This document shows, piece by piece, positions 1 to 37,324 of a stretch of 37,324 nucleotides of DNA. The position numbers and the translations under genes are program-made. A model generated the notes under the pieces. The model did not search any database. It was not told where the DNA came from and worked only from the letters and a program-made list of their open reading frames with translations. Numbering within the stretch: position 1 is the first letter of the stretch; each line of letters opens with the position of its first letter. This DNA is from Planctomycetales bacterium (GTDB lineage: Bacteria; Planctomycetota; Planctomycetia; Isosphaerales; Isosphaeraceae), in NCBI GenBank assembly GCA_027451885.1, contig DAIDHX010000205.1, forward strand, positions 1-37,324, given 5' to 3'.

Positions 1-151
1 ACCGAACCCAATCGCGTAAGAAAGTGATGCCAAAAGCGTGTCAGAAATTGGTGCCACAACCGCTGCGCAAAATCCACCAAAGACTATCCGTAATATGAAG
101 CCATTACAGGAGAACCGTCGACTACGAACCGAACCCATTGCACCCTCGCGG

Positions 152-300
152 ACCGAAGCCAACCGACGCCCGCGAACCGAAGCCAAGCGTCGTCGGTGAA
201 GCGAAGCCAAGCTCGCTAGCAAGTGAGGCAATCAACCCAAGAAACCGAAGCCAGGCGATGCTGGCAAAGCGAAGCCAGGCCATGCTGGCAAGCGAAAGTC
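152..300 (+). repeat. Degenerate 24-bp tandem repeat with CGAAGCC core
   Basis: The core CGAAGCC starts at 154, 178, 202, 246 and 270, and a variant (CGAAAGTC) starts at 293. The spacings are 24, 24, 44, 24 and 23, so one unit between 202 and 246 is shortened and degraded. The two best units also contain the inverted repeat GCCAG/CTGGC with a 6-nt loop (252-265 and 275-289 regions), so each could form a small hairpin. Because 24 is a multiple of three, the array reads as an open frame with an 8-residue period, which looks incidental. The units are far too short and close together for CRISPR. Confidence 0.8.
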
Positions 301-703
301 AATCCAAGACTCTAAGCCGTTGCGCCTTCGAGAAACCGGATCCTCGTGTTTCAGTCCGCGGAGCCCTCAACCCGGAGTGTGTTCGCGGTGTCGCGGGTTG
401 ACGAGTCGCTCTAAATGGATCGTGTCGATCGCGACGACTTTGGTCGAGGCCAGGGATTCCCGCCCTGGTCGTTCCTTGACAATTCGGTGGTTTGGGCCGG
501 CGGCGCAGCGCGGGCGCCTGCCTTGTCTGGCCTCGAGGGAAGTTGTGAACCGCGGCTGCATCGCGTCGTAGCCCGGGGTTGGCCGATTCTCTCAAGGCGG
601 GGTTTCTGGGTCGAGGGACGAGTCCTTGCTGGCGAATGTGACTTGAAGGTGTGAATGGGGCGGGGCTCTCGGCTGGGCTGATGGCTCGAGAACGGGGATC
701 GGT

Positions 704-709
704 TAGAAT
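704..709 (+). promoter_or_regulatory. Possible -10 box (TAGAAT) immediately before the sulfatase-like gene
   Basis: TAGAAT ends 7 nt before the ATG at 717. That distance would put the transcription start at or next to the start codon. No Shine-Dalgarno sequence lies between the box and the ATG. No good -35 hexamer is visible 16-18 bp upstream. This is pattern recognition only. Confidence 0.3.
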
Positions 710-716
710 CCTGGTC

Positions 717-2198
717 ATGAACGTCATCGTCGTGGTTGCGAACAGCCTGCACCTGGGATTTCTGGGTGCGTACGGCAATCCGTGGATCGAGACGCCGAAT
801 CTGGACCGCCTGGCGGCCGAGGGGGTCGTGTTCGATCATCATTATCCTGAGAACTTGACCACGCTCCCCACGCGGCGGAGCTGGTGGACGGGGCGGTATG
901 GGTTTCACGATCCAGCGCTCGGCTGGACGCCGCTTGAGCCGGATGAGGTGATCCTGCCCGACCTGCTCTACAAGGAGGGCGTGCAGACAGCGCTGATCTC
1001 GGACGTACCGCTTTTGCGTGAGGCTGGTCTGGGCTACGGCCGCGGTTTTGACGAGGTTTTGTGGGTTCGGGGCGAGGGCTACGACCCCTGGATTCCGCCC
1101 ACCGATCCTCGCGTCAAGCGCGTGCGGCTGGAAGACGAGCCGGGCCTGCGGCTGCCGCCCGAGGATGATCCGGATCATGCCCTGTGGAAGGGGCGCTGGG
1201 AGCAGTTGCTGCGAAACCGCGCGGTCGCCGGCCGCGACGAGGAATCCACGGGAGCAGCGCGAACCGTGCAGGCCGCGATCGACTGGCTCGAGCGGCATCG
1301 GACGCGATCGAACCCGTTCTTGCTCTGGGTCGATCTTTTCAGCCCGCACGGCCCGTGGGATTCGCCCCAGCCATATCGAGATATGTACGTCACCATCGAG
1401 CCTGATGAGTTCGAGATTGGCGAGGAAGGCGACATCGTTCGCGACGAGGACGAGGAAATTGAGATTGATGAGGTCGCCGGTCTCGTGGATGTCCCGGCCG
1501 GGGCTGTGGGAGATGTGCTTTCCGAGGCGGAGCTGTTTCGACTGCGGCGCACCTATGCGGGGGCGGTGACACTGGTGGACAGCCGGCTGGGCCAGCTCTT
1601 CGAGGCGCTCGAGCGCCTGGGCCGGCTCGACGATACGATGATCATCTTCACGAGCGACCAGGGGGAGCCGCTGGGCGAGCACGGGATCGTGCGGCGCTTT
1701 CGCCCCTGGCTTTACGAGGAGTTGATTCACACGCCGCTCATCGTGCGCATGCCCTCGGGCGCGCACGGCGGCACGCGCAAGACCGCGATTGTGCAGACCG
1801 TTGACCTCTTACCGACGATCTGGAGTGCGCTTGGCCTGCCCCCGCTCGATCCCGAGCGGCACGAAATCCACGGTCATGATCTCTTGCCGCTCATTCGCGG
1901 CAAGATGACCAAGGTGCGCGACTATGCCTGCCTGGGGATGGATACCGCGGAATTCGCGATTCGTAACCATCTCTGGCACCTGATTGTGCCAGTTGAGGTG
2001 GATCCTGAAGAGCCGCGGTCCCCGGAGCTGTTTCGCAAGCCCGAGGACCGCTGGGATCACAACAACGTGGTTGAGCAACATCCGGAGGTGGCGGAGCACC
2101 TTGAGCTAACGTTGCGGCGCTGGCTCGAGCTCCTGGTCAAGGGAGGCGCTTTCGAGCCCCCGCTCCTGCGTGAGATCGCCCGCCTGGGCTCGAACTAG
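717..2198 (+). CDS. Sulfatase-superfamily protein, probable pseudoenzyme
   Basis: A 493-residue protein with the overall order of an arylsulfatase / alkaline-phosphatase-superfamily domain: the N-terminal LGAYGNPWIETPNLDRLA stretch, the WWTGRYGF stretch, an SPHGPW motif and a TSDQGEPLGEHG motif. It is predicted cytosolic, with no signal peptide. Residues that normally bind metal or act in catalysis are changed. The Asp-Asp pair near the N-terminus is Asn9-Ser10. The formylglycine position of C-x-P-x-R is Thr49 (TLPTR). The usual Asp-His or Asp-Asn late in the domain is Asp314-Gln315. An acidic insert (about residues 225-260, many Asp/Glu) follows the SPHGPW region. I chose the ATG at 717 because family homology starts there; an in-frame ATG at 651 would add an unconvincing leader. 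The fold assignment is firm, but true sulfatase activity is unlikely, and a Thr-nucleophile phosphodiesterase is the alternative. Confidence 0.85.
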   Translation: MNVIVVVANSLHLGFLGAYGNPWIETPNLDRLAAEGVVFDHHYPENLTTLPTRRSWWTGRYGFHDPALGWTPLEPDEVILPDLLYKEGVQTALISDVPLLREAGLGYGRGFDEVLWVRGEGYDPWIPPTDPRVKRVRLEDEPGLRLPPEDDPDHALWKGRWEQLLRNRAVAGRDEESTGAARTVQAAIDWLERHRTRSNPFLLWVDLFSPHGPWDSPQPYRDMYVTIEPDEFEIGEEGDIVRDEDEEIEIDEVAGLVDVPAGAVGDVLSEAELFRLRRTYAGAVTLVDSRLGQLFEALERLGRLDDTMIIFTSDQGEPLGEHGIVRRFRPWLYEELIHTPLIVRMPSGAHGGTRKTAIVQTVDLLPTIWSALGLPPLDPERHEIHGHDLLPLIRGKMTKVRDYACLGMDTAEFAIRNHLWHLIVPVEVDPEEPRSPELFRKPEDRWDHNNVVEQHPEVAEHLELTLRRWLELLVKGGAFEPPLLREIARLGSN

Positions 2199-4034
2199 CC
2201 GGACGGCGGGTGAGCTGGCGACGGGGTCGCCGTTGGGGAACAGCTCGGCCATATTCAGCGCAGAGCTGCGCAAGCCGGGGATTCCGGAGGCTGTGCGGGT
2301 GGGGGCTGGCCTGGCTCCGGGCGCGACCGAGTTCGAGACAGATTTCGCTGGTGCGGGGGGCGTGGTTGCGTCGGTTTGTGGGGAGGCCTGGGCCGCCTTT
2401 GTGCACCTTTCACAGGTACAGCACGAGCAGCACTTCTTACTGAACATCTTACCGATGCCAGCGCCCATCTCCTTGACCTTGTGCACGAACGCCATGGTGT
2501 ACATGCCTGGTCGCCAATGCCAGTGGCAGTTGCAATGCTCGGTGTGTGACTTTTGGTGGTGATGTTCGTGCTGGGCGGAGGGCTGAGCCTGGGGGGAGCT
2601 TTGCGCGGTCGGCTGGATTTCGAGCGGAGCCTCGGCGGGTGCCTGCGCCTGAGCCGCTGGCACAGCCTCGGGCAGGGTCTTTGCCCTGGGCTTCAAGCCG
2701 TAGGTGGCGGGGAATTCGGCTGCTGGGAACTGAGGCGAGGCGTAGACCCGTTCCTTCGAGCGGAAGAGCGGCCAATGGAACAGCTTCTGACGAGGCTCCG
2801 CGGCCGCCATGGGCGGAGGTGAAGAGTATTGGTACTGCGTCTCCTGGAGGGAAGGTTGGACGGGCGGCTGGGAAGCGGAAGTCGCTGGCTTCCGCGGCTG
2901 AGCCGGAGGCACAGGCGGCGGTGTCGTGGCCGGAGCAGCAGGCGAGGAGGGTGCTGGGGCCGGTGTCGCCGGCTTCATCTGCGAGGGGGCTGGCGCTGGC
3001 TGAGCAGGCTTCGGTGTGGGTGCTGGCTGAGCAGGCTTCGGTGTGGGCGCTGGCTGAGCAGGCTTCGGTGTGGGAGCTGGTGCAGGCGCTGGGGTTGCAG
3101 GCGGAGCCGGCCTGGTCTGCGGCGCGGGAGGCATCTCAGGTGGCGCAGGGGGCGCTGGGGGATTCGCGGGTGGTGCGGGTTTGGTCGAGGGGGTCGTAAT
3201 GGGTGGTGGCGGTGGAATCGCGGGCTTGGTAATCGGCGGCGCGGGGGGGACGGCGGGTTTGGGCGCGGGCTCCTGGAGCTCCGTGGCGTCCAGCGGCAGT
3301 TCGCCGTCATCCAGGAGCGCGGGTGCGGGCAAGCCAGTCTCCGACTTGCGGGCGAGCGTCTGGCCGTCTCCCGGTCCTTGAGTCGGTGAAACAACCGGAT
3401 CACTTGACGCAATTCTTGGTGTAATATCAACATCTGGCATAATCGGTTCGTCATCCGGGAGCAAGGAAGGAGGAGCAGGCGAGGGCTGCTGGGCTTCTGA
3501 TGCACTGGCCGAGAGATCATTCGGCAGAGGCGCATCGCCCAGGCTCGGGGCTGGCCTTGTGACCGCGGTATCATCCTCGTTTGCGCTCGCCGTGCGGGCA
3601 TTCACATCGAGCTCTACGTCACCTTGTTGCGGAGGCAGGCCATGTCCTCTGCCGGGCTTCATTGAAAGATTTTGCGGCGGCATGCCCTGAGCGGATTCAT
3701 CGGGGCTCAAGGGAGCGAGAAGCTGGTGTGTGGATGTGCTGCCGCGGTGGTCACGATTCCAGGGGAAGAGCCGGAAGAGCCCGACCGATCGCGGTGGTTC
3801 CGGCCAGACGTCCTGATACGTGGGGGCTTCGCGATTGGCGATTTGCCGCTCGTTTTCAATGGCTGCGGGATCCACGGGGGCCTGGTTGCCGCGCCACCAG
3901 GAAAAGAGCCCGGTCGGCCGCGCACTCGCGCTCGGCTCCGAGGCGAACCATTCCCGTTGCTGAAATCCTGCACAACCAGGCAGGAGTCCAGTGAAGATGA
4001 TCCCGATCAACACCCATCCTGGCGGCCGTCGCAT
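2106..4034 (-). CDS. Pro-rich lipoprotein with His/Cys-rich segment
   Basis: A 642-residue protein starting with a lipoprotein signal peptide whose lipobox is LPGC (Cys21). Its ATG follows a GGAGG Shine-Dalgarno 6-7 nt away. The middle (about residues 240-400) is almost wholly Pro/Ala/Lys and includes three perfect or near-perfect PAPTPKPAQ repeats. Around residues 487-505 lies a His-rich run (HEHHHQKSHTEHCNCHWHW), followed at about 533-545 by a Cys cluster (KKCCSCCTCERC). Together these look like a metal-binding or disulfide-forming surface region. No enzyme domain is recognised. The last 31 codons overlap the 3' end of the sulfatase-like gene on the other strand. It is probably anchored to a membrane with an extended, disordered stalk. 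Function is unknown; the reading frame and lipoprotein nature are well supported. Confidence 0.8.
   Translation of the reverse strand: MRRPPGWVLIGIIFTGLLPGCAGFQQREWFASEPSASARPTGLFSWWRGNQAPVDPAAIENERQIANREAPTYQDVWPEPPRSVGLFRLFPWNRDHRGSTSTHQLLAPLSPDESAQGMPPQNLSMKPGRGHGLPPQQGDVELDVNARTASANEDDTAVTRPAPSLGDAPLPNDLSASASEAQQPSPAPPSLLPDDEPIMPDVDITPRIASSDPVVSPTQGPGDGQTLARKSETGLPAPALLDDGELPLDATELQEPAPKPAVPPAPPITKPAIPPPPPITTPSTKPAPPANPPAPPAPPEMPPAPQTRPAPPATPAPAPAPTPKPAQPAPTPKPAQPAPTPKPAQPAPAPSQMKPATPAPAPSSPAAPATTPPPVPPAQPRKPATSASQPPVQPSLQETQYQYSSPPPMAAAEPRQKLFHWPLFRSKERVYASPQFPAAEFPATYGLKPRAKTLPEAVPAAQAQAPAEAPLEIQPTAQSSPQAQPSAQHEHHHQKSHTEHCNCHWHWRPGMYTMAFVHKVKEMGAGIGKMFSKKCCSCCTCERCTKAAQASPQTDATTPPAPAKSVSNSVAPGARPAPTRTASGIPGLRSSALNMAELFPNGDPVASSPAVRLVRAQAGDLTQERGLESASLDQELEPAPQR
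3001..3081 (-). repeat. Three tandem 27-bp units encoding PAPTPKPAQ
   Basis: Three adjacent 27-bp copies at 3001-3027, 3028-3054 and 3055-3081 share the plus-strand core TGAGCAGGCTTCGGTGTGGG. They differ only at their last few bases. The repeat is in frame inside the Pro-rich lipoprotein and encodes nine residues per copy. The near identity suggests recent expansion by slippage or unequal crossover, so copy number may vary between strains. Confidence 0.9.
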
Positions 4035-4180
4035 GGCGTGTCCTCCCGCCGCGTCGTCCCTGATTCCTGCCCAATGCCGCGAATCCTGGCCAATCCTCGG
4101 CCCAATTCGCTGCTCTCTTGATCGACTTCGGCACGCTCTCGTTCACTCCGTTTCCATCGGCGCTTTCAGGGTTACTCTGC

Positions 4181-4200
4181 TACAATGATCTTGAAGATCA
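4181..4200 (+). promoter_or_regulatory. TACAAT box fused to a perfect 15-nt palindrome
   Basis: TACAAT at 4181-4186 resembles a -10 element. Its last base begins the palindrome TGATCTTGAAGATCA (4186-4200), which has 7-bp perfect arms around one central base. A dimeric repressor bound here would cover the transcription start. The site lies between the divergent Pro-rich lipoprotein gene and the gene at 4361, about 160 bp before the latter. No clear -35 hexamer is seen, so the promoter call is tentative. The palindrome itself is certain. Confidence 0.4.
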
Positions 4201-4360
4201 CAGAACTCACTTTTGCCAGCGTTTACGCAACGGGAACAGTCAGCGCAATCGTTAGGGTCGGTGGCGGGGTTGGCTCGTACTCGAGTCCGTTTCCACGGTT
4301 CCGGAAGCGGTTCAGGTCTGGAGCGGCGGTCACGCAATCCGGCTCATTGAGGCAGGGACG

Positions 4361-4897
4361 ATGATCGATTCGGAAGCTCTTAAACGTTTCATCAGTGCGC
4401 CGTGGCTGGCGGATGTTCCTCTTGAGTGCAAGCACGCGATTGCCGCGGTGCTGGTGGAGACTCGGGCAAAGGCCGGTTCGGTTTTGCTCGAGCAGGGTCA
4501 GCCGAATGACCATCTAACGTTTCTGATCGAGGGGCAGGTGGACCTGGATCGGGCGATTGGTCACGGGAGGCGTGAGCTGATCACGGAACTCACGGCCCCT
4601 GCAGTGTTTGGCACGACGTCGTTCTTTCAGCCGAAGCCCCCAACAGCGACTGTCCGTGCCGCGTCGGATGTCTGGATGCTCACACTCTATCACCCGGCTC
4701 ACGAACTTTTGCGCCAGGAAAACCCTCGTGCGGCCGAGTCTCTGGCCGTGGCGATTGTGCGTGTGCTCTCGGAGCGATTCGACCTGATCGACCGGCTCTT
4801 CAGTGACTTCATCAAACATGAAACGAAGACCAGCGACCACCCAACCCCGTCAGAGTGGTCCGATTTTCGCGCCCGGCTGTTCGATGAACGGGCATAA
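4361..4897 (+). CDS. Cyclic-nucleotide-binding-domain-like protein (no DNA-binding domain)
   Basis: A 178-residue cytosolic protein with a Crp/Fnr-type cNMP-binding beta-roll over about residues 15-130 (AGSVLLEQGQPNDHLTFLIEGQV is the typical strand/turn pattern) and a short helical C-terminus. There is no helix-turn-helix, so it is a stand-alone sensor or adaptor and not a transcription factor. The phosphate-binding cassette is degenerate. The usual FGE is Phe83-Gly84-Thr85, and the Arg expected before A-T-V is Pro94. It may therefore not bind cAMP or cGMP in the normal way. There is no strong Shine-Dalgarno before the ATG. The gene stands alone, with 180 nt or more of non-coding DNA on each side. 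The family assignment is good; the ligand is unknown. Confidence 0.8.
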   Translation: MIDSEALKRFISAPWLADVPLECKHAIAAVLVETRAKAGSVLLEQGQPNDHLTFLIEGQVDLDRAIGHGRRELITELTAPAVFGTTSFFQPKPPTATVRAASDVWMLTLYHPAHELLRQENPRAAESLAVAIVRVLSERFDLIDRLFSDFIKHETKTSDHPTPSEWSDFRARLFDERA

Positions 4898-5217
4898 TCG
4901 CCTCCTGAGGAATCGGTTAGTAGAATTCCCGGTACGCCAGATCCAGCTCGACTCAGCGATTGATGGGATCTCTGCCTAGCCTCCTTGCATGCTCAGATCC
5001 GATCCTGCAGTTCGTGAAGATTTGTTAGGCAATTCCGATCTGGCTGAGGACTTCAGCCGGAGAGGGGCGAGTTTCGACCGACGTGGTTGATTTTTGGCCC
5101 ATTGAACCGCAAGATAGAGTCACACCAGGCGCGAACTTCGCGGGGCGAGGGGCGGCGGAGCGAATCCTGAGACACTTAGCGCTTTTTCTGGAAAGCGGCC
5201 TGGAAATCTCGCCTTTT
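4898..5217. other. Intergenic stretch before the PIG-L deacetylase gene
   Basis: About 320 bases with no supported gene if the deacetylase starts at 5218. It contains a GGATCT/AGATCC pair of 6-bp arms about 23 nt apart near 4968-5002. It also holds a 13-nt perfect palindrome CGCGAACTTCGCG at 5130-5142. If the alternative GTG start at 5083 were used, the second half would be coding. No T-rich terminator was seen. Confidence 0.4.
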
Positions 5218-6195
5218 ATGACACTTATGGCGACTGAATCGGCCAAATGCTGGCATCCTGTTTTTGAGCGGCTTCTCGGCACGGTGCGAGGGTGTGGCCC
5301 GCATGGCCAGCTCATCGATGTGCGGGAGGTTTTGCGCCCGGTGCTGGGGCCCAATCGGCCGCTCGTGATTCTTTGCCCTCACGCGGATGATGGGGCAATC
5401 ACGGCCGCGTGCCTGCTGCATGAATACGCTGTGCACCGAGGTTTGCCCGTGATCGAGGTGCTGGTCTTTTCGGGCGAGCGCAACGTGGCCGCACCCTGGC
5501 TGAATGTAGAAAAGCGGGTGATTGTGCGGGAAGGCGAGTTCAAGCTCGAGTGCGACGTTCTGGGCGCAGAGGCGGTGTGCTGGGATCTGGAGGCTTACAG
5601 GGCGCCTGGGTACCAGCCCACGGCGTCGGATGTGGACAAGGTGGTGGAATGGTTCAAGGCCCGGAAGCCGGGCGCGGTGATTGTGCCGCCGGCCAATGAC
5701 GCCCACGTGGCTCACCGTGTGACGCGTGCTCTTGCCGCTGTGGGGATTGTGGGTGCAGCGCTCACGGACTGCCTGGTGCTGACAGGCTGGACGCCCTGGG
5801 GGCCGCTGTCGCAGCCGAATGCGTATTTTACCTATAACGGCGAGGCGGAGCGTACGAAGGAGTGGGCGATCCATTGCCACGCATCGCAGGTTTTGCTCAC
5901 TGATTACACGCAATACTGTTCGCATCTGGGCCGGGCCTACGCTGCGCTTACGCGTGAATGGGCTGAAGGCCATAGCCTGGCCGGCCGCGCCCATCGCACG
6001 GATGACCGCTTCGTGGGCGTTGAACTCTTCCAGATCGAGGCCTTTGACCCGCATCGGATCGGGACGTATCCGCCTGACCCGATCCAGATCGCCCTCGGGG
6101 TGCTGAGCGGTCAGATCGCGCCCGAGGAATGCGCAGCCAACCCGTTCGCGCAAGCTGCAAGCCAGGCCAAGCCCTCGGCCGTCGCCTCGGTTTGA
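5218..6195 (+). CDS. PIG-L / LmbE family deacetylase
   Basis: A Zn-dependent N-acetylglucosaminyl deacetylase-family protein of 325 residues from this ATG. The metal motif is P54-H55-A56-D57-D58 (family consensus PHPDD or AHPDD). A second His motif, H163-V-A-H166, fits the family's late His ligands. The segment WAIHCHASQVLLTDYTQYC is the typical C-terminal His region. Members hydrolyse the N-acetyl group of GlcNAc-containing sugars or conjugates. The start is uncertain: ATG at 5218, ATG at 5227, and an upstream GTG at 5083 are all in frame. The extra 45 residues from 5083 add no recognisable domain, and the GGAGAGGGG before that GTG is 15 nt away. The gene lies 49 nt before nagB on the same strand, so a shared amino-sugar pathway is likely. 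The substrate is not identified. Confidence 0.85.
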   Translation: MTLMATESAKCWHPVFERLLGTVRGCGPHGQLIDVREVLRPVLGPNRPLVILCPHADDGAITAACLLHEYAVHRGLPVIEVLVFSGERNVAAPWLNVEKRVIVREGEFKLECDVLGAEAVCWDLEAYRAPGYQPTASDVDKVVEWFKARKPGAVIVPPANDAHVAHRVTRALAAVGIVGAALTDCLVLTGWTPWGPLSQPNAYFTYNGEAERTKEWAIHCHASQVLLTDYTQYCSHLGRAYAALTREWAEGHSLAGRAHRTDDRFVGVELFQIEAFDPHRIGTYPPDPIQIALGVLSGQIAPEECAANPFAQAASQAKPSAVASV

Positions 6196-6244
6196 CCCGC
6201 CCGCGTTCTCACGCCGCTGCTCTCATACCCCGGAGGACTCCCGG

Positions 6245-7048
6245 TTGAAGACGACCGCCGCACGGACCTTGCACCTCTCCGGAATGGACGTGTTCGTGTA
6301 TGCCGATTCGGCGGCGGCGTCGCTCGCCGCGGCGGAACACATCGCGCGCACAATTGAACATGTTAGGTTGTCACGAGGCACGTGCGTGCTCGGACTGGCG
6401 ACGGGTTCAACACCGACGCAGGTTTATGCACACCTGGTCGAGCGTTATCGCGGAGGCGCGCTTTCGTTTCAGGGCGTATCGACCTATAACCTGGACGAGT
6501 ATTACCCGATCGCGGCCAATGATACGCTCAGCTATCATGCTTATATGTACGAACATTTGTTTCGGCATATCGATCTGCTGCCGGCGCGGGCTCACGTGCT
6601 TGACGGGACGATTCCGGAGCCGTTCGTGGCGGAGCACTGCGCCCAGTTTGAGCGGTTCATCGAGGCCGAGGGGGGGCTTGATCTGCAGCTTCTGGGCATT
6701 GGGCGCAATGGCCACATTGGGTTCAACGAGCCGATCGATTTGCCTGTTGAACGCGCGCGGGGACTGCGCACGCGGATGGTGGAGCTTCACCCCACGACGC
6801 GGGCGGATGCCGCGCGGGAATTTGGCTCGGTCGAGCGCGTGATCCCGCGAGCGCTCACGATGGGGGTGGGGACGATTCTCGACGCCCGATCGATCGTGAT
6901 GCTGGCCACGGGCGCGGCGAAGGCGGAGGCCGTGGCGCGGGCGCTCGCCGGCCCGCCGACCATGCAGACGCCGGCGTCGCTGCTGGCGCTTGCGCCCCAG
7001 AAGACGACGTGGTATCTGGATGAAGCGGCCGCACGCGAGGTTGTCTAA
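6245..7048 (+). CDS. nagB: Glucosamine-6-phosphate deaminase
   Basis: A 267-residue isomerase/deaminase that converts glucosamine-6-phosphate to fructose-6-phosphate and ammonia in the cytosol. Clear family motifs in order are LGLATGSTPTQVY (phosphate loop), YNLDEYYP (catalytic Asp region), GIGRNGHIGFNEP (active-site His loop) and ALTMGVGTILDA. The length matches E. coli NagB (266). I chose the TTG at 6245 because a good GGAGG at 6232-6236 sits 8 nt before it. The next option is the ATG at 6284, which would remove 13 residues and has no comparable ribosome-binding site. It follows the PIG-L deacetylase by 49 nt, making a deacetylate-then-deaminate pair. The product fructose-6-P also feeds the pgi reaction encoded further on. 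Confidence 0.95.
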   Translation: MKTTAARTLHLSGMDVFVYADSAAASLAAAEHIARTIEHVRLSRGTCVLGLATGSTPTQVYAHLVERYRGGALSFQGVSTYNLDEYYPIAANDTLSYHAYMYEHLFRHIDLLPARAHVLDGTIPEPFVAEHCAQFERFIEAEGGLDLQLLGIGRNGHIGFNEPIDLPVERARGLRTRMVELHPTTRADAAREFGSVERVIPRALTMGVGTILDARSIVMLATGAAKAEAVARALAGPPTMQTPASLLALAPQKTTWYLDEAAAREVV

Positions 7049-7080
7049 GTGCTTTGGGAAACGCCCTGGTTTTCGAGGGC

Positions 7081-7680
7081 TCAGGACTGGCGGTAGAGCC
7101 GGTGGGCGTCGATGTAAGCCTCGACCGCGCGTGGGACGAGGTACCGGATCGATCGCCCTCGGGAAGCCCGTTCGCGAATGTCGCTCGAGGCGATGCCGAT
7201 CGGAGGCACCGTGACGAACTGGAATCCCCGAGCCGATGCGCTCAGCGTGGGGACCTGCTCAGGATCGATTGCGTCGTATCCGGGTCGATTGATGACCACG
7301 ATGCGGGCGAGCTGCGCGATGCGATCGGGCTCGCGCCAGCCTGGTAGCTCGAAGAGCGTATCCGCGCCGATCAGGAAGAAAAGCTCCGCGTCGGGATGGA
7401 TTCTGGTGAGTTGTTCGAGGGTTTCGACACTGTAATGGGGCCCGGGGCGGATGGCCTCGATGTCTGAGACTTCCAGCCCAGGATTGCCCGCAACCGCGAT
7501 CCGGGCCATTTCGAGCCGGTGGCCGACGGCGGTGCGCTCGCCCAGCTTGTGCGGCGGGGCGCCGGTGACGACCAGAAGCAGGCGGTCGAGCGCACAGGCT
7601 TCTCGCGCTTGCTCAGCAAGGATGAGGTGCCCCAGGTGGATCGGGTCGAAGGTGCCTCCGAAGATCCCCAGCCGCATCAT
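7081..7680 (-). CDS. nadD: Nicotinate-nucleotide adenylyltransferase
   Basis: About 199 residues. The enzyme joins ATP and nicotinic acid mononucleotide to give deamido-NAD in NAD synthesis. Evidence is the nucleotidyltransferase motif GIFGGTFDPIHLGHL at the N-terminus, GAPPHK shortly after, FFLIGADTLFELPGW in the middle and IASSDIRERASRG near the C-terminus (family ISST-x-IR). The frame is open further upstream, but the protein family starts here. ATG codons at 7680 and 7677 are adjacent (MMRLG), and a GGGAG sequence lies just before them. The gene is convergent with nagB (33 nt apart) and divergent from priA, with which it shares a 143-nt intergenic region. Confidence 0.95.
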   Translation of the reverse strand: MMRLGIFGGTFDPIHLGHLILAEQAREACALDRLLLVVTGAPPHKLGERTAVGHRLEMARIAVAGNPGLEVSDIEAIRPGPHYSVETLEQLTRIHPDAELFFLIGADTLFELPGWREPDRIAQLARIVVINRPGYDAIDPEQVPTLSASARGFQFVTVPPIGIASSDIRERASRGRSIRYLVPRAVEAYIDAHRLYRQS

Positions 7681-7823
7681 CCGCGCTCCCGGGCAAGACA
7701 TCTGGACCCTCGTCCAGAAACCGTGTGAACTAGCGATCATGGTCCAACGTGAATCGAGCAAGCGTAGGCCCTGGACCCGAAAGCCCCGCGTTGCACTCGA
7801 CCAGACGAAGTTAGGTTCGATCC

Positions 7824-10136
7824 ATGAAGGTTGTCAACGACCCTGACCACGGTAAGCCGAGGCAAGGCACCTGGTTTGGCGTCGATCCTGCGGGAGGAAC
7901 GAGCGAGCGGCTGGCCGGCGTCGTGTTTAATCGGCCGATCGATCAGATTCTCACGTATCGCGCTTCGGGCGCGCTCTCGGGATCACTCAAAATCGGGCAA
8001 CGAGTGAAGGTTCCGCTCGGTCGCGGGGGCCAGCACGCGGTGGGTTACTGCGTCGAGCTCGATCCTCCCGTGCCGGTGGACCTCGCGCCTGATCGCATCA
8101 AGCCAATCCTGGAGATTCTCGACCCAGTCCCTTTGCTTGATGCCCGAATGCTCGAGTTGACCCGATTCATGGCGGATTATTACGCCTGCTCGTGGGGCCA
8201 GGCGCTCGACGCGGTGATTCCCGCCGGCGTCCGGGGACGCACACCGCGGTACGCGCGATTTGTGGAAGCGACCGAGGACGCGCGAAAGGCGATCGAGGAA
8301 GTCGACTCCGCGGTCAAGCTGACAGATAAGCAAATGTCGGTGATGCGGCTGGTGCTGGGGGAAGCAGAACCCCGGACGATCGCGGAAGTCGCACGGCTGG
8401 CGAAATGTACGGTCGGGCCGATCGAAGCGCTCGTACGCAGAGGTCTGCTGCGCGTGGTGCGTAGACGGTTGCTGGACGGAGCAAATGCGCTCGAGCGTGA
8501 AGCGACCGCGCCTGCCGAGGCGAGCGTTGCTCGCCCCGAGCCCACGTTGGAGCAAAGGTCCGCGCTTGAGCGGATTTCGCCCGCGCTTGAGTCTGGAGGC
8601 TTTGCACCCTTCTTGATTCACGGCGTGACCGGCAGCGGCAAGACGGAGCTCTATCTTTCGACCATCGAGCGGGTTGTCGGCCAGGGGCGCGAAGCGATCG
8701 TGCTTGTGCCCGAGATCAGCCTGACGCCGCAGACGATCAGGCGCTTCCGGCGGCGATTTCCCAGAATCGCCGTGCTCCACAGCCACATGGGAGATGCGGA
8801 GCGGAAGCGGCACTGGAGCCGGATCGCGGCGGGCGAAGTTCAGGTTGTCATTGGCGCCCGGTCTGCGATCTTTGCACCGACGCGGAGGCTCGGGCTCATC
8901 GTGATCGACGAGGAACATGAAACGTCGTTCAAGCAGGAGACGACGCCGCGATATCACGCGCGCGATCTTGCGGTCAAGCGAGCCAGTCTCGAGGGCATTC
9001 CGATTTTGCTCGGTTCCGCGACACCCTCGCTCGAAAGCTGGCGCAATGCCGAGCTGGGGCGATACACGCTGATCTCCATGCCGAGCCGGGCTCTTGGACA
9101 GGCGATGCCGGCCGTGGCGATCATCGACCTCCGCGAGGAGAAGCTGCATCCCGGCGGCCTGAGCGAACCACTCCGGCGCGCGACCGAGCAAGCGCTCGCG
9201 GACGGCGGCCAGGTGATTCTCATGCTCAATCGCCGGGGCTATCATACCTTCGTGCTCTGCCCGCGCTGTGGACAGGTGCTCAAGTGCCATGCGTGCGACG
9301 TTGCGCTCACCTATCATAAGGACCGCAGAAGCCTACTCTGCCACACCTGCAACGCCGAACGCGCCTGTCCAAGTGCTTGCCCAGGCTGTCAGGCACCTCG
9401 GCTCCATTATGGCGGGCTTGGCACCGAGCGTCTTGAGCGCGAGATCGCCACGCTCTTTCCTGGAATCCCGCTGGCACGCATGGACTCGGACACCATGACC
9501 GCGATCGGCAGTCATGAGCGAACCCTGGCGGCCTTCAAGGCGGGCGAGTCTCGCATCCTCCTTGGCACGCAGATGATCGCCAAGGGGCTCGACTTTCCCA
9601 ATGTCACACTCGTGGGTGTGGTCAATGCCGACGTTGCGCTCCATCTCCCCGATTTTCGAGCTTCCGAGCGAACCTTTCAGCTTTGCGCCCAGGTTGCTGG
9701 ACGCACCGGCCGCGGCGATCGGCCGGGGCGTGTCCTGATCCAGACCTATGCGCCCGATCACGCTGCGATTCGCCTGGCGGCGGCACATGATTACGAATCG
9801 TTCGCGAAGCTCGAGCTCACGGATCGCGAGGCGCACGGATTACCACCGTTCGGCCGGATCGCACGTATCGTCGCTCGTGGCCCGCGCGAATCGGTTGTGG
9901 GTGAGTGCATGGCTGAGCTCGCCCGTGAGCTCCTTGCCCGAAGCGCGGGCCGTGTTCGGATTCTTGGGCCTGCCCCCGCGCCCATCCTCAAGATCCGAAA
10001 CCTCTTTCGTGTACACCTTCAATTGCGCGCGGGCAATTCCCGGCCGATTCAGGCACTTCTCAGGGAAGCCGCGGCATTTCCTGCCCCTCGCGGCGTGGAA
10101 ATCTCGATCGATGTCGATCCGATGAGCATGCTTTAG
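7824..10136 (+). CDS. priA: Primosomal protein N' (replication restart helicase)
   Basis: A 770-residue superfamily 2 helicase that reloads the replisome at stalled forks. Domains in order are the N-terminal 3'-DNA-binding domain (VVFNRPIDQILTYRA), a winged-helix region, Walker A GVTGSGKTE at about residue 268, the DEEH box (VIDEEHETSFKQE), and the zinc-binding insert with four CxxC pairs (CPRC, CHAC, CHTC, CPGC) at about residues 480-535. These are followed by helicase motifs including GLGTERLERE, GTQMIAKGLDFPNV and AGRTGRG. All key motifs are intact. The ATG at 7824 lacks a strong Shine-Dalgarno. TTGCAC at 7791 and TAGGTT at 7812 upstream could be a weak promoter ending only 6 nt before the ATG. 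Confidence 0.95.
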   Translation: MKVVNDPDHGKPRQGTWFGVDPAGGTSERLAGVVFNRPIDQILTYRASGALSGSLKIGQRVKVPLGRGGQHAVGYCVELDPPVPVDLAPDRIKPILEILDPVPLLDARMLELTRFMADYYACSWGQALDAVIPAGVRGRTPRYARFVEATEDARKAIEEVDSAVKLTDKQMSVMRLVLGEAEPRTIAEVARLAKCTVGPIEALVRRGLLRVVRRRLLDGANALEREATAPAEASVARPEPTLEQRSALERISPALESGGFAPFLIHGVTGSGKTELYLSTIERVVGQGREAIVLVPEISLTPQTIRRFRRRFPRIAVLHSHMGDAERKRHWSRIAAGEVQVVIGARSAIFAPTRRLGLIVIDEEHETSFKQETTPRYHARDLAVKRASLEGIPILLGSATPSLESWRNAELGRYTLISMPSRALGQAMPAVAIIDLREEKLHPGGLSEPLRRATEQALADGGQVILMLNRRGYHTFVLCPRCGQVLKCHACDVALTYHKDRRSLLCHTCNAERACPSACPGCQAPRLHYGGLGTERLEREIATLFPGIPLARMDSDTMTAIGSHERTLAAFKAGESRILLGTQMIAKGLDFPNVTLVGVVNADVALHLPDFRASERTFQLCAQVAGRTGRGDRPGRVLIQTYAPDHAAIRLAAAHDYESFAKLELTDREAHGLPPFGRIARIVARGPRESVVGECMAELARELLARSAGRVRILGPAPAPILKIRNLFRVHLQLRAGNSRPIQALLREAAAFPAPRGVEISIDVDPMSML

Positions 10137-10570
10137 GAAGCCTGGATGTCGGTCGATTGACGGCAGACCTGAAGAGAAAGTTGGAAAAAAACGCGAAACT
10201 CCGATTTACAAGGAAATCGACTCGGGTTAATGTCCCCCCCGATTGCTCGCGACCAGCGTCAGGACCCGGAGATCCACGGTTGGGTCTCCAAACGGTCGGG
10301 CAGGGAAGCAAGGAGGGCGGCGGCTGTCGGTGACCCGCCGTAATTTCCGATTCTCTCGGATATAAATCCTTTGTTCACATGTGGATTGGGCGATAGCCCG
10401 TCTCGGTTGAACATCCGCGCCGATCGCGTCGTCGGTATGCGGAAGGCGTGAGCCGGCTGGCTTCCCAGCCCATCGGTCGAGAGGAAGACGACCAACTTCA
10501 AGTCGACAGAGGACGTTGCAAAGTCGCGGGTCGGATCGCGACTCTCCCATCCATATCAGGAGGTGGATTA
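10137..10570 (+). promoter_or_regulatory. Hairpin-rich leader region upstream of the PEP-CTERM gene
   Basis: This gene-free stretch of 434 bases holds several short perfect stems. They are GGAGA/TCTCC (about 10267-10288), CGGCGG/CCGCCG (10318-10340), TCCGA/TCGGA around a 5-nt loop (10346-10360), GGGC/GCCC around GATA (10388-10399) and GGCTGG/CCAGCC around CTTC (10455-10470). A TATAAA at 10361-10366 could be a -10 element. The region ends in a strong Shine-Dalgarno, AGGAGGTGG (10558-10566). I could not match it to a known riboswitch class. It may be a structured 5' untranslated region, or the stems may be chance in GC-rich DNA. Confidence 0.35.
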
Positions 10571-11236
10571 ATGAGCATGTCTCAAGGGTGGACAGGGCTG
10601 CGAACCGCGGTCGTCGCCCTCGGAATTTTGGCTTCTCAGACGGCAGGCGCGCGTGCCAGCACGATTGGGAACGTGCTCGATTACGGCACGGCGGGCGCGA
10701 TTACGAACTCGGGGATTACGGGCTCGAACGTTATTAGCTATGTGCCGATCGCGAGTGCGTCGATCGATCCGACTTCGAATATTCCCCTTGGTGCGTTTCA
10801 GGTCGCCGCGCTTCCGGCCGGCCAGACCACCATGTACAACAACACGCCGTTTAGCGTCACGTTCATTCCCTCGACCCTGAACGGCTCGCCGCTTTCGATC
10901 AACAGCCCGGTGACCGTCACGGGTACGCTGACTGGGCAGATCACGGGCAGCTATCAGTCGAGCGTGCAGGTGAAATTCAATCCGGTCGCGGACGGCTCGT
11001 TCCAGCTCGCGGGTGCGTCGAGCACTCTGTCGATGCTGTCGAACGACCAGAAGCTGCTCGTTCCTTCTTCGGCGGGTGGCACGACGACCCTTGAGGGGAT
11101 CATCACCACGACCGGAAGCTTTAACCCCGAAGCGCCTGTGCCTGAACCGAGCACGATTGCTCTGTTCCTTTCGACCGTTGGCGGGCTTGGCCTGCGGCGG
11201 TACGTGCTCTCCAGGCGCCAGAAGGCCGCCGCCTGA
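10571..11236 (+). CDS. PEP-CTERM sorting-domain secreted protein
   Basis: A 221-residue exported protein with an N-terminal signal peptide (hydrophobic AVVALGILASQTAGARAS) and a beta-rich Ser/Thr/Gly body without a recognised domain. The canonical C-terminal PEP-CTERM signal has VPEPSTIALFLS, a hydrophobic GGLGL stretch, then a basic tail (RRYVLSRRQK). Such proteins are processed by an exosortase and delivered to the outer surface or extracellular matrix. The ATG at 10571 follows AGGAGGTGG by 4 nt; ATG 10577 is an alternative. A long hairpin-rich leader precedes it, and an intrinsic terminator follows the stop. The gene appears to be a single-gene transcript. No exosortase is in the window. 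Confidence 0.9.
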   Translation: MSMSQGWTGLRTAVVALGILASQTAGARASTIGNVLDYGTAGAITNSGITGSNVISYVPIASASIDPTSNIPLGAFQVAALPAGQTTMYNNTPFSVTFIPSTLNGSPLSINSPVTVTGTLTGQITGSYQSSVQVKFNPVADGSFQLAGASSTLSMLSNDQKLLVPSSAGGTTTLEGIITTTGSFNPEAPVPEPSTIALFLSTVGGLGLRRYVLSRRQKAAA

Positions 11237-11266
11237 ATCGGGCGCGAATCCTCGTTGTGAGCTTGC

Positions 11267-11303
11267 GCGAACCCCCGGCCCAGCAGTCGGGGGTTCGCCT
11301 TTT
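11267..11303 (+). terminator. Intrinsic terminator after the PEP-CTERM gene
   Basis: GCGAACCCCCG (11267-11277) pairs perfectly with CGGGGGTTCGC (11288-11298) around a 10-nt loop and is followed by C and TTTT. It lies 30 nt after the PEP-CTERM stop and abuts the end of pgi on the opposite strand, so the hairpin can also slow read-through from pgi. Confidence 0.9.
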
Positions 11304-12942
11304 AGCGCGCCTTGAGTGCACGATAGCGCTTGATCAGTGCGTTCGTGGAGCTGTCATGAGCGAGCGCTGGTTCCTCGGCCGAGGCGAGCTCCGGAATAAT
11401 TCGCTGTGCAAGCTGCTTGCCTAACTCCACGCCCCACTGATCGAACGAATTGATCCGCCAAACCGTTCCTTGCACGAACACGCTGTGCTCGTAAAGCGCC
11501 ACGAGTGCACCCAGGATGGCTGGCGTGAGCTTCTCGGCCAGGATCACGTTCGTGGGCCGGTTGCCGTCGAAGACGCGATGCGGCACGAGCCAGTCTGGAG
11601 TTCCCTCGGCCTTCACCTGCTCGGGGGTTTTGCCAAAAGCGAGCGCCTCGGCCTGCGCGAACACATTGGACATCAGAAGATCGTGGTGCTTCGGCAGCGG
11701 GTTGAGCGACCGGGCAAAGCCGATCAGGTCGCAGGGAATGAGTCGCGTGCCCTGGTGGATAAGCTGGTAGAACGAATGCTGCCCATTGGTGCCCGGCTCG
11801 CCCCAGTAAACCGGTCCCGTCGGCCGATCAACCCGGCCACCGTCGAGCGTGACCGACTTGCCGTTCGACTCCATCGTAAGCTGCTGCAGATAGGCGGGAA
11901 AACGCTTCAAATATTGATCATACGGCAGAACGGCGATGGTTTCGGCGTTGAAGAAGTCGGTGTACCAGACTGCGAGCATGCCGAGAATCACGGGCAGATT
12001 GGCGTCGAAGGGCGCGGTGCGGAAGTGCACGTCCATGGCGTGAAAACCATCGAGCAGCTCCCGGAAGTGATCGGGACCGATGGCGATCATGGTTGACAGG
12101 CCGATCGCCGAATCCATCGAGTAGCGGCCACCCACCCAGTCCCAGAATTCGAACATGTTCGCGGTGTCGATTCCGAACGCGGAGACTTCCTTGGCGTTGG
12201 TGGAGACCGCGCCGAAATGCCGCGCCACGGCGCGCTCGTCCTTGAGTGCGGCAAGTGACCATTGCCGCGCTGTGTGGGCATTTGTCATTGTCTCGAGCGT
12301 GGTAAACGTCTTCGACGAGATGATGAAGAGCGTCTCGGCGGGGTCGAGGTCATGAACGGCTTCCGCGAAATCGGTGCCATCGACGTTCGAAACGAAGCGG
12401 AACACCAGTCCTCTATCGCTGCAGGAGCGAAGCGCCTCGTAGGCCATCACCGGTCCGAGATCGGAGCCGCCGATCCCCACATTGACGATGTTCTTGATCG
12501 GCTTGCCGGTAAAGCCCTTCCACGCGCGGCTGCGAATCTGGCTGGCAAACGCCGCCATCTTGTCGAGCACGGCGTGGACGAGCGGGACGACGTTGTTGCC
12601 GTCGTGCAGGATGACCGCGTCCTTTGGAGCGCGAAGGGCGGTATGGAGTACAGCGCGGTTCTCGGTGATGTTGATCGCCGCGCCTGTGAACATGAGTTCG
12701 ATTCGTTCCTTGAGTTTGGATTGCTCCGCGAGCTTGAGCAGCAGCGCAAGCGCCTGGTCATCGATTCGATTCTTGGAGTAATCCAGGAAGAGCCCGACAG
12801 CCTCGGCGGTAAAACGCTCCGCCCGGCTGGGGTCGGCGGCGAACAGGGCGCGCAGGTGCGTATCGCGGGTTTTCGCGGCGTGTGCGGCCAGCTCGTTCCA
12901 GGCGGCGGGGGAAGGCGTGGGTTGCGTTGCGGGGGTACTCAT
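11302..12942 (-). CDS. pgi: Glucose-6-phosphate isomerase
   Basis: A 546-residue cytosolic glycolytic enzyme that interconverts glucose-6-P and fructose-6-P. Typical PGI features are [75 protein letters not shown] (the PGI signature with the catalytic Glu and His region) and the C-terminal [11 protein letters not shown] with the catalytic Lys. The length matches the E. coli enzyme (549). The ATG is preceded by GGAG about 8 nt away. It is the last gene of the minus-strand operon and starts 36 nt after the pgm stop. The stop lies next to the hairpin terminator shared with the convergent PEP-CTERM gene. Confidence 0.97.
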
Positions 12943-12978
12943 TTCAAGCTCCAGAGCGATGAGATTTGCGTGCCAGGT

Positions 12979-14616
12979 TCAGGCGAGCGCGCGGTCGACG
13001 ATCCGCCGCGCCTCGGCCACGACCGAGTCAAGATGTTCGCGACCGCGAAAGCTCTCGGCGTAGATTTTGTAAATGTCTTCGGTGCCGGAAGGTCGAGCCG
13101 CGAACCAGCAATTCTCGGCGACAACCTTGAGGCCGCCGATTGGCTCGTTATCCCCGGGCGCACGGGTGAGTTTGGCGGTGATCGGCTCGCCCGCCAGCTC
13201 GCTGTCGCGAACCGCGGAGCCCTCGAGCTTCGACAGCTTCGCCTTTTGCTCGGGCGTCGCGGGCGCGTCGATGCGAGTATAGGACGACTCGCCATATTTC
13301 TGGGCCAGGTCGCGGTAGAGCTCGCCGGGATCTTTGCCGGTCGCGGCGGTCATCTCGGCGGCGAGCAGATCCATGATCGGGCCGTCCTTATCGGTGGTCC
13401 ACACCGTGCCGTCGAGCCGGGAGAAGCTCGCGCCTGCGCTTTCTTCACCGCCGAAGCAGAGTTCGCCGGCGAGCAACCCGGGCGCGAACCATTTGAAGCC
13501 GACGGGCGTCTCCAGCAGCGGGCGGGCGAGCGCTTTCGCCACTCGATCGATGAGCGCGCTTGAAACGAGCGTCTTGCCGATCTTGCTGGTCCGTGGCCAG
13601 CCTGGTCGATGTTTGATCAGATAATCAATCGCCACGGCGAGGAAGTGGTTGGGATTAAGCAGGCCGGCGGAGCGCGCCACGATGCCGTGCCGATCTGAAT
13701 CTGGATCGTTGCCGAAGGCCACATCGAAGCGATCCTTGAGACCGACCAGCCGGGCCATGGCGTAGGGGCTCGAGCAGTCCATGCGAATCTTGCCGTCGTG
13801 ATCGAGCGGCATGAATGCAAAGGCGGGATCGACGGCGGGGTTTACAACCTCGACGTTGATTTTGTAGCGCTCGACGATGGGGGCCCAGTAACCGACCGCT
13901 GCGCCGCCCAGGGGATCAACACCCAGCTTAAGACCGGCCGAGCGGATCACCTCGAAGTTGATGATATTCTCGAGATCGGCGATGTAAGGCGTGGCGAAGT
14001 CGATCTCACGCGTCGACGCGGCTTTCTTCGCCTGCTCATAGGGAATGCGCTTGATCGAGTCGGTTTGAGAGAGAAGGACGTTGGCGCGCCGCTCGATCCA
14101 GGCTGTCACATCACTACCGGCGGGCCCGCCGTGGGGCGGGTTGTACTTGAAGCCGCCGTCGGCGGGGGGGTTATGCGACGGCGTGATCACGATGCCGTCG
14201 GCCAGGTGCTCGGTCCGCCCGCGGTTGTAGGCCAGAATCGCGTGCGAAACGACGGGTGTGGGGGTTACTCCGTCGTTGCGCTCAATGCACACCGGGATTT
14301 GCTGTGAGGCGAGGACTTCAAGCGCGGTCCGCTCCGCCGGGCGCGAGAGCAAGTGCGTGTCCTTGCCCAGGTAGATTGGGCCGTCGATGCCGTGCTCGCG
14401 GCGATGGTCGATAATCGCCTGGGTGATTGCCAGGATATGCGCTTCGTTGAACGAGCCATCGATCGAGGTACCGCGGTGGCCGCTGGTGCCGAACGCGACC
14501 CGTTGATCAGCGTGCGTGGGGTCGGGCTGGCGCTCGTAATACGCCTTCTCAACCGCCTGGACATCGATCAACGCCGATGCGGGCGCGGGCTTGCCCGCGA
14601 GAGGATGAATCGCCAT
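12979..14616 (-). CDS. pgm: Alpha-D-glucose-specific phosphoglucomutase
   Basis: A 545-residue enzyme that interconverts glucose-1-P and glucose-6-P. Motifs are the phosphoserine loop FGTSGHRGTS, the metal loop GNDPDSDRHG, the sugar-binding GGEESAG and the phosphate-binding RPSGTEDIYKIYAES. The length fits the 546-residue E. coli Pgm type, distinct from the shorter phosphomannomutase type. The open frame extends 60 codons upstream into glgP, but I place the start at the ATG at 14616, where homology (MAIHPLAGKP) begins and which lies 19 nt after the glgP stop. An AGGGA sequence precedes this ATG. It sits between glgP and pgi and carries out the step linking them. Confidence 0.96.
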   Translation of the reverse strand: MAIHPLAGKPAPASALIDVQAVEKAYYERQPDPTHADQRVAFGTSGHRGTSIDGSFNEAHILAITQAIIDHRREHGIDGPIYLGKDTHLLSRPAERTALEVLASQQIPVCIERNDGVTPTPVVSHAILAYNRGRTEHLADGIVITPSHNPPADGGFKYNPPHGGPAGSDVTAWIERRANVLLSQTDSIKRIPYEQAKKAASTREIDFATPYIADLENIINFEVIRSAGLKLGVDPLGGAAVGYWAPIVERYKINVEVVNPAVDPAFAFMPLDHDGKIRMDCSSPYAMARLVGLKDRFDVAFGNDPDSDRHGIVARSAGLLNPNHFLAVAIDYLIKHRPGWPRTSKIGKTLVSSALIDRVAKALARPLLETPVGFKWFAPGLLAGELCFGGEESAGASFSRLDGTVWTTDKDGPIMDLLAAEMTAATGKDPGELYRDLAQKYGESSYTRIDAPATPEQKAKLSKLEGSAVRDSELAGEPITAKLTRAPGDNEPIGGLKVVAENCWFAARPSGTEDIYKIYAESFRGREHLDSVVAEARRIVDRALA

Positions 14617-14635
14617 TGAAGAGAATCCCTTGGGT

Positions 14636-17095
14636 TCAGGAGACCGGGCAAGGATCGGCTTTCCAGATCTCTCGCGCGTATTCGCGGATGGTGCGATCGC
14701 TGGAAAATCGACCAGAATGCGCGACGTTAAGAACCGCGCGCCGCGTCCAGGATTCGGGTCGAGCGTAGACCGCGTCGACCTCTTCCTGGATTTCAAGGTA
14801 CGACTTCAGATCCGCCAGATGCCGATACGGATCACCGTGGGGCAAAAGCGCGTCCCAGATCGGCCCGAAGATGCCTGGTTCGTCGGGCGAGAGCAGATCG
14901 CGGTGGATCATGTCGAGCGCCCGCCGCGTCTCGGGCTCGTTCTCATAGTGCCAGTAGGGGTTGTACCAGCTTCGCCCGGCCGCGACCTCTTCGGCCGAGA
15001 GTCCGAACAGGAAGAAATTCTCCTCACCCGCGGCCTTCGCCATCTCGATCGTGGCGCCGTCACGCGTGCCCACGGTGAGCGCGCCGTTCATCATGAACTT
15101 CATGTTGCTTGTGCCGCTGGCCTCGAAGCCGGCGGTCGAGATCTGCTCGGAGACGTCGCTCGCTGGGATCAACCGCTCGGCCAGAGTGACATTGTACTCG
15201 GGCAAGAAGAAGACCTTGAGCCGCCCCTTGACCGCGGGATCGCGGTTCACAAGCCGCGCCACGTTGTTGATGAGCTTGATGATCAGCTTGGCGAGGGTGT
15301 ACGCCGGGGCGGCCTTGCCGGCGAAGAAAAACGTCCGAGGCGTCATCGTGAGCCCTGGATTGTCACGGAGTCGGTTGTAGATCACCACAACGCGGAGAAT
15401 ATTGAGAAGCTGCCGCTTGTATTCGTGAATGCGTTTGATTTGCGAGTCGAAGATGCTATCGGGATCGATCTCTTCCTGGAGTGCGGTCTTCATCCACTCG
15501 GCGAACCGCACCTTGGCTGCGCGCTTGGCTGCGCGGAATCGCTCGCGGAAAGCGGGATCCTCGGCCAGCGGTTGGAGCCGTTCGAGCTGGTCGGTGTCGA
15601 TGACCCAGTCGGGCCCGATCGACTCGGTGATGAGCCGCGCCAGGTTCGGATTTGAGAGCGCCAGCCAGCGCCTGGGAGTAACACCGTTTGTTTTGTTGTT
15701 GAAGCGCTCGGGGAAGATGTCGGCGAAATCGGCGACGACGGTGGTTTTGAGCAGTCGCGAGTGGATTTCTGCCACGCCGTTGGTGCTGTGTGAGCCCACG
15801 ATCGCCAGGTTGGCCATGCGGACACGCTTTTCCGGTCCTTCCGCGACCAGGCTCATGCGTGAGATGCGGGCGTCATCGCCGGGAAATCGCTTGCGTACGC
15901 CATCCAGGAATCGGGCGTTGATCTCGTAGACGATTTCGAGGAGCCGCGGGGTGAAGACCTCGAAGAGCCGCACCGGCCAGGTCTCAAGCGCTTCGGGCAT
16001 GAGCGTGTGGTTGGTGTAGGCGAGTGTGGCGTTGGTGATCTCCCATGCTTTGTCCCAGGGGAGTCCGGCGTCGTCGAGCAGGATCCGCATGAGCTCGGCG
16101 ACGGCGAGCGAGGGGTGGGTGTCGTTGAGCTGGACGGCGACCTTGTCGGGCAGGGCGTTCCAGTTGTTGCCGCGGCTCAAGAAGCGGCGAACGATATCGG
16201 CCAGCGAACAGGCGACCAGGAAATACTCCTGTACGAATCGGAGGTGGCGCCCGCGGGGGGTCGAATCGTCGGGATAGAGTACGCGGGTGAGTGCCTCGGC
16301 CGCGACTTTCTGGAGGACGGCGTCGAAGAACTCGCCTTTGCTGAATTCCTGGAAATCGAATTCGTGATGGGCGCCTGCCTCCCAGAGGCGGAGCGTATTG
16401 ATCGTGCGGCCCTTGCAGGCGACGATCGGGCGGTCGTGTGGGATGCCACGGAGCGTGGTCGGCTCGCCGCGAAGCACCTTTACCTCGCCGCCGGAAAGAT
16501 GGAACGAGGAACCGAGTGGGATTTCGATTGCGGCGTCGGAACGGGAGACTTCCCAGGGATCGGGATGTGCGAGCCAGTGGTCAGGCTGCTCAACTTGCCA
16601 GCCGTTGTCGATTTGCTGGCGAAAGATGCCGTACTGGTAACGCAGGCCGTAGCCGATTGCGGGAATCTGCAGCGTGGCGAGCGAGTCCAGGAAGCAAGCC
16701 GCCAGCCGTCCGAGTCCGCCGTTGCCCAGTCCCGCATCCGGCTCTTCTTCAAATAATCTGTGCAAATCCTGGCCGGCCTCGGAGGCCAGATCGCTCGTGA
16801 CGAAATCCTCGACCTCGAGATTGGCGATGTTATTGGCCAGAGTTCGGCCGATGAGAAACTCCATCGACAGGTAATAGACCTGCTTGGGGTTACGCTCATG
16901 GTAGGTTTTCTGGGTGAGCAGCCAGCGCTGGGCGAGCAGGTCGCGCACCGAGCGCGAGACGGCCGCGAAGCGAGCGCGATTGCTCGCCTTGTCCATCGTC
17001 ACCACGTGATCGAGGATGAGATGGCGGTCGTAATAGTCCCCCTCCCGAAACTGGAAGGGGCCTTGTTCGTAGCGAGCGAGCACCGAGTCGGGCAT
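14636..17095 (-). CDS. glgP: Glycogen/starch phosphorylase
   Basis: An 819-residue pyridoxal-phosphate enzyme that releases glucose-1-P from glycogen or alpha-1,4-glucans. Evidence is the N-terminal YYLSMEFLIGRTLANN, EEPDAGLGNGGLGRLAACF, the NKTNGVTPRRWL segment, and the C-terminal EASGTSNMKFMMNG containing the PLP-binding Lys at about residue 664. The length is typical (E. coli GlgP 815). GGAG lies about 9 nt before the ATG. It is the second gene of the minus-strand operon, 41 nt after the histidine phosphatase and 19 nt before pgm. No glycogen synthase, branching or debranching gene lies in the window, so the cluster is degradation-oriented. Confidence 0.97.
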   Translation of the reverse strand: MPDSVLARYEQGPFQFREGDYYDRHLILDHVVTMDKASNRARFAAVSRSVRDLLAQRWLLTQKTYHERNPKQVYYLSMEFLIGRTLANNIANLEVEDFVTSDLASEAGQDLHRLFEEEPDAGLGNGGLGRLAACFLDSLATLQIPAIGYGLRYQYGIFRQQIDNGWQVEQPDHWLAHPDPWEVSRSDAAIEIPLGSSFHLSGGEVKVLRGEPTTLRGIPHDRPIVACKGRTINTLRLWEAGAHHEFDFQEFSKGEFFDAVLQKVAAEALTRVLYPDDSTPRGRHLRFVQEYFLVACSLADIVRRFLSRGNNWNALPDKVAVQLNDTHPSLAVAELMRILLDDAGLPWDKAWEITNATLAYTNHTLMPEALETWPVRLFEVFTPRLLEIVYEINARFLDGVRKRFPGDDARISRMSLVAEGPEKRVRMANLAIVGSHSTNGVAEIHSRLLKTTVVADFADIFPERFNNKTNGVTPRRWLALSNPNLARLITESIGPDWVIDTDQLERLQPLAEDPAFRERFRAAKRAAKVRFAEWMKTALQEEIDPDSIFDSQIKRIHEYKRQLLNILRVVVIYNRLRDNPGLTMTPRTFFFAGKAAPAYTLAKLIIKLINNVARLVNRDPAVKGRLKVFFLPEYNVTLAERLIPASDVSEQISTAGFEASGTSNMKFMMNGALTVGTRDGATIEMAKAAGEENFFLFGLSAEEVAAGRSWYNPYWHYENEPETRRALDMIHRDLLSPDEPGIFGPIWDALLPHGDPYRHLADLKSYLEIQEEVDAVYARPESWTRRAVLNVAHSGRFSSDRTIREYAREIWKADPCPVS

Positions 17096-17136
17096 GGGAA
17101 CGGCTCCAGGGAGGAAAGGCCGAGCGCGGCCGCCGC

Positions 17137-17736
17137 CTAGGGGCTCGCGCGGCCGACTTCATTCCAGAGACGAATCACGGGCTCATCGCGTGAATGCTCG
17201 TAGCCCAGAATACTGAGCGAGGCGGTATCGAGAACAAGCACTCGCCCCGCGTCGGCGGGGAGTCCGAGCCAGCGCGCTGCGAGTAGTCGAAGAAAATGGC
17301 CGTGGCTGAAAACAAGCACCTTGCCGTCGAACTGTCTGAGACGGGCGAGGATGCGATCCGCGCGGGCTGTCGCGTCCGCAACCGTCTCGCCGTTCGGGCA
17401 GCCGTGCTCAAAGAGCTGCCAGCCAGGCTGCGCGGCATGGATTTGCGCGGTTGTGAGGCCATCATAACGACCGTAATCCCATTCCATGAGATCCGGTTCG
17501 CCGATCACCTGCGTGAAGCCCGCCAGCACGGCGGTACGGTGAGCCCGAACAAGCGGGCTGGTGAGCACGGTCTGAAACGGGACGCCGCGAAGGCGGGCGC
17601 CAAGCCACTCGGCCTCGCGTTCGCCATCCTGGGTCAGCGGGATATCGCTTCGCCCCGTGTGCTGATGGGTCACGCTCCACACGGTGGCGCCGTGGCGAGC
17701 CAGATAGATTTCGGGAAGCGGCAGGGATTTCGCCAA
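17137..17736 (-). CDS. Histidine phosphatase family protein (phosphoglycerate-mutase-like)
   Basis: A 199-residue protein of the histidine phosphatase superfamily. The phospho-His motif is LARHGAT near residue 13, the acidic MEWDYGRYDG segment lies in the middle, and the second catalytic His is in VFSHGHFLRLL. Members include cofactor-dependent phosphoglycerate mutases, fructose-2,6-bisphosphatases and small-molecule phosphatases; the sequence does not decide among them. The start is a TTG at 17736, supported by GGAG about 6 nt upstream (no ATG fits better). It is the first gene of the operon with glgP, pgm and pgi, which suggests a sugar-phosphate substrate. That link is inference. Confidence 0.88.
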   Translation of the reverse strand: MAKSLPLPEIYLARHGATVWSVTHQHTGRSDIPLTQDGEREAEWLGARLRGVPFQTVLTSPLVRAHRTAVLAGFTQVIGEPDLMEWDYGRYDGLTTAQIHAAQPGWQLFEHGCPNGETVADATARADRILARLRQFDGKVLVFSHGHFLRLLAARWLGLPADAGRVLVLDTASLSILGYEHSRDEPVIRLWNEVGRASP

Positions 17737-18090
17737 GGGGGTCTCCAGGCCGCTTCCACCAGAACGAGAAACCGGTTGCCGGCCCGCGGCGACGTCGTGA
17801 TGCCGCGAGTCGCGATTGAGTATAATGAGGTATCAAGCGCTCGACAACCGATCAGATCGCGACCCGATTGGCCAGGGGAAAACGGCCTGAGTGACGAGGA
17901 ACGGAGGAACGCGGCGGGCGAGCTTGTCGCCTACTTGGAGTAGAAGAATTGGGTTGCGGGGGGTGGTCGCCCTCTCATCTGATGAACCGCTGGCAGGCGC
18001 GTCCTTGGCCGCTGGCAGCCCAGGCAGAGCGCCCGCTTCCACTCCTGTGGGTTTGGCCCGCCGGCCTTCTCAAAGCGAGAGCCGCACACG
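17737..18090. other. Divergent intergenic region between the glycogen operon and the sigma factor
   Basis: About 350 bases separating the minus-strand histidine phosphatase from the plus-strand ECF sigma gene. Open frames crossing it lack a recognisable domain or ribosome-binding site and overlap the sigma gene in another frame, so I treat them as chance. The only clear signal is the TATAAT listed separately. Confidence 0.5.
17821..17826 (+). promoter_or_regulatory. Consensus -10 element (TATAAT) upstream of the sigma/kinase operon
   Basis: A perfect TATAAT, preceded by TTGAG, lies about 265 nt before the sigma factor start. The hexamer at the expected -35 position (around 17798, TGATGC) is poor. 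If used, the mRNA would have a long untranslated leader. It is one of very few perfect -10 boxes seen in this GC-rich window. Confidence 0.35.
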
Positions 18091-18753
18091 ATGGCCGATG
18101 GCCCACTCGAACTTCTGGCAAAAGCACGGGCTGGCGAGACCGAAGCCCTGGGGGAGTTGTGCGCGCTCTATCGCAACTATCTTCGCATGGTGGTCCGCAC
18201 GGGTCTTGGGCCCAGGCTGCGGGAACGAGTCGAGCTCTCCGATGTGGTGCAGGAAGCACTCGTCGAGGTGGTGCGGCAATTCCCCCAGTTCACGGGTCAA
18301 AACGAGGCTGCTTTGGTTGGGTGGATGCGCAGGCTCGTGGGGCAGAAGCTGGCGGATCTGGGTCGCTATCACAACCGCGTGAAGCGCGCGGGCGCGGCGA
18401 CGGCGGTTCCGCTCGACGCGGCGGCTGGCGCGGGGGCACGCGGCGGCGAGGATCACGGCCGCTTGCTCGACATGCTCGCGCTCAGCCAAACGAGCCCCAG
18501 CCAGGCAGTCAGCCGCCGCGAGCAGACTGTGCTCCTGGCCGACGCGCTTGCCGCTTTGCCTCGTCCCGAAGCCGATGTGCTCTGGTTGTATTACGCCGAG
18601 AATCTGTCGTTCGAGGCCATCGGCGAGCAGTATGGTCTTTCGCGCAAGTCAATCCGCGGCGTGATGGTGCGTGGTCTCAAACGGCTGAAACGCTCGCTCG
18701 AGGGGCCGCCGGGCGGCCGACTCAAGTATGACGATGAACCCCCTCCAGCCTGA
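18091..18753 (+). CDS. ECF-type RNA polymerase sigma factor
   Basis: A 220-residue sigma-70 family protein of the planctomycete ECF type. Region 2 spans about residues 15-100 (LCALYRNYLRMVVRTGLG, then ELSDVVQEALVEVVRQFPQF, the core-polymerase/-10 helix). A Gly/Ala-rich linker follows, then region 4 at about 143-207 (ALAALPRPEADVLWLYYAENLSFEAIGEQYGLS, a helix-turn-helix for -35 recognition). No anti-sigma factor gene is adjacent. Instead the last 26 bp overlap the kinase gene, so the two are translationally coupled. From the known association of planctomycete ECF factors with Ser/Thr kinases (Jogler et al. 2012), phosphorylation by the neighbour is the likely control; this is inference for this gene. 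Confidence 0.9.
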   Translation: MADGPLELLAKARAGETEALGELCALYRNYLRMVVRTGLGPRLRERVELSDVVQEALVEVVRQFPQFTGQNEAALVGWMRRLVGQKLADLGRYHNRVKRAGAATAVPLDAAAGAGARGGEDHGRLLDMLALSQTSPSQAVSRREQTVLLADALAALPRPEADVLWLYYAENLSFEAIGEQYGLSRKSIRGVMVRGLKRLKRSLEGPPGGRLKYDDEPPPA

Positions 18754-21700
18754 TTCGTCACGGCCTGACGAAGACCTGCTCGACCCCAGCGAGCTCGACG
18801 AGCAAGTTGGGGAGGCCGTCGAGGCGTACCTCGAACTTGCCGAGCGGGGCGAAGCGCCTGATCCCGATTCGTTCTCCGCGGGATACGGGGTGATCAAGGA
18901 CGACGTGCGTGCCGCGCTTGAGGGGCTTGAGCTCGTCCACGGCCTTCTCGGTTTGGGGTCGCGCGGGGGAGACGGCGAGGGCGCGCGGCGTATTGAGTCA
19001 GGTCGCCGCATCGCGGGTTATCGCGTTGTGCGTGAGCTGGGCCGCGGCGGGATGGGAACGGTTTATGAGGCCGTGCACGTGGGCCTCGACCGTCCGGTTG
19101 CGCTCAAGGTTCTTGGAGCTCACGCGGCCCCAGATTCGCAGGCAAGGCGGCGTTTTCTGAACGAGGCACGGACAGCGGCCGGGCTGCACCATACGCACAT
19201 TGTGCCGGTGTTCGACGTCGGGCAGGTCGGTGGTCTTTGCTATTACGCGATGCAACGCATTGAGGGGAGCGGCCTCGACCGAGTCCTGCGAACGCTCCGG
19301 AAGTCGCGTCCCCGTGGCGCGGGGCAATCCAGCCTGTTGCCGGCATCGGCCCAGGCCCTCGGCGCGGCGGCGAATGGCGCGGCGGATTCGTCGTCGCCAC
19401 GCTCGCCGCTCTCAAAGCTCTGGGATGCCGTTTCCTCATGGCGCAGGGGAGGAAACTCGTCTGCAATGCACGCCCCCGATTCGCCCACCCCCGATTCGCC
19501 CGCGCTTGACTCCGCGCCCGATCTGACCGGCGAGTTCGGTGAGTCCACGGCGTCCTGGTATGCTGGAAGCAGCCGCGGTACCTCACGCGCATTGCCCGCC
19601 CGAGCGCGTGGCTCGACCCTGGCCGAGCGCCAGCCCTCGCTCCTTGACCGCGCCCGTCTCGACGATTCTCCCGCATTCGAACCACCACGCGGCTCAAGTT
19701 ACTACCGCTGGGCGGCCGAAACCGGGCTCCAGGCAGCGGAGGCCCTCGCGCATGCTCACCAGCAGGGCGTGATCCACCGCGACGTCAAACCTTCCAACCT
19801 CCTTATCGATGCCCATGGCGCCGTCTGGGTCACCGATTTCGGGCTCGCCAGGCGCCTTGCTGATCCCGGCATGACGCACCACGACAGCATGCTGGGAACC
19901 CCGCGCTACATGAGCCCGGAACAAACACGCTCGGGCTCCATCGACGGCCGGACAGACGTTTACAGCCTGGGCGCAACCCTCTACGAGCTGGTCACGCTCA
20001 AGCCTCCCTTTGACGGTGGCACGGCGGCTGAGCTCTTCGACCAGATCAACCAGGCGGAACCTGCCTCGCCACGCTCGATCGATCCGCGAATACCCCTCGA
20101 CCTCGAGACGATCATCCTCAAGTCGCTCTCGAAACGCGCCAGCGACCGTTACGAATCGGCCCAGGAGCTGGCCGACGATCTGCGCCGATTCCTGAACCTG
20201 GAGCCGGTCAAGGCGCGGCGAATCAGCCTGGGCGGCCGGCTCTGGCGGATTGCGAGGCGGCATCCGGGCATCACTGGTGTTTCCACCACCGCGGCGGCGG
20301 CTGTTCTCGCCATCGCGTCGATCGCCTATGTGCGGGTGCTTGCCGAGCGCGACCAGGCCCTCAGGGCCGTCAAAGCAAAAGACAACGCCCTGGCCAAGGC
20401 CGAGCAGGCCGACCGCCAGAAAGACCAGGCCCTCGTGGGGCAGTTCCAGTCCCAGGCCGCGCTTTTGCGGAACTCGAACATTCCAAATCGCCGGGGTCGC
20501 GGCCTTGATCTGATTCGCCAGGCCGTGTCCTACAAGCCCGAGGAATCGGTCATCTCCGCGCTCCGCAACGAGGCGGTTGAGTTCCTCATTTTACGTCCGG
20601 TGGAGGAACTACCCAGCCTGGCGACCGGCCGGATCTCGGGACTTGCGCTTGGCCAGACCGGCAGCCGGCTCGCCGCGCTTTCGGAAGAAGGCGACCTGCT
20701 CGAGGTTTGGGACGCCACGCATCGGAAGGTCATCGCCTCGTATTCGATGCGAATCGATGCGCAGAGCGCTGACTGGGCGGGACCGCGCACCCCACGGCAA
20801 GCCGCCGCGGAACCACCGACACGGGGAGCAGGAGCTCAGAGCTCCTCCGCACCCGGCCCCGCAGCAGGGCGGACGGCTCGCACAGATCAGCCTCCGCCCC
20901 CTCGAAATCGAGGCCCGTTTTATCCCCGTCTGGTGCAATCCGGCCGCTATCTCGTCGCTTTGCTCGAGGATGGCCGCGGCTTTCGCCTGGTGGACTCGGT
21001 TTCTGGAACTTCCCTGCGTACCGTGCTCTCTGGCGATCGCCAGATTCTCGGCCTTTACTCCGATATCGTCGGCCGACGTCTACTCACGATCGAGCGCGCA
21101 ATCGACGCGACCTTCCTCGAATCCGCTCTCGAGGGTGCGCGCCAGCGCGACATGCAGGCCCCGCGTTTTCGTTATCTGGCGAATCTTTGGGATCTGGACC
21201 ATCTCGATACGCCTCTGAGCAAGATCAGCTTGAAGGACACCATTCGCGGTGGGCGTCCCCATCCGATCGCTGCCATGAGTCCCGATGGTAAGATCATTGC
21301 GCTCGCACAGGCGGGTGATTCCGAGGTCTGGCTCTTTTCCGGTTTTGATGGCAAGCCGCAGGCTCGCGAGATGATCGATACCCGGCTCGAGATCCTGAGT
21401 CTTACACTCGGCCCAAGCGCGTTACTGGCCGCCGCTGGACGCTCGAGTGAAACTTCCACGGGCGGACAGGTGCGGATCTGGGACCTCGACGGTGCGGCCC
21501 AGGTCACGAGCATCACACCCAACCAGAGCTCGACCCTGCAAATGCGGTTCAGCCCTCAGGGAAACCTGCTGGCATTGGTGGGCCAGGGACCGGTGGAGGT
21601 TTGGGACCCTGTTGCGCACTCACTCGTGGCCGTGGTCGGGACCGGTTCACAATCCAGCCAGGTGGCATTTTCGCTCGACGGTCGCAAGCTTGCCGTGGGT

Positions 21701-22897
21701 GGGCGATTCGAGGAAACGCAGGTCTTCCATCTCGAGGATTCTCAGGCGCTCGCGCAGCTTTCAGGCTTTGAATCGGGTCCGGTTTCGATTGCGTTTCGCA
21801 GTGACGGCCTGCTTGCGGGGGCGGGATTCAACGGTGACGTCTGGTACTGGCGTAGCGGCCACTGCTTTTCTGTTGTTGCCACGCGGCTCGATCCCGCCGC
21901 GGAGCGCGACGTGAGTTCGAACGGTCAGGGCCGGCGCGGGCGCGGACGCGGCATGGGCATGTTCAATCCCACGGTCATCAGGTTTGACGCTGCCGGCCGG
22001 CTTGTCACGAGCGACCTCTGGGGGTTGCGAATCTGGAAACGGTCGCTCGAGTCCGAGCAAGAAGCTCCCTCGAGAATCAAGCTGAGCTCCCAGGGTCGAA
22101 ATTCCATTGCGAACACGCCGGATGGCCGCAAGATCGTGCTGGTGCGCGGCAGCTCCATCAGCCTCTGGAGTTCGGATTCGCCCCAAACCCTGATTCCGAT
22201 CGCCTTGCCCGCAAGTGAGAACGTGGTCGAGCCACAGCGAGAGCCGCCCCCTCCCCGCGAAGCCGCTGCGCCCGGCGGTCCGCCGCCGGCCGGCTCGCCC
22301 CCACGCAGGGGAGGGCCGGGAGATCCCCCCGGTCCTCGCTTCTTCGCGGTTCAGGTTGCGCCCCAGGCGGACCGGCTCTACCTCATCGACGATCGAGGCG
22401 CGCTCCGCGTCTGGGATCTTGAGCCCGCCGAACAGGGGCTCAGCGCGCGAGAGGCGCAGCCGGAGATCGCCATTCAAAACGCAACCGGGCTCGCCCTTCG
22501 ACCCGATGGAGCCGTTCTCGCGATCTCCGACCGCATGGGTGCAGTGTCTCTGATTGACACCCGCACGCTTCGCACCGTCGAGAAGCTCCCCACCGCGAGT
22601 GATTCCGAAGGGTTCCTGTTCCTGCTCGCCTTCTCACCCGATGGCAAGACGCTCGCTGTGAGCTCTCAGCAGGGAACAATCTCGCTCTGGGCTCTCAGCG
22701 TCCCTCACCCCACGCCGTTCTTGAAGCTCCCAGGACACCGCGGCATGATCACGAGCCTCGTTTTTGACGCCACAGGCAACCGGATTGCAAGCGCGTGCGG
22801 CTCCGAGTCGCTCGTGGAGGTTTGGGATCTTGCCTTGATCGAACGCTCGCTCGCCGAGCTCGGGCTCGGAGTGCTGGCTCCCGCGTTCGTTCGCTAG
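18728..22897 (+). CDS. Transmembrane Ser/Thr protein kinase with WD40-like C-terminus
   Basis: A 1,389-residue Hanks-type kinase. The N-terminal 95 residues are acidic. The kinase domain begins with the glycine loop GRGGMG (about 105-110) and ATP Lys127, and continues with HRDVKPSN (catalytic Asp352) and DFG (Asp370). All catalytic residues are intact. A low-complexity Ser/Pro-rich insert of about 150 residues splits the N-lobe from the catalytic loop. One membrane helix lies at about 513-535, followed by a charged coiled stretch. The rest (about 620-1389) is a chain of WD40-like beta-propeller repeats (LIAL..SPDGKTLAV, VWDL patterns) interrupted by two Pro-rich inserts. The C-terminal propellers probably face outside the cytosol and act as sensor or scaffold. 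The start (ATG 18728 or 18734) lies inside the sigma gene. Confidence 0.93.
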   Translation: MTMNPLQPDSSRPDEDLLDPSELDEQVGEAVEAYLELAERGEAPDPDSFSAGYGVIKDDVRAALEGLELVHGLLGLGSRGGDGEGARRIESGRRIAGYRVVRELGRGGMGTVYEAVHVGLDRPVALKVLGAHAAPDSQARRRFLNEARTAAGLHHTHIVPVFDVGQVGGLCYYAMQRIEGSGLDRVLRTLRKSRPRGAGQSSLLPASAQALGAAANGAADSSSPRSPLSKLWDAVSSWRRGGNSSAMHAPDSPTPDSPALDSAPDLTGEFGESTASWYAGSSRGTSRALPARARGSTLAERQPSLLDRARLDDSPAFEPPRGSSYYRWAAETGLQAAEALAHAHQQGVIHRDVKPSNLLIDAHGAVWVTDFGLARRLADPGMTHHDSMLGTPRYMSPEQTRSGSIDGRTDVYSLGATLYELVTLKPPFDGGTAAELFDQINQAEPASPRSIDPRIPLDLETIILKSLSKRASDRYESAQELADDLRRFLNLEPVKARRISLGGRLWRIARRHPGITGVSTTAAAAVLAIASIAYVRVLAERDQALRAVKAKDNALAKAEQADRQKDQALVGQFQSQAALLRNSNIPNRRGRGLDLIRQAVSYKPEESVISALRNEAVEFLILRPVEELPSLATGRISGLALGQTGSRLAALSEEGDLLEVWDATHRKVIASYSMRIDAQSADWAGPRTPRQAAAEPPTRGAGAQSSSAPGPAAGRTARTDQPPPPRNRGPFYPRLVQSGRYLVALLEDGRGFRLVDSVSGTSLRTVLSGDRQILGLYSDIVGRRLLTIERAIDATFLESALEGARQRDMQAPRFRYLANLWDLDHLDTPLSKISLKDTIRGGRPHPIAAMSPDGKIIALAQAGDSEVWLFSGFDGKPQAREMIDTRLEILSLTLGPSALLAAAGRSSETSTGGQVRIWDLDGAAQVTSITPNQSSTLQMRFSPQGNLLALVGQGPVEVWDPVAHSLVAVVGTGSQSSQVAFSLDGRKLAVGGRFEETQVFHLEDSQALAQLSGFESGPVSIAFRSDGLLAGAGFNGDVWYWRSGHCFSVVATRLDPAAERDVSSNGQGRRGRGRGMGMFNPTVIRFDAAGRLVTSDLWGLRIWKRSLESEQEAPSRIKLSSQGRNSIANTPDGRKIVLVRGSSISLWSSDSPQTLIPIALPASENVVEPQREPPPPREAAAPGGPPPAGSPPRRGGPGDPPGPRFFAVQVAPQADRLYLIDDRGALRVWDLEPAEQGLSAREAQPEIAIQNATGLALRPDGAVLAISDRMGAVSLIDTRTLRTVEKLPTASDSEGFLFLLAFSPDGKTLAVSSQQGTISLWALSVPHPTPFLKLPGHRGMITSLVFDATGNRIASACGSESLVEVWDLALIERSLAELGLGVLAPAFVR

Positions 22898-22902
22898 GAA
22901 AA

Positions 22903-23673
22903 TTACAGCAGGGTTTCGAGCAGAAGCTTCAGCTTGCGTACTTCCACTTCGCGGTCGAAGGGGTTGTCAACCCGATCCAGGATCGTCACGCAGAGAGCCC
23001 GCTTGTAGCCATAACGCTCAAGCTGGTTGACAATCTGTGCGTACTCGATTTTGCCCTGGCCAACCCGCACCTGGAATTCCCCGGGGTTTGGACCAGTGTC
23101 GCGGAGCTGTACGTTCTGCACATAGGGATAGAGAGCAGAGTAATCCAGCTCGGGATTCCCAGCCTGAATGTAATGGCTGGGGTCCAGGGTGATGCCCAGG
23201 CCTGGCACTGCGCGGCAGAGCTCGGCCGCGACCTTGGGATCGGCGGTCAAGGTGCGAGAATGGGTATGGATTGAAACCACGAGCGCTTCTCGAGAGGCCT
23301 TGGCCACGAGCGCGGCAAGCCGCTTGATCTCATCCGCCAGGGGCGTACCCAGGGGTGCGGCTGGGATGGTGAGCACGGCCACGCCCAGCACCTTGGCGAA
23401 GGTGCAAATACCATCAAAACGCATGCGGGCGCGGGGATCGTTCCAGTCGAGATCACCGAAGTCAATATGCAGCGATGCCGGCATCAGGCTTGGCCCGCTC
23501 CGCAGCCGGAGGAACGTGCCTTCGGGATCCGCCGCGACCTGAGAAGGCGCGAGGTGGCCGCCATCCTCGATGAGTGCGAGCTCGTATTTGTCAAATTCCA
23601 GCTCCGTGATCATTCGCAGCGCGACATCGAGCGGCTCTCGCGCGAAACAGAGCGTACTGCAAGCAACGAACAT
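22903..23673 (-). CDS. Sugar phosphate isomerase/epimerase-like TIM barrel protein
   Basis: A 256-residue protein of the xylose-isomerase-like TIM barrel superfamily. Features are an N-terminal VACSTLCFA strand, Asp/His-bearing strands SLHIDFGDLDW, VSIHTHSRTL, GITLDPSHYIQAG and a late VQLRDTGPNPGEFQVRVGQG. These match the metal-ligand pattern (Glu, Asp, His, Glu/Asp) of the AP-endonuclease-2 family. The ATG at 23673 has AAGGAGG 7 nt upstream; the longer open frame adds only a basic leader. The gene is convergent with the kinase gene, with only 5 nt between stops, leaving no room for a separate terminator. The substrate is unknown; sugar or inositol derivatives are typical of the family. Confidence 0.85.
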   Translation of the reverse strand: MFVACSTLCFAREPLDVALRMITELEFDKYELALIEDGGHLAPSQVAADPEGTFLRLRSGPSLMPASLHIDFGDLDWNDPRARMRFDGICTFAKVLGVAVLTIPAAPLGTPLADEIKRLAALVAKASREALVVSIHTHSRTLTADPKVAAELCRAVPGLGITLDPSHYIQAGNPELDYSALYPYVQNVQLRDTGPNPGEFQVRVGQGKIEYAQIVNQLERYGYKRALCVTILDRVDNPFDREVEVRKLKLLLETLL

Positions 23674-23811
23674 CCGGCGCCTCCTTGTTGGCCCCGGTTT
23701 CGGGGCGCGTCGGACCTGATCGGTCAGCGGTGACACTTCGCCAGGCGATCGTCCAGTCCCTCCCTGCGACGCGCCTGGGCCATCGATCGAGAGTTCGATT
23801 TGGACCGGATC

Positions 23812-26800
23812 TTACCGCAGGGTGCGCCCGCGGGGTAGGGGAGATGAGAGACCGCGCGGGTGTGCGCCTTCGCCCTCGGAATCTCGGCTCTCACTTCGGG
23901 CGATTCTGCTCACCGGCGCGGTGGCCTCGCGAATCCAGTGCGACTCGGCAAGACGGGCGAAATCGGCGTACCGTGACTCGCGGTAGGCCTGAATCGCCGC
24001 CAGGAGCGCACGCTGTGCGCTCTGACGACCCCCGCGAGACGTCGGCTCGCCCTCGACCACCAGGTCGTCGATGAAGAGCTCGCCAGGCGCGAGCAGCTCG
24101 AAGCGAATCCGCGCTCCATCAAGCCCCGCGGGTGGAATGTCGATCGCCCGAACCGCACGCCGAGTCCAGCTTGTTGACACGACAAACTCCGTCCGCCGCG
24201 CGAACGACCTGCCCGCCGCTTGACCCTCGATCCAGACGCGGACCCTTTGTCCCGGCTCCGTGGAACGGAGCGAAACCGCAACCGTGAGGCTCGACTGAAC
24301 CCGCGCGGAGAGTGGGTCGCTGATCACACTCGCGGGTGCGTCCGACACCGAAAGCCGCAGCGAGGCTTGCCCGCTGTGAGGGATTTCACGATCCAGCCCG
24401 ATGGTGGCCGCGCCTGTTTCGGATGTACTCCAGCCTGCTAGAGGTATGGCAGGTGCATCGATTGCACCCTGGCCCGACGCGGCGGCGACAGGCTCAAATC
24501 CTGGATTCGCCGGCGTGAGATCCACCGGACCAGCCCCTCGGTTCAATTGAGAAAGCTGCGCGGAAAGCTCGTTGAACCGTGATTGCATGGCGGTCAGAAC
24601 CGCCTGTGAGGGGTAGGGCGTCAGATTGATGAGCCTGGCATTCCCCGCGTCGATTCGCACCGCGGCAAGATCGTGCGGCAACAGGTCAAGTACGAGCTGG
24701 CGACCGCCAGGTTGCGGATCGGGTGAAAGCCGAATCCCACGTCCCACGTCATCCACTGTGGCGGTGATGGGTCCCTCGATCAGGCCGGCAAGCCGAATCG
24801 GGAACGGGGAATCGTTGGCAATTTGCAAATAGGAAGTCGTCCCGTCGGATAAACTCCGCGCCACGACGCCGTACGATCGCGCGGTGGATTCCTGGGTTGC
24901 ATCCACGGGAGCGGGCGCCCAGGCCGGTAGAGCTTGCAGGATCGCGGCGTGCTGTTTCACGCGCTCTTCGTGACCGGTGACCACCGGCATCCCCAGAAAA
25001 AAGAACTGCGGATCAATTGCCGCGGCAACATGGGCGAGCGTGAGGTCAGCGGCCGCGTTATCGCCGATCGGTACGGCGCTTAGTACAAGCCCACGGTTGC
25101 CTTGAGGCGGGCCTTGGGTGCCATTCCGGGTGGAATCGTCCGAGACGGGCTCTGGTTGGGAGGCGTCTTCGGTCGGCTTGACCTCGCTCAGGGGTTCGAG
25201 GAGATCCCCACGCTCGAACCGTTCATCTCCCACGGATGCCAGCAAGAGCCCCCGCGCTGCCTGGGATGCAACGAGTTCATCGAGATCGGGGTTCGCCGCC
25301 AGATCGCGAGCCATCGGATCGACGGAAGGTGAGATGCCGCGGAGGACGATGGGGGCCTCTCCGCTACGCGGCCAGACGGCCAGGTCGAGACCAAGCGCGC
25401 GCCAAACCTGGCCAGGCGCAAGCCCCGCGCGATCGAGCCGCCGAGCTTCCTCGCCCGCTAAACCGCTTTCCATCTCGGGCGTGGCCACGGCAAGCTCCGC
25501 ACCCTTCGACGCTTGTCGCACGGAGTGAGCGAGCTCACTGTAAAGCGACGCGATGGCGCGCGAGCGCCATGTCAGCCATGGCGTGCGTCCAGGGCCAGCC
25601 AGGTAGCGGGCGCGTTCCGGGATTCGCTCAGGCCGGGTCGTACCCAGTCCCGGAATTTTCTCCGCCGTCTCGCCGCGATAGGTTTCGGAAACAAACCGGG
25701 CGAACGTTGCGTCGTCGAAACCCGTGTCGGGTGTTCCCAGGAGCGCGGAGTTCTCTGACAGCCGGATCACCACTCCCGCCGCGGCTGGGCGCGAAGGCGC
25801 TGACACAGCCGCCGTGACACGCTTCTTGAAGGCCTCGCGTACTCGGGGATTGAGGAGATGATAGACCGGCTCGGGGCGCCCCTTGTGATCGATTCGAACC
25901 AATCCCTCCTCAGCAGCGAGTTTGGAATCCGCTCCCGGGAGATCCGGTAACGCCGGCCCGGAATCGAGCTCGAGCTCGAGCCAGTACTTCATGCCTCTCC
26001 GCTTGAGTACGTGGGCCACGACGTCGAGAACGTCAGCTCCAACGGCGTCCTCCACGATTTGCCGCTCAAGTCCGCGGCGGTGCGCCCGGTCAGAAAGCCG
26101 CTCCGGTAGCACGACCGCGCGGGCGCCACACAGCTCGAGATATTCCGCCAGGTTCTTCGCCGTTGCCAGGGGATCATGCCCTCGAAATGGCTCCATATCG
26201 CGAAGCCCAGCCAGGTAGAGCCCCACAACCCGGTCCGCGGTGGACGGCTCGGCGGGCTTCTCAGGCGCAGCATCCGGCAGCTCGGTGAGCTGAATTGCGC
26301 CAAGTTGAACAGCGCCCTCACGGCTGCGATTCAAAAGCACGAGAACCAGCTCCGTCGCCCCGGGCCATACAACCCAGCGAAAGAGCCCGGGAGGACCATT
26401 TTCGAGCAAGGGAGGTCCCGATGCGCAGGCGTCGAGCACAAGTCTCGGGTGCTCTCCCTGCGCGCCTGGATCGACCAGCGCAACTCCAAGCGAAGCCGGC
26501 TCGCCTCCCTTGACAGAGACGGTCAGACGATGGGGTCGCTCCGGATGCGTGACCTTGAGTCCAACCGCCCTCCACGGCAGCCCGACGTCATTTGCTGTCT
26601 CAAGCCTGGCCGACTCGCTTCCCGATCCGAGAATCCATCCCCGTAGCCGATCCCTGCGCGAGGGTTCGATGAGTGCCTCGTGCGGGATCGCCCAGCTCGA
26701 TCGGCCCGTCACCAGGGGTGCACGTCCAGAAGCAACCGGCCTCCGGCCTCGACCCCGCGCGAAATCGACCAGGTCGACCTCGGTCTCATGAACGAGCGAT

Positions 26801-27735
26801 CCAGGTGTTGGAGACGCCTGGGCAGGGGAGTCCGGATCGAGCACCGTGAACGTGACTTTCCGCGCGACCGACGTCGCCGCGGGCGGCCTGCGGCGGCGGA
26901 TCAGCCGACCCAGCCGCGAGCCTTCTCGAGAGTTCGGCTCCCAGCTCGCCCTGATCTCAAGGACGTAAGTTCCCTCAGTTGTGGGCGCCGGAACCTCCCA
27001 GACCCAGGAACCAGGCTTCACACCGTTTGCCTCGACGACCTCTCGCTGCTCGAAATGCCACAGCTCGTCTCCGCCGCGAGCCGGGCGAAGCGATCCAACC
27101 AGACGCGCTGTCATCGGCACGCTCTCCGGCCAGATCAGGTTGAGTCCGACCGTGACGTGTGCCTTGCTTCCAGGCGCGAGGATTCCGTCTTCTCCTTCGC
27201 CCGCCATGTCCACGAACAGCGAATCCCAGGGCAGACGTTGCACACTCACGCTGAGCGCCATGCTTTCTGGAGTCCGCTGCGGCCGCTCGAGAATCGCGGT
27301 GACCGGCACGGTGACACGCTGATCGCCGCGCCTCAGTATCAGATTCGCAGCCGGAGTCGTCTCGATCCGTGCACGAATTCGACCCTTCCTGGATTTCCCC
27401 AGCTTCCAGATCGGCCCAGCCTGTTTGTGCTCTGAGGTTTGACCTGTCTTTGCTGCTTTTCTGCTTTCGTCCCCATTCGGCCAGGCTTCTACATCCAGGA
27501 TCTGGCCTTCCGTGGTTTCCAGGCTGATCTCGGGTGCTTCTGGAAGATCCGCCGAGATCGAGGCGGATTCCTCCGGCCAGGCCCACGTTACTTCAACCGC
27601 GAGCGGAACCGTTGTCTTGACCGCCTGGGTTTCCTGATGGGTCGGCTGAGTTACGGATTGAGCCTGAGAGTGCGCGCACGTCGACCCCACCAGCAACAAG
27701 AACAAGCAGAGGCTCGTGCGCGAATCCTTGCGCAT
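23812..27735 (-). CDS. Large secreted protein, possible glycoside-hydrolase-like barrel with carbohydrate-binding C-terminus
   Basis: A 1,307-residue exported protein. I place the start at the ATG at 27735 because it gives a good signal peptide (MRKDSRTSLCLFLLLVGSTCAHSQA); the frame is open 53 codons further upstream. Residues about 180-350 look like Ig-like beta-sandwiches, and 350-500 like a second beta-sandwich region. From about 505 (VVGLYLAGLRDMEPF) to about 830 runs an alpha/beta region (ARAVVLPERLS, KYWLELELD, AAGVVIRLSENS) resembling the GHL10-type glycosyl-hydrolase TIM barrels. The C-terminal 1075-1235 segment (NPGFEPV, then LAPGELFIDDLVVEG) resembles CBM4/9-like carbohydrate-binding modules. 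I cannot identify catalytic residues, so enzyme activity is unproven. It is transcribed toward the isomerase-like gene, so the two may form a unit. Confidence 0.75.
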   Translation of the reverse strand: MRKDSRTSLCLFLLLVGSTCAHSQAQSVTQPTHQETQAVKTTVPLAVEVTWAWPEESASISADLPEAPEISLETTEGQILDVEAWPNGDESRKAAKTGQTSEHKQAGPIWKLGKSRKGRIRARIETTPAANLILRRGDQRVTVPVTAILERPQRTPESMALSVSVQRLPWDSLFVDMAGEGEDGILAPGSKAHVTVGLNLIWPESVPMTARLVGSLRPARGGDELWHFEQREVVEANGVKPGSWVWEVPAPTTEGTYVLEIRASWEPNSREGSRLGRLIRRRRPPAATSVARKVTFTVLDPDSPAQASPTPGSLVHETEVDLVDFARGRGRRPVASGRAPLVTGRSSWAIPHEALIEPSRRDRLRGWILGSGSESARLETANDVGLPWRAVGLKVTHPERPHRLTVSVKGGEPASLGVALVDPGAQGEHPRLVLDACASGPPLLENGPPGLFRWVVWPGATELVLVLLNRSREGAVQLGAIQLTELPDAAPEKPAEPSTADRVVGLYLAGLRDMEPFRGHDPLATAKNLAEYLELCGARAVVLPERLSDRAHRRGLERQIVEDAVGADVLDVVAHVLKRRGMKYWLELELDSGPALPDLPGADSKLAAEEGLVRIDHKGRPEPVYHLLNPRVREAFKKRVTAAVSAPSRPAAAGVVIRLSENSALLGTPDTGFDDATFARFVSETYRGETAEKIPGLGTTRPERIPERARYLAGPGRTPWLTWRSRAIASLYSELAHSVRQASKGAELAVATPEMESGLAGEEARRLDRAGLAPGQVWRALGLDLAVWPRSGEAPIVLRGISPSVDPMARDLAANPDLDELVASQAARGLLLASVGDERFERGDLLEPLSEVKPTEDASQPEPVSDDSTRNGTQGPPQGNRGLVLSAVPIGDNAAADLTLAHVAAAIDPQFFFLGMPVVTGHEERVKQHAAILQALPAWAPAPVDATQESTARSYGVVARSLSDGTTSYLQIANDSPFPIRLAGLIEGPITATVDDVGRGIRLSPDPQPGGRQLVLDLLPHDLAAVRIDAGNARLINLTPYPSQAVLTAMQSRFNELSAQLSQLNRGAGPVDLTPANPGFEPVAAASGQGAIDAPAIPLAGWSTSETGAATIGLDREIPHSGQASLRLSVSDAPASVISDPLSARVQSSLTVAVSLRSTEPGQRVRVWIEGQAAGRSFARRTEFVVSTSWTRRAVRAIDIPPAGLDGARIRFELLAPGELFIDDLVVEGEPTSRGGRQSAQRALLAAIQAYRESRYADFARLAESHWIREATAPVSRIARSESRDSEGEGAHPRGLSSPLPRGRTLR

Positions 27736-28291
27736 CGGCTCAGGTGATTCCTCGGTCAGTTGGAGTGCCGACCTCTGGGCTGCATCCATGCAGGCAGTGG
27801 CCGGAAGCTCGGTCGACGTGCGAAAATAGAGAGTGTCGTGGTCGGCAAAGACGGGAAAAACACCACGGCACATTCTCTCATCGACCGAATGCACGTTGTG
27901 ACTTGATCACGATTGAGACTGCCGGTTGTTTCGTGCGCGATGGTCATTCACGGAATTGGGAACATGGGGCGAGGCTCTGCCTGTCTCAGGTCGACGAAAG
28001 ATTTCTGTTTCAGACTTGATTCCGGGACGCAATGAGACGATCCGACAGGAGCGGAGCGCCTTGCCCAGCAGAGTGCGATCCAGCGGGTGCGGGGTCGACG
28101 CGGAAGCTCGGTGGCGAGGGGTTGGATGATTTCTTGAGTGCAAGTTAGGCTTGCACGGGTGCGGCGTGGGTTGGGTCGGCGGGTCGGCTGGGCGTACAGT
28201 AGCCGGATTGACGGTTGTGGCGGATTGCCGTAGGTTTCGGCCGACTGGTTGCTTGACAGTTCTCCTCGGATCCCAGGGAAGGGACCGCCGC
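27736..28291. other. Divergent intergenic region with an inverted repeat
   Basis: This 556-base region separates two genes pointing outwards and must contain both their promoters. The clearest element is the inverted repeat at 28138-28156. TTGACG (28208) and TAGGTT (28231), 17 bp apart, form a weak candidate promoter for the TPR lipoprotein. Part of the left end is an upstream extension of the secreted-protein frame and is probably non-coding. Confidence 0.5.
28138..28156. promoter_or_regulatory. Perfect inverted repeat GTGCAAG-N5-CTTGCAC
   Basis: Two perfect 7-bp arms flank TTAGG. The site lies about 50 bp upstream of a candidate -35 (TTGACG, 28208) for the TPR lipoprotein gene. The size and symmetry suit a dimeric regulator. 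No T-run follows, so it is not a terminator. Confidence 0.4.
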
Positions 28292-29263
28292 GTGCGCCAG
28301 AGGATGGTCGCGGGGCGCTGGCTTTTGTTGTTGGGGCTGCTCGGCTTGAGCGGCTGTGCGTTCGGGGGTGCGCGCCGAGGTCGATCGGACGCCCTGAACG
28401 CAGAGCGCTCCAGTCAGGTGCGGGCACTCAGCGACCGCGCTCAGGCGGCCATCGATCGCGGTGATCTTGAGCAGGCCCGGGGCGATCTGGTCGGCATCAT
28501 CCAGATTGCTCCTGATTCCGCCGAGGCACTCTATCGCCTGGGGACCGTCCTTAAGCTCGAGGGTCGGGCAGCGGAGGCGGAATCGGCGTTTCGCAAGGCG
28601 CTCGCGCGCGATTCGGATTACGTACTCGCCATGGTTGGTCTGAGTGAGGTCGAGGCCGAACGCGGCGAGACGGCAAGCGCTCTCAAGCGAATCGAGACGG
28701 CGATCGAGATCGACCCGACTCAGTCGTCCGCGCATCGCGTGCTGGGGCGGATCCTGGAACTCCAAGGTCGGACGGATGAGGCTCTCGCCGAGTATTTCCG
28801 TGTGCTCGAATACGACCCCAACAATGCCGAGATCGGTCTGCGGATTGCCACGATTCAGCTCGCGCGGAATCAAGCCGACCAGGCGCTTTCGCGGTTGGAC
28901 CAGGTGATTGAGCTGGCACCTGAGAACGGCCATGCCCGCGATGTGCGTGGACTGGCCTACCTGAAGCTGGGGTTGCTAACACAGGCAATCGCGGATTTCC
29001 GGGGCTCGCTCGAGCGCCGACCGAACCACCCGGAGACACTCGTCCACCTCGCCTATGCACTCGAACGCGACGGCAAGCCCGCGGAAGCAAGGCGTACCGT
29101 GGCGATCGCGCTTCGTCTCGCGCCCCATCATCCCGCGGTGCGCGGCCTGGCTGAAAAGCTCGCACTCCTGCCCTCGAGCCCGCGAACCTCCTTCCCTGAC
29201 GGGGCCGCAGCCCATCCGGGCACGACTCTCACACCCGGGGCTGCTACCCGACACCGGCCCTGA
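28292..29263 (+). CDS. TPR-repeat lipoprotein
   Basis: A 323-residue protein with a lipoprotein signal peptide (basic n-region, LLLLGLLGLSGC, lipidated Cys22) and then tandem tetratricopeptide repeats over about residues 45-300. Examples of the repeat consensus are APDSAEALYRLGTVLKLEGRA, DPTQSSAHRVLGRILELQGR and APENGHARDVRGLAYLKLG. TPR domains hold protein partners, and with a lipid anchor this one likely scaffolds envelope complexes. I chose the GTG at 28292 because GGGAAGGGA lies 8 nt upstream; the ATG at 28304 is in frame four codons later and keeps the signal peptide. A longer frame upstream adds nothing recognisable. Confidence 0.85.
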   Translation: MRQRMVAGRWLLLLGLLGLSGCAFGGARRGRSDALNAERSSQVRALSDRAQAAIDRGDLEQARGDLVGIIQIAPDSAEALYRLGTVLKLEGRAAEAESAFRKALARDSDYVLAMVGLSEVEAERGETASALKRIETAIEIDPTQSSAHRVLGRILELQGRTDEALAEYFRVLEYDPNNAEIGLRIATIQLARNQADQALSRLDQVIELAPENGHARDVRGLAYLKLGLLTQAIADFRGSLERRPNHPETLVHLAYALERDGKPAEARRTVAIALRLAPHHPAVRGLAEKLALLPSSPRTSFPDGAAAHPGTTLTPGAATRHRP

Positions 29264-29466
29264 GCCGCGCCCGCCCAACCTAAAAAACGATTCGATTAGA
29301 GAACGCAACGTCTTGCTGGATCGTAATCATGGTTGGACGCGCTTGAAAACGCGGCAGAATACGCGAGCATGGAACAAAGACGCGACTCCATGGCGCGCGA
29401 ACTGAGATCGACCTCGTGAACATTTTCCTCACGCCGGCGGCACGCAACGGTGGATCGGAGGCAGTC

Positions 29467-31437
29467 ATGACGGCCAGCTTTCCTCGCCGGGTTTCGCTTG
29501 GACTTTGTCTGGTTGCAACGCTCGGGTTTGGCTCCCCTGCGTGGGCGCATGGCGGTGGCGGTCACGGCGGCGGCGGTCATGGTGGCGGTCATGGCGGTGG
29601 TCATGGTGGCGGCTTCCACGGCGGTGGCGGCTTCCATGGCGGTGGCGGCTTCCACGGTGGATTTGGTGGCGCTCCGCATATGGGCGGGTACGGCGGGATG
29701 TCGCATATGGGTGGATATCATCCAGGAGGCTTCGGTGGGGGCGGAGTCTACCGAGCCCCCGCGATGACACACCCGCGCGTCGTGGCAGGATCCGGGCTCA
29801 ATCGTGGCTATGCGGGTCGTGGCTATGCGGGTGCGGCCATGCCGCCACGAGCCATCGCCCCTGGAGCCGGCCTGGCAGCAAACCGAGGCGCTGGGACGAT
29901 CGGAATGCGACCTGGGACGGTTGGGGGGCTCGCACGCTATCCCGGGACCGCAGGGTTCGGGCGGGCAGCCTATGGCACACGTCCAGGCGCGGCCGTCAAT
30001 CCTGCCAGTCTCAACCGCAACAACATGGCGACACGGCCGCTCTCCTTCAGCCGCTCGACAAACCTCGGCGTTGGATCCCGAGCGTTTCAAGCCAATCGCA
30101 ACATCAACAATCTTGGCACGACCAATTTCAATCGCTGGGGCACGGGCTGGGGCCTTGGTAACCGCGGCTATGGATATGGCCGGTACGGCTACGGGCGATA
30201 CGGCTACGGGCGATACGGCTATGGCCGCGGCTACGGCTATGGCGGTTGGGGGTACGGCGGTTGGGGCTGGCGGCGGCCGTGGTACGGTGGATTTGGCTTC
30301 TGGCCCTACGGTGGCTTCGGCTTCGGGTACTGGCCCTGGTTTGGTCTTGGTTACGGGTTGGGTTATGGCCTGGGCTATGGACTCGGCGGCTACGGCTACG
30401 GTTTAGGCTACGGTTGGCCCGGATATGGATATGGTTACGGCCTTGGCAGCTATGGCCTGGGCTATGGACTTTCGAGCTGGCCCTACGGGTCGTCCCTTTA
30501 TGACTGGGGGTACTCGAGTTACGTGAACCCCTACGCGACGTATGCGACACCAATCGCGGGGACAGCCGCGGCGACCGACTACTCACAGCCGATCAGTACC
30601 ACGGCGGCTGCCCCTGAGCCTGCGGTTGCCGACACCTCAGCCCAGTTTTACGACTCCGCACGTGAGGCGTTCAAGGCCGGCGACTTCGCGCGTGCTCTTG
30701 ATCAGATTGACCAGGCCATCGCGAAGACGCCGCGCGATGCTGAGCTGCACGAATTCCGCGCGCTTGCCCTGTTTGCGCTTGGCCGCTATGACGAGGCTGC
30801 GGCGGTTTTGCATTCCGTGCTCGCGTCGGGACCAGGGTGGGACTGGCCGAGCCTGGTGGGAATGTACGCGAACGCCGAAACTTACACCCAGCAGCTCCGC
30901 GCACTCGAAGGGTTTTGCGGTCATGAACCGCGCTCGGCCACGGGGCGGTTCTTGCTGGGCTACCACTATCTGACAGAGGGATATGTCGACGCAGCCGTGC
31001 GGCAGTTTCGCGAAGCGACCCAGCTCGAGCCGCGGGATGATCTCTCAGCAAAGCTGGCGCGCCAGCTCATGCCTGGCGCAGCATCCGAACCTCAGCCTGC
31101 ACCCGCCCCTGCAAACCCCGGCGCGGCCGAGCCTCCGGCCCTGCCCGCGATCGAAGGCAAGCTTCAGGGCGCTTGGGTTGCAAAACCCGACCAGGAAACC
31201 ACCATCACTCTGTCATTTCTCGATGGCGGTCGCTTCGAATGGAAGGTCGACCACCAGGGGCAATCACGTAAGTTGACCGGCAAATCCACGCACGGCAACG
31301 GCCTGCTGACCCTGGCGCAGGAGTCCGGCGCCCCCCTGGTCGGCTGGGTGACCTGGAAGGACGCGACTCACTTCGGCTTCAAGGCGCCCGGTTCGCCAGC
31401 GGACGATCCCGGCCTGAGCTTCTCGTCCGCACCCTGA
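29467..31437 (+). CDS. Secreted Gly/His/Tyr-rich protein with TPR and C-terminal beta domain
   Basis: A 656-residue protein in distinct zones. A signal peptide (cleavage after GSPAWA) is followed at about 27-75 by a Gly/His-rich stretch (HGGGGHGGGGHGGGHGGG). A Gly/Ala/Arg-rich region follows, then at about 230-350 a Gly/Tyr/Trp-rich stretch (GYGRYGYGRYGYG). TPR repeats occupy about 390-540 (AREAFKAGDFARALDQIDQA). A Pro/Ala linker leads to a C-terminal beta domain at 565-656 (LQGAWVAKPDQETTITLSFL), of a type I associate with planctomycete TPR proteins. The ATG at 29467 has GGAGG 5 nt upstream. The His-rich zone could bind metal and the Tyr/Gly zone could self-associate in a matrix. The last 70 bp overlap the convergent lipoprotein gene. 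Confidence 0.88.
   Translation: MTASFPRRVSLGLCLVATLGFGSPAWAHGGGGHGGGGHGGGHGGGHGGGFHGGGGFHGGGGFHGGFGGAPHMGGYGGMSHMGGYHPGGFGGGGVYRAPAMTHPRVVAGSGLNRGYAGRGYAGAAMPPRAIAPGAGLAANRGAGTIGMRPGTVGGLARYPGTAGFGRAAYGTRPGAAVNPASLNRNNMATRPLSFSRSTNLGVGSRAFQANRNINNLGTTNFNRWGTGWGLGNRGYGYGRYGYGRYGYGRYGYGRGYGYGGWGYGGWGWRRPWYGGFGFWPYGGFGFGYWPWFGLGYGLGYGLGYGLGGYGYGLGYGWPGYGYGYGLGSYGLGYGLSSWPYGSSLYDWGYSSYVNPYATYATPIAGTAAATDYSQPISTTAAAPEPAVADTSAQFYDSAREAFKAGDFARALDQIDQAIAKTPRDAELHEFRALALFALGRYDEAAAVLHSVLASGPGWDWPSLVGMYANAETYTQQLRALEGFCGHEPRSATGRFLLGYHYLTEGYVDAAVRQFREATQLEPRDDLSAKLARQLMPGAASEPQPAPAPANPGAAEPPALPAIEGKLQGAWVAKPDQETTITLSFLDGGRFEWKVDHQGQSRKLTGKSTHGNGLLTLAQESGAPLVGWVTWKDATHFGFKAPGSPADDPGLSFSSAP
30187..30216 (+). 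repeat. Tandem 15-bp repeat encoding GYGRY
   Basis: Two identical units GGCTACGGGCGATAC (30187-30201 and 30202-30216) are flanked by more diverged copies on both sides. The repeats are in frame and encode the Gly-Tyr-Gly-Arg-Tyr pattern of the secreted protein, so they reflect local coding-sequence expansion. Confidence 0.85.
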
Positions 31438-31898
31438 GCGCTCGACTTCTCGCCTCCCGGTCGCTCTGACTCCGGCTGGTCGTCGTCCATCTTGTGCATC
31501 CAGTGCGAAATATTCTCGTAATCCTCCAGGCGGTAAACCCAGATCGGACTACGACCGAACACGTTGTAACGCACCAGACGAGGCTGGGGCTCGTCCTCAA
31601 GCCTCAGGCGAACAATGAACTGCCGGGCGTTTTCAGTCTCGGTTTTACTCAGGATCTCAAAACTCCTGAGCTTTTGAGCAGGCCGACGTTGCTGGTCGAC
31701 AAACTGGATTCCCTGCGAGGAAACCGCAGTCAAGCGATCCGGTGAGTCGCGCCAGGATGTGAGCGCCGATTCGAGTGCTTTGCGTGCCTCGTTCCAGTCC
31801 GGCAGAAAACCCGTCGCCTGCGATGGGCTTTCGGTTGAACATCCACAAGCGAACAACAGACCCGCCGCGAAACTCATCCACCGATGAGCCCTGATCAC
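31368..31898 (-). CDS. Lipoprotein A, paralogue of the DUF1559-linked lipoprotein
   Basis: About 176 residues from a GTG at 31898 (MIRAHRW leader) or 169 from the ATG at 31877. The signal peptide ends in FAAGLLFACGCS, and a Cys within that run is the lipidation site. The body clearly matches the lipoprotein at 33721: EAR-x-x-LE-x-AL-x-x-W, then IQ-x-VD, SFEI, A-x-QF-x-V-x-L, VRY-x-V-x-GR-x-P and a final DY. The acidic/Ser-rich C-terminal tail of about 45 residues extends past the homology and overlaps the 3' end of the secreted Gly/Tyr-rich gene. The frame is open far upstream, but that part has no signal peptide logic. Neither start has a strong Shine-Dalgarno. Function is unknown. Confidence 0.75.
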   Translation of the reverse strand: MIRAHRWMSFAAGLLFACGCSTESPSQATGFLPDWNEARKALESALTSWRDSPDRLTAVSSQGIQFVDQQRRPAQKLRSFEILSKTETENARQFIVRLRLEDEPQPRLVRYNVFGRSPIWVYRLEDYENISHWMHKMDDDQPESERPGGEKSSAQGADEKLRPGSSAGEPGALKPK

Positions 31899-32052
31899 GA
31901 ACCGCGTTCGAGGGATGAAACCTGGGCTCGGGCACGAACCGCAAAAAATGGGAAGACCCTGCTTGTGAACTTGCGCCCCGAGAGATACCATGAGGGTTGA
32001 TCGACGATCGTTTCGCATTTCTTGCGCTCGTGTTTTGCCAGGTGCGGGGCCG

Positions 32053-32475
32053 ATGCTGGATTGTGCGGCTTTCATTCGGCGCGGGCAAGCCGTCTGCTGG
32101 ATCGGGCTGGCGATTGTTCTGGGCTGCGCGCAGGAATCGAAAGCGGGTTGCAGCCATCCGGCGTCGCGCACCAAGGAAAACGCCCGACTCTTTCTGGATG
32201 CCGCGATTCTGGCCTCGGATCTTTTCAGCGGTCCCACACAAGGGCAAGATTCCAGCCCTTGCGCACGAGGCGCCTGCCGCCCCACCTTGCCGATCGCGCC
32301 TCCTGTCTCGAGGGTTGTAAACTCTTCGCGCCCTGATCCCTACCAGAATCACGAAATCGTACAACCCTCGTCACCTGCCCCGCATTTAATCCAACCACAG
32401 GCCGCCTTGCTCGAGCACTCTCCTCCTTTGCCCGCCTGCCTGTTGCGACCACCACGCCACCCACGCTTTCGTTGA
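32053..32475 (+). CDS. Small secreted Cys-containing protein (hypothetical)
   Basis: A 140-residue protein with a convincing signal peptide (basic FIRRGQ, then hydrophobic VCWIGLAIVLGC, cleavage after ESKA) followed by mature GCSHPAS. A later Cys pair (PCARGACRP) and a Pro-rich C-terminus follow. From memory, small secreted planctomycete proteins that begin AGCSH after the signal and carry a later C-x-G-x-C occur in this group, which supports it as real; I cannot verify that here. The ATG at 32053 gives a better signal peptide than the in-frame ATG at 31990. It lies between lipoprotein A and the DUF1559 gene. Function is unknown. Confidence 0.5.
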   Translation: MLDCAAFIRRGQAVCWIGLAIVLGCAQESKAGCSHPASRTKENARLFLDAAILASDLFSGPTQGQDSSPCARGACRPTLPIAPPVSRVVNSSRPDPYQNHEIVQPSSPAPHLIQPQAALLEHSPPLPACLLRPPRHPRFR

Positions 32476-32666
32476 TCATCGCAGTCTGCGCACGCGATTG
32501 CCGCTCGGCATTCGCGCTTTCGTCACGCTTGGTCATCATATTCAGATTCCATCATTGACTTTTCCAAGAGTGCGGCTCCACTGAGCGCTCACGCTCACTT
32601 GCGCGTGGATTTCAAACGAACAACGCATTCTTCATCATTCGGTTCATTCCCGCGGGGAGATCTCTT

Positions 32667-33707
32667 ATGCCTGTCCGACGTTCCGGCTTTACTCTGATTG
32701 AATTGCTCGTCGTCATCGCTATCATCGCGGTCCTGATTGCGCTTCTTTTACCAGCGGTTCAGTCCGCTCGCGAAGCGGCCCGGAGGGGCCAGTGCCTGAA
32801 CAACCTCAAGCAGTTTGGGATCGCGATTGCCAATTACGAGAGCAGTTTCAAGGTATATCCCTTCGGCAAGGGGACAAGTTATACCTCGATCCCAGGCGCG
32901 GTGGTTTACGCCCGGTGGTCGGCCCATAGCCAGCTTTTGCTCTACATCGAGCAGGGCAACCTCTTCAACAGCATCAACTTCAATCTTCCACCCGAAACGC
33001 CTGGGATGGCGGGCGCTGTCCCCTTCATGCCGCCTTACCAGGATCCGAACCGTGAGAACATGACCGCCTCAATGACCCAGGTGGCGGCCTTTCTTTGCCC
33101 ATCGGATAATCCGCCGATCAGCACCTGGCCGGGCGGCAACAACTACGCCTCGAACCAGCAAACCTGGCTCTGCGACCTGAGCGAGAATCAGCCGAGCTCT
33201 ACTGCCCCGGCCGAGATTCCGCACGGCATCTTTTATTACGATAGCTCAGTGAAAGCCTCGGCCGTGACCGACGGGTTGTCGAACACCGCGTACTTTAGCG
33301 AGAAGATCCGCGGGACCGGCATGCCGAATCCCAGGACTGACATGCTCGTCAATCCGAATCAGACGTCTCTCAACGCCACCTATCTTACGTGCAATCAGTC
33401 GAACCCGCTGACCACGCCGCCGCTCACGAGCCGCTGGGGCATGAGCTGGGTCATGGGGGAGAACTGTTGCACGCTCTACAACCACGTGGCAACGCCGAAT
33501 TCGCTGACTTGCGCTGGGCTGGGATTCCCCGGCAGCATGGCCAACATGTCGATGCAAGTTCCCCCATCCAGCAATCATCCCGGCGGAGTGAATGTGCTCA
33601 TGGGGGATGGGTCGGGCCGATTTATCAAGAACACGGTGGGGTTGGTTGTCTGGCGCGCGCTTGGAACTCGGAACCAGGGCGAAGTCGTCTCGGCCGATAC
33701 TTATTGA
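32667..33707 (+). CDS. DUF1559 prepilin-like protein (H-X9-DG family)
   Basis: A 346-residue protein with a type IV prepilin N-terminus: a short leader, then [23 protein letters not shown], with the prepilin peptidase site before Phe and Glu at +5. It continues with the conserved [15 protein letters not shown] stretch. The body matches the DUF1559 family, which is massively expanded in planctomycetes, and ends in the H-X9-DG motif ([18 protein letters not shown]) found near the C-terminus. It is presumably a pseudopilin-type surface or secretion-apparatus component. A GGGGAGA ribosome-binding site precedes the ATG. The next gene starts 13 nt after its stop, so they form an operon. Confidence 0.95.
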
Positions 33708-33720
33708 ACCAAAAGAGGCG

Positions 33721-34203
33721 ATGAACATGATTCAGCATATCAAAACGAAGTGTCGGCTGCTGCTCGCCGCCGCCGTGATTCCTCTGGGTTATTCGGGATG
33801 CGGCTCGAGCCAGGCGAGATTCACGCCCACGAAGGATGAAGCACGGGCATCGCTCGAAAAGGCGCTTGCGGCCTGGAGCAAGGGCGCGGCATGCGGCGCG
33901 ATCGAGTCAACTCCACCCATTCAGGTAGTTGATTCCGACTGGCTGGGAGGATCCAGGATCGAATCCTTCGAGATCGGTGCGGAAGAGGAGATCGAAGAAG
34001 GCGCCAAGCAGTTTGAGGTGAAGCTCACTCGCAAGCCTGCGAAGGGCGCTCCGAGCGTCGACGCGGTGCGTTACGTGGTTTACGGCCGTGCGCCTGTATA
34101 TGTATTCCGCGAGGACGATTATCAACGCACGCTGAACATGGACAATAACCCCGGGGGGACGGCGCGGGGGCCTGTCAGGCGCGGCCGGAGATCACGGTTG
34201 TGA
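33721..34203 (+). CDS. Lipoprotein B, downstream of DUF1559 and coupled to the RND adaptor
   Basis: About 160 residues with a basic n-region, a hydrophobic LLLAAAVIPLGYSGC and lipidated Cys27 (a Tyr at -3 makes the lipobox imperfect). The mature domain is homologous to lipoprotein A: DEARASLEKALAAW, IQVVD, SFEI, AKQFEVKL, VRYVVYGRAPVYVF and a DDY. The ATG at 33721 has AGAGG close upstream; ATG 33727 is an alternative. It follows the DUF1559 gene by 13 nt. Its stop overlaps the adaptor's GTG in the sequence GTGA, so it is translationally coupled to metal efflux genes. Function is unknown; the context suggests an envelope accessory of the pseudopilin or efflux system. Confidence 0.85.
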   Translation: MNMIQHIKTKCRLLLAAAVIPLGYSGCGSSQARFTPTKDEARASLEKALAAWSKGAACGAIESTPPIQVVDSDWLGGSRIESFEIGAEEEIEEGAKQFEVKLTRKPAKGAPSVDAVRYVVYGRAPVYVFREDDYQRTLNMDNNPGGTARGPVRRGRRSRL

Positions 34204-35495
34204 CCCCTGCCAACGCGGCTGAGCGGCAAAATTCCGTGGCAAGCCGATTCTGGCACGCGATCAAGCTCGTTCAGATCCGGCTGAGGATTCCGGTTGCGCT
34301 TCTCGCCGCGCTTCTACTTGTGGGCAAGTGGGAATCCATCCGCAATGTCTGGGTCGGCTGGGGGCGATCATTCACTCTCGAGCGCGCTGGCATGGGCCCG
34401 GTGTCGGGCGATACAGAATACTTTTGTCCCATGGATCCCGGCGTCGTTTCCGATTGGCCGGGGAAATGTGGTGTATGCAACATGGCGCTCGTGCGCAGAA
34501 AGCGAGGCGAGGCGAGCGCCTTGCCCGACGGCGTGGTCGCGCGGATGCAGCTCTCGCCGGCACGAATCGAGCTCGCCAATATCGAGACGGTTCCGATCGA
34601 GTCTCGGTCACTCGCACGCGTGATCGAGCTTGACGGCTCCCTGATGCGCGAGGGAAAGTCGCTGGTGGTCCAGGCCGTCGCGCAGATGCGTCATGCTGCG
34701 TGGATCGTGCCCGGGCGCGAGGCGCAGGTGAGCTGGCCGGACGAGCCGGGAAAGCCCGCGGTTGAGGCTCGGATCAGCGCGGTCGAGCGTGTCGCGGATG
34801 GACCGATACAGCGGCTCAGGATCGCGGCGAAACTCAAGGTTGGGGAGCCGGCCGCGGAAGTGGGCGCACGGGTTCGACTTCTGATCAACGCCCCGGTGAG
34901 TGAGCTCGAGCCCTTCCGATCTCGGGCTGGTTCCGCACCCTTGAGCCAGGTGCTTGCGGTCCCACGATCGGCGGTTGTGGAGCTGGAAAGCGACGGCTCT
35001 GCGGTGGTCTTTGTCGAGTCCGCGCCTGGAATGTTTGAAGGCGTTGCTGTGATGCTCGGTCCTCGCTGCGGTGATTTCTATCCGGTGGTGAGCGGGCTCG
35101 AGCCAGGACTCCGCGTGGCCGCCTCGGGCGCTTTCTTGCTCGATGCGGAGACCCGGCTCAACCCCGCGCTCGCTTCGGCCTATTTCGGAGCGCGTGCAAC
35201 CGGTGGTGCTGTCGCGCAGGCAAATCCTTCTGCCAGGCCACCCGAACGCCGTTCCACGTCTCCCAGCGACCGCATTGAGCAAGCGCTCGCGCAGCTTGTG
35301 CCCGCGGATCGAACCGCGGCCAGGCGCCAGGCTCGATGCCCGGTCACGGGCAAGCCGCTCGGCTCGATGGGCACTCCCGTGCGAACCGTCGCGGAAGGGC
35401 GCGTGGTTTTTCTTTGCTGCGACGGCTGTGCGGAATCTTTCAAAGACGATCCTGGAACATATCTTTCCCGCCTGAACTCACCTCAAGCCCCATGA
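34200..35495 (+). CDS. RND efflux periplasmic adaptor with two metal-binding domains
   Basis: A 431-residue CusB/CzcB-type membrane-fusion protein. One membrane helix lies at about 29-41. A heavy-metal-binding domain with YFCPMDP and CGVCNMALV (Cys76, Cys90, Cys93) follows. The adaptor core comes next, including PRSAVVELESDGSAVVFVE and VVSGLEPGLRVAASGAFLLDAETRL. The C-terminus is a YHS/TRASH-like domain (CPVTGKPLG, then FLCCDGCAESF; Cys380, 406, 407, 410) typical of metal chaperones. The lipoyl/alpha-hairpin portion usual in adaptors appears missing: only about 20 residues separate the first barrel strand (IELDGSLM) from the AWIVPG segment. The start is a GTG overlapping the stop of lipoprotein B. 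The stop overlaps the pump ATG. The metal is not identified. Confidence 0.88.
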   Translation: MTPANAAERQNSVASRFWHAIKLVQIRLRIPVALLAALLLVGKWESIRNVWVGWGRSFTLERAGMGPVSGDTEYFCPMDPGVVSDWPGKCGVCNMALVRRKRGEASALPDGVVARMQLSPARIELANIETVPIESRSLARVIELDGSLMREGKSLVVQAVAQMRHAAWIVPGREAQVSWPDEPGKPAVEARISAVERVADGPIQRLRIAAKLKVGEPAAEVGARVRLLINAPVSELEPFRSRAGSAPLSQVLAVPRSAVVELESDGSAVVFVESAPGMFEGVAVMLGPRCGDFYPVVSGLEPGLRVAASGAFLLDAETRLNPALASAYFGARATGGAVAQANPSARPPERRSTSPSDRIEQALAQLVPADRTAARRQARCPVTGKPLGSMGTPVRTVAEGRVVFLCCDGCAESFKDDPGTYLSRLNSPQAP

Positions 35496-37324
35496 TCGAC
35501 GCGATCATCCGGTTCTCGATTCGACGGCCGACGCCGATTCTGGCCGCGGGCCTCACGCTCGCGATCGCGGGTGCGTGGGCCGCCTGGGCGACGCCGGTCG
35601 ACGCCATCCCGGACCTTTCCGAAAACCAGGTCATACTCTTCACCGAATGGAAAGGCCGCGGACCGCGTGAGATCGAGGTTCGGGTCACGGCGCCGTTGTC
35701 GGCTGCGCTCCGGGGCCTGCCTGGTGTGAAGGTGGTACGCGGCTCGAGCGAGGTCGGTTTCTCGATGATCTCCGTGATCCTCGAGGATGCACTTGATGTG
35801 GGATTGGGGCGTACTCGAATCAAGGAGCGCCTCGCCGAGCTTGAGCCGAATCTACCTGAGGCAGCTCAACCAAGGCTTGGTCCCGATGCCGCGGCGACTG
35901 GACAGATTTTCTGGTACACGGTCGAGGGGGGTGGGCTTGACCTGGGACGGCTGCGTGCGATTCAGGACAACCAGATTCGACCTCAACTCGCCGCACTCGA
36001 GGGGGTGGCCGACGTCTCGAGCGTGGGCGGCTTTCCTGCCGAGTACCGCGTCTCACCCGATCCCCTTGAGCTTGAGCGAGCGGGCCTTGGACTTGCCGAC
36101 GTGGTGAAAGCAGCGGAGGCGAGTGACGCCTCGGCTGGCGGTCATGTCATGACCGTCGCGAATGCGGAGCACGTCGTCCGTGCCAATGCCAGGCTGGGAG
36201 TTCGGACGGATTCGAGGGAGATCGAATCGACCGCCGTACTCCACGATCTGGAGCAGTCCATTGTGGCCATACCGGGCGGTGGCTGGGTCCAGATTGGGGA
36301 CGTTGCCCGGGTGGAGCGGGCGCCAGGGTTCCGCCGCGGCGCGCTCGAGAAAGACGGGAACGAGGTTGTGGGCGGGGTTGTGCTTATGACCCGAGGCGCG
36401 AATCCACTTGAAGTCACGCGGCTTCTCAAAGCGTGCATCCGAAGAATCTCTCCGCAGCTACCCGCCGGTGTACGCATCACGCCGTTTTACGATCGCTCGC
36501 CGCTGATCGAAGGAGCGATCGCCACCGTCGTACGCGCTGTGGTTGAGGCGATGATCTCGGCGTCGATCTGCGTGTTTCTGATTCTGCTCCACTTCCGGGC
36601 CGCATTCGTCATCGTTGCCTCTTTGCCCCTTGCTGTCCTTGCTTCATTCCTGGCAATTCGCGTGCTTTCAGGTTTCGGATGGATCGACGCTCCAACCACG
36701 GCAAGCTCGCTCGCGGGACTGGCGATCTCGATCGGAGTGCTCGTCGATGCGTCGGTTGTCATGGCCGAGAACGTCTTGCACGGCCTGCGCGAGCAATTCG
36801 GTGATGATCCCGTTCCTCGCAATGCCGGGCACGTCATCAATTCCTCCTGCGTGGCCGTGGGCCGGCCAATCGTGGCGGCAGTCATTCTTATGATTCTGTC
36901 CTTCTTACCCGTGTTCGCGCTCGGCGGGGTCGAAGGGCGAATGTTCCACCCGCTCGCGCTTACCAAGACCTGCGCGCTCATTGCGACGGCGATCCTGGCC
37001 GTGACGCTCGTGCCCGCGCTTTGCTCTGTTGTCATCCGGGGCCGCATTCGATCCGAAGAGTCGAATCCGCTTGTTCGCGGCATGGTCGAAGTGTATCGAC
37101 CCGTGCTGTCCTACTTCATGGATCGACCCGCTGGAGCGGCCTGGGTTGTCATCGCCACGATCCTTCTGGGGGTGACGCCGCTTGACAACCGTGCGGTTTT
37201 TCTCGCGATTCTGGCGCTGGGCGTGGTGGTTACGGCCGGGCTCGCTCGAGGCAAGCTTTCACCCTGGCTCGGCCCGGCCACGCTCGTGATTCTTGGGCTG
37301 CTGGCGCAGGCGACCCTGGCTCCG
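35492..37324 (+). CDS. Heavy-metal RND efflux pump (CusA/CzcA family), 3'-truncated by the window
   Basis: 611 codons are present without a stop, and the gene continues past the right edge. It starts at an ATG that overlaps the adaptor stop (ATGA). Features are the N-terminal FSIRRPTPILAAG membrane helix, the periplasmic porter region, ITPFYDRSPLIEGAI, the hydrophobic bundle, and the TM4 proton-relay motif GVLVDASVVMAEN. It is an inner-membrane proton-driven exporter that captures metal ions from the periplasm with the adaptor. After YRPVLSYFMDRP the visible part has unusually many hydrophobic residues (two or more extra predicted helices) before the expected second periplasmic loop. The family is certain, but copper/silver versus cobalt/zinc/cadmium cannot be decided from the part present. 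Confidence 0.93.
   Translation, partial: MIDAIIRFSIRRPTPILAAGLTLAIAGAWAAWATPVDAIPDLSENQVILFTEWKGRGPREIEVRVTAPLSAALRGLPGVKVVRGSSEVGFSMISVILEDALDVGLGRTRIKERLAELEPNLPEAAQPRLGPDAAATGQIFWYTVEGGGLDLGRLRAIQDNQIRPQLAALEGVADVSSVGGFPAEYRVSPDPLELERAGLGLADVVKAAEASDASAGGHVMTVANAEHVVRANARLGVRTDSREIESTAVLHDLEQSIVAIPGGGWVQIGDVARVERAPGFRRGALEKDGNEVVGGVVLMTRGANPLEVTRLLKACIRRISPQLPAGVRITPFYDRSPLIEGAIATVVRAVVEAMISASICVFLILLHFRAAFVIVASLPLAVLASFLAIRVLSGFGWIDAPTTASSLAGLAISIGVLVDASVVMAENVLHGLREQFGDDPVPRNAGHVINSSCVAVGRPIVAAVILMILSFLPVFALGGVEGRMFHPLALTKTCALIATAILAVTLVPALCSVVIRGRIRSEESNPLVRGMVEVYRPVLSYFMDRPAGAAWVVIATILLGVTPLDNRAVFLAILALGVVVTAGLARGKLSPWLGPATLVILGLLAQATLAP

Follow-up and report, generated by a model that had tools for sequence, protein, structure and literature searches.

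The window analysed here is the entire contig C205 (37,324 nt) of a 6.18 Mb planctomycete genome, and its last part carries plus-strand genes in the order DUF1559 pilin-like protein, lipoprotein, RND adaptor and CusA-like pump (Table 1). The DUF1559 gene apparently heads this operon. Lipoprotein and adaptor overlap by four bases (GTGA), as do adaptor and pump (ATGA), which fits the expectation for a translationally coupled operon. The contig ends within the pump gene, the remainder of which lies on contig C144 (L059:2-2080, 692 aa); about 8 aa are missing between the two contigs. Beyond the pump, C144 continues with two opposite-strand genes, one for a short protein and one for a kinase-like protein; judged from size and order, they resemble the genes that follow the homologous pumps of loci L009 and L027. 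A search for an outer-membrane factor (OMF) gene downstream of the pump, proposed as a check when the adaptor was first described, found none on C144, and none is present on the window contig. The lipoprotein matches no Pfam family. Two lipoprotein paralogues, one with the tail HWMHKM and the other, the operon copy, with the tail NMDNNP, flank the DUF1559 gene and point away from each other. In 13 of the surveyed loci there is likewise a divergent second copy, and it is uncertain that the copy in the window belongs to the pump system.

Table 1. Genes of the operon region and parts of the adaptor, in positions of the window.
Feature	Position	Strand	Basis
Divergent lipoprotein paralogue, tail HWMHKM	31467..31880	-	profile match E 1e-37
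DUF1559 pilin-like gene (SBP_bac_10, N-terminal methylation motif)	32667..33707	+	Pfam PF07596 E 3.4e-44, PF07963 E 1.8e-8
Lipoprotein, 160 aa, lipobox Cys27	33721..34203	+	sequence
RND adaptor without hairpin and lipoyl domain, 431 aa, GTG start, intact ORF	34200..35495	+	Pfam, alignment, AlphaFold, structural match
Adaptor: membrane anchor helix, residues ~28-50	34281..34349	+	hydrophobic stretch; helix 7-63 in model
Adaptor: HMBD, residues 74-98	34419..34493	+	Pfam PF19335 E 1.3e-9
Adaptor: beta-barrel, residues 139-232	34614..34895	+	AlphaFold strands 139-151, 154-162, 174-178, 188-200, 203-212, 224-232
Adaptor: insertion site of the homologues' module, residues ~241-250	34920..34949	+	alignment with 27 homologues
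Adaptor: second half of the membrane-proximal domain (MPD), residues ~250-320	34947..35159	+	NCBIfam TIGR00999 match 154-315; structural match to CusB, BesA
Adaptor: C-terminal YHS/TRASH-like Cys-rich domain, residues ~378-424	35331..35471	+	Pfam YHS below cut-off; invariant Cys
CusA-like heavy-metal RND pump, first 611 aa	35492..37324	+	PF00873 E 1.2e-106, TIGR00914 E 2.9e-128

The adaptor and its missing section

The original prediction suggested that this adaptor lacks the lipoyl/hairpin section, and Pfam, paralogue alignment, AlphaFold2 and structural alignment to CusB agree that it does. The barrel-sandwich domain HlyD_D23, found with an E of 1.9e-69 in the paralogue on contig C133 of the same genome, has no Pfam match in the window adaptor. 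Aligned to that paralogue, the protein is missing the lipoyl-hairpin-lipoyl section as a single clean block between ..GSLMREG and KSLVVQA.., and domain profiles place 5 residues between the first MPD half and the barrel, against 149 in the C133 protein. In the AlphaFold2 model (28-sequence input, pLDDT 81), a turn joins strands 139-151 and 154-162, residues 151-154 being the point where the section is gone, and no helix longer than 6 residues occurs between residues 64 and 310. An intact hairpin in a predicted structure had been named as the finding that would speak against the deletion; the model has none, and the hairpin is absent from the model of the sister adaptor L027 too (pLDDT 80). VIA-align matches residues 108-318 of the model to residues 79-391 of E. 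coli CusB (187 residues aligned, Z 14.2, rmsd 3.4) and residues 121-318 to BesA (Z 14.2), while residues 140-232 give barrel-only structural matches with Z 11-13.5.

Among the features of a four-domain CusB/HlyD adaptor, the window protein has the MPD, the six-stranded beta-barrel and a co-encoded RND pump, the CusA-like gene that it overlaps, and it has neither lipoyl domain nor alpha-hairpin. Because these two are missing we do not file it as a standard member; it is a variant of the CusB/HlyD kind. Nor does it follow the BesA-type pattern, in which the hairpin is lost and the lipoyl domain kept, as it is without both. At its pump end it probably works like a CusB-type adaptor.

A metal domain had also been noted at each end of the protein, and both Cys-rich domains are real, though unequal in their matches. 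The HMBD match exceeds the Pfam cut-off, and the cysteines of the C-terminal YHS-like domain (C380, C406, C407 and C410, in CPVT..LGSMG.P..CC.GC) are invariant in 28 homologues, but the YHS match itself reaches 17.1 bits against a Pfam cut-off of 30.3. The two domains are not at opposite ends of the molecule, since both ends of the adaptor chain sit at the membrane/pump side.

Twenty-seven aligned close homologues carry about 80 extra residues between the barrel and the second MPD half, and the window copy is alone among 28 close relatives in being without them. We considered whether these residues, located near window residue 247, could be a displaced hairpin and rejected the idea: they form two further Cys-rich, HMBD-like domains. 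Since the tree nests the window adaptor inside the module-bearing clade, and since some hairpin-bearing adaptors from other families of the phylum (L169-L171) contain the module too, this double module was probably lost in the window copy (or dropped by the assembly) and separately lost in the lineages of families f2 and f3, where hairpin-less adaptors are as a rule module-less. The hairpin-bearing C133 paralogue (L060:5892-7763) has two YHS/TRASH-like domains inserted between the barrel and the second MPD half.

These observations bear on the reading that a deletion in the assembly, or decay of the gene, explains the adaptor, to which the solitary absence of the internal module among 28 relatives and the position of the gene near a contig end lend some colour. 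However, the same hairpin loss occurs in intact frames in dozens of other genomes, which excludes the assembly deletion that the original prediction had itself named as a danger, and we reject an artefactual loss of the hairpin. Adaptors without hairpin and without module are usual in f2 and f3, and the start/stop overlaps and the invariant residues are intact in the window copy, so that artefact or decay has next to no probability.

Distribution and gene neighbourhood

Homologues were inspected for the same deletion, as the original prediction had suggested. Of 45 genomes from the same family, 30 yielded hairpin-less adaptors in a search with a profile of the adaptor family (in G016 a contig end truncates the copy), and related adaptors came from other families of the class, all in one clade; named matches include Isosphaeraceae and Paludisphaera soli, whose cultured strain JC670 carries the locus (L024). 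When 392 genomes sampled evenly across the phylum were searched, two from outside the class matched at the threshold used, and their proteins bear a hairpin. For comparison we assembled 38 hairpin-less and 39 hairpin-bearing adaptors. From the first MPD half to the barrel there are 2-27 residues in hairpin-less proteins with a barrel profile match and at least 127 in hairpin proteins; further hairpin-less proteins have 82-120 residues at that point, their barrel being too diverged for the profile. Three members (L112:847-2055, L113:8291-9295 and L116:6254-7309), which fall in two places of the tree, have the MPD halves directly joined: they keep the anchor, HMBD, MPD and YHS-like domain and have no barrel, lipoyl domain or hairpin. 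With the barrel lost as well, nothing would remain in such members to form a duct. The hairpin-less adaptors form one clade with a support of 100, which adjoins the hairpin-bearing L120 and L123, both with an OMF within 1.5 kb, and all the hairpin-less ones stem from a single event.

Using an OMF profile built from 12 OMFs of the source genome and CusC, we found an OMF gene within 6 kb of 0/38 hairpin-less and 27/39 hairpin-bearing adaptors (Fisher p 1.2e-11). When both flanks extend for at least 5 kb, the counts are 0/20 and 23/29 (p 1.6e-8). As the hairpin-less clade is single, these neighbourhood counts are not independent, and what they show is stable co-inheritance. An independent Pfam search of eight hairpin-less genomes gave no OMF on the adaptor contigs among the matches listed, each of these genomes having OMFs elsewhere, and placed an OMF beside the adaptor in the hairpin control G379. 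The linked OMF of tripartite HME-RND systems of the CusCBA type is therefore absent here, and the source genome has many unlinked OMF genes on other contigs. The proposal that the adaptor works without a TolC-like partner gains comparative support from the counts, short of proof in a genome with so many unlinked OMFs.

The main rival reading builds on those unlinked genes: the system would still be tripartite and would recruit an OMF in trans through the barrel ring, the docking domain of the pump or the lipoprotein. BesA offers a precedent, as it works with BesC although it has no hairpin (PMC3807786), and the docking region of the pump is undeleted. Yet OMF genes are gone from the neighbourhood of every hairpin-less locus, the lipoyl domain is absent too, unlike in BesA, and some relatives are also without the barrel; we regard recruitment in trans as rather unlikely.

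What does stand beside the hairpin-less adaptors is the lipoprotein, directly upstream of 37 of the 38 and of none of the 39 hairpin-bearing adaptors, and the sole exception, L115, has just 170 bases of upstream sequence. A DUF1559-type gene on the same strand lies upstream at 25/38 hairpin-less and 0/39 hairpin loci. Genome-wide, strong full-length lipoprotein matches (E <= 2e-31) occur in all 30 same-family genomes with a hairpin-less adaptor and in one of the 15 without, and in G029, which is outside the set of 38, adaptor and lipoprotein are both present about 2 Mb apart. A lone full-length family lipoprotein was seen at G022:C1:2997195-2997587, in a genome with no detected hairpin-less adaptor. 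Cys27 is invariant in the lipoprotein alignment. Weaker relatives are scattered elsewhere, most of them without a match to the C-terminal EDY..HWEHKM/NMDNNP part. With its Met/His/Trp-rich tail the lipoprotein is a candidate metal acceptor or donor. The suggestion that it is used in place of an outer-membrane channel gains comparative support from its near-constant position next to the adaptor, but gene linkage alone would not prove that it replaces an OMF.

The CusA-like pump

The pumps of the hairpin-less systems retain the metal site of CusA and depart from it in the proton relay. The Cu(I) site of CusA consists of M573, M623 and M672 with E625 (PMC8092243), and the window pump has kept all of these positions, each of which is conserved in 29-30 of the 30 hairpin-less pumps. 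In E. coli CusA, E939 forms a relay with D405 and K984, and mutating D405, E939 or K984 stops transport (PMC8092243). D405 and K984 are kept in the hairpin-less pumps, as are T987 and K482. At the position of E939 an acidic residue (E or D) occurs in 33/33 hairpin systems, whereas 29/29 hairpin-less systems carry S, A or G there. The hairpin-less pumps also have invariant Met or Cys residues at E. coli positions 352, 571, 594, 597, 604 and 627; the hairpin pumps mostly have other residues there. One and the same split may account for all of these fixed differences. A loss of the pump docking domain to match the absent OMF was not seen, one relative having a 21-residue gap. Transmembrane Met pairs, examined as a hint to the metal source, are poorly conserved in both groups and uninformative.

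After E. coli position 636, most of the planctomycete CusA-like pumps compared here contain an insert of about 160-340 residues. We rejected the insert of about 170 residues as a mark of the hairpin-less state, because hairpin systems carry it too. Elsewhere, a single 1518-aa frame on genome contig G000:C209:7228-11427 combines an RND permease with an HlyD-type adaptor domain, apparently a natural fusion of pump and adaptor, and an OMF gene comes next; L011:9344-13861 has a similar frame of 1505 aa, again followed by an OMF.

In a further reading, the system no longer performs efflux and, with E939 gone, the RND protein serves as an uncoupled channel, as a metal sensor or, instead of detoxifying, as a loader of metal onto a lipoprotein or another cuproprotein. 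The substitution at E939 in 29/29 pumps, at a site where mutation abolishes transport in E. coli (PMC8092243), the constant lipoprotein partner and the extra invariant Met/Cys residues of the pump are all consistent with it. Against this, the retention of D405, K984, T987 and K482 means that some proton relay may remain, and the Met triad is fully conserved; we hold a non-efflux role to be improbable.

The divergence of the pumps also bears on a mixed adaptor ring, in which the short adaptor would pair with a hairpin-bearing paralogue such as the C133 copy. TriA and TriB are thought to pair in such a mixed ring. The same genomes hold hairpin-bearing paralogues with the same domain types, and CusB sits on CusA as a trimer of dimers (PMC4446572). 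Each adaptor, however, comes with a CusA dedicated to it, many fixed positions distinguish the two groups of pumps, and the hairpin-less and paralogue genes are unlinked. A mixed ring thus seems very improbable.

A proposed reduced metal-pump system and its relatives

We lean slightly towards a reduced heavy-metal RND system, in which lipoprotein, hairpin-less adaptor and CusA-like pump, encoded in one tight operon, act without an outer-membrane channel dedicated to them. From their place at the pump end, the HMBD and the YHS-like domain would capture a soft metal in the periplasm, most likely Cu(I) and perhaps Ag(I) or Zn(II), and hand it to the periplasmic cleft of the pump. The adaptor would load or gate the pump and build no conduit, and metal leaving the pump would pass to the periplasm or to the lipoprotein with no sealed tube. 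Since no member has given up the anchor, the MPD or the metal domains, selection seems to have favoured a function at the pump and not at the outer membrane. In CusB, the MPD and barrel are the parts that contact the pump. Several points count against a reduced system: the counts behind it go back to a single event, these genomes hold many unlinked OMFs that could act in trans, pumping from periplasm to periplasm without a duct has no obvious benefit unless there is a metal acceptor or a cytoplasmic source, and the docking region of the pump is kept. A more specific version can be put forward tentatively, namely that a bacterium with two membranes has given up the trans-envelope conduit for a bipartite inner-membrane RND metal pump. 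Its MPD-centred adaptor would bear the metal domains, a lipoprotein dedicated to it would accept or donate metal, and its relay would be rewired to do without E939.

The closest adaptors in the tree are planctomycete hairpin-bearing HMBD/YHS proteins (L060 on C133, L120, L123 and L171), which share the anchor, HMBD, MPD, barrel and YHS-like domain. They differ in having the lipoyl-hairpin-lipoyl section, in the usual presence of an OMF within 6 kb, in the absence of the lipoprotein, and in pumps that are acidic at E939. CusB of E. coli CusCFBA shares the MPD and barrel fold, a CusA-type partner with the same Met triad and the adaptor-pump gene order, but it has a lipoyl domain, a folded hairpin and a linked OMF (CusC), its pump has E939, and its N-terminal metal site relies on Met residues and has none of the HMBD cysteines. 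BesA of Borrelia burgdorferi BesABC (PDB 4KKS-4KKU), the closest known adaptor, is likewise a hairpin-free RND adaptor whose MPD and barrel align with the window protein; unlike the window protein, it keeps the lipoyl domain and is linked to the OMF BesC (PMC3807786, PMC2279261). BesA also lacks both HMBD and YHS-like domain and serves a pump of the multidrug type. EmrA, an adaptor of an MFS pump, has also lost a whole standard domain, and its barrel matches with Z 12.1, but it lost the MPD and kept a long hairpin, the opposite loss (PMC4158417).

Reviews treat BesA as the hairpin-less exception, with its lipoyl domain kept, and describe RND adaptors otherwise as four-domain proteins (PMC4446572, PMC8277102, PMC3807786, PMC13328181); lacking the hairpin alone, BesA has been seen as possibly the greatest challenge that the tip-to-tip model faces (PMC4446572). 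In the open-licence literature that we searched, we found no lipoyl-less RND adaptor and no account of this planctomycete operon. Contact between adaptor hairpins and an outer-membrane channel is the foundation of RND efflux models. The adaptors described here make up a widespread clade without hairpin and lipoyl domain, in some members without a barrel, in which the channel gene is gone from the vicinity and a lipoprotein stands in its place. Because the whole clade lacks the acidic residue at E939, the need for this residue in proton coupling is directly testable. If metal is pumped, this system would reveal the role of the adaptor for the pump itself, apart from conduit building, and would tell whether an RND pump is useful without an exit duct.
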